Part shown: one piece after another, positions 1 to 64,000 of the stretch
Position numbering within the stretch: position 1 is the first letter of the stretch
Layout: every line of letters starts with the position of its first letter
Assembly: GCF_022201045.2 (NCBI RefSeq)
Contig: NC_068562.1
Location: 5,996,001-6,060,000 of the forward strand
Reading direction: 5' to 3'
DNA from: Citrus sinensis
Lineage: Eukaryota; Streptophyta; Magnoliopsida; Sapindales; Rutaceae
DNA length: 64,000 bases
Program-made: the position numbers and the translations under genes
The notes under the pieces: generated by a model
Told to the model about the DNA's origin: nothing
Databases searched by the model: none
Seen by the model: only the letters and a program-made list of their open reading frames with translations

Positions 1-2049
1 CTCCCGCAAAAGAGAGTTCATACCTGCAGATAACAACTCAAAAGATCAGAAAATACAAACCATTACCAAGAAATTGCCACATGTACTTTAGAGATTCCAA
101 TATCCAGAAAATTATTCTGATTTGAGGCTATAAATCATTTTCTTCTTACACAAACAAATGACAATAGACTTTAATTCAAGTGACTAGTTTCATTCATAAC
201 AGATATGAAATGAGAAAATACTATCAGTTAAAAAAAAAAAAAAGAATTGATAAAGTTGTACCCCAAGACCAACAGGAACAAGCAGAATGCAGAACTTCAA
301 AGCTATATGCAGCTCTTCATAAAAGCAAAGCCTAATCCTATTCCATCAACTTGGAAACTTCACTAGGATGCTTCCGGATCTTAAATTTGGAACTTAGCAT
401 CTCCAGTTAAGTTCAGGTTTAATGCATCTGATCCGTAAATTGTCGTATTCCAATGTTCCACGAAATCACATGATGATGTAAATATGTGATCATATCTCAG
501 TATAGTTTCTTTAATTTGATCATTGGTGCTATGTAGCATTAAGAACAAAAGAGAAATAAGACAATAATAACATCAGAATAGAGGCAGATAGAAAACAATT
601 ACATAACAAATTTATTAAAACAAAATATCATGTTCCAAAATCCCAAATGACAATCAAACAACCTGTGCAAACAATTTATGTCAATAACAAGATAGGAAGA
701 CTACCTGCAAGAATGTGTTTCTAAATAAAGAACTTCCCCCTTCTTCAAACGTGCTGATGTATAAAGGGGCTTCTTCAGACCTTTATCAGCAACAATACTT
801 ATACTGTACTTAATCCTGAATAAGTTGCAGGCATTCAGATTAATTAGTATCGGAACACTTGAATATCGAGGAGATTCAAAAAATAAATAAATAAATAAAA
901 ACCAAGAAAAGCAATTATCAGGTATATTCAATTATTTCTAACTGTAATGCTGAGAAAAGCAAGGTCACAACGTCCCAACTCTCCGTGCACATAAACATTC
1001 AAACAAATTTTCCAACAATAAACTGATATATGTACGTAAATGCATGCTAGAAATTATGAAAAAGAAGATTATATGCATACCAAGGTTCATTGCAGAGGTT
1101 GTACTGAATTGTGACTTCTCGCACGAATCTTTGTTGCCGCAATGCATTCTGAAGAATGAAAAACATAAAGCGAGCCAGTTGTTATTTAATACAAACAAAA
1201 CATATACATAAATGCTCACACATACCCACATGTGCTACACAAGAATATGTGATTCAAAACATAATTGTCTTTGCAGTCCAAGTTATCTGACAATCATTTA
1301 GAAGCTTTGTTTAAGACAGATGGTTTTCAGAGCTGGCCTAACTCGGTGGCTTTGAAAGTCTTCTGTATATAAGCTACATTAAGACAAAGAGGGTTTTCCA
1401 GGTGCACCATGCCAGGTGTTATTTGACAATCTACCAAGTTGAATACACAATGAACACACTACATTTGCCAATTCTGACCCTAATTAAAGATTTAAATGAA
1501 CTAGGACAAATGGAGAGATATAATGGAAAGTCATCCACTGATGCAATCCCAACAAACATAAGTAGCTGAGTGATACCGATGCTGCAGCCCTAGTAGTCAT
1601 TGTCCGTTCCACTGCCATGGGAGCAAGGGTAGGCTCCACTGTTGATGAGTGAGTAAGACAAGGCTCTAGATCAATAGTTCCACCTCCTTTCTGCAATTTA
1701 AAAAACAGAAATTCATATGTGCATAACTATTAAAAAGTGTTAAACAACCTGTAAGCTACTAACTTCTACCAACTCAATAGCACTTGCTAAAGTTTTTATG
1801 CAAAAGAAAAGGGCATTTTAAGTCCAAAAAATTAGAATTATTGATTGAATTCCGACTCCATCAATCCATGCAACCATCCAATCTTTAACGAAAAAATGAA
1901 GCATCATTAATGAGACATCTGAAGCAGAAAAAGGCAGAGATAACTAGTTTGTCACCTTCACAATGCAACACTTCTCAACACGGTAACTACAACCACTTCC
2001 AGCCCCCCAGGCACGGGAACACACGTTATTTCTTTGTCAGATGTGTAAC
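1..2049 (-). pseudogene. Truncated duplicate of HDC1 3' exons
   Basis: Five exons matching the intact downstream-strand gene can be read on the minus strand: 1956-2049, 1577-1690, 1081-1148, 705-815 and 1-23 (the last continues off the window). Splice sites are conserved. The fragment lacks the first exons, including the start codon, the charged N-terminal region and the Rxt3-core exons, because the duplication ends at 2614 inside an intron. The exon at 1956-2049 is one base shorter than its partner (94 against 95), which shifts the frame after the Tyr-Thr-Ser stretch. With no promoter or start and a frameshift, it is most likely a pseudogene. It lies directly downstream of the intact gene on the same strand, so read-through transcription could include it. 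Confidence 0.85.
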
Positions 2050-2614
2050 CTAACAAAGCTAGTGGAGGTTAGCCTTGTTAAAATGCACATAAGTAAAACA
2101 AACATTGTGATGGGAATTGCAGAAGTGCAAAGAGATAAAAAGAGAGCATAAGTTACAACTAGTTAAATAAAGAAAAATTAATCAGCTTCCGAATATGCTT
2201 CAGTCAATAACTCAGGTCGAATTCTCTAATAACTATTATTGGGTTGAAAGCCAATGATAAACATAGAGAAGAATAATGCACTGCATTATTCAGCACATTA
2301 CTTCTCCATATCGACAAAGTAGGACTGTGGAAGTGTCATCCAGGAATAAGACCTTCTGCAAACAGAGACATAAAATTGTCTCCCAAGTTGTCTACCACAG
2401 TCTATCCAAACACACTTTTCTTACTAATTGTGAACACACATGAGGATTGTGTTTTGTTTTGGCACAAGGTGTGTTGGATACAACTTAAGAAATGTAGACA
2501 CAATCTATAACCATCAAGTCCAAACAAAAGTCAAGATCTAAAATGCTTTAGAAGATCAGAAAAACAGCAAAATATCAATTTCAGCTTCTTTTTCACTAAT
2601 TGTAAACTCAAACT
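1..2614. repeat. Copy A of a long direct repeat (partner 5583-8196)
   Basis: This stretch is nearly identical to 5583-8196 in the same orientation, offset by about 5,582 bases. By eye there are only scattered substitutions and one- or few-base indels. It contains the 3' exons and introns of the minus-strand HDC1 gene. Homology stops abruptly at about 2614 (partner 8196). The left end is cut by the window edge, so the copy may continue outside. It is most simply a segmental tandem duplication that took only the 3' half of HDC1. Confidence 0.95.
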
Positions 2615-3290
2615 CAAACCCGAGTAAAAGGGTAAAAGAAAGTGAAACTCACAATTCAGACATGTAGGTTATGCTCCGTTGCAATGAGAATCAAATTAGG
2701 GTTTAGTGGGTTTCCGTTTCAAACAGATGGAAAAGCATTGTATTTGCGAAAATCAAAATAGACACTGTTTTTCACTTTGAATTAATAATATCTATATGAA
2801 GAGAATAAATCTTCTTACCCAGCAGGACCCGGAGGCCGGGAGTGATATTCCTAGAGCCGGTAAAATTTGACACACTTAATTATCTGATATGAATACTAGG
2901 TGAATAAATAGGTACGAGTCATTTAATTTGATACGATTTTTATATGTGTTAGATCTGAGTAGATATAATATTTTTTTCGAATTGAGTTGAGGCTAAAGTT
3001 TTTGATTTATTTATTTAAAAGAATAATATGGTTATATTTTTTATTTTAAATTAATTTATAGGTTTTTGTTATAAATTTTAAATATTGTACATTATTTTCT
3101 TTTTCTTTTTTAAATGATGAACATGTATATAATGTTTTATTTATAAAATTTTATATAAATTTAGAATTTCAATAATGTAAATATGTAAAATATTGATAGA
3201 CATATATGTTTTATAATATCGATATGTAATATTGTTTGTATATGTATATATTTACAAATTCAATAGTGTAAATGAGTAATATTTTAGTAG

Positions 3291-3323
<33 letters not shown>

Positions 3324-4640
3324 AAGCGGGTTATTGAAGAATTTATTTATTTTTTGTATCATATCAGCGTCTTAATATTTTGATATAATATTAAATAAGT
3401 AGTATTTCAATCAATTTAAATTTAATACAACACGAATACGACCTAAGAACCTATATTGTCAACTCTAGATATTTCTTCTCTTAAAAGTTTAATATATCAA
3501 ATGAATGTGGTCAAAACTCAACTGCCATTGACAGCCCGTCTTTATTTATTACCATTTTTTTTTCAAGTAGTAAAACAAAATTATTTTTTGGGTAAATTGA
3601 TGAGTTGCAAATGTATTAATTGAATAGAAACCAAGGGAGATATTAATAAACGAAAATTAGATACGAATGATATTAATCCTAACTAATATCACAATATTGA
3701 TATCAATTATAAATTATATACATATCAAATAATCACTTTTAGTATGTTGAAAAGTCACGTAAATATGCGTTTGCCTTTTTTTACTCCTTCCCATTTTCTC
3801 TACTTTTTTTTTAAAGAATTAGCATCATAAAAATTAAACAAAAAAATACAAGACCCAAATGGAGATCAAAGTACCTTTCTTCCGAAATTATTTCAGAAAT
3901 ATTAGTTATGCTATCTGCATGTTTTTTTGTTCGTACATTTTATCAAGGCAAAATGTCATTAGACAATAAATTCTTAATAACGTCATCTAATTTTAAATCA
4001 ATGCAGATTTGTCTTGTTATAAATATTCCTCATAAGGTCTCTTTGGAAATAAAATTAGGTAATAGTTTAAAAGTTACAGTACTAAAGTGTTTGATAAATA
4101 TTAACTGTTATAACTTAAAAAATATGTTGATATAATTTTTCATTTGTATGATGAAAATTTTATTATATAAACTTATTTTTTAAAATTTATATTTACTACG
4201 TATTATTAACTTTTATTTCATAATTACAATATTTTTTCTACAACAATTATAAATTAAAATTATAACACTTCAATCTTAAATAGAATGATAATCCATCGTA
4301 TTTCTCATTTTTTCAAAAAAAAATTGTTCATGGTCTTTGTTCACCGTCACCGGCTAGTAAAAATTCTACGGCATTACATGTATGAAACAGAAAAATCTCC
4401 AAAATCTCAGTACTAATCCAAAAGAAAGACTACATTACATTCACAGTTCTGTTCAAAATCAATTCAGCACCTATGACATTACACCTACCTTACCAATCTT
4501 GCCACCCTTCTGCTTTTCAAATAATCTACAAGATTATGCAACAACTAATTCTCTTCTGCCTTTATTCCAAAACCCGCCGCCCCAACCAAAAAAAAAAACC
4601 AATCAAAAAAAAAAAAAACTCTGCTAATCAAGAACCTCCG
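2615..4640. other. AT-rich spacer between HDC1 and its partial copy
   Basis: This stretch has no coding region I can support. It includes an AT dinucleotide tract at about 3297-3323, many short A/T runs and AT-rich intergenic sequence. A segment at about 4035-4130 resembles the small repeats near 37.6 and 37.9 kb (a GTTTGG/GTTTGA-type start followed by short AT-rich motifs), so it may be a decayed miniature element. The part next to 4640 probably belongs to the HDC1 3' untranslated or terminator region. Confidence 0.5.
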
Positions 4641-4875
4641 CTCTAAAGTTCTGAGAAGGCTGAAGTTGGTGAACTTGGATATCCACTAGTCTACTCATGA
4701 AATAATTAACTACATTCCATAATTACACATGTAATGTCAATAGCGATTAGCGAGTGTGAGAGAGATATTCTAATCACACGTCATTTCGCATTGCATTCTT
4801 ACAAGGAGTTGTTCTGTTTCACACATCAAACCAAGATAAAAAAAAATTGTACATACAAGGAGACAGGCACAACTG

Positions 4876-7800
4876 TCAATCCTTAGATAGGAAATGCACC
4901 CGTGCAAGGGTGTATTCTTTCCCAGCTATCCAAACGCCAGTTTGTGACCATTGCACATCCTCCCAGTCAAGATTTTCTTCTATTACCTGTCCAAGAAAAA
5001 AAATTCAAATAGAAGACAAAAGAACCACAACTACATCGTTTCTAAGCAATGTACAGAACAGATGGATTTATATACCAAGCTAGGCCCACCATGCATGTTT
5101 GCTATGCAAAATATTACATCAATATGCATATATGATTGCACATGTGGAAATTTAACTGGATAGGCAAAATAGATGCAATTTTGCTAAGTTGGACCAACAT
5201 GCCCTATGCTGAGATGGGCAATAGGAGAATGCAAAGTGGAAGTAGATACCAAGCACTCATCAATACAAAGTTTCTGGCAACTCAGGAGTGCTTCCAAGTT
5301 CCAAAGATGAACCTCCATTCGTTTTAGTTCTAAACATGCAATGATGTCGAAAGAAACAAGTGAGATGAAGTACCTCCACATGCTCAGGAGGCAGTGGGAT
5401 CCCAATGGAACGCATAACTTTTTGAGGAAGGGGCTTCTTGCAACGAGACCAACGAAAAACATCAGTCATAATATTATCACCATCATTCTTTTCCCCATTT
5501 GTGGAATGTAAAAGGTGATTTTGAGACTTTTCTGTCTCTGTATCATGTGATTCAGATGCTGGAACAGCTTTAACCATCTTCTCTCCCGCAAAAGAGAGTT
5601 CATACCTGCAGATAACAACTTAAAAGATCAGAAAATACAAACCATCACCAAGAAATTGCCACATGTACTTTAGAGATTCCAAAATCCAGAAAATTATTCT
5701 GATTTGAGGCTATAAATCATTTCTTCTTACACAAACAAATGACAAGAGACTTTAATTCAAGTGACTAGTTTCATTCATAACAGATATGAAATGAGAAAAT
5801 CCTATCAGTTAATTAAAAAAAAAAAAGAATTGAGAAAGTTGTACCCCAAGACCAACAGGAACAAGCAGACTGCAGAACTTCAAAGCTATATGCAGCTCTT
5901 CATAAAAGCAAAGTCTAATCCTATTCCATCAACTTGGAAACTTCACTAGGATGCTTCCGGATCTTAAATTTGGAACTTAGCATCTCCAGTTAAGTTCAGG
6001 TTTAATGCATCTGATCTGTAAATTGTCTTATTACAATGTTCCACGAAATCACATGATGATGTAAATATGTGATCATATCTCAGTATAGTTTCTTTAATTT
6101 GATCATTGGTGCTATGTAGCATTAAGAACAAAAGAGCAATAAGACAATAATAACATCAGAATAGAGGCATATAGAAAACAATTACATAACAAATTTATTA
6201 AAACAAAATATCATGTTCCAAAATCCCAAATGACAATCAAACAACCTGTGCAAACAATTTATGTCAATAACAAGATAGGAAGACTACCTGCAAGAATGTG
6301 TTTCTAAATAAAGAACTTCCCCCTTCTTCAAACGTGCTGATGTATAAAGGGGCTTCTTCAGACCTTTATCAGCAACAATACTTATACTGTACTTAATCCT
6401 GAATAAGTTTGCGGGCATTCAGATCAATTAGTATCAGAACACTTGAATATCGAAGGGATTCAAAAAATAAATAAATAAATAAAAACCAAGAAAAGCAATT
6501 ATCAGGTATATTCAATTGTTTCTAACTGTAATGCTGAGAAAAGCAAGGTCACAAAGTCCCAACTATCTGTGCACATAAACATTCAAACAAATTTTCCAAC
6601 AATAAACTGATATATGTACGTAAATGCATGCTAGAAATTATGAAAAAGAAGATTATATGCATACCAAGGTTCATTGCAGAGGTTGTACTGAATTGTGACT
6701 TCTCGCACGAATCTTTGTTGCCTCAATGCATTCTGAAGAATGAAAAACATAAAGCGAGCCAGTTGTTATTTAATACAAACAAAACATATACATAAATGCT
6801 CACACATACCCACATGTGCTACACAAGAATATGTGATTCAAAACATAATTGTCTTTGCAGTCCAAGTTATCTGACAATCATTTAGAAGCTTTGTTTAAGA
6901 CAGATGGTTTTCAGAGCTGGCCTAACTCGGTGGCTTTGAAAGTCTTCTGTATATAAGCTACATTAAGACAAAGAGGGTTTTCCAGGTGCACCATGCCAGG
7001 TGTTATTTGACAATCTACCAAGTTGAATACACAATGAACACACTACATTTGCCAATTCTGACCCTAATTAAAGATTTAAATGAACTAGGACAAATGGAGA
7101 GATATAATGGAAAGTCATCCACTGATGCAATCCCAACAAACATAAGTAGCTGAGTGATACCGATGCTGCAGCCCTAGTAGTCATTGTCCGTTCCACTGCC
7201 ATGGGAGCAAGGGTAGGCTCCACTGTTGATGAGTGAGTAAGACAAGGCTCTAGATCAATAGTTCCACCTCCTTTCTGCAATTTAAAAAACAGAAATTCAT
7301 ATGTGCATAACTATTAAAAAGTGTTAAACAACCTGTAAGCTACTAACTTCTACCAACTCAATAGCACTTGCTAAAGTTTTTATGCAAAAGAAAAGGGCAT
7401 TTTAAGTCCAAAAAATTAGAATTATTGATTGAATTCCGACTCCATCAATCCATGCAACCATCCAATCTTTAACGAAAAAATGAAGCATCATTAATGAGAC
7501 ATCTGAAGCAGAAAAAGGCAGAGATAACTAGTTTGTCACCTTCACAATGCAACACTTCTCAACACGGTAACTACAACCACTTCCAGCCCCCCAGGCACGG
7601 GAACGTACGTTATTTCTTTGTTCAGATGTGTAACCTAACAAAGCTAGTGGAGGTTAGCCTTGTTAAAATGCACATAAGTAAAACAAACATTGTGATGGGA
7701 ATTGCAGAAGTGCAAAGAGATAAAAAGTGAGCATAAGTTACAACTAGTTAAATAAAGAAAAATTAATCAGCTTCCGAATATGCTTCAGTCAATAACTCAG

Positions 7801-10800
7801 CTCGAATTCTCTAATAACTATTATTGGGTTGAAAGCCAATGATAAGCATAGAGAAGAATAATGCACTGCATTATTCAGCACATTACTTCTCCATATCGAC
7901 AAAGTAGGACTGTGGAAGTGTCATCCAGGAATAAGACTTCTGCAAACAGAGACATAAAATTGTCTCCCAAGTTGTCTACCACAGTCTATCCAAACACACT
8001 TTTCTTACTAATTGTGAACACACATGAGGATTGTGTTTTGTTTTGGCACAAGGTGTTGGATACAACTTAAGAAATGTAGACACAATCTATAACCATCAAG
8101 TCCAAACAAAAGTCAAGATCTAAAATACTTTAGAAAATCAGAAAAACAGCAAAATATCAATTTCAGCTTCTTTTCCACTAATTGTAAACTCAAACTGAAG
8201 ATAGCCACACTACCCTTAAACATCAGTTGGCACATACATGTGACATTTGCTCATGAACAGCTAAAGTTGAATAAGATTTTTATATGGAACAGAATATACA
8301 TAGACAAAGTAGAATACGACAGGAGCTACAGTATATTATTAGCGTTAGCAACATATATAAAGAAAATTTAGTGGCATTATATTCACTCACAATCTTGTGG
8401 AGGTAAAACCCGGATTGTGGCACGCAACTCTTGAATAGCAGATGGAGGAGGAGATGCAGTGGGACGACAGTAACCTGTGTGCATGAGAACTGGAAAGCAA
8501 TAACCCAAGATCAATTATAGATCTCATATGCCAAAAACAGTGAGGCAAAGACAATACACCAAGATCAACTATAGATCTCACATACCAGCAACAAGATCAG
8601 AGTCATCTGTGTATATATCGGTTCCCCATAGCTGACCGCCTCTGACCTAAACATAATGAACTTACATAACTAAGAAGTAGAGTTACAAAATATGCTGTTG
8701 TAACTGCTATCAACACATTTCCAGACAAATGGAATTTGATATGTAAGGCTATAACTAGCAACACTTCAGAATAATGTGAAGTAGCATGATCTTACTTGGC
8801 GATTTGTAGCAGTAACATGCTCAGCAGGTATCCGAATTTCAAGAGTGGGACCATTGTTAACAATTTCACCATTTTTATCAGCTTGAGATGCTTCATACTC
8901 CTTCCACAACTTTAACAGGTCTTGCATGCATTCACCAACTTTATAAACAACAGAAGATAATTCAGCTTTACCTGAAACACCAGCAAAGAAGTAAACTAAA
9001 ACAGCTACATGGGGAAAAGGAAATTCATCTAACTTCGAAAGCTAAAAGTTTTCTGCTCCATCACTGAGCACCAGATGATCAATTTCCACCACATATCAAT
9101 AGTTTTGAATTAACCCCTGTCACTTCGTATGCAATGATGCAATAATGCAAGAAATGACAAAAACCGTGCATAATTTTTTTCCGCAATTTCGAGAGAGCAA
9201 ATAAAAGGAATTAAACTAGTAGTTGAAAATAGTATCTCAATCTTTACCAATTATAGGGAGACATTTCGTTTTTCAAGAGACTTACAGTCTTCAAATTTCA
9301 CCTGCATTATTAGTGAGAACTCTAAACTGCTCACAACTAATAAAAATGTCAAGTCTGAAATAATTACATCTCCAATAGTCGTGAAATAGAGAATTCAGAG
9401 GTTTTAAAAAAATTTAAATATATTAGACTTCACTGGAGTTTCCGATTTTTCCAAAAACATTGGGTTCCAACTGGGGAAAGCTTGTCATACTAGGCCAAGG
9501 CAGACACATTAAGAATCCCACCTTCGCAGCAAGTAGGAAGAGTACAACCCTATGAGGTCATAGCTACTAAAATATATACTTCGGAGAAGACAACACTGTA
9601 AGCAAACACAGAAAAGAACAATCTTGGAATTTTGAAATAAAAGGATGAAATACAACCCTCATAATAGTTTGCAATTACTAAATCAACAGACGCATGAACA
9701 AATGAACCGAATGTGTATGGCAATGCAGTTATTATCCACACGCAGATATGCCCTGAAACAAAGTTAAAACCTAAAGACAAAAGGATTTTTTTTTTTCCCA
9801 GAACAGTATCACTTTCCTGAGTCACAAGTTCCTGTCAACCAAAACAAGCACATAAAGTTTGAGCTTGAGATGAGAGACATTGCAGCTTACCTTGAGATCT
9901 GCAAAAGCAAGAAAGCAGAAATATGATCAGTGAGAGGTAAGCCACACATGTAAAAAAGGAATAGAAATGGTTCCATCAAAACAAGAAAGGTAAGTTATTA
10001 GATTTGGTGCCACACAATAAAAATCCATTTATTGTATGAAGATACTGAATCAATTTCAATACTTTTATTTTGTGAAGTCAAGGAAAGTATTTTTATGACT
10101 ATAACAAACAAGTCAATAACAAATACTTGGTGAAATAGCATTTATTGGACAAAGGGAAAAAAATCACTAATAGAACAAGTGATGTAGGGCGTACAAGCAT
10201 TGTAGCACATGACACATAAATAAATGCTACAGTGTCAATAAATTCAGCTAAACATCCTCATCTAGAGCTCATGATAAAAAATCATCAATTCTAGTCCTTT
10301 ATCTTTATAAATTGAATGTTGGAAAACAACCTAAATGATGTTGTTTCTAAAAGAGTCAAGGATTCAGGCATCCACTAGCTGCAATTTTCCAAGCTTATAA
10401 AAAAATGTTTGTCCTAACCTCAGCTCATTATAAAATTCAAATAAATCACAGAGAACCTTAGTAATACCAAAACAATCAGGCAAACACTTCAGATAAATCA
10501 TAAACATCTTAAATCCAACTTAATCTTCTTCATATACAATAAACAGAAGAACAAATCTCTGAATCGGAAGGATTATTTTTTCCTCTGCCCAGGTTATTAA
10601 ATGCACCATTGTAAATAATAATTTGTTTAGTAACGATGGATGTGTTGGGGCACATTCCATTTCCACACATACAAAATAATGCAATTTCGACTATTAAGTT
10701 AAAAATGGTTGAAATTGGAGCATCTGAGAAGAAAATGTGAAACACACCCTTCATTATCTTGACTACGGGACCTAAACCGGGGCTCACGATTTCCAACTTG

Positions 10801-12084
10801 AGGGCTACCTCTCGGCCTAAGCATCCTCTTACGCTGCTGAACTCCATAATTAAAATTATCCCTTTCTCTTTCTGCACCCCCTTCACCATCAGCACATCCA
10901 TCATCAGATTCTTTGTCATAACATCTACTGCGTTTTTCAGGTCTATCTCCTTCAATGTCAGCCTCTCTTTCTCTTCTCCTATCTCTAGCTTCCCTATCAA
11001 TATTCTTCCAGCCATCAAACTCTTTTGGTTTCTTCTGCTCCGAAGACGGATTTTCCTGCTCTGGTTGTGGCACTCTGAGAGATCCATCTCCCACCTCCTT
11101 CTCATTTTGTACACCTTCTTTCTCAACACTATTCCATGACTCTCTTTTAGTATGATCCTTTTCCCTCTCTTTTGGTCTTTCCTTGTCCTTTGAAAGATCC
11201 TTTCTATCCCTATCCCACTTCTCTGCTTCTCTCTCTTCCCTTCCTGATTCTTTATGCTCACTACTGCTATTACCTACTTGCATACTGCTGCTCCTACGAT
11301 CACTTCTTTCTTTATCCCTATCTCCCCATTCCCGGTGTTTTGAATCCTTCCTTTTCCTATCTTTATCTTTAAATCTATCCTCACCTTTCAAATCAACTTT
11401 GTTCTCCCCCATAGCCTCATAGGACTCAGAGTAATCCTTGTCTTCAACTGTTGAGCCATCCTTTCCAACCTCCACTGGACCTTGAGAACTACCACGTGAC
11501 GTATGCCAAGAATCCATGGCACCACCAGGTGGTTCAGGATATCTTTTTCCTCGAAGGTACTCCTTTGACTCTTTCCAGTTCACATGACTAGCTGTAGCAC
11601 CATGGCCATCCTTTTCTTCCTTCACATCACTCTTCAATTCAGTATGGTTCTCCCGATCATGTTTCACTTCTTTATTGTCATCTCCTCTACTATCATACCT
11701 TGCATCCTTATCACCCTTAATAGGTGCATCCTTTTTTGCCTCACCAAAAAGCTCCCTGCTATCCATTCTTGGATTGTCCTTGGAATCTTTTGATTCCGGC
11801 CTGCTTTCTGAAGCTGGTGGATAAGAATCTACTTGCGAATCATGCAAAGAAGAAGATGGCATCCGATACATGGAATGCAAAGGTGATCTTCTATCCGAAT
11901 CACGAGATTCACTACGAGAAATCTTCACTCGAGCATCTTGTGCCATCTCATAGGGGACATTGGGGTATTCATTCGAGACCCCTGAAGTTGTTAGCTTCGG
12001 ATATACACCTGTATCTTCTTGCGGATATTTCGAAGAAGAGGAATGACCACCCTCTTCATGAGATCGTTTAGGAGTACTACTCAT
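4876..12084 (-). CDS. HDC1: HDC1-like histone deacetylation complex subunit (Rxt3 domain)
   Basis: This is an Rxt3-type scaffold subunit of the plant RPD3/HDA19 histone deacetylase complex and acts in the nucleus. Eleven coding exons fit: 10748-12084, 9891-9898, 8796-8971, 8586-8646, 8391-8489, 7540-7634, 7161-7274, 6665-6732, 6288-6398, 5374-5605 and 4876-4986, giving about 803 residues (Arabidopsis HDC1 is somewhat longer). The first exon encodes a low-complexity region rich in Lys, Arg, Glu, Asp and Ser (about residues 1-445). The rest is the conserved Rxt3 part: a GGQLWGTD motif, the HTGYCRP stretch, GGGTIDLEPCLTH, and a C-terminal VDWEDVQWS-like motif (here LDWEDVQWS). The second exon is only 8 nt. 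The start is the ATG at 12082-12084; an upstream intron (about 12175-12688) splits the 5' UTR. Identification rests on recalled family motifs and is strong. Confidence 0.92.
5583..8196. repeat. Copy B of the long direct repeat (inside intact HDC1)
   Basis: This is the partner of 1-2614. It lies wholly inside the HDC1 gene, running from the start of the penultimate exon (5374-5605) into the intron between exons 8391-8489 and 7540-7634. All exons here keep an open frame, so this is the functional copy. Confidence 0.95.
9891..9898 (-). other. HDC1: 8-nt microexon of HDC1
   Basis: On the minus strand, eight bases (ATCTCAAG) lie between a TTTTGCAG acceptor and a GTAAGC donor. Joining exon 10748-12084 (ending in two G bases) through these eight bases to exon 8796-8971 gives Glu-Gly-Ser-Gln-Gly-Lys. 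That matches the residues I recall at this position in HDC1 proteins. Skipping it would shift the frame, so it must be included. Confidence 0.85.
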
Positions 12085-12790
12085 AATGATCCAGTACAAT
12101 TAATGCCAGAATATAACTAGTTGAAGACACATTCACCCTCTCCTTTCGTAATTGACAAATCAGCCAAATGGAACCTGCAAACACAAGAATCCAATTCAAT
12201 AAAACTAAATGACACAGAATTAAAACCAAAAAGATACAAATTCAAAACTCCAAATTTTCATATCCCGGAAACCTAATAAAGTGAAATGGGACAAAAGTAC
12301 CTTCATTTCCAAGAAACAGCACTGAATTAAATTATAATTGAAAAACTTAATGGCAGCCACGTCACCCGTCGAAACACTGACGAGTAACACCCATGAAACC
12401 CATAACATTTTGCATCAATTTCTAAGTATCCATTTAGTTGCTAGTACAAAAACACGCTTAATTCAAATGTTTTTACGCATTGTCTTAAACAGGAAATTTA
12501 TATCGAACAAATATTTCTCCTTTACATGGAATTACATTAATAATTTCAGATCTTAGAGGTTCTAAGAATGCAAGTCAAAAATAGAAGAAAATAAAACGAA
12601 AGAAATGAAACCAGTAAAATGAAAAACCCTAGAAACGTATATTGAAAGAGAGAGAGTAAAATTCATTAGTTCCGCCCACTGCTAGTACCTGTTTCTCTGT
12701 TCTAAATCTCCCTCCGTCTCTAAGCAGCCTCTCTCTTTCTGTCTCTTTCTGTCTCTGCGAGCGGGCTTCGTGTTTATTTCATTAAACTGT
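12085..12790 (-). promoter_or_regulatory. HDC1 5' UTR with leader intron and pyrimidine-rich start region
   Basis: On the minus strand a 5' UTR exon ends at a donor near 12689, and a second leader segment starts after an acceptor at 12175 and runs to the ATG. Upstream of 12700 the plus strand is a TCTCTCTTTCTG-type tract, consistent with a GA-rich leader. A TGGGCT site II-like motif lies at 12887-12892. The transcription start is inferred, not seen. Confidence 0.55.
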
Positions 12791-13835
12791 GGTGGCATAA
12801 GGTATTTTCCCTCGGTACAGTGTGATGAGATATTTACGCTATACCGTATTAAACGGTAAACTAGAGAGTTTACTGTTACGGGCTATTGGGCTTATTGCCG
12901 TGGCATCATAATTACTCTTGAAATCTACAGTAAATCTCTTTCCCCTCGTTCTGTGTATTGTATATTTGTATTATTAATGTTATTATAATTAACAGTAAGT
13001 CACTTATTTTTCGAAATTCGGAATCACAGTAAATATATGTCATCCCTTGATTAATCGTCAACACCAACATAAGATACAGAAGCATGCACATAAAAAATAA
13101 TATGATTTGTGAAGAAGATCTGAAATTTAGCTTCACAATTTATTATCTCACCACTCCTATAAATAGCTAGAAATTGGAATGACTAACATTGAAAAATAAG
13201 GTAAATTAATATGCGAATTCAAAGCATAATTTATTCTAATATAATGAGCAATAAGAAGGAAATAAAATATTCTTTATAGGAAAATTTTTTATATGGTACG
13301 AATATTAGCTTTAAAGCATACACGGTCACCCGTAACCTTTTAACGACAAACGCAATAATTCCTTGTAAATAGATGTCACAACTAAAATTAAAATACAACA
13401 ATCCAAACCAATCAAATTTCCAATTAAATAACTAAAAGTTTTCGCAACGATTCAGTACACGAGATTAAATAAATTAAATATGAGTATAAAAAGAGAATTA
13501 ATCACCAAAATTCTATTTCTATACCCCTTTATCTGCGAAAGAAAAAATGCTTTTCATTTTTCAAGTTGTTGAAGTTAGTTGTTTGGAATTTTTTTTTTTT
13601 TTGAATACGAATTAAGTCAAAAATACTATTTCTTAAAATCTTTTAAAAAAAATCTTTATCGTTGAAATCGAAGCGGGCTTGGGTTGGGCTTTAATGGGGA
13701 TGATGTATCAAGAAATTAATTGTACGGTTCTTTTCACTTCAAGCCCCGGGCCTGGCCTGGCAGTTCTGCATCTCCCTGAACTTAAAACCCTACAAGAAAC
13801 AGAACAGAAACTGCTCCCGCCGGCTGAACTCAATC
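12790..13835. promoter_or_regulatory. Head-to-head intergenic region between HDC1 and the SET gene
   Basis: About 1 kb separates the two divergent genes. It is AT-rich with no coding potential. TGGGCT site II-like motifs occur near both ends (12887-12892 and 13685-13690). These motifs are common in promoters of housekeeping plant genes, so each gene probably has its own proximal promoter. Shared regulation is possible but not shown. Confidence 0.5.
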
Positions 13836-16515
13836 ATGGCTTCCAGGTAAAACCTGAACACTGTCACATTTTTAAGAAATATGTATTTGTGTCTACTGAA
13901 AGTTTTTGTTTTTAAAAAAAAATTGTATCGTGCTTTTATGTGGTATGTTTAGGCGAGTAAGAGCGTTCAAGCGTTGGATGAGATCACAAGGCTTGGAATA
14001 CAGCGACGCACTCGATTTCAAAGATGACCCGGAACAGGGAATTTCTGTTATAGCATTAGGTGATTTGAAGGAAGGCGATTTGGTGGCTACTATACCAAAG
14101 AGCGCATGCCTCACTGTTAAGACCAGTGGGGCAAGTGACATTATCGAGTCAGCTGGTTTGGGAGGTAGTTTAGGCTTGGCATTTGCTCTTATGTATGAAA
14201 AGAGCTTAGGTGAGGATTCTCCCTGGGCCGGGTATCTCCAGCTCTTGCCTCAACAAGAGTGCGTTCCTTGTGTTTGGTCACTTGAAGAAGTGGATTCTCT
14301 TCTTTCCGGCACTGAGCTTCACGAGGTAGTTTAATTAATGTCTGATGCCTTTGTTAAATTGTGGAAATTGAAATGGCTGCTTTATAATATAATATAAGGG
14401 GTTTTGAGCATTTCTTGCTTTTTCTGTAGGCAGATAGTGAAAGAAGACAAAGGTCTTATTTTTGAGGACTGGAAACAAAATATTTTACCCCTTCTGGATT
14501 TGAATTCAGCTAATGTGAAGCTTAATCCAGACTATTTTGGTGTTGAACATTACTTTGCTGCAAAAAGCCTTGTTGCTTCTCGATCTTTCCAAATTGATGA
14601 TTTCCATGGATCTGGGATGGTCCCTTTGGCAGACCTGTAAGTATAAATTCTCTCTTGGCATTGGTTTCTCTCAGAATTTCATCTGTGTTATTGGTTCAGA
14701 TATTTTTGGGTCAATGGTCAGTTAACAATGAATTGATAGCTTATACACTGAATATGTAGATGTTGACATCGTTTCTGATAGTAATGGTAGTGCAGACCTT
14801 AAAATAACTGATTTGAAACTCTTTTGCAAAGGTGTCAGCTTGCCAAGTGTCTCACCGTGCAGATCAACAAGATAGGTTTCAGTTCTATGAGGTGTCACAG
14901 GTTCATCAGTTTCATCTATTTTAGCTTAATCTCATATTCAAAATAGACATATTCTTGTAGGCCTTCTTATCTTCTCTAGGACCTAATTATATCTTCTTCT
15001 TTCTCCTCATTATTCCTGGTTGTCATAGCAATTTGTTTTAAGTTGCCAATCTTGGTCCATTTTTATCTTGTCTTCAAAATTCCATGCATTTACCAGTCCT
15101 TTTATTTAACCATATCTATTAATTTATAATGGTCTTGAAGTTTCTCTTCCAATAGTTTGAAACTACTGAACATTACACTTTGCTGCTTATGCTTACCCTG
15201 AATTTTACCCATTCTTTCTCGATGTATTAACTCTTCTTATGTGACACATCCTCTGTTATGCAGCTTTAACCATAAAACTGGGGCCGAGGATGTACACTTC
15301 ACCTCTGTATCTTCACATTGTCAATCTGACAGTGATGCTGACAATGATGATCATGTGGTTGCCAATTCTGATGATAATGAACCATCAACTGAACATCCTC
15401 ACGTGGATGGAGAAGAATCTTCTGCTCCTTCCAATGGGAAGAGTTCTTTGGGTGGAAGTGACTTGGAATCTTCGGCTTTGGAGGATGTCCCAACAGTGTT
15501 GCAAATGATCATGGTGAAAGATGTTAGAGCTGGAGCTGAGGTTAGTGTGTGCTATTTTACAGGTATCCTAGCATTGTTTTCTTCATCCTTGTTATTGGTT
15601 GTCCTAGTCAAAAGGATTGAAAGATGATGTACATTTGATTGATTTCTTTGGATTTATTACTTCAACATGCTTTCATTTGTTTGAGTTGTGCATTATTCAT
15701 TGCCTTTTGTTTTCAATTTGCAAAGTGGACAAGGATGGCTAGAATGCTAAGAAGGTGTGGAGTTCTTTTTTCTTTTTTTTTCTCAGTTTCTATTCGTTCT
15801 TATAAATGTATTCTTCTCTTAGGTCTTCAATACATATGGGTTGATAGGAAATGCTGCACTGCTCCACAGATATGGGTTCACAGAGCCAGACAATCAATTT
15901 GACATTGTGAACATTGATATGGAACTGGTGCTTAAATGGAGTTCATCTTTATTTTCTAGCCGGTATATTAGAGCAAGGCTATCCTTGTGGAGAAAATTAG
16001 GTTACTCTGCATGTCAAAGCCAGAACTCTGAATATTTTGAGATAACTTCTGATGGAATGCCCCAAATTGAGCTGCTTATATTGTTATACATCATGTTACT
16101 AACTGAAAATGTATATCATAAGCTGGATCTTAAGTTATCGACTACGGAGAGTTACGATGAAGCCTTATGCATAATTTTGTCTGAGAAAAACAATATTCAA
16201 TTGGGAAAAGGTTCGGAGATGAGCGAAGAACAATTGCTAACTGAAAGTGTTTGCAATGCCATCTCTTCACTTGCAGACATGCGGGAGAGTTTATATCCCT
16301 CAAATTCAAAAGAAGATGATATTGAACTCTTGAGAAGTTGTTCAATACGGGATAGGAAGCTGTACCATTCTTTGTCGCTGCGTGTAAGTGAGAGAAAGAT
16401 TCTAGAGAAGTTGAGAACTTATGCAGCTACTCATATGCTGTCAATTAGAAATGCTAAGAGAGGCCCGACTGGAAAGAGATTGAAGAGGAACGGGCTGCAA
16501 CATTCTTTCCTCTAA
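13836..16515 (+). CDS. SET-domain protein lysine methyltransferase (SETD6/Rubisco LSMT type)
   Basis: Five exons fit: 13836-13846, 13953-14325, 14434-14636, 15264-15540 and 15823-16515, giving 518 residues. The first exon holds only ATG and eight more bases. SET landmarks are visible: GDLVATIPKSACL early in the fold, the split-SET motif PLADLFNHK, and FNTYGLIGNAALLHRYGF, which carries the Asn and Tyr of the AdoMet and catalytic site. A C-terminal helical region follows, as in the Rubisco LSMT substrate-binding domain. A Ser/Asp/Glu-rich insert of about 60 residues (exon 15264-15540) sits between NHK and the VLQMIMVKDV strand. The substrate cannot be told from sequence. Exon 3 has two candidate acceptors four bases apart, and only ATAGTG at 14434 keeps the frame. 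Confidence 0.9.
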
Positions 16516-17392
16516 TTTTTGCTTCACCGTACAGGTTTCCCTTTTCTTTTTACAATTTTGTGAGGAAAATCACATGTTCGGACTTCGGAGCCCCTTTTTG
16601 CCACATAATTTTACCCAGTTGTATCAGCAACCCCAAAATGTGCCGCAAGGTAATCGATATGTTGTTGAATCTACCACTGAATTTTATTTTATTTTATTTA
16701 AATGATGACAATTACTGTAGCGACGCCGTCGTTTTATTTTCATATGCCTCATTTTTGTAGGTGACCCTATTTAGTTGAATTTTATTCTTATTAAATTTCT
16801 ACGCACCATTTATGCATCTAACAAATGTTTATAGCCAATATCTATGTTTATATTGATGTTTTCTCCCTACTCCATGGGGATGCTTGACTTTAATCAGAAT
16901 AAAACGTGTGAATTACGTGCATCATCTAGAATTCTGGCCCAAAATATTAAACTTGTTGAACCGCATCAATTATGATGAATATGCCCTCTAAATATGCAAT
17001 TCTATTGCAGTAAAAAAAATCAGCGAAAAATCAATAAAAGAATCAGCTTCATAAAAAGCACATAAATTGATTATTTTTGAATTTTTTTTTTATTTTAAAA
17101 AATTTCATGCTACTCTTATTTTAATTCAAACAATAAAAAAAAGAAGAAGTTGGTTGGATGATTTTTGTCTTCTTTAATAAAAATAAAAATAAAAATAAAT
17201 TAAGGTTTTTAAAAATATTTGGGTGATTTGAGTAAAAGAAACCGATAAAGCTCTTCTTAAGTCATTAAATGCTATGGGATGCATAGCAAGTAGTCAAGTA
17301 CCTTAGCAGCGCAGGAATCGGTTAACTAACACATGGCTTTTTAAAGGATTATGATGTGGCCAAGAAGGAAAAAATACGAATACATGCTGGAG
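16516..17392. other. Spacer, no gene seen
   Basis: This is the SET gene 3' UTR and AT-rich intergenic DNA, with short A/T runs and an AAAAT repeat near 17180-17200. I see no coding or structured element before the target duplication of the Mutator-like element at 17393. Confidence 0.5.
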
Positions 17393-17401
17393 AAATAATT
17401 A

Positions 17402-18892
17402 GAGAAATGCTAAAGGTCGGGAACGCTAAGATAATACTGAGAGAAATGACATGTTGTGTTGCCGTTTCGTATTTTCACAGCTCCCCTCAATATGACTAAG
17501 AAAGCGAACCCCCACGTGAAAAAATACTTCAGCTCAAGTCATTTTTGCCAAAAGCTGCCGTTTGACCCCACACTCAAGTCACTTTTGCCAAGTGAATTCT
17601 GCCCCCCCACGTAAAAGTTTGAGTTCTCTCCTTGCTCATGACCAAGCAAAGTTAAGTTTGAGTTCTCTCCTTGCTCCTTCACTCGTTCACTTCTCCTTCG
17701 TTTCTTGTTCACTTATTTGCTCATCACAAACCAAGATAACTTGCTCCCATTAATTTCAAATATTAAACTGCTTTGTTGAGTTCTACAATTTGAAAGTACA
17801 ATTCTTTCAACATTCTAACAGCATCCTAGTTCACAGTTAGATATTAGAAACAAATATTAACATATTTAATGCCAATCTTTATTCCATGAGAACTTAAAAT
17901 ATCCAAAAGAGATGCATCTACCCTACATATCTATTTACACAATAAGTGTCCCTTCAATTCCAACAGAATATACATGCCTCCATCTTAAGATTTCATATGG
18001 CACTGAAATTAAAAATTTCGTCAACTGATAGAAGCCACCACACAATGGCAAAATATATATGTTTATTATCAAAACATAAGGCATCATTTGAGCAAATTAA
18101 AGAGACAACTATTCTCAGCCATTCTTCTTAATATGGGATAGACTTCTTGTATCGTCATATCCACTCTCAGCACCATAGGTTGGTTGTTCCTTATACAATT
18201 GGCGCCCTTTACAATCACTCATTTGAGGGACTTTTGCTCGACACTTTGGGTGGAGCCCTCTCTTTTCTTGTCTCGGGAATGACTGCACGAACAGCCGTGA
18301 TATTTTTCTGCTTTGCTGTGATTAAAACTGTTGATGATCACTCTGGGCTTTGGTTGCCTGGCAATATCTTCCACTTGTTCTTCCAGAACAACACCGCTTA
18401 TCACGATGTCCACCATCAACTTCAGGGCTTGAAGTACAACTATTCTCAGCCATTCTTCTCAATATGGGATAGACTTCTTGGAACTCACATGCCTTACCAT
18501 CTAGTCAAGCTACCTGAAGGAGGTTTTGAGGCTCGGCTAAAGAAAGACTAGATGCTATTAAGACAATTTGACTGTATCGTAAATTAATTATTAAAATAAT
18601 TATCAACAATATAATTACCAAAATAATTGTGGGAGTTGGAGTTCATGTGGGAATGCTGAAGAAGGAGTTGAAAATAGAAAGGAAAAGGAGTTGAGAGGGA
18701 GTGAAGGAGTGCTGGAACAGATCTGTTGAAAGCGAAGAAGGAAGTGGAAGAAGGAAAATGATTTGAAAGTCACATGGGGGACAGATATCTGTTACTCACG
18801 TAGGGGGTGTGGGAGGTGAGAGAACGAAACGGCAGCACAAACTGCCGTTTCTCTCAGCGTTCTCTAAGAGTTCCCGATATTTAGCAGCACTC
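17402..18892. mobile_element. Non-autonomous Mutator-like element carrying a host gene fragment (Pack-MULE)
   Basis: A 1,491-bp element is bounded by a 9-bp target duplication, AAATAATTA, at 17393-17401 and 18893-18901. Both ends start GAG and share terminal inverted repeats of about 75-80 bp. Alignable blocks include TGCTAAA, TCGGGAAC, CTGAGAGAAA and GCCGTTTCGT (left end on the plus strand, right end on the minus strand). A 9-bp duplication with long inverted repeats is diagnostic of the Mutator superfamily. There is no transposase inside. Instead it carries a fragment of a sphingolipid hydroxylase gene (18105-18551) and about 600 bp of unidentified sequence, with a short direct repeat (GAGTTCTCTCCTTGCTC) near 17623 and 17659. 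Confidence 0.88.
18105..18551 (+). pseudogene. Captured fragment of sphinganine C4-monooxygenase (SBH type)
   Basis: From 18150 an uninterrupted frame runs to the stop at 18549-18551 and encodes the C-terminal half (about 133 residues) of a fatty acid hydroxylase-superfamily sphingoid base C4-hydroxylase. The di-iron histidine motifs HSQHH and HDVHH are intact, as is the C-terminal DRLLGTHMPYHL region. The N-terminal half, including the first histidine box and the start codon, is absent. In its place, 18105-18149 is a second copy of 18436-18480. That copy is in a different frame from its partner. The fragment lies inside a Mutator-like element, so it is a captured gene piece and not a working enzyme gene. 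Confidence 0.85.
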
Positions 18893-19011
18893 AAATAATT
18901 ATCGATCAAGATAACTGCAGATAAGATTGGTTAGCTTAGTTGTAAAAGAGAAAAAAAAACATATATAGTATTTTTTATTTTTTTTTGGTAAAAAAGGGGC
19001 TCTAAGCAGAG

Positions 19012-19300
19012 CTAAAGAACAACCGAGCGAGAATGGGCAATCCCATAAGCATCCTTAAACAAAAAGGGGCTAACTCCCAACGGGAGAGTATGGTAAATAG
19101 TAAGACCAAGAGGGATGGAGAAAGCTAGGCTCGCCATATAATCCGCTGCAAAGTTAGCTTCTCTGTAAATATGGGAGACAGAAACTTGCCAATCCATCTT
19201 TAGATAATCCTTGATAGCTCGAATCAGAGAAGCATAGTGATTGATTTCCAATGTTGGCTTGGTCACCAACTGCAGCACACAACGACTATCTACATATATA
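19012..19300 (-). mobile_element. LINE-type RNase H domain fragment
   Basis: The minus strand encodes about 95 residues of the RNase H-like domain found at the C-terminus of plant L1-type LINEs and their domesticated relatives. Recognisable pieces are VDSRCVLQLV, YASLIRAIKDYL, WQVSVSHIYREANFAADYMASLA and PLGVSPFLFKDAYG, which is the usual order. The frame ends in a stop. No reverse transcriptase is nearby, so it is a 5'-truncated remnant. Confidence 0.75.
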
Positions 19301-19692
19301 GTATTTTTTTATTGAGTGGTTGGAGATTAATTTTAATAATGTCGTAACATAATTTACAAGCAAGGTCCTGGGAGAAGGTAAACGCAATAAAATATAAGAT
19401 GTTATATTAGAGAAGAAGAGACACAATCACGTAATTTGATTTTCTTTAGTTTTTGCATGCATCATATGAGTTGGCAAAAGCTCATCTTCTTATTTTACGT
19501 ATTATTTTATAGCAAGTAGAACCAAAAAGTGAAATAGGAGACAATCGATTATAAAATAAATTTTGGAAGATCAAGGCAAGGAGACAAAATATATATATTG
19601 ATTGTTTCTTTGCTTTCGCATCAGCATGACAAAGAAGTGAGAAGCAAAAAATCTAAGAAGGTTGAAGATTTGCAAGCTTAGCTGTGAATGTA

Positions 19693-20712
19693 ATGGAAAC
19701 GTTCTTCATATCACATGGATCGCCCACGTTGCCTATTGACGAATCGTTACAGGTAAGGCATTTTCTCAAGGCTTGGAAAGAGCAAGTGTTTTTGCGAAAA
19801 CCCAATTCGATTCTGGTGATATCTGCACACTGGGAGACCGACGTCCCCACTGTCAATGTCGTTCGCCAAAACGACACCATCTACGATTTCTATGGCTTTC
19901 CAGAGCAACTCTATAAGGTTCAATTACTTTTATTTACTTTAATCTATTTTTGGTATAAAATTGTCAATCTCAGTATTGTTTATTGATTAATCAATTAACT
20001 CTGCCCCTGGTCCTGGGACCAGCTAAAGTATCCAGCTCCAGGAGCTCCTGATTTGGCAAAGAGGGTGAAGGAGCTGCTTAGGACGTCCGGGTTCAATCAT
20101 GTTAAAGAAGACACAAAACGAGGGCTGGACCATGGGGCATGGACTCCACTCATGCTAATGTATCCAGAGGCCAACATCCCGGTTTGCCAGCTATCGCTTC
20201 AGCCCGAAAAGGATGGAACATACCATTACAACGTAGGCAAGGCGCTGGCCCCTCTCAAGGACGAAGGCGTCCTCATTATTGGTTCCGGAAGTGCCACTCA
20301 CAATCTCAAGGCTCTACAATTTGATGGCGATTCGGTTGTCTCCTGGGCGTCAGAATTTGATTGCTGGCTTAAAGATGCTCTCCTTCAAGGAAGGTAATCA
20401 TGTATGTGGAAGTGCTAATGCTTTTAGCGGCGCATCCGCTGATTTCTTCTTCTTCTTCTTTTTGAAAAGAAAAAAAAAAATTTAATTGCTCTATTCTGTT
20501 GATCTTCCTCCAGATATGAGGATGTGAACCACTATGAAGAGAAGGCGCCGTATGGGAAAATGGCTCATCCTTCGCCAGAACACTTTTACCCATTGCATGT
20601 AGCCATGGGTGCCGCGGGCGAAGATGCAAAGGCTGAACAAATTCACCAAAGCTGGCAACTCTGTTCTCTTTCTTGTTCCTCTTACAAATTTACAGCCGCC
20701 ACTGCCAGCTGA
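19693..20712 (+). CDS. LigB-type extradiol ring-cleavage dioxygenase, copy 1 (DODA-like)
   Basis: Three exons, 19693-19917, 20023-20393 and 20514-20712, encode 264 residues, the usual length for plant DODA/LigB proteins. These are non-haem Fe(II) enzymes that open catechol rings. In betalain plants a paralogue makes betalamic acid; outside that lineage the substrate is unsettled. Putative metal ligands are His8 in SHGSP, His46 in SAHWET and the His of [10 protein letters not shown] near the C-terminus. His112 (LDHGAW) and His168 (GSATHN) are also conserved. The ATG at 19693 is preferred: the ATG at 19688 is followed at once by a stop. It is the first of three tandem copies. The C-terminal tail (KFTAATAS) differs slightly from its sisters. 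Confidence 0.9.
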
Positions 20713-20836
20713 AATTTTGTACTGCACATACTTATGCCATCGAGTTTGCTTCTATTCTCGAATAAAATTAAATCAAATCAAATTCTGGATGAGTTATTGC
20801 CAATGTGTTTTGTGTGTTCATGTGTTGGGAGTAAGA

Positions 20837-21229
20837 CTAATTTTTGTTTGCAAGGGTGCTTTCGGTGCTTCGAGATGCATTGTATGGGACTATATTAGAG
20901 TGCAACAATTCAGAACCATTATTGAATAAATACATCAAATGAGCTGGACAAATTCGCAGCCACATTAAAGGTTCTACAATATTTAATGCCACTTTGACAA
21001 CAGAATGGGCAGTGCCATTACAGAGGGTTGAAGTGTTGCAATATCGCAGCTGATTTAGTTTTTTTAGCATCTCTTGGATACCATCATTGGTCCCAAAGAT
21101 TCCAGTTTTGCTGCATTCCCTTCCAGTCTCCACAAATTCTTGACAATCAATTTCAATTATCAGTGGCACTGGCACACATGCTGCCTTCCCTGCAGTTTCA
21201 AGTCCAATTGGGCTAATCGTTAAGTCCAT
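20837..21229 (-). mobile_element. LINE-type RNase H domain remnant
   Basis: The minus-strand frame of 130 residues contains pieces that fit the LINE RNase H tail: LIIEIDCQEFVETG, IQEMLKKLNQLRYCN, NGTAHSVVKVALN and WLRICPAHLMYLFNN. It starts about 125 bp downstream of dioxygenase copy 1 and runs against it. No other LINE domain is visible, so it is a truncated remnant. The match is by pattern and weaker than that of the fragment at 19.0 kb. Confidence 0.6.
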
Positions 21230-22829
21230 TTATAACGTAACAATGATCAGCTGAAACTGGTTGACGCCCGAGTTCCATCTTTCTAAACCCCTCTCATCAA
21301 TTTTCTCTCAAGACTGGTGCTACTAGCTGTTTTATTAAATTAGAACCCATAATTAATGTTATTAAACCTTCACTCTTGCAATTATAATAGAGGAAATATA
21401 TAATTTAACAAACTCCCTTTGGGCTTTGCCTCTTTCACAAAACTCTTTGCATTTTATTTTTTTTAAATGAGCTTCATTTAGTATAACTATGATTTAGTTA
21501 GTAGAGCTTTTATGAATGAAATTTTTATAAAAAATATTTAGTTATTTAGTCATCAGGTGAGGGTTTTTATTAAAAATTATAATATTATTTTAATGGATAA
21601 ATTTTGTAAAGTTATACTATGAAAAAGTTGAAATAGAATTATTAAATAAGTAAAAAATATTTTAGATATTTTAACATTTTAAATTATCTTTTCAATATGT
21701 ACTTTTAAAAACTAAAAAATTGAGCTTTTGCTATTGTAGATAAAATGGCTTATTTAATTTTCAAAAGTTTTACTAAAAAAAATCAAATAACAACATAATT
21801 TTTTAAGAAAATTAATGGAATTAAATAAGTAGTTACAATAATTAAATAAGTCATATCAAAGAGACATGTATTATTATTTTCACATCTGCAACTCTTAGTG
21901 CTATCATTACTCTCATTTAAATATTATGTTGTAATTATAAGATAAATACTATGTTGTAATTTGAAGACCAAATGATTTATTGTAAAGATTGATGAATTAT
22001 AGCATTCAACAAGAAATTTTTGTAGTCAAATACTCTTCAATGCATAAAGAAGAAAATCTTTGATAGAGAGAATAGGGTGACGGTCCAATTAGAGTTAAAA
22101 ATTTGATCTCTAAGTAAATGTACATTGGACTTAAATAAATAATTACCATTCCAAACTTCTATAACTGAAATAAATACAAATTTGTTGATGATGGGTGGTA
22201 AGACTCCCGGAGAAAAAAAAAAAGAAAAACAGAAAAATAAAGAAAAATAAATTTCATTCGAGTGGTGAATTTAGCCTGTGTCTGGTGAGCACACGGTGGT
22301 TGCTGCCTTGCTGGTGTGTAGTTGGAACTTTGAATCCAACTAATATGTTTTATTTTATTATTTTATTTTAAATTTCATAACTAAAATAATACTTTAACCA
22401 CATCAATTGAGATAATTGGAATTACTGTTGGCATACTCTTGCTCATATGTGAAATCGGATTATATTTATTTAGTTAATTTTAAATACGTGTAAAAAAAAG
22501 AATCTTATTATTCTTTAATGGTTCGAATACCAAAATTACCCTCAAACTATGGACCTGTTCTAACAAATTTAGTTAATAATAAAATCCGCTCACCTAACCT
22601 AAGTTGGCTTCCAGATAAAGCCTAATTAGCCGCTTAGGTGGTGCTGAGGTCATCACCTACGTCTTTCTCCAGTTATTAATACATATCACCTTGCACGAAT
22701 TGAAAATCCCAAACTTTGAATTGCAGAGACTCAAGTTCCTTCCTCCAGCGCTCGCTCATTGAATTTAAGGGGTAGGTGCTCTCTCCTCTAAATCAGTCTT
22801 TGTTTTCGAAAATATATAAATATACATAG
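21230..22829. other. AT-rich spacer between dioxygenase copies 1 and 2
   Basis: No gene is seen. The DNA is strongly AT-rich from 21.4 to 22.6 kb. The part from about 22,700 is likely the promoter and leader of dioxygenase copy 2. Confidence 0.5.
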
Positions 22830-23867
22830 ATGAGTACTGTGAAGAACACGTTCTTCATATCGCATGGATCGCCGACGCTGTCTATTGACGAATCGTTGCC
22901 GGCGAGGCATTTTTTAAAGGCATGGAAAGAGCAAGTTTTTACGCAGAGACCCAATTCAATTCTTGTGATATCCGGTCACTGGGAGACCGACGTTCCCACT
23001 GTCAACGTCGTTCAGCAAAACGATGTCATCTATGATTTCTACAACTTCCCTGAGCAGATGTACAAGGTAAATAGCTTATAAATTCATTTTTTTGGGGAAA
23101 AAAAAAAGTGAAACGAATCAAATGTATTTGTATCTCATATATTCAGTGGTTAAAAAATTGGACTTTAATTTATTGTTACCACCACACCAGCTAAAGTATC
23201 CGGCACCAGGAGCTCCGGAATTGGCAAAGAGAGTAAAGCAACTGCTGACAGAGTCTGGGTTCAATCACGTCAATGAGGACACAAAACGTGGGCTTGATCA
23301 TGGCGCGTGGGTTCCGCTCATGCTAATGTACCCGGAGGCCAATATCCCTGTGTGTCAGCTCTCTGTTCAGACCCGAAAGGATGGAACTCATCACTACAAC
23401 ATGGGCAAGGCTCTAGCGCCTCTCAAGGACGAAGGTGTACTCATTATTGGTTCTGGAAGTGCCACTCACAATCTCAGGGCTCTCCAATTTGATGGTGACT
23501 CTGTTGCTTCATGGGCTTCGGAGTTTGATAACTGGCTTAAAGACGCCCTCCTTCAAGGAAGGTAAGTGTAATAAATTAATTATATATACATACAGAGATG
23601 GCATTACATCGATAAAAGTTAAATTTTTGAATTTATGTAACTGCATGCTTTATTTAATTTGTTGCTACATACAGATATGAGGATGTGAATCACTATGAAC
23701 AGAAGGCACCGTGCGCAAAGAAGGCTCATCCTTGGCCCGACCACTTTTACCCACTGCATGTAGCTATGGGTGCTGCCGGCGAAAATGCAAATGCAGAACT
23801 CATTCACACCAGCTGGCAACTGGGTACTATTTCTTACTCCTCGTACAAGTTTACTGCGGCAGATTAA
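22830..23867 (+). CDS. LigB-type extradiol ring-cleavage dioxygenase, copy 2 (DODA-like)
   Basis: Three exons, 22830-23066, 23191-23561 and 23675-23867, encode 266 residues. The gene structure matches copy 1, and the central exon is exactly 371 bp in all three copies. The motifs SHGSP, SGHWET (where copies 1 and 3 have SAHW), [14 protein letters not shown] and [10 protein letters not shown] are all present. The ATG at 22830 adds three residues before the shared N-terminus. The 3' UTR starts with a CA dinucleotide tract (23883-23917). The protein is probably soluble and active. The substrate is unknown. Confidence 0.92.
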
Positions 23868-23879
23868 AATTTCCAATAC

Positions 23880-23882
<3 letters not shown>

Positions 23883-23917
<35 letters not shown>
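23883..23917. repeat. CA microsatellite in the 3' UTR of dioxygenase copy 2
   Basis: There are about 17 CA units directly after the stop codon region, followed by a short AT run. It is likely length-polymorphic. Confidence 0.95.
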
Positions 23918-23922
<5 letters not shown>

Positions 23923-24094
23923 GCCATTTGGTTGTTTTCATTATCGGTTAGCTCTAGAATTTGAGAATAACTGCGCAACATTATTGTTTTGGTTGGACAT
24001 TTTCTATTTGTCTTCTTTGAAATTGTAAGATTTTTTTCTGGTTCAGAGGCATGCCTATGATATTATGTATTGCGGTTTTTTTTTTTTTTTTTTT

Positions 24095-24576
24095 ACCGCT
24101 GCTTATTGTCTAAAAAGCTGAGAAAACCACGAGGAAACAACATACACATAAAAAAAAAATTAAAGAATTAAAAGGGAAAAAAAGTGCTCTATAAAAGAAA
24201 AAAAAGAAAAGAAAGTGAGCTGCTCCCTCTCTCTCATACAACATACAAGCGAGTTGCTGCTCGTAGATCTCCTCCTCTCCCTCACTCCCTCACGAGCTCA
24301 CTCTTTCAGGAGCTGATGCAGATCTCCTCCTCTCCCTCTCTTCGTCTCCAAACTCAATTCGGGCCTCTCTCTCCATCTCCCTCGGGAGGGAGAGAGGGAA
24401 CAGCTCATTTTCTTCTTTTTTTTTTCCTTTTATAGCAGCGCTTTTTTTTCCTTTTAATTCTTTAATTTTTTTTATCAAGAAAGTTGAGAGCCACTGGTGA
24501 GAGAAATGGCATTACTGAATGTTGTATGCTGCTTCTCTCGCGGTTTTCTCGGTTTTCTAAACAATTAAGCAGCGCT
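24095..24576. mobile_element. Foldback MITE-like element with long inverted repeats
   Basis: The two ends are inverted copies. The left end starts ACCGCTGCTTATTG and continues with GAAAACCACGAGGAAA. The right end reads CGCGGTTTTCTCGGTT and finishes CAATTAAGCAGCGCT. A second inverted block further in pairs TTAAAGAATTAAAAGGG plus a GTGCTCTATAAAAG tail (about 24160-24200) with CTTTTATAGCAGCGC plus CCTTTTAATTCTTTAA (about 24429-24468). The centre is CT-rich. The flanks are T-runs, so no target duplication can be defined and the superfamily is uncertain. Confidence 0.65.
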
Positions 24577-24630
24577 CTTTTTTTAATATTTTATTATTCA
24601 ACGCTCTGTTTTTAATATTTTATTATTCAA
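24573..24630. repeat. Two tandem 29-bp units
   Basis: Two consecutive units start CGCTCT(T/G)TTTTTAATA and end TTATTATTCAA. They join the right end of the foldback element to the palindromic element at 24629. Confidence 0.8.
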
Positions 24631-24721
24631 ATGCTAGAACCACGTGGGGCGAACACCCGGAACGGCGTCACATATGCCGTTTCGGCTGCCGTTCTCTCGC
24701 CCCTCGTGCCCTCTAGCATTT
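24629..24721. repeat. Small palindromic element, about 93 bp
   Basis: The ends AAATGCTAGA and TCTAGCATTT are perfect inverted repeats. Partly matching inner arms follow (GGGGCGA against TCGCCCC, AACGGC against GCCGTT). It is GC-rich against an AT-rich background. The GCCGTTTCG word also occurs in the inverted repeats of the Mutator-like element at 17.4-18.9 kb, so a relation is possible. No target duplication is evident. Confidence 0.55.
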
Positions 24722-25630
24722 TCCTTTGTTTTTCCACATGAAAGCATTTTAGGCACACTAATCCCCAAAAGTCATAAGAAAAGGTACACCAATTCAACGG
24801 ATCGACAGTCACCGAATGACGCCAACACAAAAGATAATTAATTGTTTTTTGGGTTATTTTTTTATCATGGTTCTGATTATTATTTGAGTAAATAATTTAA
24901 TTATTAATTGATAATTAATAAATAAAAAAATAAAAAAAAAATTAAATTTTATTCATATATTATCATTAAAAGACACGTGATAGAAGATCTTTAAAAATTA
25001 ACGGAGCTCATGATCATATTCCTTATTTTTCGCCACCCCATAAGAATGATAAATTTTGCCGGGCACCTTAATCTTTTAACAATTATCACCGTAGACTCAT
25101 TTCGTTAAAATTTAACATCAATTTTAACGGCTTTGACATTTATTCACTGAAATCACCATAATGCCCCCATATAAATTGAATTGATTGTGGGTATTGGAGG
25201 ACCCATACATTTTTAATGAATTTATTACTTGAGAGCTGGCACGTTATTTTCTTGGAAAGATATTTATAGAATGTAAAAAAATGATAAAATAAAGACCGAA
25301 AATAATCACAATTAAATTAAAGCTATTTTTTAAGAAATTAAATAAAAACTATAATATTAATTGGACACTATGAGTTCTGGAACCAAACCCCCTAAGACAT
25401 CTTTAACTCCAAACTCTAGCATCATGGCATTTCTCAGTATTCATAGCAATCACCAAATATCTGCTTTGAAAGCACCATAGACAACATAAACTTCCAATTT
25501 TTATGCACAATTAAAATAATTTATATATCAATCAGATTATAAAATACCCAAACCTAAAAATCAATAAACAATAACATTGAAACCCTAAAATTATAAGATT
25601 GTGATTTTGCAGACACTAGTCACCATTGTT
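24722..25630. other. AT-rich spacer, no gene seen
   Basis: There are short A/T runs only and no coding, repeat or structured element that I can support. Confidence 0.45.
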
Positions 25631-25639
25631 GATGCTGCA

Positions 25640-25985
25640 TCAGTTAGCAGTAGGCCACGACTCATCGAACTGCCAAGCCTCCTTATCTCGCGTCACGCTC
25701 TTGTTGCTTGTTACCACCCAAAAATGGGCATTCGCTGTTGCTTGGTTACAAGTTTTAAAAATGGAGTTAATCTATGCCTTGGTAAAAGTAGATGTTGCAC
25801 ATAAAAAATCATCTAAAATAGTTTAATATGAATACTATGATACTGATTAAATTGCCGTTAACAAATCGGACTCAACAATTAACGAAGGTAAATCAACTTC
25901 GCTTACAAGTTGGAGAGTAAAACATGCAGCTTCCACTTCAGTAACATTAACTTAATCAAAGTAGACACCAAAATCAACTCTTGCC
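25640..25985 (-). mobile_element. Degenerate LINE RNase H remnant
   Basis: Reading the minus strand gives ATEVEAACFTLQLV and LPSLIVESDLLTAI (about 25850-25960). Beyond internal stops come ILDDFLCATSTFTK and FKTCNQATANAHFWV. This is the usual order of the plant LINE-type RNase H domain. Several stops break it. It lies upstream of dioxygenase copy 3, on the opposite strand. Confidence 0.6.
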
Positions 25986-26237
25986 GTTATAACCAACTCA
26001 TGATGAGTACGCATTATAGTTGGGTAGTCAACCTTCCCACCCTCAATTTATTTTTATATTTAAATGCTTTTTATATTATTTATAATAACAAATTAATTTC
26101 ATATCTAATCATCTTATTAGTTGTATAAGTCATATTGTAATGAAGTATCAAACTTAAATTCTATTATTATTATTATTTGAAATTAAATTGGGCATAAGGG
26201 GGAAAAGACATCCGCAGAGAAGAAATAGGACCATTCG

Positions 26238-28752
26238 ATGATGAGGCAGAAGATTCCAGTTATTGCTGCAAAGGCACGAAACTTTTTCTTATTCTTTTTT
26301 CTTATAAATTCAGTTACTCTTTTCATTTTCATTCATTATTCTGCAAATCCATCGAACGTCACACGTGGGCAACAGTCACGGTTGAGTGTGATGGACACAT
26401 TCTTCATATCACATGGATCGCCGACGTTGTCTATCGACGAGTCGCTGCCGGCAAGGGGTTTCTTACAGGCATGGCAAGCGAAGGTCTTCTCACAGAGACC
26501 CAATTCAATTCTGGTGATATCTGCTCATTGGGATACCGATTTTCCCTCTGTCAACGTCGTTCAGCGAAACGATACCATCCACGATTTCTATGGCTTCCCC
26601 AAACAGATGTATGATGTACGTATCCCCTCATTCCCATATCTATTCGATTTCTTAAAATTTTTAACATATTACAAATTCCTTTTTTTTAATTTGTTTAATA
26701 TCCATGTGAGCATTTCATGAACCATACCCTTTCTTTTGGTTTTAAATTTGGATAATATTCATAATAATTGGTAGGTCTAAGACGAGTTTAGATCATTTAT
26801 ATTTAGACCCTTAATAATATTTTTTTTTTAAAAAAAAAAGTTGATTTCACATAATGCTAATAGACTAATGGTGGGTTTTGTACTTTGTAGAGAAGGTTAT
26901 GGTTTGTGCTGTGCACGTTTTGACTGTGTGGTGGTCGATAGGCTGGGTTATGGTCAATTTTTGTGGGTTAATTTGATCATGATTTGGTTGTAGCTTTTCA
27001 ACTAATATATTATAGAAATTTCTGGGAATACTTTCTTTATTTAGAGCTCTATATTTTACTAGTATCTTTCACATTTACGTGCATTGGCATACTTTTGTTG
27101 GCCATTTCTTCTTCATCAAGAAATTATTTCATCCTTTATATTTACTACTTCTACTGTCATGTCTTTACTTTAAAGTAGAACAAAACCTCTTGTATTTGTG
27201 GTTTGTAGTTATATAAACTGCCAAATTTGATGAAGACAATGACGCGCTATAAAATTGACTGTATATATCTCATGTAAAAAAAGGAAAATGAATCAATTGC
27301 TTTTAAGGATTCAACGTGTTGCTGTTGTAATCAAAATCGAGGGAAAATACTTTGCAAAATTTTGGTCTGTTTTGAAATGCATGAACAATATTGCTACTGG
27401 AAGGGAAATTGAAAAAACAATTGATCAAGGTTATTTTGTCAATGTTGAATGAGGTTTGTGATCAATCTGTTATATGTTTGTATTGATACAATTCGAAAGG
27501 TCATAATCAATTCAAATCGTGGTTAATGTAATAGTGGAGGAAGCCATTTTATCAGTTGCATACATCACAAATATGGTGAAATAGTTGTATTGAAGTTCTA
27601 ATATGCTAATACTAATGGGATGAAGAAAGCTTGAGAGTGCATGACTTGATGACGTCTCACAGACGTGCATATTTCTACTTTAGTAATGTGCTGCCCATCT
27701 TACCAGCTCAAGTATCCTGCACCAGGAGCTCCAGAACTGGCAAAGAGGGTCAAAGATTTGCTCAAAGCATCTGGCATCAAGCACGTTAATGAAGATAGAA
27801 AACGTGGGCTTGACCATGGTGCGTGGGTTCCACTCATGCTAATGTATCCAGAAGCTGATATTCCTGTGTGCCAGCTCTCAGTTCAGATGCATCATACTGG
27901 AACTTATCATTACAACATAGGCAAAGCATTGGCCCCTCTCAAGGAGGAAGGAGTCCTCATAATTGGTTCTGGAAGTGCGACACACAACCTCAGGGCTCTT
28001 CAATTTGAAAGCAGTTCCATTTCATCATGGGCTTTGGAGTTTGATAACTGGCTTAAAGATGCTCTCCTCGAAGGAAGGTAATTATTTAATGTTTGCTGCT
28101 AGAACCCATTCTTAGTTTTATGTTGTCAATTTGAGTTTGATTTTGATTTTCTGTAAATTACACCATTTAAACACTGTTTCTTAGGGATGGTTTCTATGGT
28201 TGGGACAGGATATGGAGTGGCCATTGCTTTTAGAAGCTGTTCATTTTATTTTTTATCATTTGGACCAATACACGATTTTATTTTAGTTTTTCTGGGATCG
28301 GGTCTTATATTAGGAGGTCTGGGAGTGGTATTATTTACCAACCCAATTTATTCTGCCTTTTCCTTGGGATTGGTTCTTGTTTGTATATCATTATTCTATA
28401 TTCTATCAAATTCCCATTTTGTAGCTGCCGCGCAACTCCTTATTTACGTGGGAGCTGTAAATGTTTTAATCATATTTGCTGTAATGTTCATGAACGGCTC
28501 AGACTGTTCTAAAGATTTTCAGTTGCTTTTAGAATTGAAGTACTTGATTCTTCCTGCAGTTATGAGGATGTGAACCACTACGAGCAGAAGGCACCACACG
28601 CAAAAAAGGCTCATCCTTGGCCGGAACACATTTATCCATTGCATGTTGCTATGGGTGCTGCTGGCGCAAATGCTAAGGCCGAACTTATTCACAGTAGCTG
28701 GCATTATGGTGCTCTTTCTTATTCCTCGTACCGGTTTAAAACATCCAGATAA
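26238..28752 (+). CDS. LigB-type extradiol ring-cleavage dioxygenase, copy 3, with possible membrane-targeting N-terminus
   Basis: The exons are 26238-26615 (or from 26391), 27707-28077 and 28560-28752. From the ATG at 26391 ([11 protein letters not shown]) the protein is 262 residues, like its sisters. From the first in-frame ATG at 26238 it has 51 more residues, including a hydrophobic stretch ([20 protein letters not shown]) that could act as a signal peptide or membrane anchor. Copies 1 and 2 have no such extension. The motifs [25 protein letters not shown] and [10 protein letters not shown] are present. Intron 1 is about 1.1 kb, far longer than in the sisters. Intron 2 holds a plastid ndhG insertion at 28261-28521, but the splice sites are intact. 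Which start is used is open. Confidence 0.88.
28261..28521 (+). other. ndhG: Nuclear plastid DNA (NUPT): fragment of ndhG
   Basis: Inside intron 2 of dioxygenase copy 3 an open frame encodes a near-perfect stretch of plastid NdhG (NADH dehydrogenase-like complex subunit 6). It runs from GPIHDF through [26 protein letters not shown] and [22 protein letters not shown], covering roughly residues 5 to 90 of the about 176-residue subunit. It lacks the start and the C-terminal half. The frame has no stops. The upstream ATG at 28187 adds about 25 unrelated residues. It is a transferred plastid fragment, not a nuclear gene. Its ends were placed by recalled ndhG sequence and are good to about 10 bases. 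Confidence 0.88.
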
Positions 28753-31700
28753 ATTTCCATTGCAGCCTTGCTGTATTATATACCATTGAACAATGATACT
28801 CACCCAACTTAAATCCCACCCAAAACCCACCATTTGTCAAAAACAGCAGTACAGCACCCACCTTTGCCTATTTAATGTAAGTTAAATTTATGGGCAGAAT
28901 CTTAAAACAGTGCTGCAGCTCTATAGTTGAACGCCGCCTTTGTCCACGTCTCCAATAACCCGAGGGAGAAACCCCTTGAAAAAAGGAAAAAAAAAACAGA
29001 ATGGGTCCGCCCCACCTATTGTTGAAGACTTATGTAAAGACGTTCAACTATTTAGCAACAACTACTTTTTAGTTAATTTATACAGGGTTAATTTCGGTCT
29101 GCTCCTCGTGACAATTTTCAACAAATCGTTCCCTAATCTATTGAAAACATTAAGTTACTTCTTAAAATTTATTATCTTTAACCATTGATTATCGTTAACT
29201 TATAAAAATATAAAAATATTTTGATGTTAATAAAATATTCTTGTAATGACGTTGTGAGACTAAAAAAAAAAAGTAATTGATGTATGATTAGTAATTAGAA
29301 AATGATAAAAGTAATTGATGTATGGCTAGTCATTGAAAAATAAATTAAAAAATAAAATTTTGAAATAACTTAATGAGCTTAAATAAATTGATAATTTTTT
29401 TAAATTAGACATGTTAATTAAATAAATTACCAGACGAATCATCACATATAAATTATGATAATGTCATCTTTGTCTTTTTCTTTCATTTCTCTTCATCTTT
29501 TTTTTTTCATTCTTACTCCTTCATCTTTTCTTTTCATTTGTTTTTTCGCCATCCTTACTCGTTCTTTGTCTTTTTCTTCATTTCTTCTTTTATTTCATGT
29601 ACATGACTCCAGTAACTTTTTTTTTCCTTTCATTTTTCTCATCTATACTCCTTTTCCTTTCATTTGTTTTTTTTTTTCTTCCATGTACATGAATTCAGTA
29701 GCATTTTTTTTTTCTTTCCTTTTATTTTTCTCATCCTTACTCCTTTCATTTGTCAGTAGCATTTTTCTTTTATTCTTTGATTTTTTTTTATATCTATATT
29801 TTCTTTAAGTAGCTTTAAAAAATGAAAAAAAGAATAATAATGATAATAATTAAAAATATGAAAAAGGTAAAATATTATATATTTTCTATTTGTAGCTTTT
29901 AATTAATTTCTATATTTATTTTTTAAAATATTTTTTAATACGAAAAGATAAAATTTAATCCGTTCAAAAAATTAGTCATATAGGCACAAAATAAAAATAT
30001 TTTAAAGTATTAGGGAGCATACTATAAATATTTAAAATATTTATGTGTGTTTTGAGAAATCTAGAAAGATTTGGACCCATGAAAATTAGTCTACCTAGGT
30101 TTGACATTTTTCTGTTAATTGACTGTTAGGAAAATGTACATATACTATTTTATCTTTTTACCTATTAAAAATAACAGAGAAATAATAAATTTTGAGGGAT
30201 AACTTGATATTTTCAATAATAAAATGAGCGATTTGAAGATTGTCACTTCACGAAGTGGTAGGCTAAAATTAACCCAAAACTAAAATTTTGTTCCCTACAT
30301 CGGTAAAATAATTTGGACTAATCCACAAACTAAAATAACATATGCCTAATCCTTAATGTCAAATTAACCCATAAATGTTTTAGTAGTTTTAGAGATTAAT
30401 TTTAGCATACAAAAGCCACCAAATTTGTAGCGATAGAGTAGGATTATTCTAGTGCATGCAAATAGCTGTTCAAATTATATTATAAAAGATTTCACCTCGA
30501 GTGATTTGATGTTTTTAAACTCATGATTTTTCATTTTAGTGAACAAAACTTGTTGGTCCATTGATGTACTCGTGGCTCCATTTGTAATACCGCCAAATGA
30601 TCAAGTGTAACTTTCCCCACTATTGCTATCCAAATATAAAGGTTATCAACCTTTTTAATTAGTATAAATTGACTCGTTATTATTATCCTTTGTACAATTT
30701 ATAATGTTCGCCCATATATATTATGCTGATCCTTTGAATATTATTTTACACGCAAGCACACACACAAAAAAATAAAAAAGAATTTAATATTTTTTTTAAA
30801 GTGAACAAATTAAGAGATTTTATTTTTCGGAAAAAAAGGTATAGATTTATTGATTATTAGCCTACAATAAGAAATAATATATATAGAGAGCTAGGAAATG
30901 ATTGATGGGAACTCTTATTTTTATATATTTAATAAGCACAAAAAATTTTGTCATTACTTGAGCATTAGCTATAAAGTTTCCTCTATATTAAAGCTCAAGT
31001 GCATCAAGACCAAATCTAGCGCTTCAAGGTATCAGACAAGGAGGCAAAAAAGAAAAAAGCAGCCAGCTCAATGGCACCCACATAAATACAATCCAGTCCC
31101 AGACATTTAAATATAGGAATAAATATATTATCAAACTTCCAAAGAACTTGCAATTTACTCTTCTAATTCATAAATATAATTTCTTCCCTTCATCATTGGC
31201 TTAAGTAAACAATATATTCTATCTTATTAAATCAATGAGAATTTTTTGTTTCTTTCTTTTTGTTAACTGAACCAACTAAGCTACATTCACACCGAAAGAA
31301 AATGTGCCAGCTACATCGTTAAAATTAAGCTAGTGAGTTAGTGGGGTTCAATTCGTGTGTCTGTTAATTTTTTTGTGCATCTATAATCTAAATATATTAT
31401 CAGGTTATCAGAGGCCTCAACCTAGCTACGAATCATATAAAATTAAACGATGATATAGGAAACATATGCATTAATTATTTTTGCTGCCCTTGTGAGCTCA
31501 TATATAGTGGTATATATATATATATATATTTTTTTTTGTAGAAAATGAAGCAGCCACAATACCACTATTTTCATTAATGGTTATTATTGAAGCGGCAGTG
31601 CATGCAGTTGCATGGAATATAGAGACATGTTCACAGTTTCTGTAATTTAAAAGTTGAGGTTGTTGATCTCTCTCTCTTGAATCTATTTCAAATGTGAGTA

Positions 31701-32209
31701 CACGCGTGACAGAAATGTTTTTAATTTAAATGGCTGAGAGCTTGCCATAGCTAAGCTTTCAGATTGTTGTGCAAGCAAAGCAACAAGTATCCCTTGTTTA
31801 TTAACTTATTGTACAATCGATATATATATCTAATTAACCTTAAACCTCTCTAGTCCCTTCTTTCCGATATGTAAGAATTTTCTCTTTCTTTCTGATCGTC
31901 AAATCAACACATACACACACATCATTAATTAGGATGAAGTAGAGTAGTCAGTTCCCTCTACTAAATATAAGTACACGTACCGTTGAGCACTAATTCCTTC
32001 AACCCTCCCCACCCTATTCTCTCTTTCGCTTTCATTAAGTTATTTTAATTATTATATGGTATGGCCAGTTGGTATTGCTTCACTTGCAAAATTGATCATC
32101 ATAAAAGAGGAAAAAAAAAGAAGATATTAATTTAATTCTATCTATTCCGTCCAAACTCTCCATATATACAATTCTCCTTCAGTTTTTCCGAATAAATTTA
32201 AACGCGTTT

Positions 32210-32210
<1 letters not shown>
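28753..32210. other. Large AT-rich gene desert
   Basis: About 3.5 kb has no supportable gene. 29460-29810 is a pyrimidine-rich tract made of repeated TTTCATTTCTT/CATCCTTACTCC-like phrases, and its long open frame is a product of composition. An AT tract lies at about 31510-31530. The last 500 bp is probably the promoter and leader of the ZHD gene. Confidence 0.5.

Positions 32211-32247
<37 letters not shown>
32211..32247. repeat. CT microsatellite upstream of the ZHD gene
   Basis: An uninterrupted CT dinucleotide run of 37 bases lies about 290 bp before the start codon. CT/GA tracts are common in plant leaders and core promoters, so it may lie in the 5' UTR. Confidence 0.9.
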
Positions 32248-32251
<4 letters not shown>

Positions 32252-32539
32252 ACCAATTTTCCAAAAGAATCCAATGTTAGCCATAGCTAGGATTCTTCAA
32301 CATATCTCTTTTTCCATTAGAACTAATTAACGTGTCGGTTTCCCTGATAGATCGATGTTCATTTCTTCCTCAGTAACCTTTCATAATTGTTTTTGTTATC
32401 ACTAGCTATGTGCCACTGCCACAAGATCACATATAGCAACAACGAAGAGTCAACTCTGAAAGCAAACATCCCATATTCCCAGACACTCAATAATCAGTAG
32501 TGCATATACATATAAAATAAGTTGTTGTGTGTGAGAGAG

Positions 32540-33199
32540 ATGAACAGTTCTTCAAGCCCACCGAAGGAGAGACAATTTATCGTGCTTGTTAACAGCTCAA
32601 ACTCAAATGGTAACATAGTCGTGCAGGATCATGAGGAAGAGAAGAATCCTTGCAAAAAGGTGGTGAGGTACAAGGAATGCCTGAAGAACCATGCAGCAGC
32701 TATTGGCGGCAGTGCCACAGATGGATGCGGCGAGTTCATGCCCAGCGGAGAAGAAGGCTCCATTGAATCCCTAAAATGCTCGGCATGCAACTGCCACAGA
32801 AACTTCCACAGAAAAGAGATAGGATGTGATGCTCACTACCATCATCTTCATCAGCAGGCCATGATGATGCTCTCCGGAAATAGCGGGTCGGCGCATTCGG
32901 CATCGGATGAGAAGGTTGAAAGAAGAGGTGTGGTTGTAGGAAGGCCAGCTCCAGCTGACGATGATGATCATCAAAAGAGGATGATGATGAGAAAGAGGTT
33001 TAGGACAAAGTTCACACAAGAACAAAAAGAGAAGATGCTGAGCTTTGCTGAAAGGGCTGATTGGAGAATACAGAAGCTTGATGAATCTGTTGTGCAGCAG
33101 TTCTGTCAAGAGATCGGGATCAAGAGGAGAGTTCTCAAAGTTTGGATGCACAATAACAAGCAGAGTTTCGCCAAGAAAAACTCGTCATCGTTTGATTAG
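32540..33199 (+). CDS. Zinc-finger homeodomain (ZHD) transcription factor
   Basis: A single uninterrupted exon encodes 219 residues, typical of this mostly intronless family. The N-terminal ZF-HD dimerisation domain (about residues 42-100) reads [11 protein letters not shown], then [10 protein letters not shown], then [14 protein letters not shown] with its Cys and His ligands. A His-rich and Met-rich linker with an acidic Asp run follows. The homeodomain (about residues 150-208) has [15 protein letters not shown] and the recognition helix [15 protein letters not shown], with the Met-His-Asn-Asn signature in place of the usual Phe-Gln-Asn. It should bind DNA as a dimer in the nucleus. The ATG at 32540 is the first in frame; the upstream codons are open but have no ATG. 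The subfamily is not assigned. Confidence 0.95.
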
Positions 33200-35460
33200 T
33201 CGAAGTGAAGCAGCAGCTGGTCTTTTCATTTCTACCATTTTATCAATATAATTTTCATGCATGTTTCCAAATAATTTTCAGGGCCTGTTCTTGTATTTGT
33301 ATCAGATTTTCATGTTACTCTAGCTAGGTCATACAGCACTCTTTCCATGTTCTTGAGAGTTGAAATGTTTCTAGTACTGAGGGGCTAGACTGTATCCATT
33401 TCATGCAGCATTACAAGTGCTTCGAAAAAGAGAGGGAAAAAAAAAATGCAGAAGGTGAGAGTTCTAATTTAATCTAAAGAATAATGGCAGAGAGTCATTT
33501 CTTTTAGTTAGAAATAATTTAAGTTTTAATTTAAAAATTTAAGAACATCATCTATCCCATTAATGTTATTCATAAAAAGTGTGCGCCCCGACTCTTTATT
33601 AAGAGTTATTTCTTTTAGTTAGAGATTAATAAACCTTCAAGTAAAGAATGTACAAGTATAGAATAAGCCATCGCAATATTCTATCATCCACACGATATAC
33701 ACTATTGATCAGACAATAAATACGAGTATGGCACATCAAACTTCGCAGGTAAAGATTACTTATGAAAATTAGAAGAAGCAAGATATTGTTTAATTACCAC
33801 GAATGGCCGACCAATTTTAAGTGCATGTGCTTGTCACTCAGCGGAAGTACTGTACCGAATGCATTTTGAGGAAATTGATGTAGTAGAGTTAAAGCTTAGG
33901 ATACCAACTTAGAAAGAGATAATGGAATAGAATTAGGGGGTTTAATTATGATAATCATAGACAGTAATTGATGCCTCCATGATCCTTTAGTAACTAAGGG
34001 AGAGATGTAATTGATTCCCATAATTTCTTTATTATAAAACGGTTGCTGGGTGATGTTTTAGGCGGCTGCGTATCCCTAAATCTATAGCTTAATCATGTTA
34101 ATCATGCTGAGACCAACACTAAGTATTGATTAATCATAGAGTAAAACACGCTTTAGATTTGAATACTCATTGAAACAGATTAGTGATAATTATTTTCATT
34201 TAGCAGTGAGAATAAACAAATAAAAGGAAATGAAAACTTTTCCATTACGCGCCGTATAATTAATTATGATAAAATTTAAATCTATGAAGGGCACTAAACG
34301 GTTTTCAAGTTTTCTTAATCTTTAGCAACTATTGATGTGTAACATGGTTACAAGACTGATATTACCACACATACATATAATTAGGATACATAATTTGTAT
34401 TAAATTATGTGTGTTTAATGTATATATCAACCAACGATTGGTGATATAAGATACCAATATATAGGCTTCATATGTGAAACTAAAACATGAAGGTAACTTT
34501 TGAATTTTATTAGTATTTGAAGTATGAACAGATAACGCTTAAATAAATATAACACGCACTAATTAATTTATTTAATAGTAATACATTAATAGTAATCGAA
34601 ACCCAAATAATAAAAATAAGTCAAGTAGGCCATTGGTGTATCATCTAACCATTGTTATTATGTCACATTAATTCGAATAAAGAGTTTATAGTTATAGCAA
34701 GCGTTAAGTTTTTTTTTTTTTTTTTAACACTGCATCCTAAAAAAATGTCAATCTAAAAATTAGATTCTGTCTCTTAAAAAATAATAATTTTAACACTATT
34801 TAAGTAATATTTTAAGAGATTTCATCAAAACCAATGTGTCATTAATTAAATGATGAAAATCCATAACTTATAAAAATTTCTGATTTAAACATCCCACCAT
34901 TTAATGGATGAACACTCATCACCTGCAATGAAATATTTTGAAAGATTACTTTGGAAGTGTAGCATTACTATTTAAAAAAAGTTGTGAAACAAGTTTACAT
35001 ATTAAAACTATTTTTGTCATATTATCATCAATAATTGTGTTGTTACAAAAAAAAAATGGTGTCTTAAGTAATGTAACAGTATTATAATTTTGTGATGTGA
35101 CAAGTTGTTATTTACCATATCATCATGTAAATTAAGAGTTTTTGTTTAGAATCAAGATCCTCTCCTAATTTTTTTTTTCTCTCCTAACCACTTTAAATGA
35201 AATAAATTTAGTGAAAAAAGTCAATTAATTGTAAATAAAGTGAAAAAAAAACAATTTAATTATTAATATTAAAATTTGAAATTTAATCTTGATCACACAA
35301 TTTATTAGGAGAGGTTAGAAGAGGAAAAAAAAACAATAGGAGAGAATTTTTATGTCGAGAAAATTAGATGAAGTCCGTCAGTTATTGCAAAGAGATAAGG
35401 ATGAACTTAAAAGTCAATAGGGATGCATAAAGTACTAAATAATAACGCCGCCTAATGGGT
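33200..35460. other. AT-rich spacer with one candidate MITE
   Basis: No gene is seen between ZHD and SURF6. The DNA contains T-runs (about 34709-34725) and AT-rich sequence, plus a foldback candidate annotated at 35150-35350. Confidence 0.5.
35150..35350. mobile_element. Candidate foldback MITE
   Basis: The segment at about 35158-35190 (TCCTCTCCTAA, a T-run, CTCTCCTAACC) is an imperfect inverted match to about 35313-35346 (GGTTAGAAGAGG, an A-run, CAATAGGAGAGAA). The arms are about 33 bp with roughly 120 bp between them. No clear target duplication was found. Confidence 0.45.
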
Positions 35461-35469
35461 TTGACCCAA

Positions 35470-35604
35470 TGGGCCCAAATTTCCGTTATGGTGGTTCATC
35501 GGTTCACAGCCACAAAACCCTAAAATTTCGACAGAGATTCATCGTCTTGCTAAAACAAAACCTTTCTTAAACCTCCAGTCTCCGTCACCGGCGGCGACAC
35601 TCAG
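35470..35604 (+). promoter_or_regulatory. SURF6 promoter motifs and 5' UTR exon
   Basis: A TGGGCC site II motif lies at 35470-35475 and a telo-box (AAACCCTAA) at 35515-35523. The pair is known from promoters of plant ribosome-biogenesis genes, which fits the nucleolar product. A leader exon ends at a GT donor after 35604, and the intron ends in ACAG directly before the ATG at 36041. Confidence 0.7.
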
Positions 35605-36040
35605 GTATCTTTTTCTCTATTTCGTTCACTCCTTTTTTCTAAATGAGGTATTTTCTTTTTATTTTTACATATGTTTGCTTGGAGTAAAGTATAAACGGAA
35701 ATAAGAATTTTTTTCTTTCATTATTGAGAAATCGGAGAATTTAAGTTGGTTAGTGGATTTTCTTTGAATATCGGAAACAGGGTTTTATGTTATACTAGTT
35801 GCTAGCGTGGATCAAATTACAGTTTTATTGGTCAAATTAATATATATTCGTGTGTGACCTAGATAACAGTTCTTGTTTGTAATGTGACCTTTTGAATTAT
35901 TCTTGAATTATTTTCTCTTTTGATCGATGTTGATTTTGAGTAAGTTGCGTTGCAATAGTCATAGTAGAATCAGGCGCTGTTCTTTGACAATAGTTTTTAG
36001 TTGATTCATTCCTGTTGCTTTGATTTCAATATCTTTACAG

Positions 36041-37093
36041 ATGGGTAAGAAAAAGCTAAAAGTTGTTGAGGAAGCCAGTCCTGATATCGATTTAAAGTCC
36101 ATTATTCGTGACCATGCGCTGTTCTTTGACAAGTTGGTTGAGCTTGTCCCGGCAAGGTTTTATCTACCAGTTGATGATAAAGAGAAGCCATGGTTTCAAG
36201 GCCTCAGCAAGAAAGAAAAAGCTTCAGTGAAGAAGGAAGTGAGAGAAAATATCAAGAAAGCTCGGAGAGATCGGTTGGATCCTGAGAAGTCTAATATAAC
36301 AACACTTGATTTGTTGAAGCAAAACTTGGAAAAGGAAAGATCACACGAGGAGAGTGACGATGAGGAAACGGAGAATAAACCTGTGATGTCTGGTTTTGAA
36401 GGTGATGATCGATCAGTGACATATGAAGAACTCCGGCAAAGACTTAAAAAGAAGATTGAAGAGCTTCGAGCTGGTCGAAATGCTGATAGTTCAGATAAAC
36501 CAAAGAAGAGGAATGAGAAGAGTGACAAGAAGGGAATTCAGCAGAAGAAACGCAAGAGAGAATCCGGAACTGAAGAAAGGAAATCTACCACTAACAATTC
36601 TTCAGATAATGTGGAGGAGGATATAGCAGAGGCGTCGAATAAACTTGCGTTTACTCATGTTAAAATTGGAGATGACGTAAAACATGTTAAGAAGAAGAGG
36701 AAGAAGCCTTCCAAGTTCGAGGAGCTTGAAAAGGCAAAAAAACTGGAGGAAGCAAAGAAAGATCCTGAGAAAGGAGAGATGATTGCGACGAAGCATTCAT
36801 GGCAAACAGCCACCAGTAGAGCTGCAGGAATTAAGGTGCATGACAATCCAAAACTGTTGAAACAGAGCATACAGAAGGATAAAAGGAAGCATCAGAAGAA
36901 TGCTGGGAAGTGGAAGGAGAGGACTGAAGCCAGAGAGAGGATGAAAGCTGAGAAACAGCAGAAGCGATCGGCAAATATTTCTGAGAGGATTCACCAAAAG
37001 AAGATGCGACGTATCGAGAAAAGAGAGAAAAAGCTCTTGCGACCAGGATTTGAAGGTCGCAAGGATGGGTATATTAATGCTGATGCTGCTTAA
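36041..37093 (+). CDS. SURF6/Rrp14-like ribosome biogenesis protein
   Basis: One coding exon encodes 350 residues, very rich in Lys, Glu and Arg. The C-terminal half is the SURF6 domain: FTHVKIGDD, a basic KKKRKKPSKFEELEKAKK stretch, then SWQTATSRAAGIKVHDNPKLLKQSI and a long basic helix ending RPGFEGRKDGYIN. The N-terminal part matches the family's conserved region (FFDKLVELVPARFYLP). The protein should act in the nucleolus in pre-rRNA processing and 60S/40S assembly. The coding exon begins exactly at the ATG after a leader intron (35605-36040). Multiple lysine clusters serve as nuclear and nucleolar signals. Confidence 0.93.
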   Translation: MGKKKLKVVEEASPDIDLKSIIRDHALFFDKLVELVPARFYLPVDDKEKPWFQGLSKKEKASVKKEVRENIKKARRDRLDPEKSNITTLDLLKQNLEKERSHEESDDEETENKPVMSGFEGDDRSVTYEELRQRLKKKIEELRAGRNADSSDKPKKRNEKSDKKGIQQKKRKRESGTEERKSTTNNSSDNVEEDIAEASNKLAFTHVKIGDDVKHVKKKRKKPSKFEELEKAKKLEEAKKDPEKGEMIATKHSWQTATSRAAGIKVHDNPKLLKQSIQKDKRKHQKNAGKWKERTEARERMKAEKQQKRSANISERIHQKKMRRIEKREKKLLRPGFEGRKDGYINADAA

Positions 37094-39036
37094 AGTGCAT
37101 TGTGTTTATTTTGATTTTACTGGAGTTCTGCATAAACAATTATGTCAAAATGCAAGGGAAGATTCTTTAAGATTTCCTGTTTTCATTAAGTACCCCTTCA
37201 TTTTTTTTTCTCTCTATTTATTATTGTATCTGAAGAAGAAGCTGAATTTTGGTTGATGCAAAGTGAATGGTTTTTCCTGTATCAGATAGCAGTCTTTGCC
37301 TTCCCAAAGTAAAATCTCATGTCATTTTTCTGTTTCTGAGATTGTATGATTCTGACGATGTATTTACAAATCGATGCTCTGATCTATGGCATTTACATGT
37401 AAAACTTTAATTGACAAAGAATTGCAGAAATTCGATTGCTTTTAGTTGACTGTATTTGATGCCATAAATGTTTGTTTTAGAATGAAGCATATTGTGTTTC
37501 TTTTTTTGGTATAAAAGGGCGGTGGATGTGGCTGGACAATTGCTGATAGGAAAAACATTGTTTCCATGAAATCTACATTATTTGGATTAATGCCTTGTTC
37601 GGTATTGATATATTATCATAGTTGTCGTGAAAAAAAAATCATAACTATAAAATAGAAGTTAATAGTATATAGTAAATATGACTTAAAACTGTCTAATTTC
37701 ACTGTACCGGTATGAAATTTCGAAAGCGAAGACTCGACTCGCACATCTACGAGCAAATCCCTCGTTTAACCAGCTCACTAAATGATTTTTATTGCTCCAA
37801 CAAAAGTGACTAGAAGATTTAAGCAAATGTAAAGATACAATTTTAAACTCCGTTTGGAATTGAGGTGCTGTAACTTTTAAGTTACAATTGCTGTGAAAAA
37901 AAAAATTGTAATTATTAAAAAAAAGTTAATAATATTTAGTAAATATAAATTTTAAATAAATAAAAAATTATATAATATAGTTTACAAACTACAGCAGCTG
38001 ATATTTACCAAACACTTTAGTATTATATCTAAACTACAGCTGACCAATGTCAATCCCAATCGTATCCTTAATCATCAAATCACACTCGACTCTAATGTAT
38101 GATAATCACTGTCGGATTCACGTAATACATAGTGCGGCACCAAATTGCAGCAGTGGCTCTAACTCCTTGACAATACGGCTCCATATAATTAGCATAAGTG
38201 CCTGGTGCCTCTGGTCGAGGGATAATAAAAATTTTAGGATTGGATTATTTTTCCAATTTTAATCCAATTTCGTGTTTGGTGACATATATTAAAAAAAGAA
38301 GAAAAAGAAGAAGAGTTATGACGAATGGGCATAGCTACATTTTTTTGTCACTAATTAAAATAGATTACAATTATTAATTTTAACTTAAAATCAAAATAAT
38401 AACATTTATGTTTAATTGATAACATTGAAAAACATTAGCCTGGTAAATTTTGTTATGTACCAAGTTACAGTGGAGAAAGGGAATTTGAAAGAAACAATTT
38501 GCTGAAAGTTGGTTTGAAGGTTGTTAATACGGTAACATAACAATGATCTATAGCCTGATAAGCAAGCCCGAGTGGATAATACCATCAAACCAGCATAAAA
38601 TAATAATAGAAAAATTTGTCGACATTTTGGTCAACTCCACAGAATAACTAACCTAAGGAAATTAGTAAAGTTGATAACCTACTAAACTATCACAACAAAA
38701 AATTAAATATTGTTCTCAGCAGGAACCATAAACTCATACTGGTTCCATCAATATCAAATGGCAACAAACGAGTTGATCTCTGTTGACACACCCATCTCCA
38801 TTCTAATTATAATCCACAAATGGCAATAAAGAGTAGAAGAAAAAAAAAATTGAGAAAGAAAAAAGAACATTTGAATTCTACAACTCTATTCACATAAACA
38901 AATCCAGTTTCAGTTTTGTATGTTGATACATCTAAGACAGACCTCTGCACAACTCGCTGCAGGCAAATTGCATCAGCAAATAGCAGATCACTTTCTTCTT
39001 TGAATGATCCATCTACTGTTTTCCATGCTTATCAGC
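37094..39036. other. Spacer between convergent SURF6 and SFT2-like genes
   Basis: It holds the 3' UTRs of two convergent genes and AT-rich DNA. A segment at about 37847-38025 has weak inverted ends (GTTTGGAATTGAGGTGCTG against CAGCAGCTGATATTTACC with CAAAC) and may be a decayed hAT-like MITE. A similar motif set recurs at about 37590-37690 and 4035-4130. No coding region is supportable; a short open frame at 38047 is chance. Confidence 0.45.
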
Positions 39037-41344
39037 CTAAAATTCAGTGTCGAAGCAAGCTAACATGATCTTGGAAACCATGGACCTTGCAAATGGGATA
39101 TAGCTCAAGCTATACCTATATTGTACAGAGACAATTAGAAGAACACAAGAAGTAAGCAAATCGGGATGCAATAATGTACATGTGAGGAATCAATAAAATG
39201 GACAACAGGACAAGGACTATCATTTTCCATATCCATATAAGTGGAATCAATTCTTTTACAAGCAACACACATCTAATAGTGATTCAATAAAGCAGTACAG
39301 ACAAAACAAGTGATTCTAAAGAATGGTCCGGCTACGGTGCAACTGTGGTACCGTGCCACAGTTGCATCCAGCCGTTGGATTCACTTAGATGGGTGGGTCT
39401 ATTGGGATCCAACGGCTGGGTGCAACTGTGGTACGATACCACAGTTGCACCACAGTTTTTCCCTCTAAAGAATTACAGCATAAAACAGAACCTTCAATTC
39501 CCTAGACAATGAAAACTGTACCATGAAACAGAAACATTAGTTATAGCCAGAGCATTAAGGTTAATATATTTTAGTCCATTGTAGATACACATAAATATAC
39601 ATAAATAGTGTATATCACTATGGGAATAGCATGAGTAATATGAAAGATGAATCATTCAAAGTGAATTAATCTAAAGGTCGACAAGTTGTTGCAATTTGTA
39701 TAAGATAAAAGGGTACACACACCCCTTTAAGAATGATCATTTCAAAATTTCAACAAATCAACTAATTTATGAATGATGTTTGCATTGTGGACTACAGGGG
39801 CATGAATTCATCAGTCAAATTTGCATGTTAAAATGCTAAAGAATGAAACATAATCATTTCAATTCGTGTAAGGTCTAAAATTTTGTATTAGTGGATGAGA
39901 CTAAGAAGCAGATGTGCAAATGAAAGAGTACAAAAGTGATAAGGTATACCAAATTAGTGCTCCGAACTCTAAAATCAGCGCCAAAAGTGTTAATAACTTG
40001 TTATGAACCTGCTCAATGCAATCAATGAAAGATCAAATTAAATCCCCAACTGATGTTATTGCTCAGTCTAAAGATATATTCCGTACATTGGAATTTAATT
40101 ATTTAAAAAAAAAAGAAAGGAAGAGAAACAACAAGAAGATTGCAACTTACATAGAGAGCAGAAAACAGGGCAATAATCATACTTGCAATATATATAGCTG
40201 TTGCGTAAATACGAGCAGGATCAAGCATCATTGTCACTTGTCGTTTTGGGCCTATGAGGAATGCTGTGCTGCCATTAAAAAGAACAGGGGGAAAAAACCA
40301 GCTTAACGTCCGAAAGAAAGGCTGGATAGCAGGACAAATTATGAAAAGTACCACAACGTTTTCCAGTGACTTGAGAAATTATAACAGATTTTGTGAATGA
40401 AAATGCCTGACTAAATGAGGAAAGAAACAAGCATTTTGAACCAGTTTCACAAAATATAACTTACCATGTTATTTTAACTCGAAGAAACTAATTTACTAAA
40501 AGAACAATTTTACTTAGAGAAATGCAAGAAGGAGAAGAAAGTTATCATAAGAAAGTTAATACATAGTAAAGATGGTAAAGTGACGACAACAGGAAAGGAA
40601 GACTAAATACAGATAAGACAGAAATAAGATTTCTAAACACCCAGATTGTAGCATCCTAGGATGTTAAAATACAGCATTGGCCACTCAAATCAGAAATGTA
40701 CTATTTGCAAGGATTCCTATTCTGGAAACATAGAAAAAAAAAGAAAATTTCATTCACCTCTGCATATTTTCAATGTAAACTGCCACCAAGATGGCATAAC
40801 ACATACCCACATGTGCAGACATTTTTTGGTTAGCCCTATCACCATAGACAATATAATACCAGAATTCAGACACAAACCTTCCGAGTGAAAGCAAATTCCC
40901 AAATGTGAATGTGATTCCGAACTTGATTGGATTAAAGAAAACAAGTAATGACTGCCATGAAAAAGGAAAAGATCAAAATAGTCAGTAATATTAAAAGCCG
41001 CCAGATTTATTCAAGCCAAGACCAGTAAGAAACTAGTAACCTAACAAATCAAAATATAAAATCATGTTAACTCTACCTCCATGGTGAAATATTTACATCT
41101 GAAAATTCATATTTATCTTGTAATCCATAGGAATGGAAGATGGTTAACAAACCAATTGAGTCAGTCAGATACGTTAAAAAGGGTGTCCAAAGTATGCACT
41201 TAGCCATTAAGACATGTGGGCTGTGGCTAAAATTTCATAAACATGTCAAAGTACTGTGGCTGAACACTCAAGGACATGAATCAATGTCCAGGATAATAAA
41301 GTCGGCGTTGGTTTTCTTGAAAGCACCTAATGGAAAATCCTAAC

Positions 41345-41379
<35 letters not shown>

Positions 41380-42333
41380 CCCCCCTCCTCCTCCTACGAA
41401 AATGCAAAATTCTGAATTTAATAACGGATGAAGAACACACCTTTTGATATAAAGTCCTATACCATTTAACAGATGTAAAAAGGTTACATGCAGACCCATC
41501 AGAAAGTAGTTAGAAATTTACACCACATGCTTACATCATTAAGAAACATTTTTCAATACTGATAAAATAACAGACTATTAATCTTAGATTCTTAGATAAT
41601 GAAATTCAGAGACAGATATTTTGTTCAGTCATTTATCAGAACAGACAGATGACATCACCATCACCTCAATGGAAATTATACTGAACACATAAAAAAGAAG
41701 AGCTCTAATGCTGAGGCTAAACTTACCAATAGTGTACAGAATATGCCGACAGAGAAGCAGATAGCGAAACCATACAACCTCTATTAAAAGTGAGGAAAGA
41801 GAATTGTTAATGACAAACAAATACAATACATACATTTGATCGTAAAAATCAATAGGTAAAAAGATTCACAAGCATATCTTTCGATCTAAAAGAATATCAA
41901 AACATAGAATCAGTACAGAAAAGCCAAAGCCGACGTCACGCACGGCAGCATGAATTCCTAAATCTAATCAAGTAACAGTCAGTCCATTCCAAATATGAAC
42001 TTAAATTAAATGCATATCTATCTAACAAGATATGAATATGATGATTTAATTCTAAATTTTTCAGTTAAGAGAGATTAATAAATAATTCATCTATCAAAGA
42101 GCTTTAAGCAACTTCAGAGCTCACAGGTTAGCAGTTAAGTGCAGAAGCTAATTACAAATTTTTTTTAAAAAAAAGAAAAGCTGCACCTGCTTAGTGGTTA
42201 AAGTGCATTGGCGATTGAAGTCTTCGATGAAAGCGAAAGAGTTACTGTCGTTTTCTACGGCTGATTCTTCGTCTTCAACATCCATTCCAACTAGCATCTT
42301 CATTTTCTCAAACGCATGATTCATCTTCTCCAT
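39037..42333 (-). CDS. SFT2-like vesicle transport membrane protein
   Basis: Six exons, 42187-42333, 41727-41780, 40878-40951, 40151-40268, 39950-40008 and 39037-39115, encode 176 residues, the usual SFT2 length. The cytosolic N-terminus (MEKMNHAFEKMKMLVGMD, then an acidic stretch) is followed by four predicted membrane helices: LYGFAICFSVGIFCTLL, SLLVFFNPIKFG..TFGNLLSLG, IYATAIYIASMIIALFSALY and LLTLLALILEFGALIWYSLSYIPF. The conserved GPKRQVTMMLDPAR loop is intact. Yeast Sft2 works with Got1 in transport to the Golgi, and a Golgi/endosome role is inferred here. The ATG at 42333 is the first ATG in the exon; the open frame before it has only a GTG. Confidence 0.93.
39325..39463. mobile_element. 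139-bp palindromic MITE with 10-bp target duplication
   Basis: The target duplication TCTAAAGAAT occurs at 39315-39324 and 39464-39473. The element is almost one long palindrome. Its arms share GGTGCAACTGTGGTA, CCACAGTTGCA and CCAGCCGTTGGAT, with a short loop at about 39379-39396. A 9-10 bp duplication points to the Mutator group. It lies in the last intron of the SFT2-like gene and would fold into a strong hairpin in the pre-mRNA. Confidence 0.85.
41346..41385. repeat. Poly-C tract (33 C, then G, then 6 C)
   Basis: An uninterrupted run of 33 C residues (41346-41378) is followed by one G and six more C, then CTC repeats. It lies in the intron between exons 41727-41780 and 40878-40951 of the minus-strand SFT2-like gene, so the transcript carries a 33-nt G run. 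Confidence 0.8.
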
Positions 42334-43592
42334 TTTCACTTTCTCTATTTTTAGCTGGATCCGTGATAACTCAATGTCAATTTGTTGCTATTGGTAATGC
42401 TCACTTCTGATTTACGGCAAATTCTACAAATTGAAAGCAACGAAGCACCTGCTGCTGCTGCTAATTAGAATTTAGAAAGATGATATCGACGGATGGATGG
42501 AATATCAAAAATTAAAAATTATCGAATTGTTCATAATTGGATGCTCTACAGGACCTTCTTAAAGAAACTACTAACCGTACCCCATTACCTTCCGTAAGAA
42601 ACTCCTAACAGCACCCCAAACTACATTTTAGTAAAGTTCAGGTGTGGGCCTTTTGACACCCTCCTAAAATTCCGTATAAATCCCCTCGTCAATTAAAATT
42701 CTAAAAATAATCAAAGATAATTTTTTTTTTATTTTGAAATAAAATTCAACTAAATATTTAAGTGCATTATTTTTTTAACAATTTCTTACATCCATCCCAT
42801 TTCATAACTTATATTTATATTTTAAATTTCATTGAATTTTTTTTTGAAAAATTTTAAGAATTAAGAATTATAGAGATAGAAATTATGTAACAAGAAGAAA
42901 ATAATTTAAAATTTTAGAATTTGTATACATTTATTAATAAATAATTAAAAGAGATACTCTTTATAAGATTAATTTTTAATGATAAGATGATTGATTTTAA
43001 TTTAGAGGTTAATATTTTATAAATTAAGATGGATAGTTTCGGAAGTAGAATTAAAAAAAAAATTGTTATAAGAATTTTTTCTAAGGGTGTTAAAAGCTCC
43101 GCTCTAGAAAAAATTTCTTGGGTTAGGAAATATTGCGGAGTGCGGACTCACACAATATAAACCCAATTTCTTAGGCTTAGGTTACCGGATCAGATTCAGT
43201 TAAAAAATATATTACATTAAAATTTTCAGTTAAAAAAGAAATTACATAAATTGTGGGATTACTATAACTTCATAATTTATAATTTTATCAAATATCCTAT
43301 TGCTTGAAATTGTTTCACATATACTTTAATATAGTACATAACTATTATATATATAAAGTATAAACAATGGTAAACAAACAGCTTATAACAACAAAGAATC
43401 CACCAAATCATCAAGACTTTGATAAACATTCACAATTTTGCTCAACTGCATGTCTACAAGAAATAGAAAGCATTACTTATTGTTACATTATACAACTAGT
43501 AGCAACAAAGTGCATCCCACAAACACCATCGATCGAGTACATAAATTAATTATAACACTCTCAAGCATCACAAATTGATGTTCCCATAATTT
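42334..43592. other. Spacer between the SFT2-like gene and the peroxidase gene
   Basis: 42334-42480 is the probable SFT2 leader and promoter. The rest is AT-rich, with loosely inverted words around 42640-42660 (TTTTGACACCCTCC) and 43085-43110 (AGGGTGTTAAAAGC). These might be the ends of an old element, but I could not define it. There is no coding region. Confidence 0.45.
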
Positions 43593-45280
43593 TCAATTTA
43601 TTTTGCGACAATTGTGTCTAACTTCTCCTTTGCCGCCTTCCTTCACATCAACCATGCCCATCTTCACCATGGCCTGCTGGAAGTCCAAGAAAAACATAGC
43701 CTGGTTCATGGCATAACCGTTGACAGCTGCTCTGGTTTTCGCATTCGTCAACAGTGTTTGGTCCGAAAACAGAACCCCCGCTTTTCTGATCAGTGCATTG
43801 AAGTAGAGATTGTCGAAATCGTTTCTGGTGGCGTCGAAGGGTTGCTCCGCGTTGTCCCCGGCGCTGCAAGTCTTTGATAACGTCTTTGCGAAGTCGGAAT
43901 CCAAGGTTGGGTCAACGCCGGTCAACCGACTTTTGAATGATGAACATCTGGCCACCCCTATCGTGTGCGCCCCTGCCTCACCATCAAGTCTACTAGTGTT
44001 ACACACACGAGTTAGACAATTAACTTCCCTTATTTGTTAACTCAAATTGAATGTGAATTTCATTGTTGAGAATTTTAGGTCGTATTTCATTTGGTGGGTG
44101 GTTGCCATTTCTATTTCGGACATCCCACAAATTCTCTTTTTGAAAAAAAAGAAAAAAATAATAATATGTATCGATTACTTGTTTAACGTTATTAGTTATA
44201 CTTTATAATTAATATATTTTAATATAACCCCTATATGCAGTACGGGTTGAGATTTATTATCAAATCGAATAACACGAAACATATAGTGGTGCAGTACTGC
44301 TAAATCATTCATTCAAATTCATCGAATCATTGTCATATTGGTGTCATTTAGTGAAACTATTTTTTTATCAATTGACGTGTTAATGACAATTACCTGATAA
44401 AGCAACCATTTCTTGAGCAGTGAAGCCACGCTGGCCAAAGGCTCTAATGAGCTCTGATGCGTTGAAGGTGGGAAAGGGTAGATTGATCGTGTCCTCTATT
44501 TTCGATCTCCTTCCATCCTTTCTTCCTTTTGGTATGTCGTATATTGGACCCCCGGCCTGTTCACATACCATTTGTAACCTATAAATATTTGGAAATGTAT
44601 TCTACAATATTTGCAATGATGTAACAGTAACACTAGTAATATAAACTGATGTGACAAAGTTGTATATGTATGATTGTTAAGGCCGATAGTTATATATATA
44701 TGATATGTTATTGCGACATTAGAGGCTTAATCAATTTCATTACCCAAAAAATAGCATCTCTAGCAGCCATAGCAATGATATCGGCACATGAAACGACGCC
44801 TGGACAATGCTCTTCAAGCTGATTTTTAGCATCATCTATAACTTCATAGCCCCGCAGGCTCAAATTGCCGGGAGAGTCCTTTTCTGCTTTGTTGTCCTGC
44901 GTTGAGTCAATCAGAACTGACCCGTCACACCCCTTAAAAAGGAAAAAAAAACAAAGCATTAGTTTCTTTCGTATGATATCAAATAAATAAATAAAGAAAG
45001 GACCAAACTGAAAAAAAAAATATTAGAGGACCTCAATGAAACAGTCATGGAAATGCATTCTAACAAGGGCAGCAGCAAGAGTGGGATCATCGTCGAGAGC
45101 CCTGTCGACAGCATTTGTCACAATTTGTTCACCAAATGGGCAAGTCATGATGTAGTAATCCATTCGAAGTCCATCAACTCCGAACCTAAAACCACTTGCT
45201 ATCACTTCCATGAACAAAAAAACACTAAGCAACTTGGCCATTACTAATTTTGCCAAACTCATACGAGACTTCAACAACAT
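43593..45280 (-). CDS. Class III secretory peroxidase
   Basis: Four exons, 45032-45280, 44744-44932, 44394-44556 and 43593-43972, encode 326 residues, the classical class III peroxidase layout. An N-terminal signal peptide precedes [13 protein letters not shown]. The distal haem motif RMHFHDCF is present, then GCDGSVLID with its calcium site, [14 protein letters not shown], and the proximal histidine in [10 protein letters not shown]. The cysteines that form the four usual disulfides appear to be present. It should be a secreted haem enzyme using H2O2 on phenolics in the cell wall or vacuole. The first ATG after the putative TATA box is at 45280; an internal ATG at 45262 could also serve. The product appears intact. 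Confidence 0.95.
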
Positions 45281-45433
45281 ATTGACAAATATTATATTAT
45301 AGAACAAAACAAAAATATATAAATAAGCTGGAATTGAATGGCTGTATATATGTATGTGTGGGTGTGTGAAGTGAGCAGGTGATGATATGGGGGAGCTATA
45401 AATTAATTCGGAGATAGTGTGGCGAAGAGTGTG

Positions 45434-45441
45434 TATTTATA
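45434..45441 (-). promoter_or_regulatory. Probable TATA box of the peroxidase gene
   Basis: TATAAATA reads on the minus strand about 155 bp before the start codon. Transcription would start near 45,405 and leave a leader of about 125 nt with no upstream ATG. Tissue-specific peroxidase genes commonly have TATA promoters. Confidence 0.6.
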
Positions 45442-48429
45442 AATGCTAATGATTATATATTGAGAAGAAATGGAAAGGTTGAATTATTGAGATAGTGGGA
45501 CTGCCGTTTGCTCCACCCAATCTGTAATAATTAATATTATGATAATTATATTAAATTATTAATTTTATGCATGTCAATTACATGTACGAAGACACGTAAC
45601 AAAATTTCACCATTTTTAATTTGTTGACTGTCAAATCCAAGAAGCAGGCAACATCTTGTATTTATAAACACGTAATTTCAATTTTCAAAATAGAAGCCAA
45701 GGTTAAAATTAAACATTTATTAATTGACTGACTTAGTGATGTATAATGATTTGTCTAGAAAATTCCACTAATTAGAGACCTTATTGGTCCACTTGAATGT
45801 CTAGTGGAGAGAAATTAAAAAACTTGGAGACGACGATACGAAAAAAAAAAATTAAATGGTTGACCTCGGGTTCCACTCTCAAGTCATCGTTAAATCTTTA
45901 TATTCTATGGGAACAACACTAGAAAGTAAAAGCAAAATCTTGTTTATCTATGTGAGTGATGAGGGAAAGAAAAAAAAAAAAAAGGCAAAAGCGAGGAAAT
46001 TTGAATTTTAGATTTTAAAAGTGGATATGTGCATATGCATTTCCTCTAGCACGTAATTATGTTTAATAAAATTTTGATATGATTATAATGTTATGTATTT
46101 TGAGTTTCGGATGTAATTTAGGCTTCAGATATCAGAATGAATGAAATATAACAATATTTCATGTCAAAACTTGAGACTACTTGAGAAATGTTGGTAATTT
46201 TGTGTCTTATTATTAGGAGTCTTGTCATATTAAACTTTAAAAATCGAACATAAATTAAATTTCAGCAAAGCTATACTGTTACAGTTCAAAAGTTAAAAAT
46301 GTAGCTGGAGGCTTGTAGCTAAAAACACATTATCCTGTAAACTACAATCACTACTCCAAAATTGTCAGCAATTACTTGCACAATGTAATTATTAATGCTT
46401 AGACACAGATTTAACTACAAATAAATTGATCATTGATAATGAAGAAACTTCCAACAAAAACTTCTTTTTTTTTCTTTTTTCGCCCCGACAGATGTTGAGT
46501 TTATTTACCTACGGTAATACAATAATATGGCAAACCTAAGTGCGTGTTTGGTTGGAAGAAATGGTAGGAGAGGATACGAATAGAAAGAAAAAAGGAAGAG
46601 AGAAAATAAGTGAAAAAGAGTGTCAATCTCATTTTCATTATTTGGTTAGACATAGAATTCATTTTTTTCTCATTTTTTTCTTTCCCCTCTCCTACTTCCC
46701 TCTCCTCTCCTTATATTTCTTCAAACCAAACATACCATAAGTTACATTACATATAACTTTGGGGGATCCCAATAATATTAGGATAGCTTACGACTTTTAT
46801 TTTCCCTTTTTTATATTTAAAAAAAAAAAAAAGGTAAACGCAATGCAATGCAGCTGGTTTCCATAAGAAATTTGGAAACCTACTTTGAGTTTTGTCTTTT
46901 ATGGTGGAAGTGGGGAACTAAGTTAAGTCGTAAAAAAAGTTTTATGTTACGCGTGCAATTCCATTTCTTGTATACTTTATATGATGAATTGATGAGTGCT
47001 TCGAACGCGTATGTATGGCAGCACCACATGTTTCCGTGGAGCGTATCATCATTACATGAGTGCTTTGTACACGTTCAACTTGAATGAGATTAACAATATG
47101 CTTTTATTTTTTTAAAAAAATATTAACATTTCAAACATAGAAACGTGTTCAGTGAACTGTTATTAGCAATCATGGTTCATATTAAGGTCAATGATAAGTT
47201 AAAAGATTAAAAAAAAGAGTACCGATGTATTTTATTCTGTGGTATTTCTAAATATGTATTTTTATGTCTTTAGTGCATATTTTGTTTACGTAAATGAAGG
47301 ATTGTATATTTGCTTTTGGTAGAATAACAGTACTAATTGATTATGTATTTATTTATTTTGACTAAATTAAAGTCAAGAACAAACTAAAGAATTAAAAAAA
47401 ATACTCTAATACTCGTAAAATCTATGTTTTTTTATTTTGTTAAATATGTGTTTTACATATTATTTTGTTTATTATTGTTTATTTATTCAGTTACCCTTCA
47501 ATTTTAAATTTATACAGAAAGACATGTTTTTAATTGTATGTGAGAGTTTATTTTAAAATAATTTGTATATCATTATTTGAATTTCTATTGGCCCTCAATA
47601 AATTATATAATATACTAATGATAAATTAATGAAAGAGTGTTTTAGGCTGTTGTTTAAAAAATATACATGAAATAAGTTATTATTTAAATAGTGAGAATAA
47701 AATAGGCTATTGTATCAAGCTTTAAGGATAAAAATGATATTTTTCCTTTTTTTTAAAGTTAATTATGTTCTACATTTAAAGTTTTTATAAATTTCTACAG
47801 ATTTAAGATTCAAGTTAACGTAAGTAAATATGTCGCAGCCAAATCCTTGGATGAATCTATTTTTTATATATTTCATTCTCCGGGACCAATAGGTGATAGC
47901 ATTTTAACTATGTGAAGCCACGAATTGGCTCTGACCACTTACATCAAGTCATCAAGTATTCGACGCGCTCCGAAAGATTTTCCACTTCCTCAAATGATGA
48001 TAGAACATAATCGTTTTTTTTTTTTTTTTTTTTTTTTAATAATGATACGATTAGAAGTCTATTGGTATTTTTATAAAGATCTACTGGGACTCATTTTAAT
48101 CCATTCTATTATATCACAATTATTATTATTTTTTATATTGAGATATATATTCACATTTGTTGGAGACCTATAATTCTCCCCCATTATAAATCTCATCTCT
48201 ACTCACTTGGTTTTCATAAACAAATAAGTGCGATAGGCCGCTCAACCAACAAAACATGCGGCACGTCTTACTAAAATAGACGGTCAACACTCAACAGTTC
48301 TAGGCCGTGAAGAAATGCTCAAGGCTTAAGCAACGCATTTTGACGATGCAGTTATGTTTTGAGCAAGGTTAATAAAACTCATAAGATGACCCAGATTTTA
48401 AATTTGCATTTTTCCATTAACAACAATAA
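45442..48429. other. Gene desert between the peroxidase and PHD genes
   Basis: About 3 kb of AT-rich DNA has no supportable gene. It contains a small MITE (46540-46737) and a T-run at about 48015-48037. The open frames at 46848 and 47925 have no recognisable features. Confidence 0.5.
46540..46737. mobile_element. Small MITE with TAA target duplication
   Basis: The ends are inverted: GTGCGTGTTTGGTTGGAAGA on the left and TCTTCAAACCAAACATACCA on the right. Both are flanked by TAA (46537-46539 and 46738-46740). A 3-bp TAA duplication fits Tourist/PIF-Harbinger-type MITEs. The inside is A-rich then T-rich. Confidence 0.6.
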
Positions 48430-48749
48430 TTAAAAGAAAAAACAAGTAGAGGAACGAAACAGAAGCAACTGCGAATTCTTAAATCCATCAGTTAGTTTTT
48501 TCCCTTTCAATTTATTAGTGTCTACTCTCTCTTCTAGTTGCGCTTGCAGAATACTATAAATCAGACACCAGTTAAAATTTATATACAGAGGGAAGCAAAA
48601 TGCAAAAGCATATACTATTCTGGAAAGAGCGGAGAGAACAACGGCCCGAAACAAATTTGAGCTTGTTTCTTCTTATGTACACAGTCCATTTAGGCCCTAT
48701 GAATCCTCTCCTAGACAAAGAGAGAACACATGTACAGCAGTTAAAATTC

Positions 48750-51700
48750 TCACCGAACTTTAAAAGGTGTTGCCACGCTCTTCCCAAAGCAGCTACTATC
48801 GTCAGTGGAAGTATTCTCATCTTTGCAGAACCCACTAGGTTTAGACATTTTTTCAGTGCCTCTACATCTGCAGCAAACAAACCTAGCTGGAACTGCATCG
48901 GAATCATGAATGCCAGAACATCTTGTGTGCTGCCACACCCCGCACACATCGCAAGCAAACATCCTTTCCCCATCATCATCCTTAGCTCCACAGATGCAAT
49001 CCACCGTCCATCTCTCAATGCCTCTCTCCATTCTGTATTTGCTAAGCCCATTTTTCCCTAGGCATCTCCCTCGAACTCGAACTGATTCTGCGGCCCCTAG
49101 TAAGAGTTTAACCTGGGTGGAATCATCTACACCACTATAGCCAAGAAGCTCATCGGCCTGAAATCTTCTAAATACTAAATATACATCTTGGAAAGCACTT
49201 GATGCTTCAGTTTTGAGGTCAGAAACGGTAGCATTTCTAGGCAAGACAATTATCTCGGAAGGTGGATCAGGGACATTATCTTCGGATGGATCCATGAGTT
49301 CTAACTGACATGAGAGGCGGATTGTGTATGAATCATTAATTGAGGAAGTCTTTTCAGGCTTGTAATCTTTCATGAACTGCTTGCAGTCAATGAGCTTTGT
49401 AGCTGAACTGATAGCAAGATCCCTTATTGCCTCAGGTCCATAGTTTAGCATGGTTTGTGGATGCAACAGACTCTCAAAAAAGAGTTTCAGGTCTCGCAGG
49501 AGAATTTCTTGAGATGGATGCTTAACAACAGGAGAATCATTGCAAGATGTAACACCATTGAAGGATTCATTAGCTGCCTCAAGTCTGTGACAGAGACAAC
49601 AATAAAGTAAATCATCTTTACTCAATATAAAAATCATAAAGAACTAAACAGAGAAGTCAAATGACAAGAAACCCCCCAAGTTTCATGCATAAAACAATTT
49701 GTTCTAAATATACTATTTAAAAAGGCTTCAATGTAAATGGCAAAACACAGTTCCAACCTATGGTATCAAAATAAACATATTTTAGTAAAGAGTGGTATCT
49801 GAAATAACTTTCAATTATAACAAAAAAGAAAGCCTGGATCATAATCAAGAAAATAGCTGACACAAATAATTTCAATAGGAAGTAAATGCTGACCTGTACT
49901 CAAATACACCCGAATCCGGATTGCACCTGGCTACAACCACCATCCCATCAGCTGCTAATTTTCCTCCAAGCTCCTTGAGACAATGATCAAGTAGCTCTGG
50001 TTGAGCCACTTTGCATACTGCACCCCTAAGAGTTCGCCAACTAACCCAATTGGATCCAGACACAGCCCGAAGTACTCTAAACATGGCTTCATCCACACGT
50101 TCAATTTCTCCCTTAGTCCAAGAGTGCAAGACCCCTGGGGTACAAGGACTAAGCTTCTTGCAAGTTGCATCATCAATGCGAGTAGAGGAAGACTTGTGGT
50201 TGTCATAAATTAACTTCATCAAGAAAGAAAATAGATCTCTTATATTTACAAGCTCACACTCAGATAATGACTGGTAAAATGAGATTCTGTCTTGCAGATG
50301 AGTGCGAGGTTTCCGTCCTTGAGAAAAAAAGATGGACAATGGCATGGTAGAAAGGGTTTCCACAGCTGATTTATAGGCATCGTGAGTGAGAGCAAAACTA
50401 CCAGCACCAAATTCATAACCCCAGTCACCATACCACGGATGGCCTTTGGTTACGGCATGAAGCAGCCGGTACTCCAATCCGTACTTTTTTGATACATCCA
50501 TCACACTAACCTTTCTATTTACCAAGAGAAAAAGACAAATTAGCTGGATTCTAACTCGCTGCTAGTGTTAGATAATTGATGATTCCAGAGTTACTGAACT
50601 TAACATGCAAAACAAAAACTAATCACAAGGAAGATCTAGCATAATATAGTTATCTGAAACCCTAACCTGACTCCAAGAGCTTTACATAACCGATCCCAAA
50701 AGTCCATGATATGACAACCTGCAAGGACCCTAGATCCACCTTCTCTGCCATTGACCCTAAGAAGATGGCCATAACCATTCGCATGAACCACTCCATGTAA
50801 AAGATGAGTAGTATCCTCTAACTGGTGGTACACCCAATCCTCAACATCATCCGTCGTCGTCACATGGTTGCATGTCTTGCACCTTACAATGAAAAACCAA
50901 GAATAATGTAAACAAATTTGATGTGGTTGAAGTACCAAAAATACAACAAATAAGAATTAATTCTTCTTTTAAATGAATTCTGGTTAATACATCGATACAT
51001 CCAAATCATTGAGACATTGTCACAATGTTATTGAGATAAATTATAATGCAAAGGACAGACACAATGGCTAACCAGTAAAAAGAATAAAATCACTCACCTG
51101 GATTCTGACAAATGCAGGGCATCCCCACAGCACGTACATGGTTTGTTATACCCACCAATGGAATTACCATCAGCCTTGACAATGAAATGGTAGCGTTTAC
51201 TGCTTACAGGATTGCCACTCCAACCTAAAAATCAAAATAAAAAATGCACGATAAGAAATCTAATGACAGAAATTTGCTGTTATGTGCAATATATTTAAAT
51301 TTCTGCAAGAAAGCTACACTGCATGATGACAAATTTTACAGTCCATCAGTAAAATGACATTTCCTGTCCTATCCTAAAAGTTCTTCAAAAAACCACAAGT
51401 CAGTTCAATGCAGTTAAGGTCACAGTTGATTCGAACCAAACAAAAGCCACAATATTAAAAGTAATTCATTTGAACAAGGCCAGAATCAAATTTTAGTAGA
51501 TGGAACTCATGAAACATATATTCTCAGCTCATTCACAAACAACAGTACAGGCGCAAAGGTTTTTATATCATAATCATATCATAACGAAAACTCATCAGCA
51601 ACGTCAGACAAAAGGTTAAACCACGCCCCATATCAATCAAAACATAAGATTCTCGGCCGAAAAAAATAAATCAAAACATGAGCACATTAGAAAGACTGAA

Positions 51701-52885
51701 AGACTACGGATACACAAAAAAAAAAAAAGTTTTATAAAAAAAAAACTTGAGTATTTTACGTGTATGTCAAAAGAAAACTTGTATTTTAACATCAATGTTT
51801 ACCAATCCAGTATGATCAGCTTAAATATAATAAAAAAACTAATCGAGTATTAATCCATTTGATGACGTGTCCCAGAATTTTACGACGTCAAGTGAAGAGT
51901 AAGCATTAGAATCACTTATTGATGTTCACTTTCTCAAATATCAACCACGGATGTCCAAGTATTTACAAGCATGCCATCCTACAATCACACTTAGATAACT
52001 AGCAGTCCATACTTAAATTATGAGGGCTATTCTGGGGTAGGAAACTAAGTCGTGCGACCACCAAATAATAGTTGTCACGCAACCGCTAAAGAATGGTGTC
52101 CAGTCACATCAATATGGAGGCCAATATGATTAAAAACTGCTACGTGTCCTTCAAACCGCACACGAAAATAACATCTCTCTATAGACAAGGGCCCCGCGTT
52201 GCCCACAAACTTAACACTAAACGCGTCTCCGTACATCTCGTGAGAAATTGCCAGGTGTAAACTAATGCGTCCCCAGACTTAAAACTTTTCTCTTTGTTCT
52301 TATCCGTTAAGATTTTCATATCCACCGTTCATTAAAAAAAAGCCATCTCACGATATAACCGCATGAGTTATCGCTAAACTTTACAAAAACAAAAGAATCT
52401 CTGATTTCCCGCCTTAGAGACCGGCTACCGGGAACAAAAAGCCAAAGACTTTCCTAGAATTGCGTGGAGCAACATAAAAAATAAAAAAAGAAATAAAAAA
52501 ATTAGAGAAGAGAGACTCGGTCAACAAGAATGAACTCGGAACGTGTCAACTCACCAACAACTCGGCACTGATCGCAGTATACAGATCTGGATCTGGCGAC
52601 GTCTTCCTCCACCACGTCCAAACACACAGTGAGCGGGGTCGTGGAATCAGAACCGTCCGTTGCGTCAGCGACTCGGAACAGTATCTGCCACGTAAGAAGG
52701 TGGGGTAACAGGGAGGAGGGTGGCGGCATCAACGCGTGATTAGCCAAAAAAGATCTAATACTAGTCCTAAACGGCGCCGTTGGAGCAGATCCAGAACCGT
52801 CGGTAGAAGGAAAAGTAAGGAAGTCGTTAAGATCCGCGGTGACTCTTCGCTTCATCCGCTTCAATGGCCTGCCGTTCACAACCAT
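48750..52885 (-). CDS. PHD-finger protein of the MMD1/At1g33420 group
   Basis: Five exons, 52555-52885, 51098-51224, 50667-50882, 49894-50514 and 48750-49584, encode 709 residues, about the family length. The N-terminus (MVVNGRPLKRMKRRVTADL) is basic and nuclear-like. Internal Cys-rich pieces are CDQC and CTCCGD, then RCKTCNHVTTTDDVEDWVYH. A PHD finger sits near the C-terminus (about residues 640-690): CICGAKDDDGERMFACDVC, then GVWQHTRC and FVCCRC, the C4HC3 order with the Trp of a H3K4me3-reading pocket. Relatives include MMD1/DUET, needed for male meiosis, and the broader At1g33420 type. Which one this is cannot be settled from here. A nuclear chromatin-reader role is inferred. The stop lies just before a 3' UTR running to about 48430. 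Confidence 0.9.
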
Positions 52886-53079
52886 ATCTTGGATCTGGAA
52901 ACAGAGGGATAGTTGATCGCACGGTGTAGATTAGAGAAAGCGAGATTTGTATGTGATGCGATTCTGTGTAGTGTGTGGTCTTTTCGGTTTGGGCTTGTGT
53001 TTTGAGAGGGAAAATAAAAAGGAACGTTTGATGAGATTGTGTAGGGTTGTATGTTTGGTCAGATGAGATCAGCACAGAT

Positions 53080-54182
53080 CATGATTCATCAAAACTCTGT
53101 GATTGATTTTATTTGATTGATTAGTTATTTAGATTTAGCTTTAAGTTTGTTTCTCGCTTTTATTTATTTAATTTATTTATATTTTTGGGAATTCGAATCC
53201 GACAGAAACGTAAAGGCGGTTTGGGTAAAGAGAATAGGAGAAAGAAAGAGAAAGTTGTTAGTATCGAAAACTTCGTTGTTAAGCGTGTTCAGCGATACAT
53301 GTACCTTTTAAATTAGAAGACTGGGAGGCCATCGGTTTTTATGGAATTACTTAAATACCCCTACGCCTTGTCCTTTTTTTTTGGGTTTGTTTGTCGAGTC
53401 TTACTCTTTGTCAGCTTAGATAACGGGTGAACAGAACTAGTGCCGAAATACTGGATGGGAAAGTAGTAATTTTACTTGTTCTAGGGAAACTCACTTCTCA
53501 ATTGGTGCGCGGACACAATGCCAGGCGCGGATACAAAATGAAGGATTCAAAATCTCTGTTTTTATTATTAAACATTTCAAGTTTACATGTTGCCTTTCTA
53601 GAGCTTTCCTAGATGATTAATTAATTGATTATAATCTTACCTTTGGCAACACATTTTTTAAATAACTAATACGATTCCTTAAAAAATGTAAATTTCGAAT
53701 AAAATTTAAATATATTTCTTTTTTTTTCACATAGAAATCTGATTATATACGCACCGCCACACATGTTATTATGTACGATAGCACGATAGATCACGTGTCA
53801 TGATTTAATTAGTTCAAATCGACTCATAAAATTGTGATACATGCCCTATCACGCACAAAAAAATGTGTGACATTGCACAGCAGATCACGACTTTTTCATA
53901 TATAACTCGATTTTTATTATTGTTATGTAAATGACATTTGAAACTACTCAAACTTTCCTATAGATTTTCACTTCAGTAGCTCTCTTTTGTTAAGAGAGAA
54001 TTTACTTTTTGGAAGAAGACAGGCCCAAGCCAGGTCTGGCTCTTGGACATGACTCAAACACACAAATGTTGATTATTCTTTTTGGAGAGGTGCTTTTAAC
54101 TCCCTTAATAGTTCGGAAAAAAATACCTCTTGTGAATTTACTGCTTTACATTAATTAAAATATATTGCTTTAACCTTATTTT
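53080..54182. other. Spacer upstream of the PHD gene
   Basis: It includes the PHD gene's promoter side (about 52890-53100) and AT-rich DNA. I see no gene or clear repeat up to the retroposon's target duplication. Confidence 0.45.
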
Positions 54183-54198
54183 AGTCACATGAGAAGAC

Positions 54199-54520
54199 GC
54201 CACTTCGGCCTTGGCCGAAGTGGTGGGCTGCTGCTTGTGAGGGCAGCGGTTCTAGCCCCCACAAAAGCATTGTGGGGGCTAAATGTTCTTTATATCCTTC
54301 TCCCTTGCGAAATGCAAGTGGAGTATGGACATCCTCTCCTGTGAGGGGTTATTTGTATTGGGCATGTACTTCATAGAATTCATTGTAATAATGTAAGTCC
54401 CAATCATGTATATCTGATTGTAAATATCAGTGTAATACCTCTGCTACAATAAGCAGTTGTTGTAAATATCTGTGTAATGCAGTAATCTGATGATTAATCA
54501 GTCTCAAAAAAAAAAAAAAA
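54199..54520 (+). mobile_element. SINE-like retroposon with 15-16 bp target duplication
   Basis: GTCACATGAGAAGAC occurs at 54184-54198 and again at 54521-54535. Between them is a 322-bp insert ending in an A-run of about 15, the signature of LINE-driven retroposition. Near the 5' end are possible Pol III promoter boxes: TGGCCGAAGTGG (54212-54223) as box A and GGTTCTAGCCC (54248-54258) as box B, about 25 bases apart between box ends. The A-box overlaps a perfect 11-bp-arm hairpin (54200-54223). A second perfect hairpin (AGCCCCCACAA against TTGTGGGGGCT, 54254-54280) follows the B-box start. No coding region is present. Confidence 0.8.
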
Positions 54521-54559
54521 GTCACATGAGAAGACAAAATTCTTCTTTCATGCTTAGTA

Positions 54560-55440
54560 GGAGTGGGAATTAATTTGGTTCGGTTCGGTTTTGAGATAAA
54601 ACGAAAATTTCAATTCAGTTCAGGTAGGAAATCCAAGAAAACCAATTGGTCTTTAAGGAAAATAAAAATCAAATCGAAACTGAAAGCTTAGTTCAATTCA
54701 GTTTTGGTTTTTCGATTCGATTTCAGTTTTTTGATAACGATTCACTTAATGGTTTAGGTTAACAAATCAAATTTTAGTTCAGCTAACAGTTCAAATTTTG
54801 GTTTGAATTTTGGTTCAATCCAATCCGGTCCAATTTGATTTTTTGATTCATTTTATATTTCAAAGCTTGTACTCCTTATTTTCCTATGAATCTAAGAAAT
54901 TATGAGTTTTTTTTTTTATGAGGTTTATCCTAAAAACCTTAGAAGTTATGAACCTCAAAACCTATAATGTTTTATTCTAAGTGGTTTGTCATAGAGACTT
55001 TCGAACATATGAGGTTTTATTTTAGGTGGTTTGCATTATGAACCTTAAAACCCAAAAGGTTTATCCTATAGGAGGTTTTTACTAGAATCTTGTGATCTTA
55101 ATAACCTTTTTGGAACCTAAGAGGTTTTATATTAGGTAATTTGTCTTACAAATCTTGGAACTTAGAGTGTTTATCCTATAAACATTGGAACTTAGGATTT
55201 TTAGAGGTTAAAAAATTCATAACTTTGAAGGTTTTATCTTAGGTGGTTTGTCCTATAAACCTTTGAATCTAAGAAGTTTTGAAACTTGGAGCTTAGGAAC
55301 TCTAGAATCTATGTGGTTGAGGTTTATTTTAGGAACCTTAGAGGTTATGAACCTCGAAATTTAGGATTTTTATCCTAAGAATTTTTTAGGTTAGGAATCT
55401 TAGAACGTAAGAGGTTTCTTTTAATAATTTTTGTTTATCT
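54560..55440. repeat. Degenerate repeat region (GGTTCGG-rich, then about 108-bp-spaced units)
   Basis: 54560-54850 is rich in GGTTCGGTT/TTCAGTTC/TTGGTTTG phrases. From about 54900 to 55430 a phrase like TTTTATTTTAGGTGGTTTGT followed by an AACCTTGGAAC-like tail recurs, with starts at about 54970, 55015, 55125 and 55232. Intervening AACCT/AGGTT words are also repeated in both orientations. It is a decayed tandem repeat with no coding potential. Confidence 0.65.
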
Positions 55441-56639
55441 CCTCTTGGACTTTGTCGGGACCATATTTATCTTGGCTCTAGTGAGGCCTATTATTTTTTA
55501 TCTGATAGAAATGGAAAAAGAAAGAGGGAGAATATACAAGAGTAGTGAATTTGGAAGAAAATTTTATGAATAAAAGGAATAATCTATTTAACAAATCAAA
55601 ATAACAAGTAATGCAAGACAAAATAATTTGATTGTAGACTAATAGATTCAAAAGCCATCACAACAATTAAAAATTAATTTTATCTTTTTTTTTTTTTTAG
55701 AAAACTTCTATTCAGGCATCAGAGGAAAAGTTTCATTGTAATTTTAGGATTTCTCTTTAGCTGAATTTTTCTTTCTTTCTTGTTGATTGATTAGTTCTTC
55801 TTGCTCTCACATAAATAGTAACAGAAAAACCAATGTGGTTTGAAGAGGAGGGTTCATTGAGGGTTAGTGTTGGTATTAAGAGGGGTGTCAACCGAATTTT
55901 TTTTTTAAGAGTTAATTTTCAAATATTTAAAATAATAAAACAGAAAAGGGGTGTTAAGAGATAATGAAGCGTGGATGTAGCACTACTCTTTTTTTCGAGG
56001 GTCCAGGGCCTCCACTGATAAGACTTGGGCCAAGTCCAAGTACATTTTCTTGTCTTAATTTTAATTTTTTTCTGATTTTTTTAATAACAATAATTAATCT
56101 TCAAGTTCGAAAAATTGTACTGATATACTTTCAGTTCTTTTCTTTTCTTTTTGGTTTCTTGAAAGCTTCATTCATTTATTATTATATAATTCTTTGTTAT
56201 GCGTGTTGTTATTGTAGAGTCGTAGATTTCATTTTCTGCATTGCATTTTTTTTTTTGTTTTGCTATTGAAAATGTTTGCTAGAAAACTGTATGATACCTT
56301 CTTCAAAAAAAAAATAAATTTATTTTAAAATTATTTTTATCTCTTCAGTGGCCATTAAAGTGTATTTTTATTTACTCTACCAGCAACTCAATTCCCCAAC
56401 GCACGTGTGAGCGAGATAAAACCACAGACATCTTGTTTTTGTATAAAAATTTTTTATTTCAATTATATAAGAAATTTTATTATTTCAGTTAGATGACGCT
56501 TGTTTTTATATACCAACTAGTTTTTACTGAGTCAAAAAGGAGAAGAAAAGTATGGCCAAATTAAAAAAAGGCAGAAACTGAAGAACTGTTGCTTTTTGAT
56601 CAGAAACGTTCGTCACTTTTCTAAAAGAAAAGCATATTC
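55441..56639. other. Spacer, no gene seen
   Basis: This is AT-rich DNA with T-runs. The open frame at 55964-56269 is hydrophobic by composition and matches nothing I know. Confidence 0.45.
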
Positions 56640-56647
56640 CCCATGCT

Positions 56648-58861
56648 CAGAGGCGGATCCATTAGTGGGCTATACCGGGCTGTAGCCCGGTATAGAAAAG
56701 GAAAAAAAAATCAAATATGTTAGTTAAAATTACAATCATGCCACTAATAATTAATTACAAGAGTGCCATTGAAACTAAAAAAAAGGAAAGAATCTTTACC
56801 TAATTCACTTTTTCTTTACTCTCAACCGACAACAATTCTCAAAGCCAAGAATTAAAAAAATCGATTGTCCTCTTCACGATTCTTCATCTGCTTCGTCTTC
56901 CAATTTCTTGGGCTTTGCATGTTTTTCTACTGGTATGCTTTCACAACTTATATAAAAATCTTATTTTTTTGTGATGGATTTTACTAGTTTGCTCTATATT
57001 TTATTTTGATTCATTATTTTGAATTTGTAATTGGCTATTTAGTTTTTGTGATTGGTTTTGCTGATTTGCTCTGTAATTTGTTTTGATTCATTAGTTTGTA
57101 AAGTTTCAATTTTGATTGCTATCCATATATGTCCTGGTAAAACTCAAGCAAATTGAATTTAATAGTTGTACAACTTTTAAAATGGAATTATTAATTGTTT
57201 AATAATTAAATTATTTGATTGGCTTAATAATTAAAGATGAAAAAAATTTAAATTGTTTAATTTATTTAAGCATGTTAATTAAGCTTGTATATTATTTTGA
57301 ATATTTGATTGGCTTTTTTTTAATAAGTTTTGTGATTTATTAGTTTGAGTTGATTTATTATGGTTATTTTTTCACTAATAATTTTTTTTATAATGGAAAA
57401 GATGAAAAAAATTGAATTGTTTAATTTATTTAAGCATGCTAATTAAGCTTGTAAATTGTAATTATTAATTAATTTATTAATTCTTATGTAGTTTCATGTT
57501 ATGGTAATTTATAGGTTATAATGTCCGATAAATCCAAGCCGAGGAAACTCTACTTTCATTCTTTGCCAAAGTAAATGGCGGTCAATCATCAAATGAAACA
57601 AGTTCTCCGTGCAATATTGATGCCTCAAGTTCTCTTAAATCTCAAAGAGCTGAATTTGAGAAAGTTGATACTCCAACTAGTATTGACACCCCTTATTGAG
57701 ATGTTTGGTGCAACTCTTGAAGTTCTAAGAAAGATGATTAATGATGGGCCCAGTCGAGATATGCGTGGAGAAGCTAAAAGTGCGTATAGAGAAATGAAAT
57801 CCTTCGAGTTTGTGTTCATTTTACTTTTGTTGCATAGAGTTCTTGGGATCTCTGATATTCTTTGCCGAGCATTACAAGCAAAATCTTTAGACATCTTGAA
57901 TGCTTTGAATTATATCACAAGTACTAAAAGGCTTTTGCAAGAATTTCGAGATAATGGTTGGGATGATTTTGTTAGAAGTGTGGAATCATTTTGTGGAAAG
58001 CATGACATTAGTGTGGCTGATATGAGTGTTCGTTATATGGAAGGTACAAGACGCTCTTGTCAACAAAAAGATTATATTACAGTTGAGCATCATTATCACT
58101 TTGATATATTTAATGATGTAATAGATTTTCAATTGACAGAGATAAATAGCAGGTTCCCAGAGCAAACTATGGAACTCCTTACTCTAAGCTCGGCTTTGGA
58201 TCCAATCGATGGGTTTAAATTATTTGATATAGATCGTATTTGTTGTCTTGCTGAGAAATTTTATCCTCATGATTTCACTGCAAATGAGATTTTTGCTTTG
58301 AGAAGAGAATTGGAGCATTACAAGTTTGATGTGCTTTCTCATCCACTTTTTCAACAAGTTGCATCACTTTCTGAGTTATGTCGACGATTAATTGAAACAA
58401 AGAAGTCACAACACTATTTCTTGATTGATAGATTAATTCGTCTAGTGTTGACTCTTCCAGTGTCTACAGCCACAACAGAGCGTGCATTTTCAGCCATGAG
58501 CCTTATCAAGACATCACTTCGCAATAAGATGGAAAATGAGTTTCTTTCAAATTGTATGGTTGTCTATGTTGAAAGAGAAATTGCAGATACTATTGTTCCA
58601 GAATCCATAATTGATGAATTTTATTATTTGAAGCCGCGAAAAGTACAATTTTAGTTATATTTTTGTATTGACTACATTTTTATTTTTTATTTTTATATAA
58701 TTATTTTGTTTAAAGTAATTATTATTTAGTGTAAGATTTCTAATGCTCTCATCTTATTATGTGTATTTTATTTTTTTCTTATAAAATTTTATGTTCACTT
58801 TACAATATAACCTTCCTTTTAAATTAGCCCGGGGTACTTTCAAATCCTGGATCCGCCCCTG
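56648..58861 (+). mobile_element. Internally deleted hAT transposon
   Basis: An 8-bp target duplication, CCCATGCT, flanks the element (56640-56647 and 58862-58869). Terminal inverted repeats are CAGAGGCGGATCCA on the left and TGGATCCGCCCCTG on the right (one mismatch). Just inside the left end is a perfect subterminal palindrome (CTATACCGGGCT/AGCCCGGTATAG, 56670-56695). The 2,214-bp element encodes only part of a ZMYM1/TTF-type hAT transposase, so it could move only with help from an intact relative. Clean ends and duplication suggest a fairly recent insertion. Confidence 0.93.
57521..58654 (+). pseudogene. Truncated hAT transposase (C-terminal half)
   Basis: The N-terminal start (MSDKSKPRK, ATG at 57521) hits a stop at 57572-57574. 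The familiar continuation (FFAKVNGGQSSNETSS, then SLKSQRAEFEKVDTP) lies in another frame, up to about 57700. An internal deletion then removes the TTF zinc finger and DUF4371 region. The frame from 57575 resumes at about MFGATLEVLRKMINDGPS and runs to the stop at 58652-58654. That C-terminal part is intact: SARYMEGT-like (here SVRYMEGTRRSCQQ), HHYHFDIFNDVIDFQL, LSSALDP and the hAT dimerisation motif LPVSTATTERAFSAM. It cannot make a full transposase. Confidence 0.85.
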
Positions 58862-58976
58862 CCCATGCTTTACGGTTACCTCTACGGCATCAACATCCTA
58901 TAAGCTCCATCTTCCATTTGATAAATTAAAGAGGGGAAGAAGAAGAAGAAGAAGATCAAAGGACAATATTCTAAAG

Positions 58977-60713
58977 ATGGAAAAGCCATGGTCGAGTTTT
59001 GCTATAATTCTCATTTCTTGTTTGTTTGTTGTTGCTCGGAAGAATGGAAGTGTTGTAGGGCAGCAATTTCCAGCAATGTTTGTGTTTGGAGACTCATTGG
59101 TTGATTGTGGAAACAACAATTACATAAGCTCTTTGGCAAGAGCAAACTATTTGCCATATGGCATTGATTTCATTGGAGCAGGCCCAACTGGGAGATTCTG
59201 TAATGGCAAAACTATTATTGATTTTCTTGGTAATTAAACTTTCTCTTTCATTTTCTTTCCTCTCTCTCTCGTGTTTTTTTTCGCTTCCCATACTTGCAAC
59301 GTAAGCATTGTTAATTGTTTCTGTATTTGTAGGAGATCTGTTAGGTCTTCCTCTTCTTCCACCATTTGCTACTACTTTCACAGACAGAAGAGACATTCTT
59401 ATGGGAGTAAATTATGCTTCAGCAGCTGCAGGGATCCTCAATGAGTCCGGAAAAAATCTAGTAATTATTTAACTAATTTATAATTAATTTAAGCTTTTTT
59501 TTTTCAATTTTGAAAAGATAGAGTAGCGGTTAAAATTTAAATAAAATTTTTTACCCTCTACTATTGTCTCGAATTTCAAACTCAGATGGTTAATTAAATA
59601 AAGTTATTTAAAAATTACTGACAAGACCTTGGAGACGACACATTAATTTATAAATTAAATAAAATTATTCAAAAATTACTGATAAGACCTCGAAGAACAT
59701 ATTAACTCATAATCAATTGAAGGATAATAAACTACTGCTTATTTTTCTGCTTGCTAACACGTACGTGTGTGATCATGATAATGTAACGCAGGGAGATCGG
59801 TTCAGCTTAAGCCAACAGGTTCAGAATTTCGAAACAACATTGGACCAACTAAAAAGCATAATAATGGATGAAAGAAAATTGCAACAGCACCTGGCAAAAT
59901 CATTGGTCGTTGTAAACATTGGTAGCAATGACTACATCAACAATTATCTCATGCCATCTACATACTCCTCCAGCTCCAGTTACAACCCCCAACAATATGC
60001 TGATCTCCTCATAAATCACTACACCAGCCACATTATGGTTCGTACACGACACTACTTATGGCATGCATGCTTCTATTTTTTTTTTCTTTCCCGCTTCCTC
60101 ATCAAGCGAAAGAAAATCAAAATCTGATCCTGTTGTTTCTTAATTTTTGTGATTCGTTCTTAGGAGGTGTACAATTTAGGTATGAGAAAGTTCTTGTTAG
60201 CAGCAATCGGGCCTCTGGGCTGCATGCCGAATCAACTAGCCACCGGACTTGCTCCGCCGGGAAAGTGTGTTGCTTATGTCAACGATATGGCTCAAGCATT
60301 CAACACCCGACTCATGGCTCTCGTTGATCAGCTAAGCTCCAATTACACCGAGGCTACTTTTGTTTACGGCAATACTTACGGACTGTTCACAGAGATACTC
60401 AATAACCCTGATTTTTATGGTAATAACCAACCAAATTCTCCTTGCGCATCGAATTAATCTTTCTCACTAAATCTCGTTCTAACATGTCGCAGGACTCAGT
60501 GTGACCGATAGAGGGTGTTGTGGCATAGGAAGAAATAGAGGGCAAATTACGTGCCTTCCATTTTCAATCCCATGTTTCAATAGAGACCAGTATTTGTTCT
60601 GGGATGCTTACCATCCATCACAAGCTTTTAATGAGATTGTTGCTCGAAGGGCGTACTCTGGTGGATCATCCGACTGCTATCCTATGAATGTGAAACAAAT
60701 GGCTCTAGTTTGA
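58977..60713 (+). CDS. GDSL esterase/lipase
   Basis: Five exons, 58977-59229, 59333-59460, 59792-60037, 60164-60419 and 60493-60713, encode 367 residues, the usual plant GDSL length. A signal peptide (SSFAIILISCLFVVA) precedes block I FVFGDSLVDCGNNN with the nucleophile Ser. Block II (GRFCNGK and the Gly of NYASAAAGI), block III (VVNIGSNDYINN with Asn) and block V (FWDAYHPSQAFNEIV with Asp and His) complete the SGNH set. It should be a secreted lipid or ester hydrolase of unknown substrate. The hAT element ends about 115 bp upstream of the ATG, so the leader and promoter are rearranged relative to the pre-insertion state. Confidence 0.94.
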
Positions 60714-62470
60714 TTACTTTTTCTTCTTACAAATATTTTGTGTAATTCCTAAGTTGCACACACGGTCACACAATTCACAAAATGATATAGCCTTTATATG
60801 CATGTTACATGACATACATAATATTTAATACTCGTAATCATAACATAAGCTCGATGATTATTAATTATATGTTTATATTGTTGCATCATGTGTTTACGAG
60901 AGAAAGATAGTGGAAGAGGTTAAAAAAGAGGGTCATTGCGGTTCCGTGCATACTCCTTGTAATCTTTATTTTTTCTTTTTTTGAGCGAAAAGAACATTTA
61001 TCAATTTCTCATGGCAAATTTATTTAGAATGTGATATATTATTATTACGATTATTATTGTTATTATTTTGAAATTGGATGATATTATTAGTCTAAACTAC
61101 GATAAAAATAAATAAGGAAGAAAAAAAAAAGAGTATCGACTTTACCAATTTCATTTAACTAAGGCCAACCAATCATTAATAGGAAATTTTCCCGTTGATA
61201 GCGTGTATAATAGATAGGTACAGGTGGGCCGTCCTGTGTTATAATCGCAAAAATCACTTTGCACAAATACGGTTTTAGCCTTTGCCTTTCATAATTAATG
61301 ACCCATTCCTTCATGCAGAAGGAGTTCCTTTTTTATTTTATTTTCTTTTTTTTCCCTCTCTCTCTCACTTGATGACCATTCAGCCTTCTTGTAGAAGTTA
61401 ACACAAGAAGACAAATTTTTAGATGCGGATATCTACATATAGATCATTTAGACTTCCTATTACATTATATAGTATCTTAATTAATTAAATAAAAATATTT
61501 TATGGTATAATAATAAATTCTTATGAGATTTATATTTAGCCATCTGCACCTAGACCATCTATGTATTTCTTCTTAGATCTTATTTGTGAGATTGAAAAAA
61601 ATAAATATTTTTTATATGCTCTTCTAGTCTTAATTTTTTTTTAAATCAATACAATATTAAATTAAATAATAGGAGACTATAAATGAAAGTTTTTTCTTAC
61701 ACCCACTGTTATAGACAAAATAAAAAGAGACATTTTTAATCAATTCTCTATATAAATTAGATAGAGATCAAAATAGATGTTCTTGTGCTCGGTTTGAAAA
61801 TAAAAAAAGAAAAGAAATATATTTTAAACAACTCTTATCTTGAAATTCAGAATCACCCTTTCTTAGTATAAGCATTGAAAGCATAAGAACAAAAATAATT
61901 GAATTGAAAATATAGTCAGATTCTTGCGAAATTCAAATAAATATCAAATAAAAAAAATCTGTCCTAATTTCATATATATACATATATATAATATAATATA
62001 ATATAATACTGACAAGAACCCTATAAATGCTACATTCAGTTTTTTTTTTTTTTTTGCCTATAAACACATGGCTTTAACAAGTGATAATTACTAAAAATAA
62101 AACAAAAATGAGTGTATATTCATCATATATATCAAATTATATTGAGTACTTTTATAAGATATTCAAAAGTACGCTACTAAATGGGATCTCGTCCTGATTT
62201 ATTTAATTATTCTATTCTATTTTACAAGTAAATAAATGCTGATATTGCATCGCTCATGGGTATGAGAACTTTTTCGAACGGGGAAAGAAAGAAAGTAGTT
62301 AAAATCAAAATTGCATGTTCTATTCATAATTTTTTTTTGTTATTTATTATTCCCCGTCCTCGATTGGTAGAAGTATCAGTTTAGAAAATAAAATTTACGT
62401 GAAATAAAATAAAACAGAGTTTAAATGAAAAAAAAAAACTGAGCAAATAATACGGGGGATTAAACAGATA
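60714..62470. other. AT-rich spacer, no gene seen
   Basis: This is 3' flanking DNA of the GDSL gene and intergenic DNA with A/T runs and a TATAA-repeat near 61980-62010. No coding region can be supported. Confidence 0.5.
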
Positions 62471-62479
62471 AAAGGCCGA

Positions 62480-63903
62480 GGGCGAAATCGAAGGGGCCCA
62501 GTCTGCATATTTCTTCAGCGTCTGCGTCTCACTCACTTAGAGCGTGCTCTCACCTCCAGTCTTCAGTCTTCCGCCGATACACACTGTTTCCTTTTGCTCT
62601 CTCCACTCAGGTCGGTGCTTGTTTCCCGTGAGGGTCGTTCCAAATCATCGTTTCTTTTGCTGTGTGTTTCTCCTTTTCTTCTCTATATTAGTTTCAAAGT
62701 CTAATGCGGTGCGTTTTTCGTTTGGCTTTGGACTTTTTTTAACAGGTGAAGAGATCTTAGCTCGGTAATCGAAGGTAACATCGAACCATTTCTCGGTTAA
62801 AATTTGTACGGTATTTTTTTCTTTACAATAGAAGGTCAGATCTGTCATTTCCATCTTCATCGGCGGTTTTTCTCTGCCTATTTTACGCTTATTAAAGAAC
62901 ATTTTCTGTGTTTCTCCATTTTTTTTTTTTTGATGTTTGTGAATAAAATGTGTTCTAGCTTAAGCTATTAAGTTTGCTTCTGGATTTGATTGAGGTAATT
63001 TTTTCTTAGTACTATGGAGATGAAAGAGAAGAACGGCTTATTTTTCTGGAATATAAAACTAATGAGAAATTTCTTTTTTATCTTTTGTTTCTATCTGGTG
63101 GTCCATCAGATAAGAGAAAACACGATTTCCTCCATCTGTGCTATATGTGTATGGATTTTTTATTATTTTGTTGCATTTTAAGTGGAAACAATGCTTAAAT
63201 TTATTTGATGGTGATTTTGTTGAATTTATTGTGCGCAAGGTTTTTTTTAATAGAAATATCTGTTTTCAACTTGTGTAATCATGAAGCTGGGGAGTGTTTT
63301 TCTGGTCTTTTGTATATGTTTTGGAGAAGTGCTTCCTCTTAAAGCTTTTTAAATGGCTGGTCTCTTTTGGTAGACTGCGTATCTCCTTATGTTGTCTAGT
63401 TGGGGGAGAGTCTTTCTGTTCTCTTGTATATGTTTTGGAGAAGTGCTTCCTCTGAAAGCTTTTTAAATTGCTGATCTCTTTTGGTAGACTCTGTATCTCC
63501 TTATATTGGTTTTTTATCTTAACTAATTTTTTTGCCTGAGCAAAGGAATGATAAAAAAATTTCATATTATTGCTTGGATATTGCTTTGGTTTGATGCTTT
63601 GTTTATAAAGCTTTTGCGTTTTTACTCCCTTTCTTTCTTCAAATTGGTGATAATAAAGGAGGAAATGGAAGATTCCACAACAATATCTTCAGACAGAATG
63701 ATCAGCTGAAATTCTCACAGCTGATAGTGAAATTTCTTTGTTGTTAAATTTTCCTTCTTTTGCTTGCTTTTATTTCTCTTATCTATATATTTTTCTGTGA
63801 TGTTTTTGTTGGATTTTTAGGTTACTGTCTTTCTTGTTTATGTTTTGTCACTGTTAAATATTAAGATTTGACTCACAAGTTTTATGAAACAATTATCTTA
63901 TAG
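62480..63903 (+). other. Leader exon and intron of the gene leaving the window
   Basis: A pyrimidine-rich leader ends CCACTCAG before a GT at 62611. The next likely acceptor is TATAG at 63901-63903, directly before the exon with the ATG at 63921. This would give a leader intron of about 1.3 kb. Other weak acceptors lie in between (for example TTAACAG near 62745), so alternative leaders are possible. Confidence 0.5.
63290..63510. repeat. Two tandem copies of a 114-bp unit inside the leader intron
   Basis: The phrase TGTATATGTTTTGGAGAAGT followed by GCTTCCTCT recurs at 63311 and 63425. The flanking text (AAAGCTTTTTAAAT, CTCTTTTGGTAGACT, GTATCTCCTTAT) is shared. The two copies differ by a few bases. 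Confidence 0.85.
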
Positions 63904-63920
63904 AGGATTTTTGCACTAAG

Positions 63921-64000
63921 ATGAGTGCAAGAAGAGGTGGAAAGTCTCCAATTGCTGCTGGCAGCAGCAACACTTCTGTGAAGGGGAAAAATGTGACTGA
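63921..64000 (+). CDS. 5' end of an unidentified protein-coding gene (partial)
   Basis: The ATG at 63921 opens a frame of 26 codons to the window edge: MSARRGGKSP, then IAAGSSNTSVKGKNVT. The start is Arg, Gly, Ser and Lys rich and low-complexity. I cannot name the family from this. The upstream exon structure (leader plus intron) supports it as a real gene start. Confidence 0.5.
   Translation, partial: MSARRGGKSPIAAGSSNTSVKGKNVT

Follow-up and report, generated by a model that had tools for sequence, protein, structure and literature searches.

The segment from 17402 to 18892 of the analyzed Citrus sinensis DNA is a real element of 1,491 bp with a target-site duplication (TSD), and it is very probably a Pack-MULE, a non-autonomous plant Mutator-like element (MULE) that acquired the 3' half of a sphinganine C4-hydroxylase gene, either directly or in an ancestor, and carries it as an inert passenger. 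The window, that is the whole stretch of DNA analyzed, is 64,000 nucleotides long. The Pack-MULE label is based on inverted ends, an exact 9-bp TSD at these ends, a host-gene fragment between them and the lack of a transposase frame, a combination for which the name is used in the literature (PMC3310237). The features are listed below in positions of the window.

17393-17401, plus strand: left TSD copy, AAATAATTA, exact (9/9)
17402-18892, no strand assigned: putative non-autonomous Mutator-like element (inverted ends plus exact 9-bp TSD)
17402-17545, plus strand: left terminal inverted repeat, about 80 bp ungapped and about 144 bp gapped
17533-17676, plus strand: subterminal region of the left end, in which two short direct repeats (repeat families D2 and D4) are spaced 39-40 bp apart
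17710-18104, no strand assigned: A+T-rich internal filler, 30.4% G+C (from composition)
18105-18149, plus strand: extra 45-bp partial copy ending in TTCTTG, 44/45 identical to 18436-18480
18144-18551, plus strand: presumably captured C-terminal FA_hydroxylase fragment with stop codon (PF04116 match, His clusters HIHSQHH and HDVHH)
18436-18480, plus strand: in-place copy of the 45-bp segment (from the repeat search)
18552-18680, plus strand: A+T-rich sequence following the stop codon, with 27.1% G+C and no poly(A) (from composition, its origin putative)
18755-18892, minus strand: right terminal inverted repeat, about 80 bp ungapped and about 138 bp gapped
18893-18901, plus strand: right TSD copy, AAATAATTA, exact (9/9)

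The two copies of AAATAATTA are identical at all nine positions and enclose exactly 1,491 bp, confirming both the intact 9-bp duplication and the element length proposed in an earlier reading made from the letters alone (the sequence-only reading). This duplication lies within the 9-11 bp given for MULEs in an extract of PMC3310237. Since AAATAATTA is frequent in the A+T-rich window (13 copies versus 5.07 expected, with none of 100 shuffles reaching 13), the TSD alone proves little. When spacings of 1,000-3,000 bp were sampled, 332 of 17,730,141 positions showed an identical 9-mer. The TSD carries weight because its copies abut both inverted-repeat ends. An exhaustive joint scan was made of all identical 9-mer pairs lying 300-6,000 bp apart, single-base runs having been excluded beforehand (n = 7,996). 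End identity of at least 38/60 was shown by this pair only, which reached 45/60 compared to 33/60 for the runner-up, indicating that this is a real element with its TSD.

The ends are long terminal inverted repeats. Aligned without gaps they are identical at 15/20, 30/40, 45/60, 57/75, 60/80 and 62/85 positions, in agreement with the 75-80 bp or so ascribed to them earlier, and a gapped local alignment scored 102 over about 140 bp, whereas the maximum among 481 control pairs of random window segments was 63. A blastn search revealed no other copies of the element ends in the window. A 13-base end pattern allowing up to three mismatches matched 78 times, counting the ends of the element itself, versus 63.45 expected; as 4 of 100 shuffles also reached 78, this excess was given no weight. 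With about 76% identity between the ends over 75 bp (57/75, ungapped), the element would not be obviously young.

The absence of a transposase, also asserted in the sequence-only reading, was borne out by Pfam scans (E limits of 0.5, 1 and 0.1) of the stop-to-stop frames of at least 30 amino acids overlapping 17300-19000: none of the 35 frames matched a transposase family, as expected of a non-autonomous element. A match to DUF3397 on the minus strand (18643-18795, E = 0.021) was below the Pfam cut-off and was treated as chance. We also considered as a second captured gene a 53-aa minus-strand frame in the internal filler (17710-18104), which by eye resembles a last exon; this candidate was discarded, as it had no Pfam or NCBIfam match and its best PDB match had an E of 0.11. 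The Pack-MULE reading is weakened by the lack of a source match for this filler and for the stretch at 18552-18680, the latter being possibly captured 3' untranslated sequence.

The host-gene fragment between the ends was recognized by its match to PF04116 (FA_hydroxylase, the fatty acid hydroxylase superfamily), with an E of 1.2e-17 for the stop-free frame of 139 codons at 18132-18551 and of 1.9e-16 for the piece of 133 codons plus stop that begins at 18150. At 65.0 bits the match is well above the cut-off, which is 31, and it extends from profile position 24 to the end of the profile, starting at 18144 with the F of FLYRHIHSQHH (codons TTC TTG). Only two His clusters, HIHSQHH and HDVHH, are present in the frame, and the N-terminal half of the hydroxylase is missing together with the upstream His box. 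The claim of a C-terminal hydroxylase half with two His clusters is thus upheld. More precisely, the fragment would presumably derive from a sphinganine C4-hydroxylase (plant SBH1/SBH2) rather than from an FA_hydroxylase in general, and the missing upstream part presumably includes the first His box of the SBH family. The G+C content of the fragment is 44.6%, compared to 34.2% for the window and 27.1% and 30.4% for its neighbours inside the element.

A functional sphinganine C4-hydroxylase has three His boxes in a single frame that runs from a start codon. The fragment has two, and the open frame of about 133 codons described earlier is confirmed from stop to stop but not from a start codon, since the first in-frame ATG, at 18279, lies behind HIHSQHH and leaves 90 codons. 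With the N-terminal half absent and the first ATG in this position, catalysis is unlikely. Because the sequence encodes half a protein and lacks a start codon before HIHSQHH and, presumably, the first His box, it is most likely carried as an inert passenger and not as an enzyme.

Searches for relatives of the fragment gave six chance-level matches among PDB sequences (E of 0.23-0.9) and no NCBIfam match with the hydroxylase piece. None of the 13 pattern-matching stretches in viral contigs and none of the 131 in prokaryote genome contigs was confirmed as a match to the hydroxylase protein. Within the window, tblastn detected, besides the extra 45-bp copy, a single match at chance level near 47.6 kb (E = 0.52) and no further hydroxylase. 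The failure to find the parent in the window or in the viral and prokaryote collections, together with ends that have diverged by about one quarter, would also suit a decayed hydroxylase gene that was already at the site, the inverted ends being two separate insertions or chance. This we consider extremely unlikely: the exact 9-bp duplication directly borders both ends on their outer side, the frame lacks the N-terminal part of the hydroxylase, no other match in the window is convincing, and the Pfam match begins abruptly at 18144. The Pack-MULE reading is supported by the TSD, the inverted ends, the host-gene fragment and the lack of a transposase; the gene capture, which the sequence-only reading had called clear, and likewise the parent gene, are what we infer from these features.

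The 133 codons and the stop are uninterrupted by an intron, which could indicate that a spliced and reverse-transcribed hydroxylase message was copied into the element. However, the absence of an intron may only reflect a single exon, and no A-run such as would mark a processed retrocopy was seen by eye after the stop codon at 18551, making capture at the RNA level unlikely.

A further feature of the element, overlooked in the sequence-only reading, is a partial duplication of the fragment. A 45-bp segment of the hydroxylase 3' part is present twice, in copies that are 44/45 identical and 331 bp apart, whereas the 16-20 bases flanking the two copies on either side show no evident likeness. The extra copy is directly upstream of the main fragment, and its last six bases, TTCTTG, are also the first six of the PF04116 match. 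These bases are read as Phe-Leu in the main fragment, whereas in the context of the 45-bp segment they are part of Leu-Leu-Gly in another frame. Since the joint fits both contexts, it suggests a template switch. The simplest reading would be a backward jump of synthesis by 331 bp at the 6-bp TTCTTG match, either during capture or through a later tandem duplication followed by truncation. It assumes that the Phe-Leu codons before TATCGTCAT in the parent were TTC TTG. A third TTCTTG occurs at 18265, within 18105-18560, so that the hexamer is not rare locally, and for this reason, as well as for the assumed parental codons, the template switch is presented here as an interpretation of the joint.

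The preferred course of events would be as follows. Gene capture most likely took place through repair synthesis within the element, which would first have copied a short 3' piece of the hydroxylase gene. Synthesis would then have slipped back 331 bp at TTCTTG, a switch that we suppose to have been at the DNA level and in this direction, and recopied the gene from just before HIHSQHH through the stop codon, which would have left 45 bp in duplicate ahead of the main fragment. A Mutator-family transposase from elsewhere, presumably acting in trans, would have inserted the element and duplicated 9 bp of the target.

The 45-bp copies differ at 1/45 sites and the element ends at 17/78 alignment columns (15 mismatches and 2 gaps), a contrast that is significant if both pairs began identical (Fisher p of 0.0028 with gaps and 0.0051 for mismatches alone), 45 bases being too few for dating anything. 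Either the 45-bp duplication is younger than the element ends or the ends were never identical. The first of these would agree with a tandem duplication inside the element after capture, in which most of the first copy was subsequently lost; this would give the same TTCTTG joint. We hold this order of events as a tentative possibility, somewhat less probable than its alternatives taken together, since it requires a second event (the truncation at 18105) and the clock comparison is weak, as the two ends may already differ when such an element arises.

To the right of the element, a start-like ATG at 19693, located 801 bp downstream of the element end, belongs to the first copy in a tandem array of three related genes. 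These copies (19685-20699, 22838-23860 and 26383-28738) are 74-82% identical in their matching DNA pieces. LigB, an aromatic-ring-opening extradiol dioxygenase family, is matched by frames of the second and the third copy, and the genes may be DOPA-dioxygenase-like. The span of the third copy also contains a frame (28157-28573) matching Oxidored_q3 (NADH dehydrogenase chain 6; E = 1e-18), which appears to resemble plastid ndhG and, given this likeness, is probably plastid DNA in the nucleus. A reverse-transcriptase-like RVT_3 (RNase H-like) fragment on the minus strand (19012-19308, E = 7.9e-8), 120 bp right of the element, is probably a LINE-type remnant. Elsewhere in the window, positions 1-2617 and 5583-8199 form a direct duplication, 98.5% identical over 2.6 kb from the window edge, which is either an artefact of the assembly or recent in origin, as a tandem or segmental duplication. 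A 116-bp palindrome at 39336-39451, matching its own reverse complement at 81%, is possibly a MITE, and a 359-codon frame at 57575-58654 contains the hAT transposase dimerisation region (E = 1.1e-8). No RNA families or tRNAs were detected in the window.

The open frame is kept, and 801 bp separate the element end from the start-like ATG of the first putative LigB-type gene. These two observations could indicate that the element is expressed, producing sense or antisense hydroxylase RNA that regulates the parent, or that it serves as a promoter for the downstream dioxygenase gene. Promoters in MULE ends are reported in the extract of PMC3310237, and a section of PMC8277862 puts the transcribed share of plant Pack-MULEs at 40%. 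On the other hand, captured fragments are described as usually non-functional in a portion of PMC13317346, though numerous ones are expressed, and we regard a role of this kind as improbable. Less probable still is the combination of a young capture, a backward template switch directly readable at the 6-bp match, and hydroxylase RNA (sense or antisense) that tunes the parental gene via small RNAs. The inert Pack-MULE described above is preferred.

Compared with known systems, the cargo is presumably like plant SBH1/SBH2, the PF04116 match being the tested part of this assignment, in having the C-terminal half with HIHSQHH and HDVHH. It is unlike them in that the N-terminal half, presumably with the first His box, and the upstream start codon are missing. 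Literature searches for Pack-MULE together with "sphinganine hydroxylase" or "fatty acid hydroxylase" found no report, so a hydroxylase cargo may be unreported within the literature searched; Pack-MULE cargo varies widely.

The element has the same non-autonomous build as the Pack-MULEs of rice, tomato, Arabidopsis and maize, namely a 9-bp TSD, inverted ends and a host-gene fragment. With 1,491 bp it is somewhat above the size peaks of 1,000-1,200 and 1,300-1,400 bp given for tomato Pack-MULEs in the extract of PMC3310237. The same extract gives end identities of 87, 94 and 92% for three tomato Pack-MULE copies, compared to 76% (57/75) here, and these higher values weaken the Pack-MULE reading. 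Counts of 2,853 Pack-MULEs in rice and 220 in tomato appear in that extract, and the portion of PMC13317346 gives more than 3,000 in rice, derived from more than 1,000 genes. With thousands of Pack-MULEs known, one more changes little, and the element is a neat instance of gene capture in a form that is well known.

According to the same portion of PMC13317346, a review of 2026, the mechanism by which DNA transposons capture unlinked gene fragments is undiscovered. As a clean single-locus example, the element bears on how such elements acquire genes, since its partial duplication may record a template switch. Animal Pack-TIRs, which the section of PMC8277862 describes as made by gap filling or fork switching, have breakpoint microhomologies of 1-36 bp with a median of 2. 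The 6-bp microhomology-like joint found here is like theirs in fitting template switching, whereas the citrus element differs from them in being of a plant and of Mutator type, and in having its joint inside the captured gene rather than at a breakpoint between element and filler.
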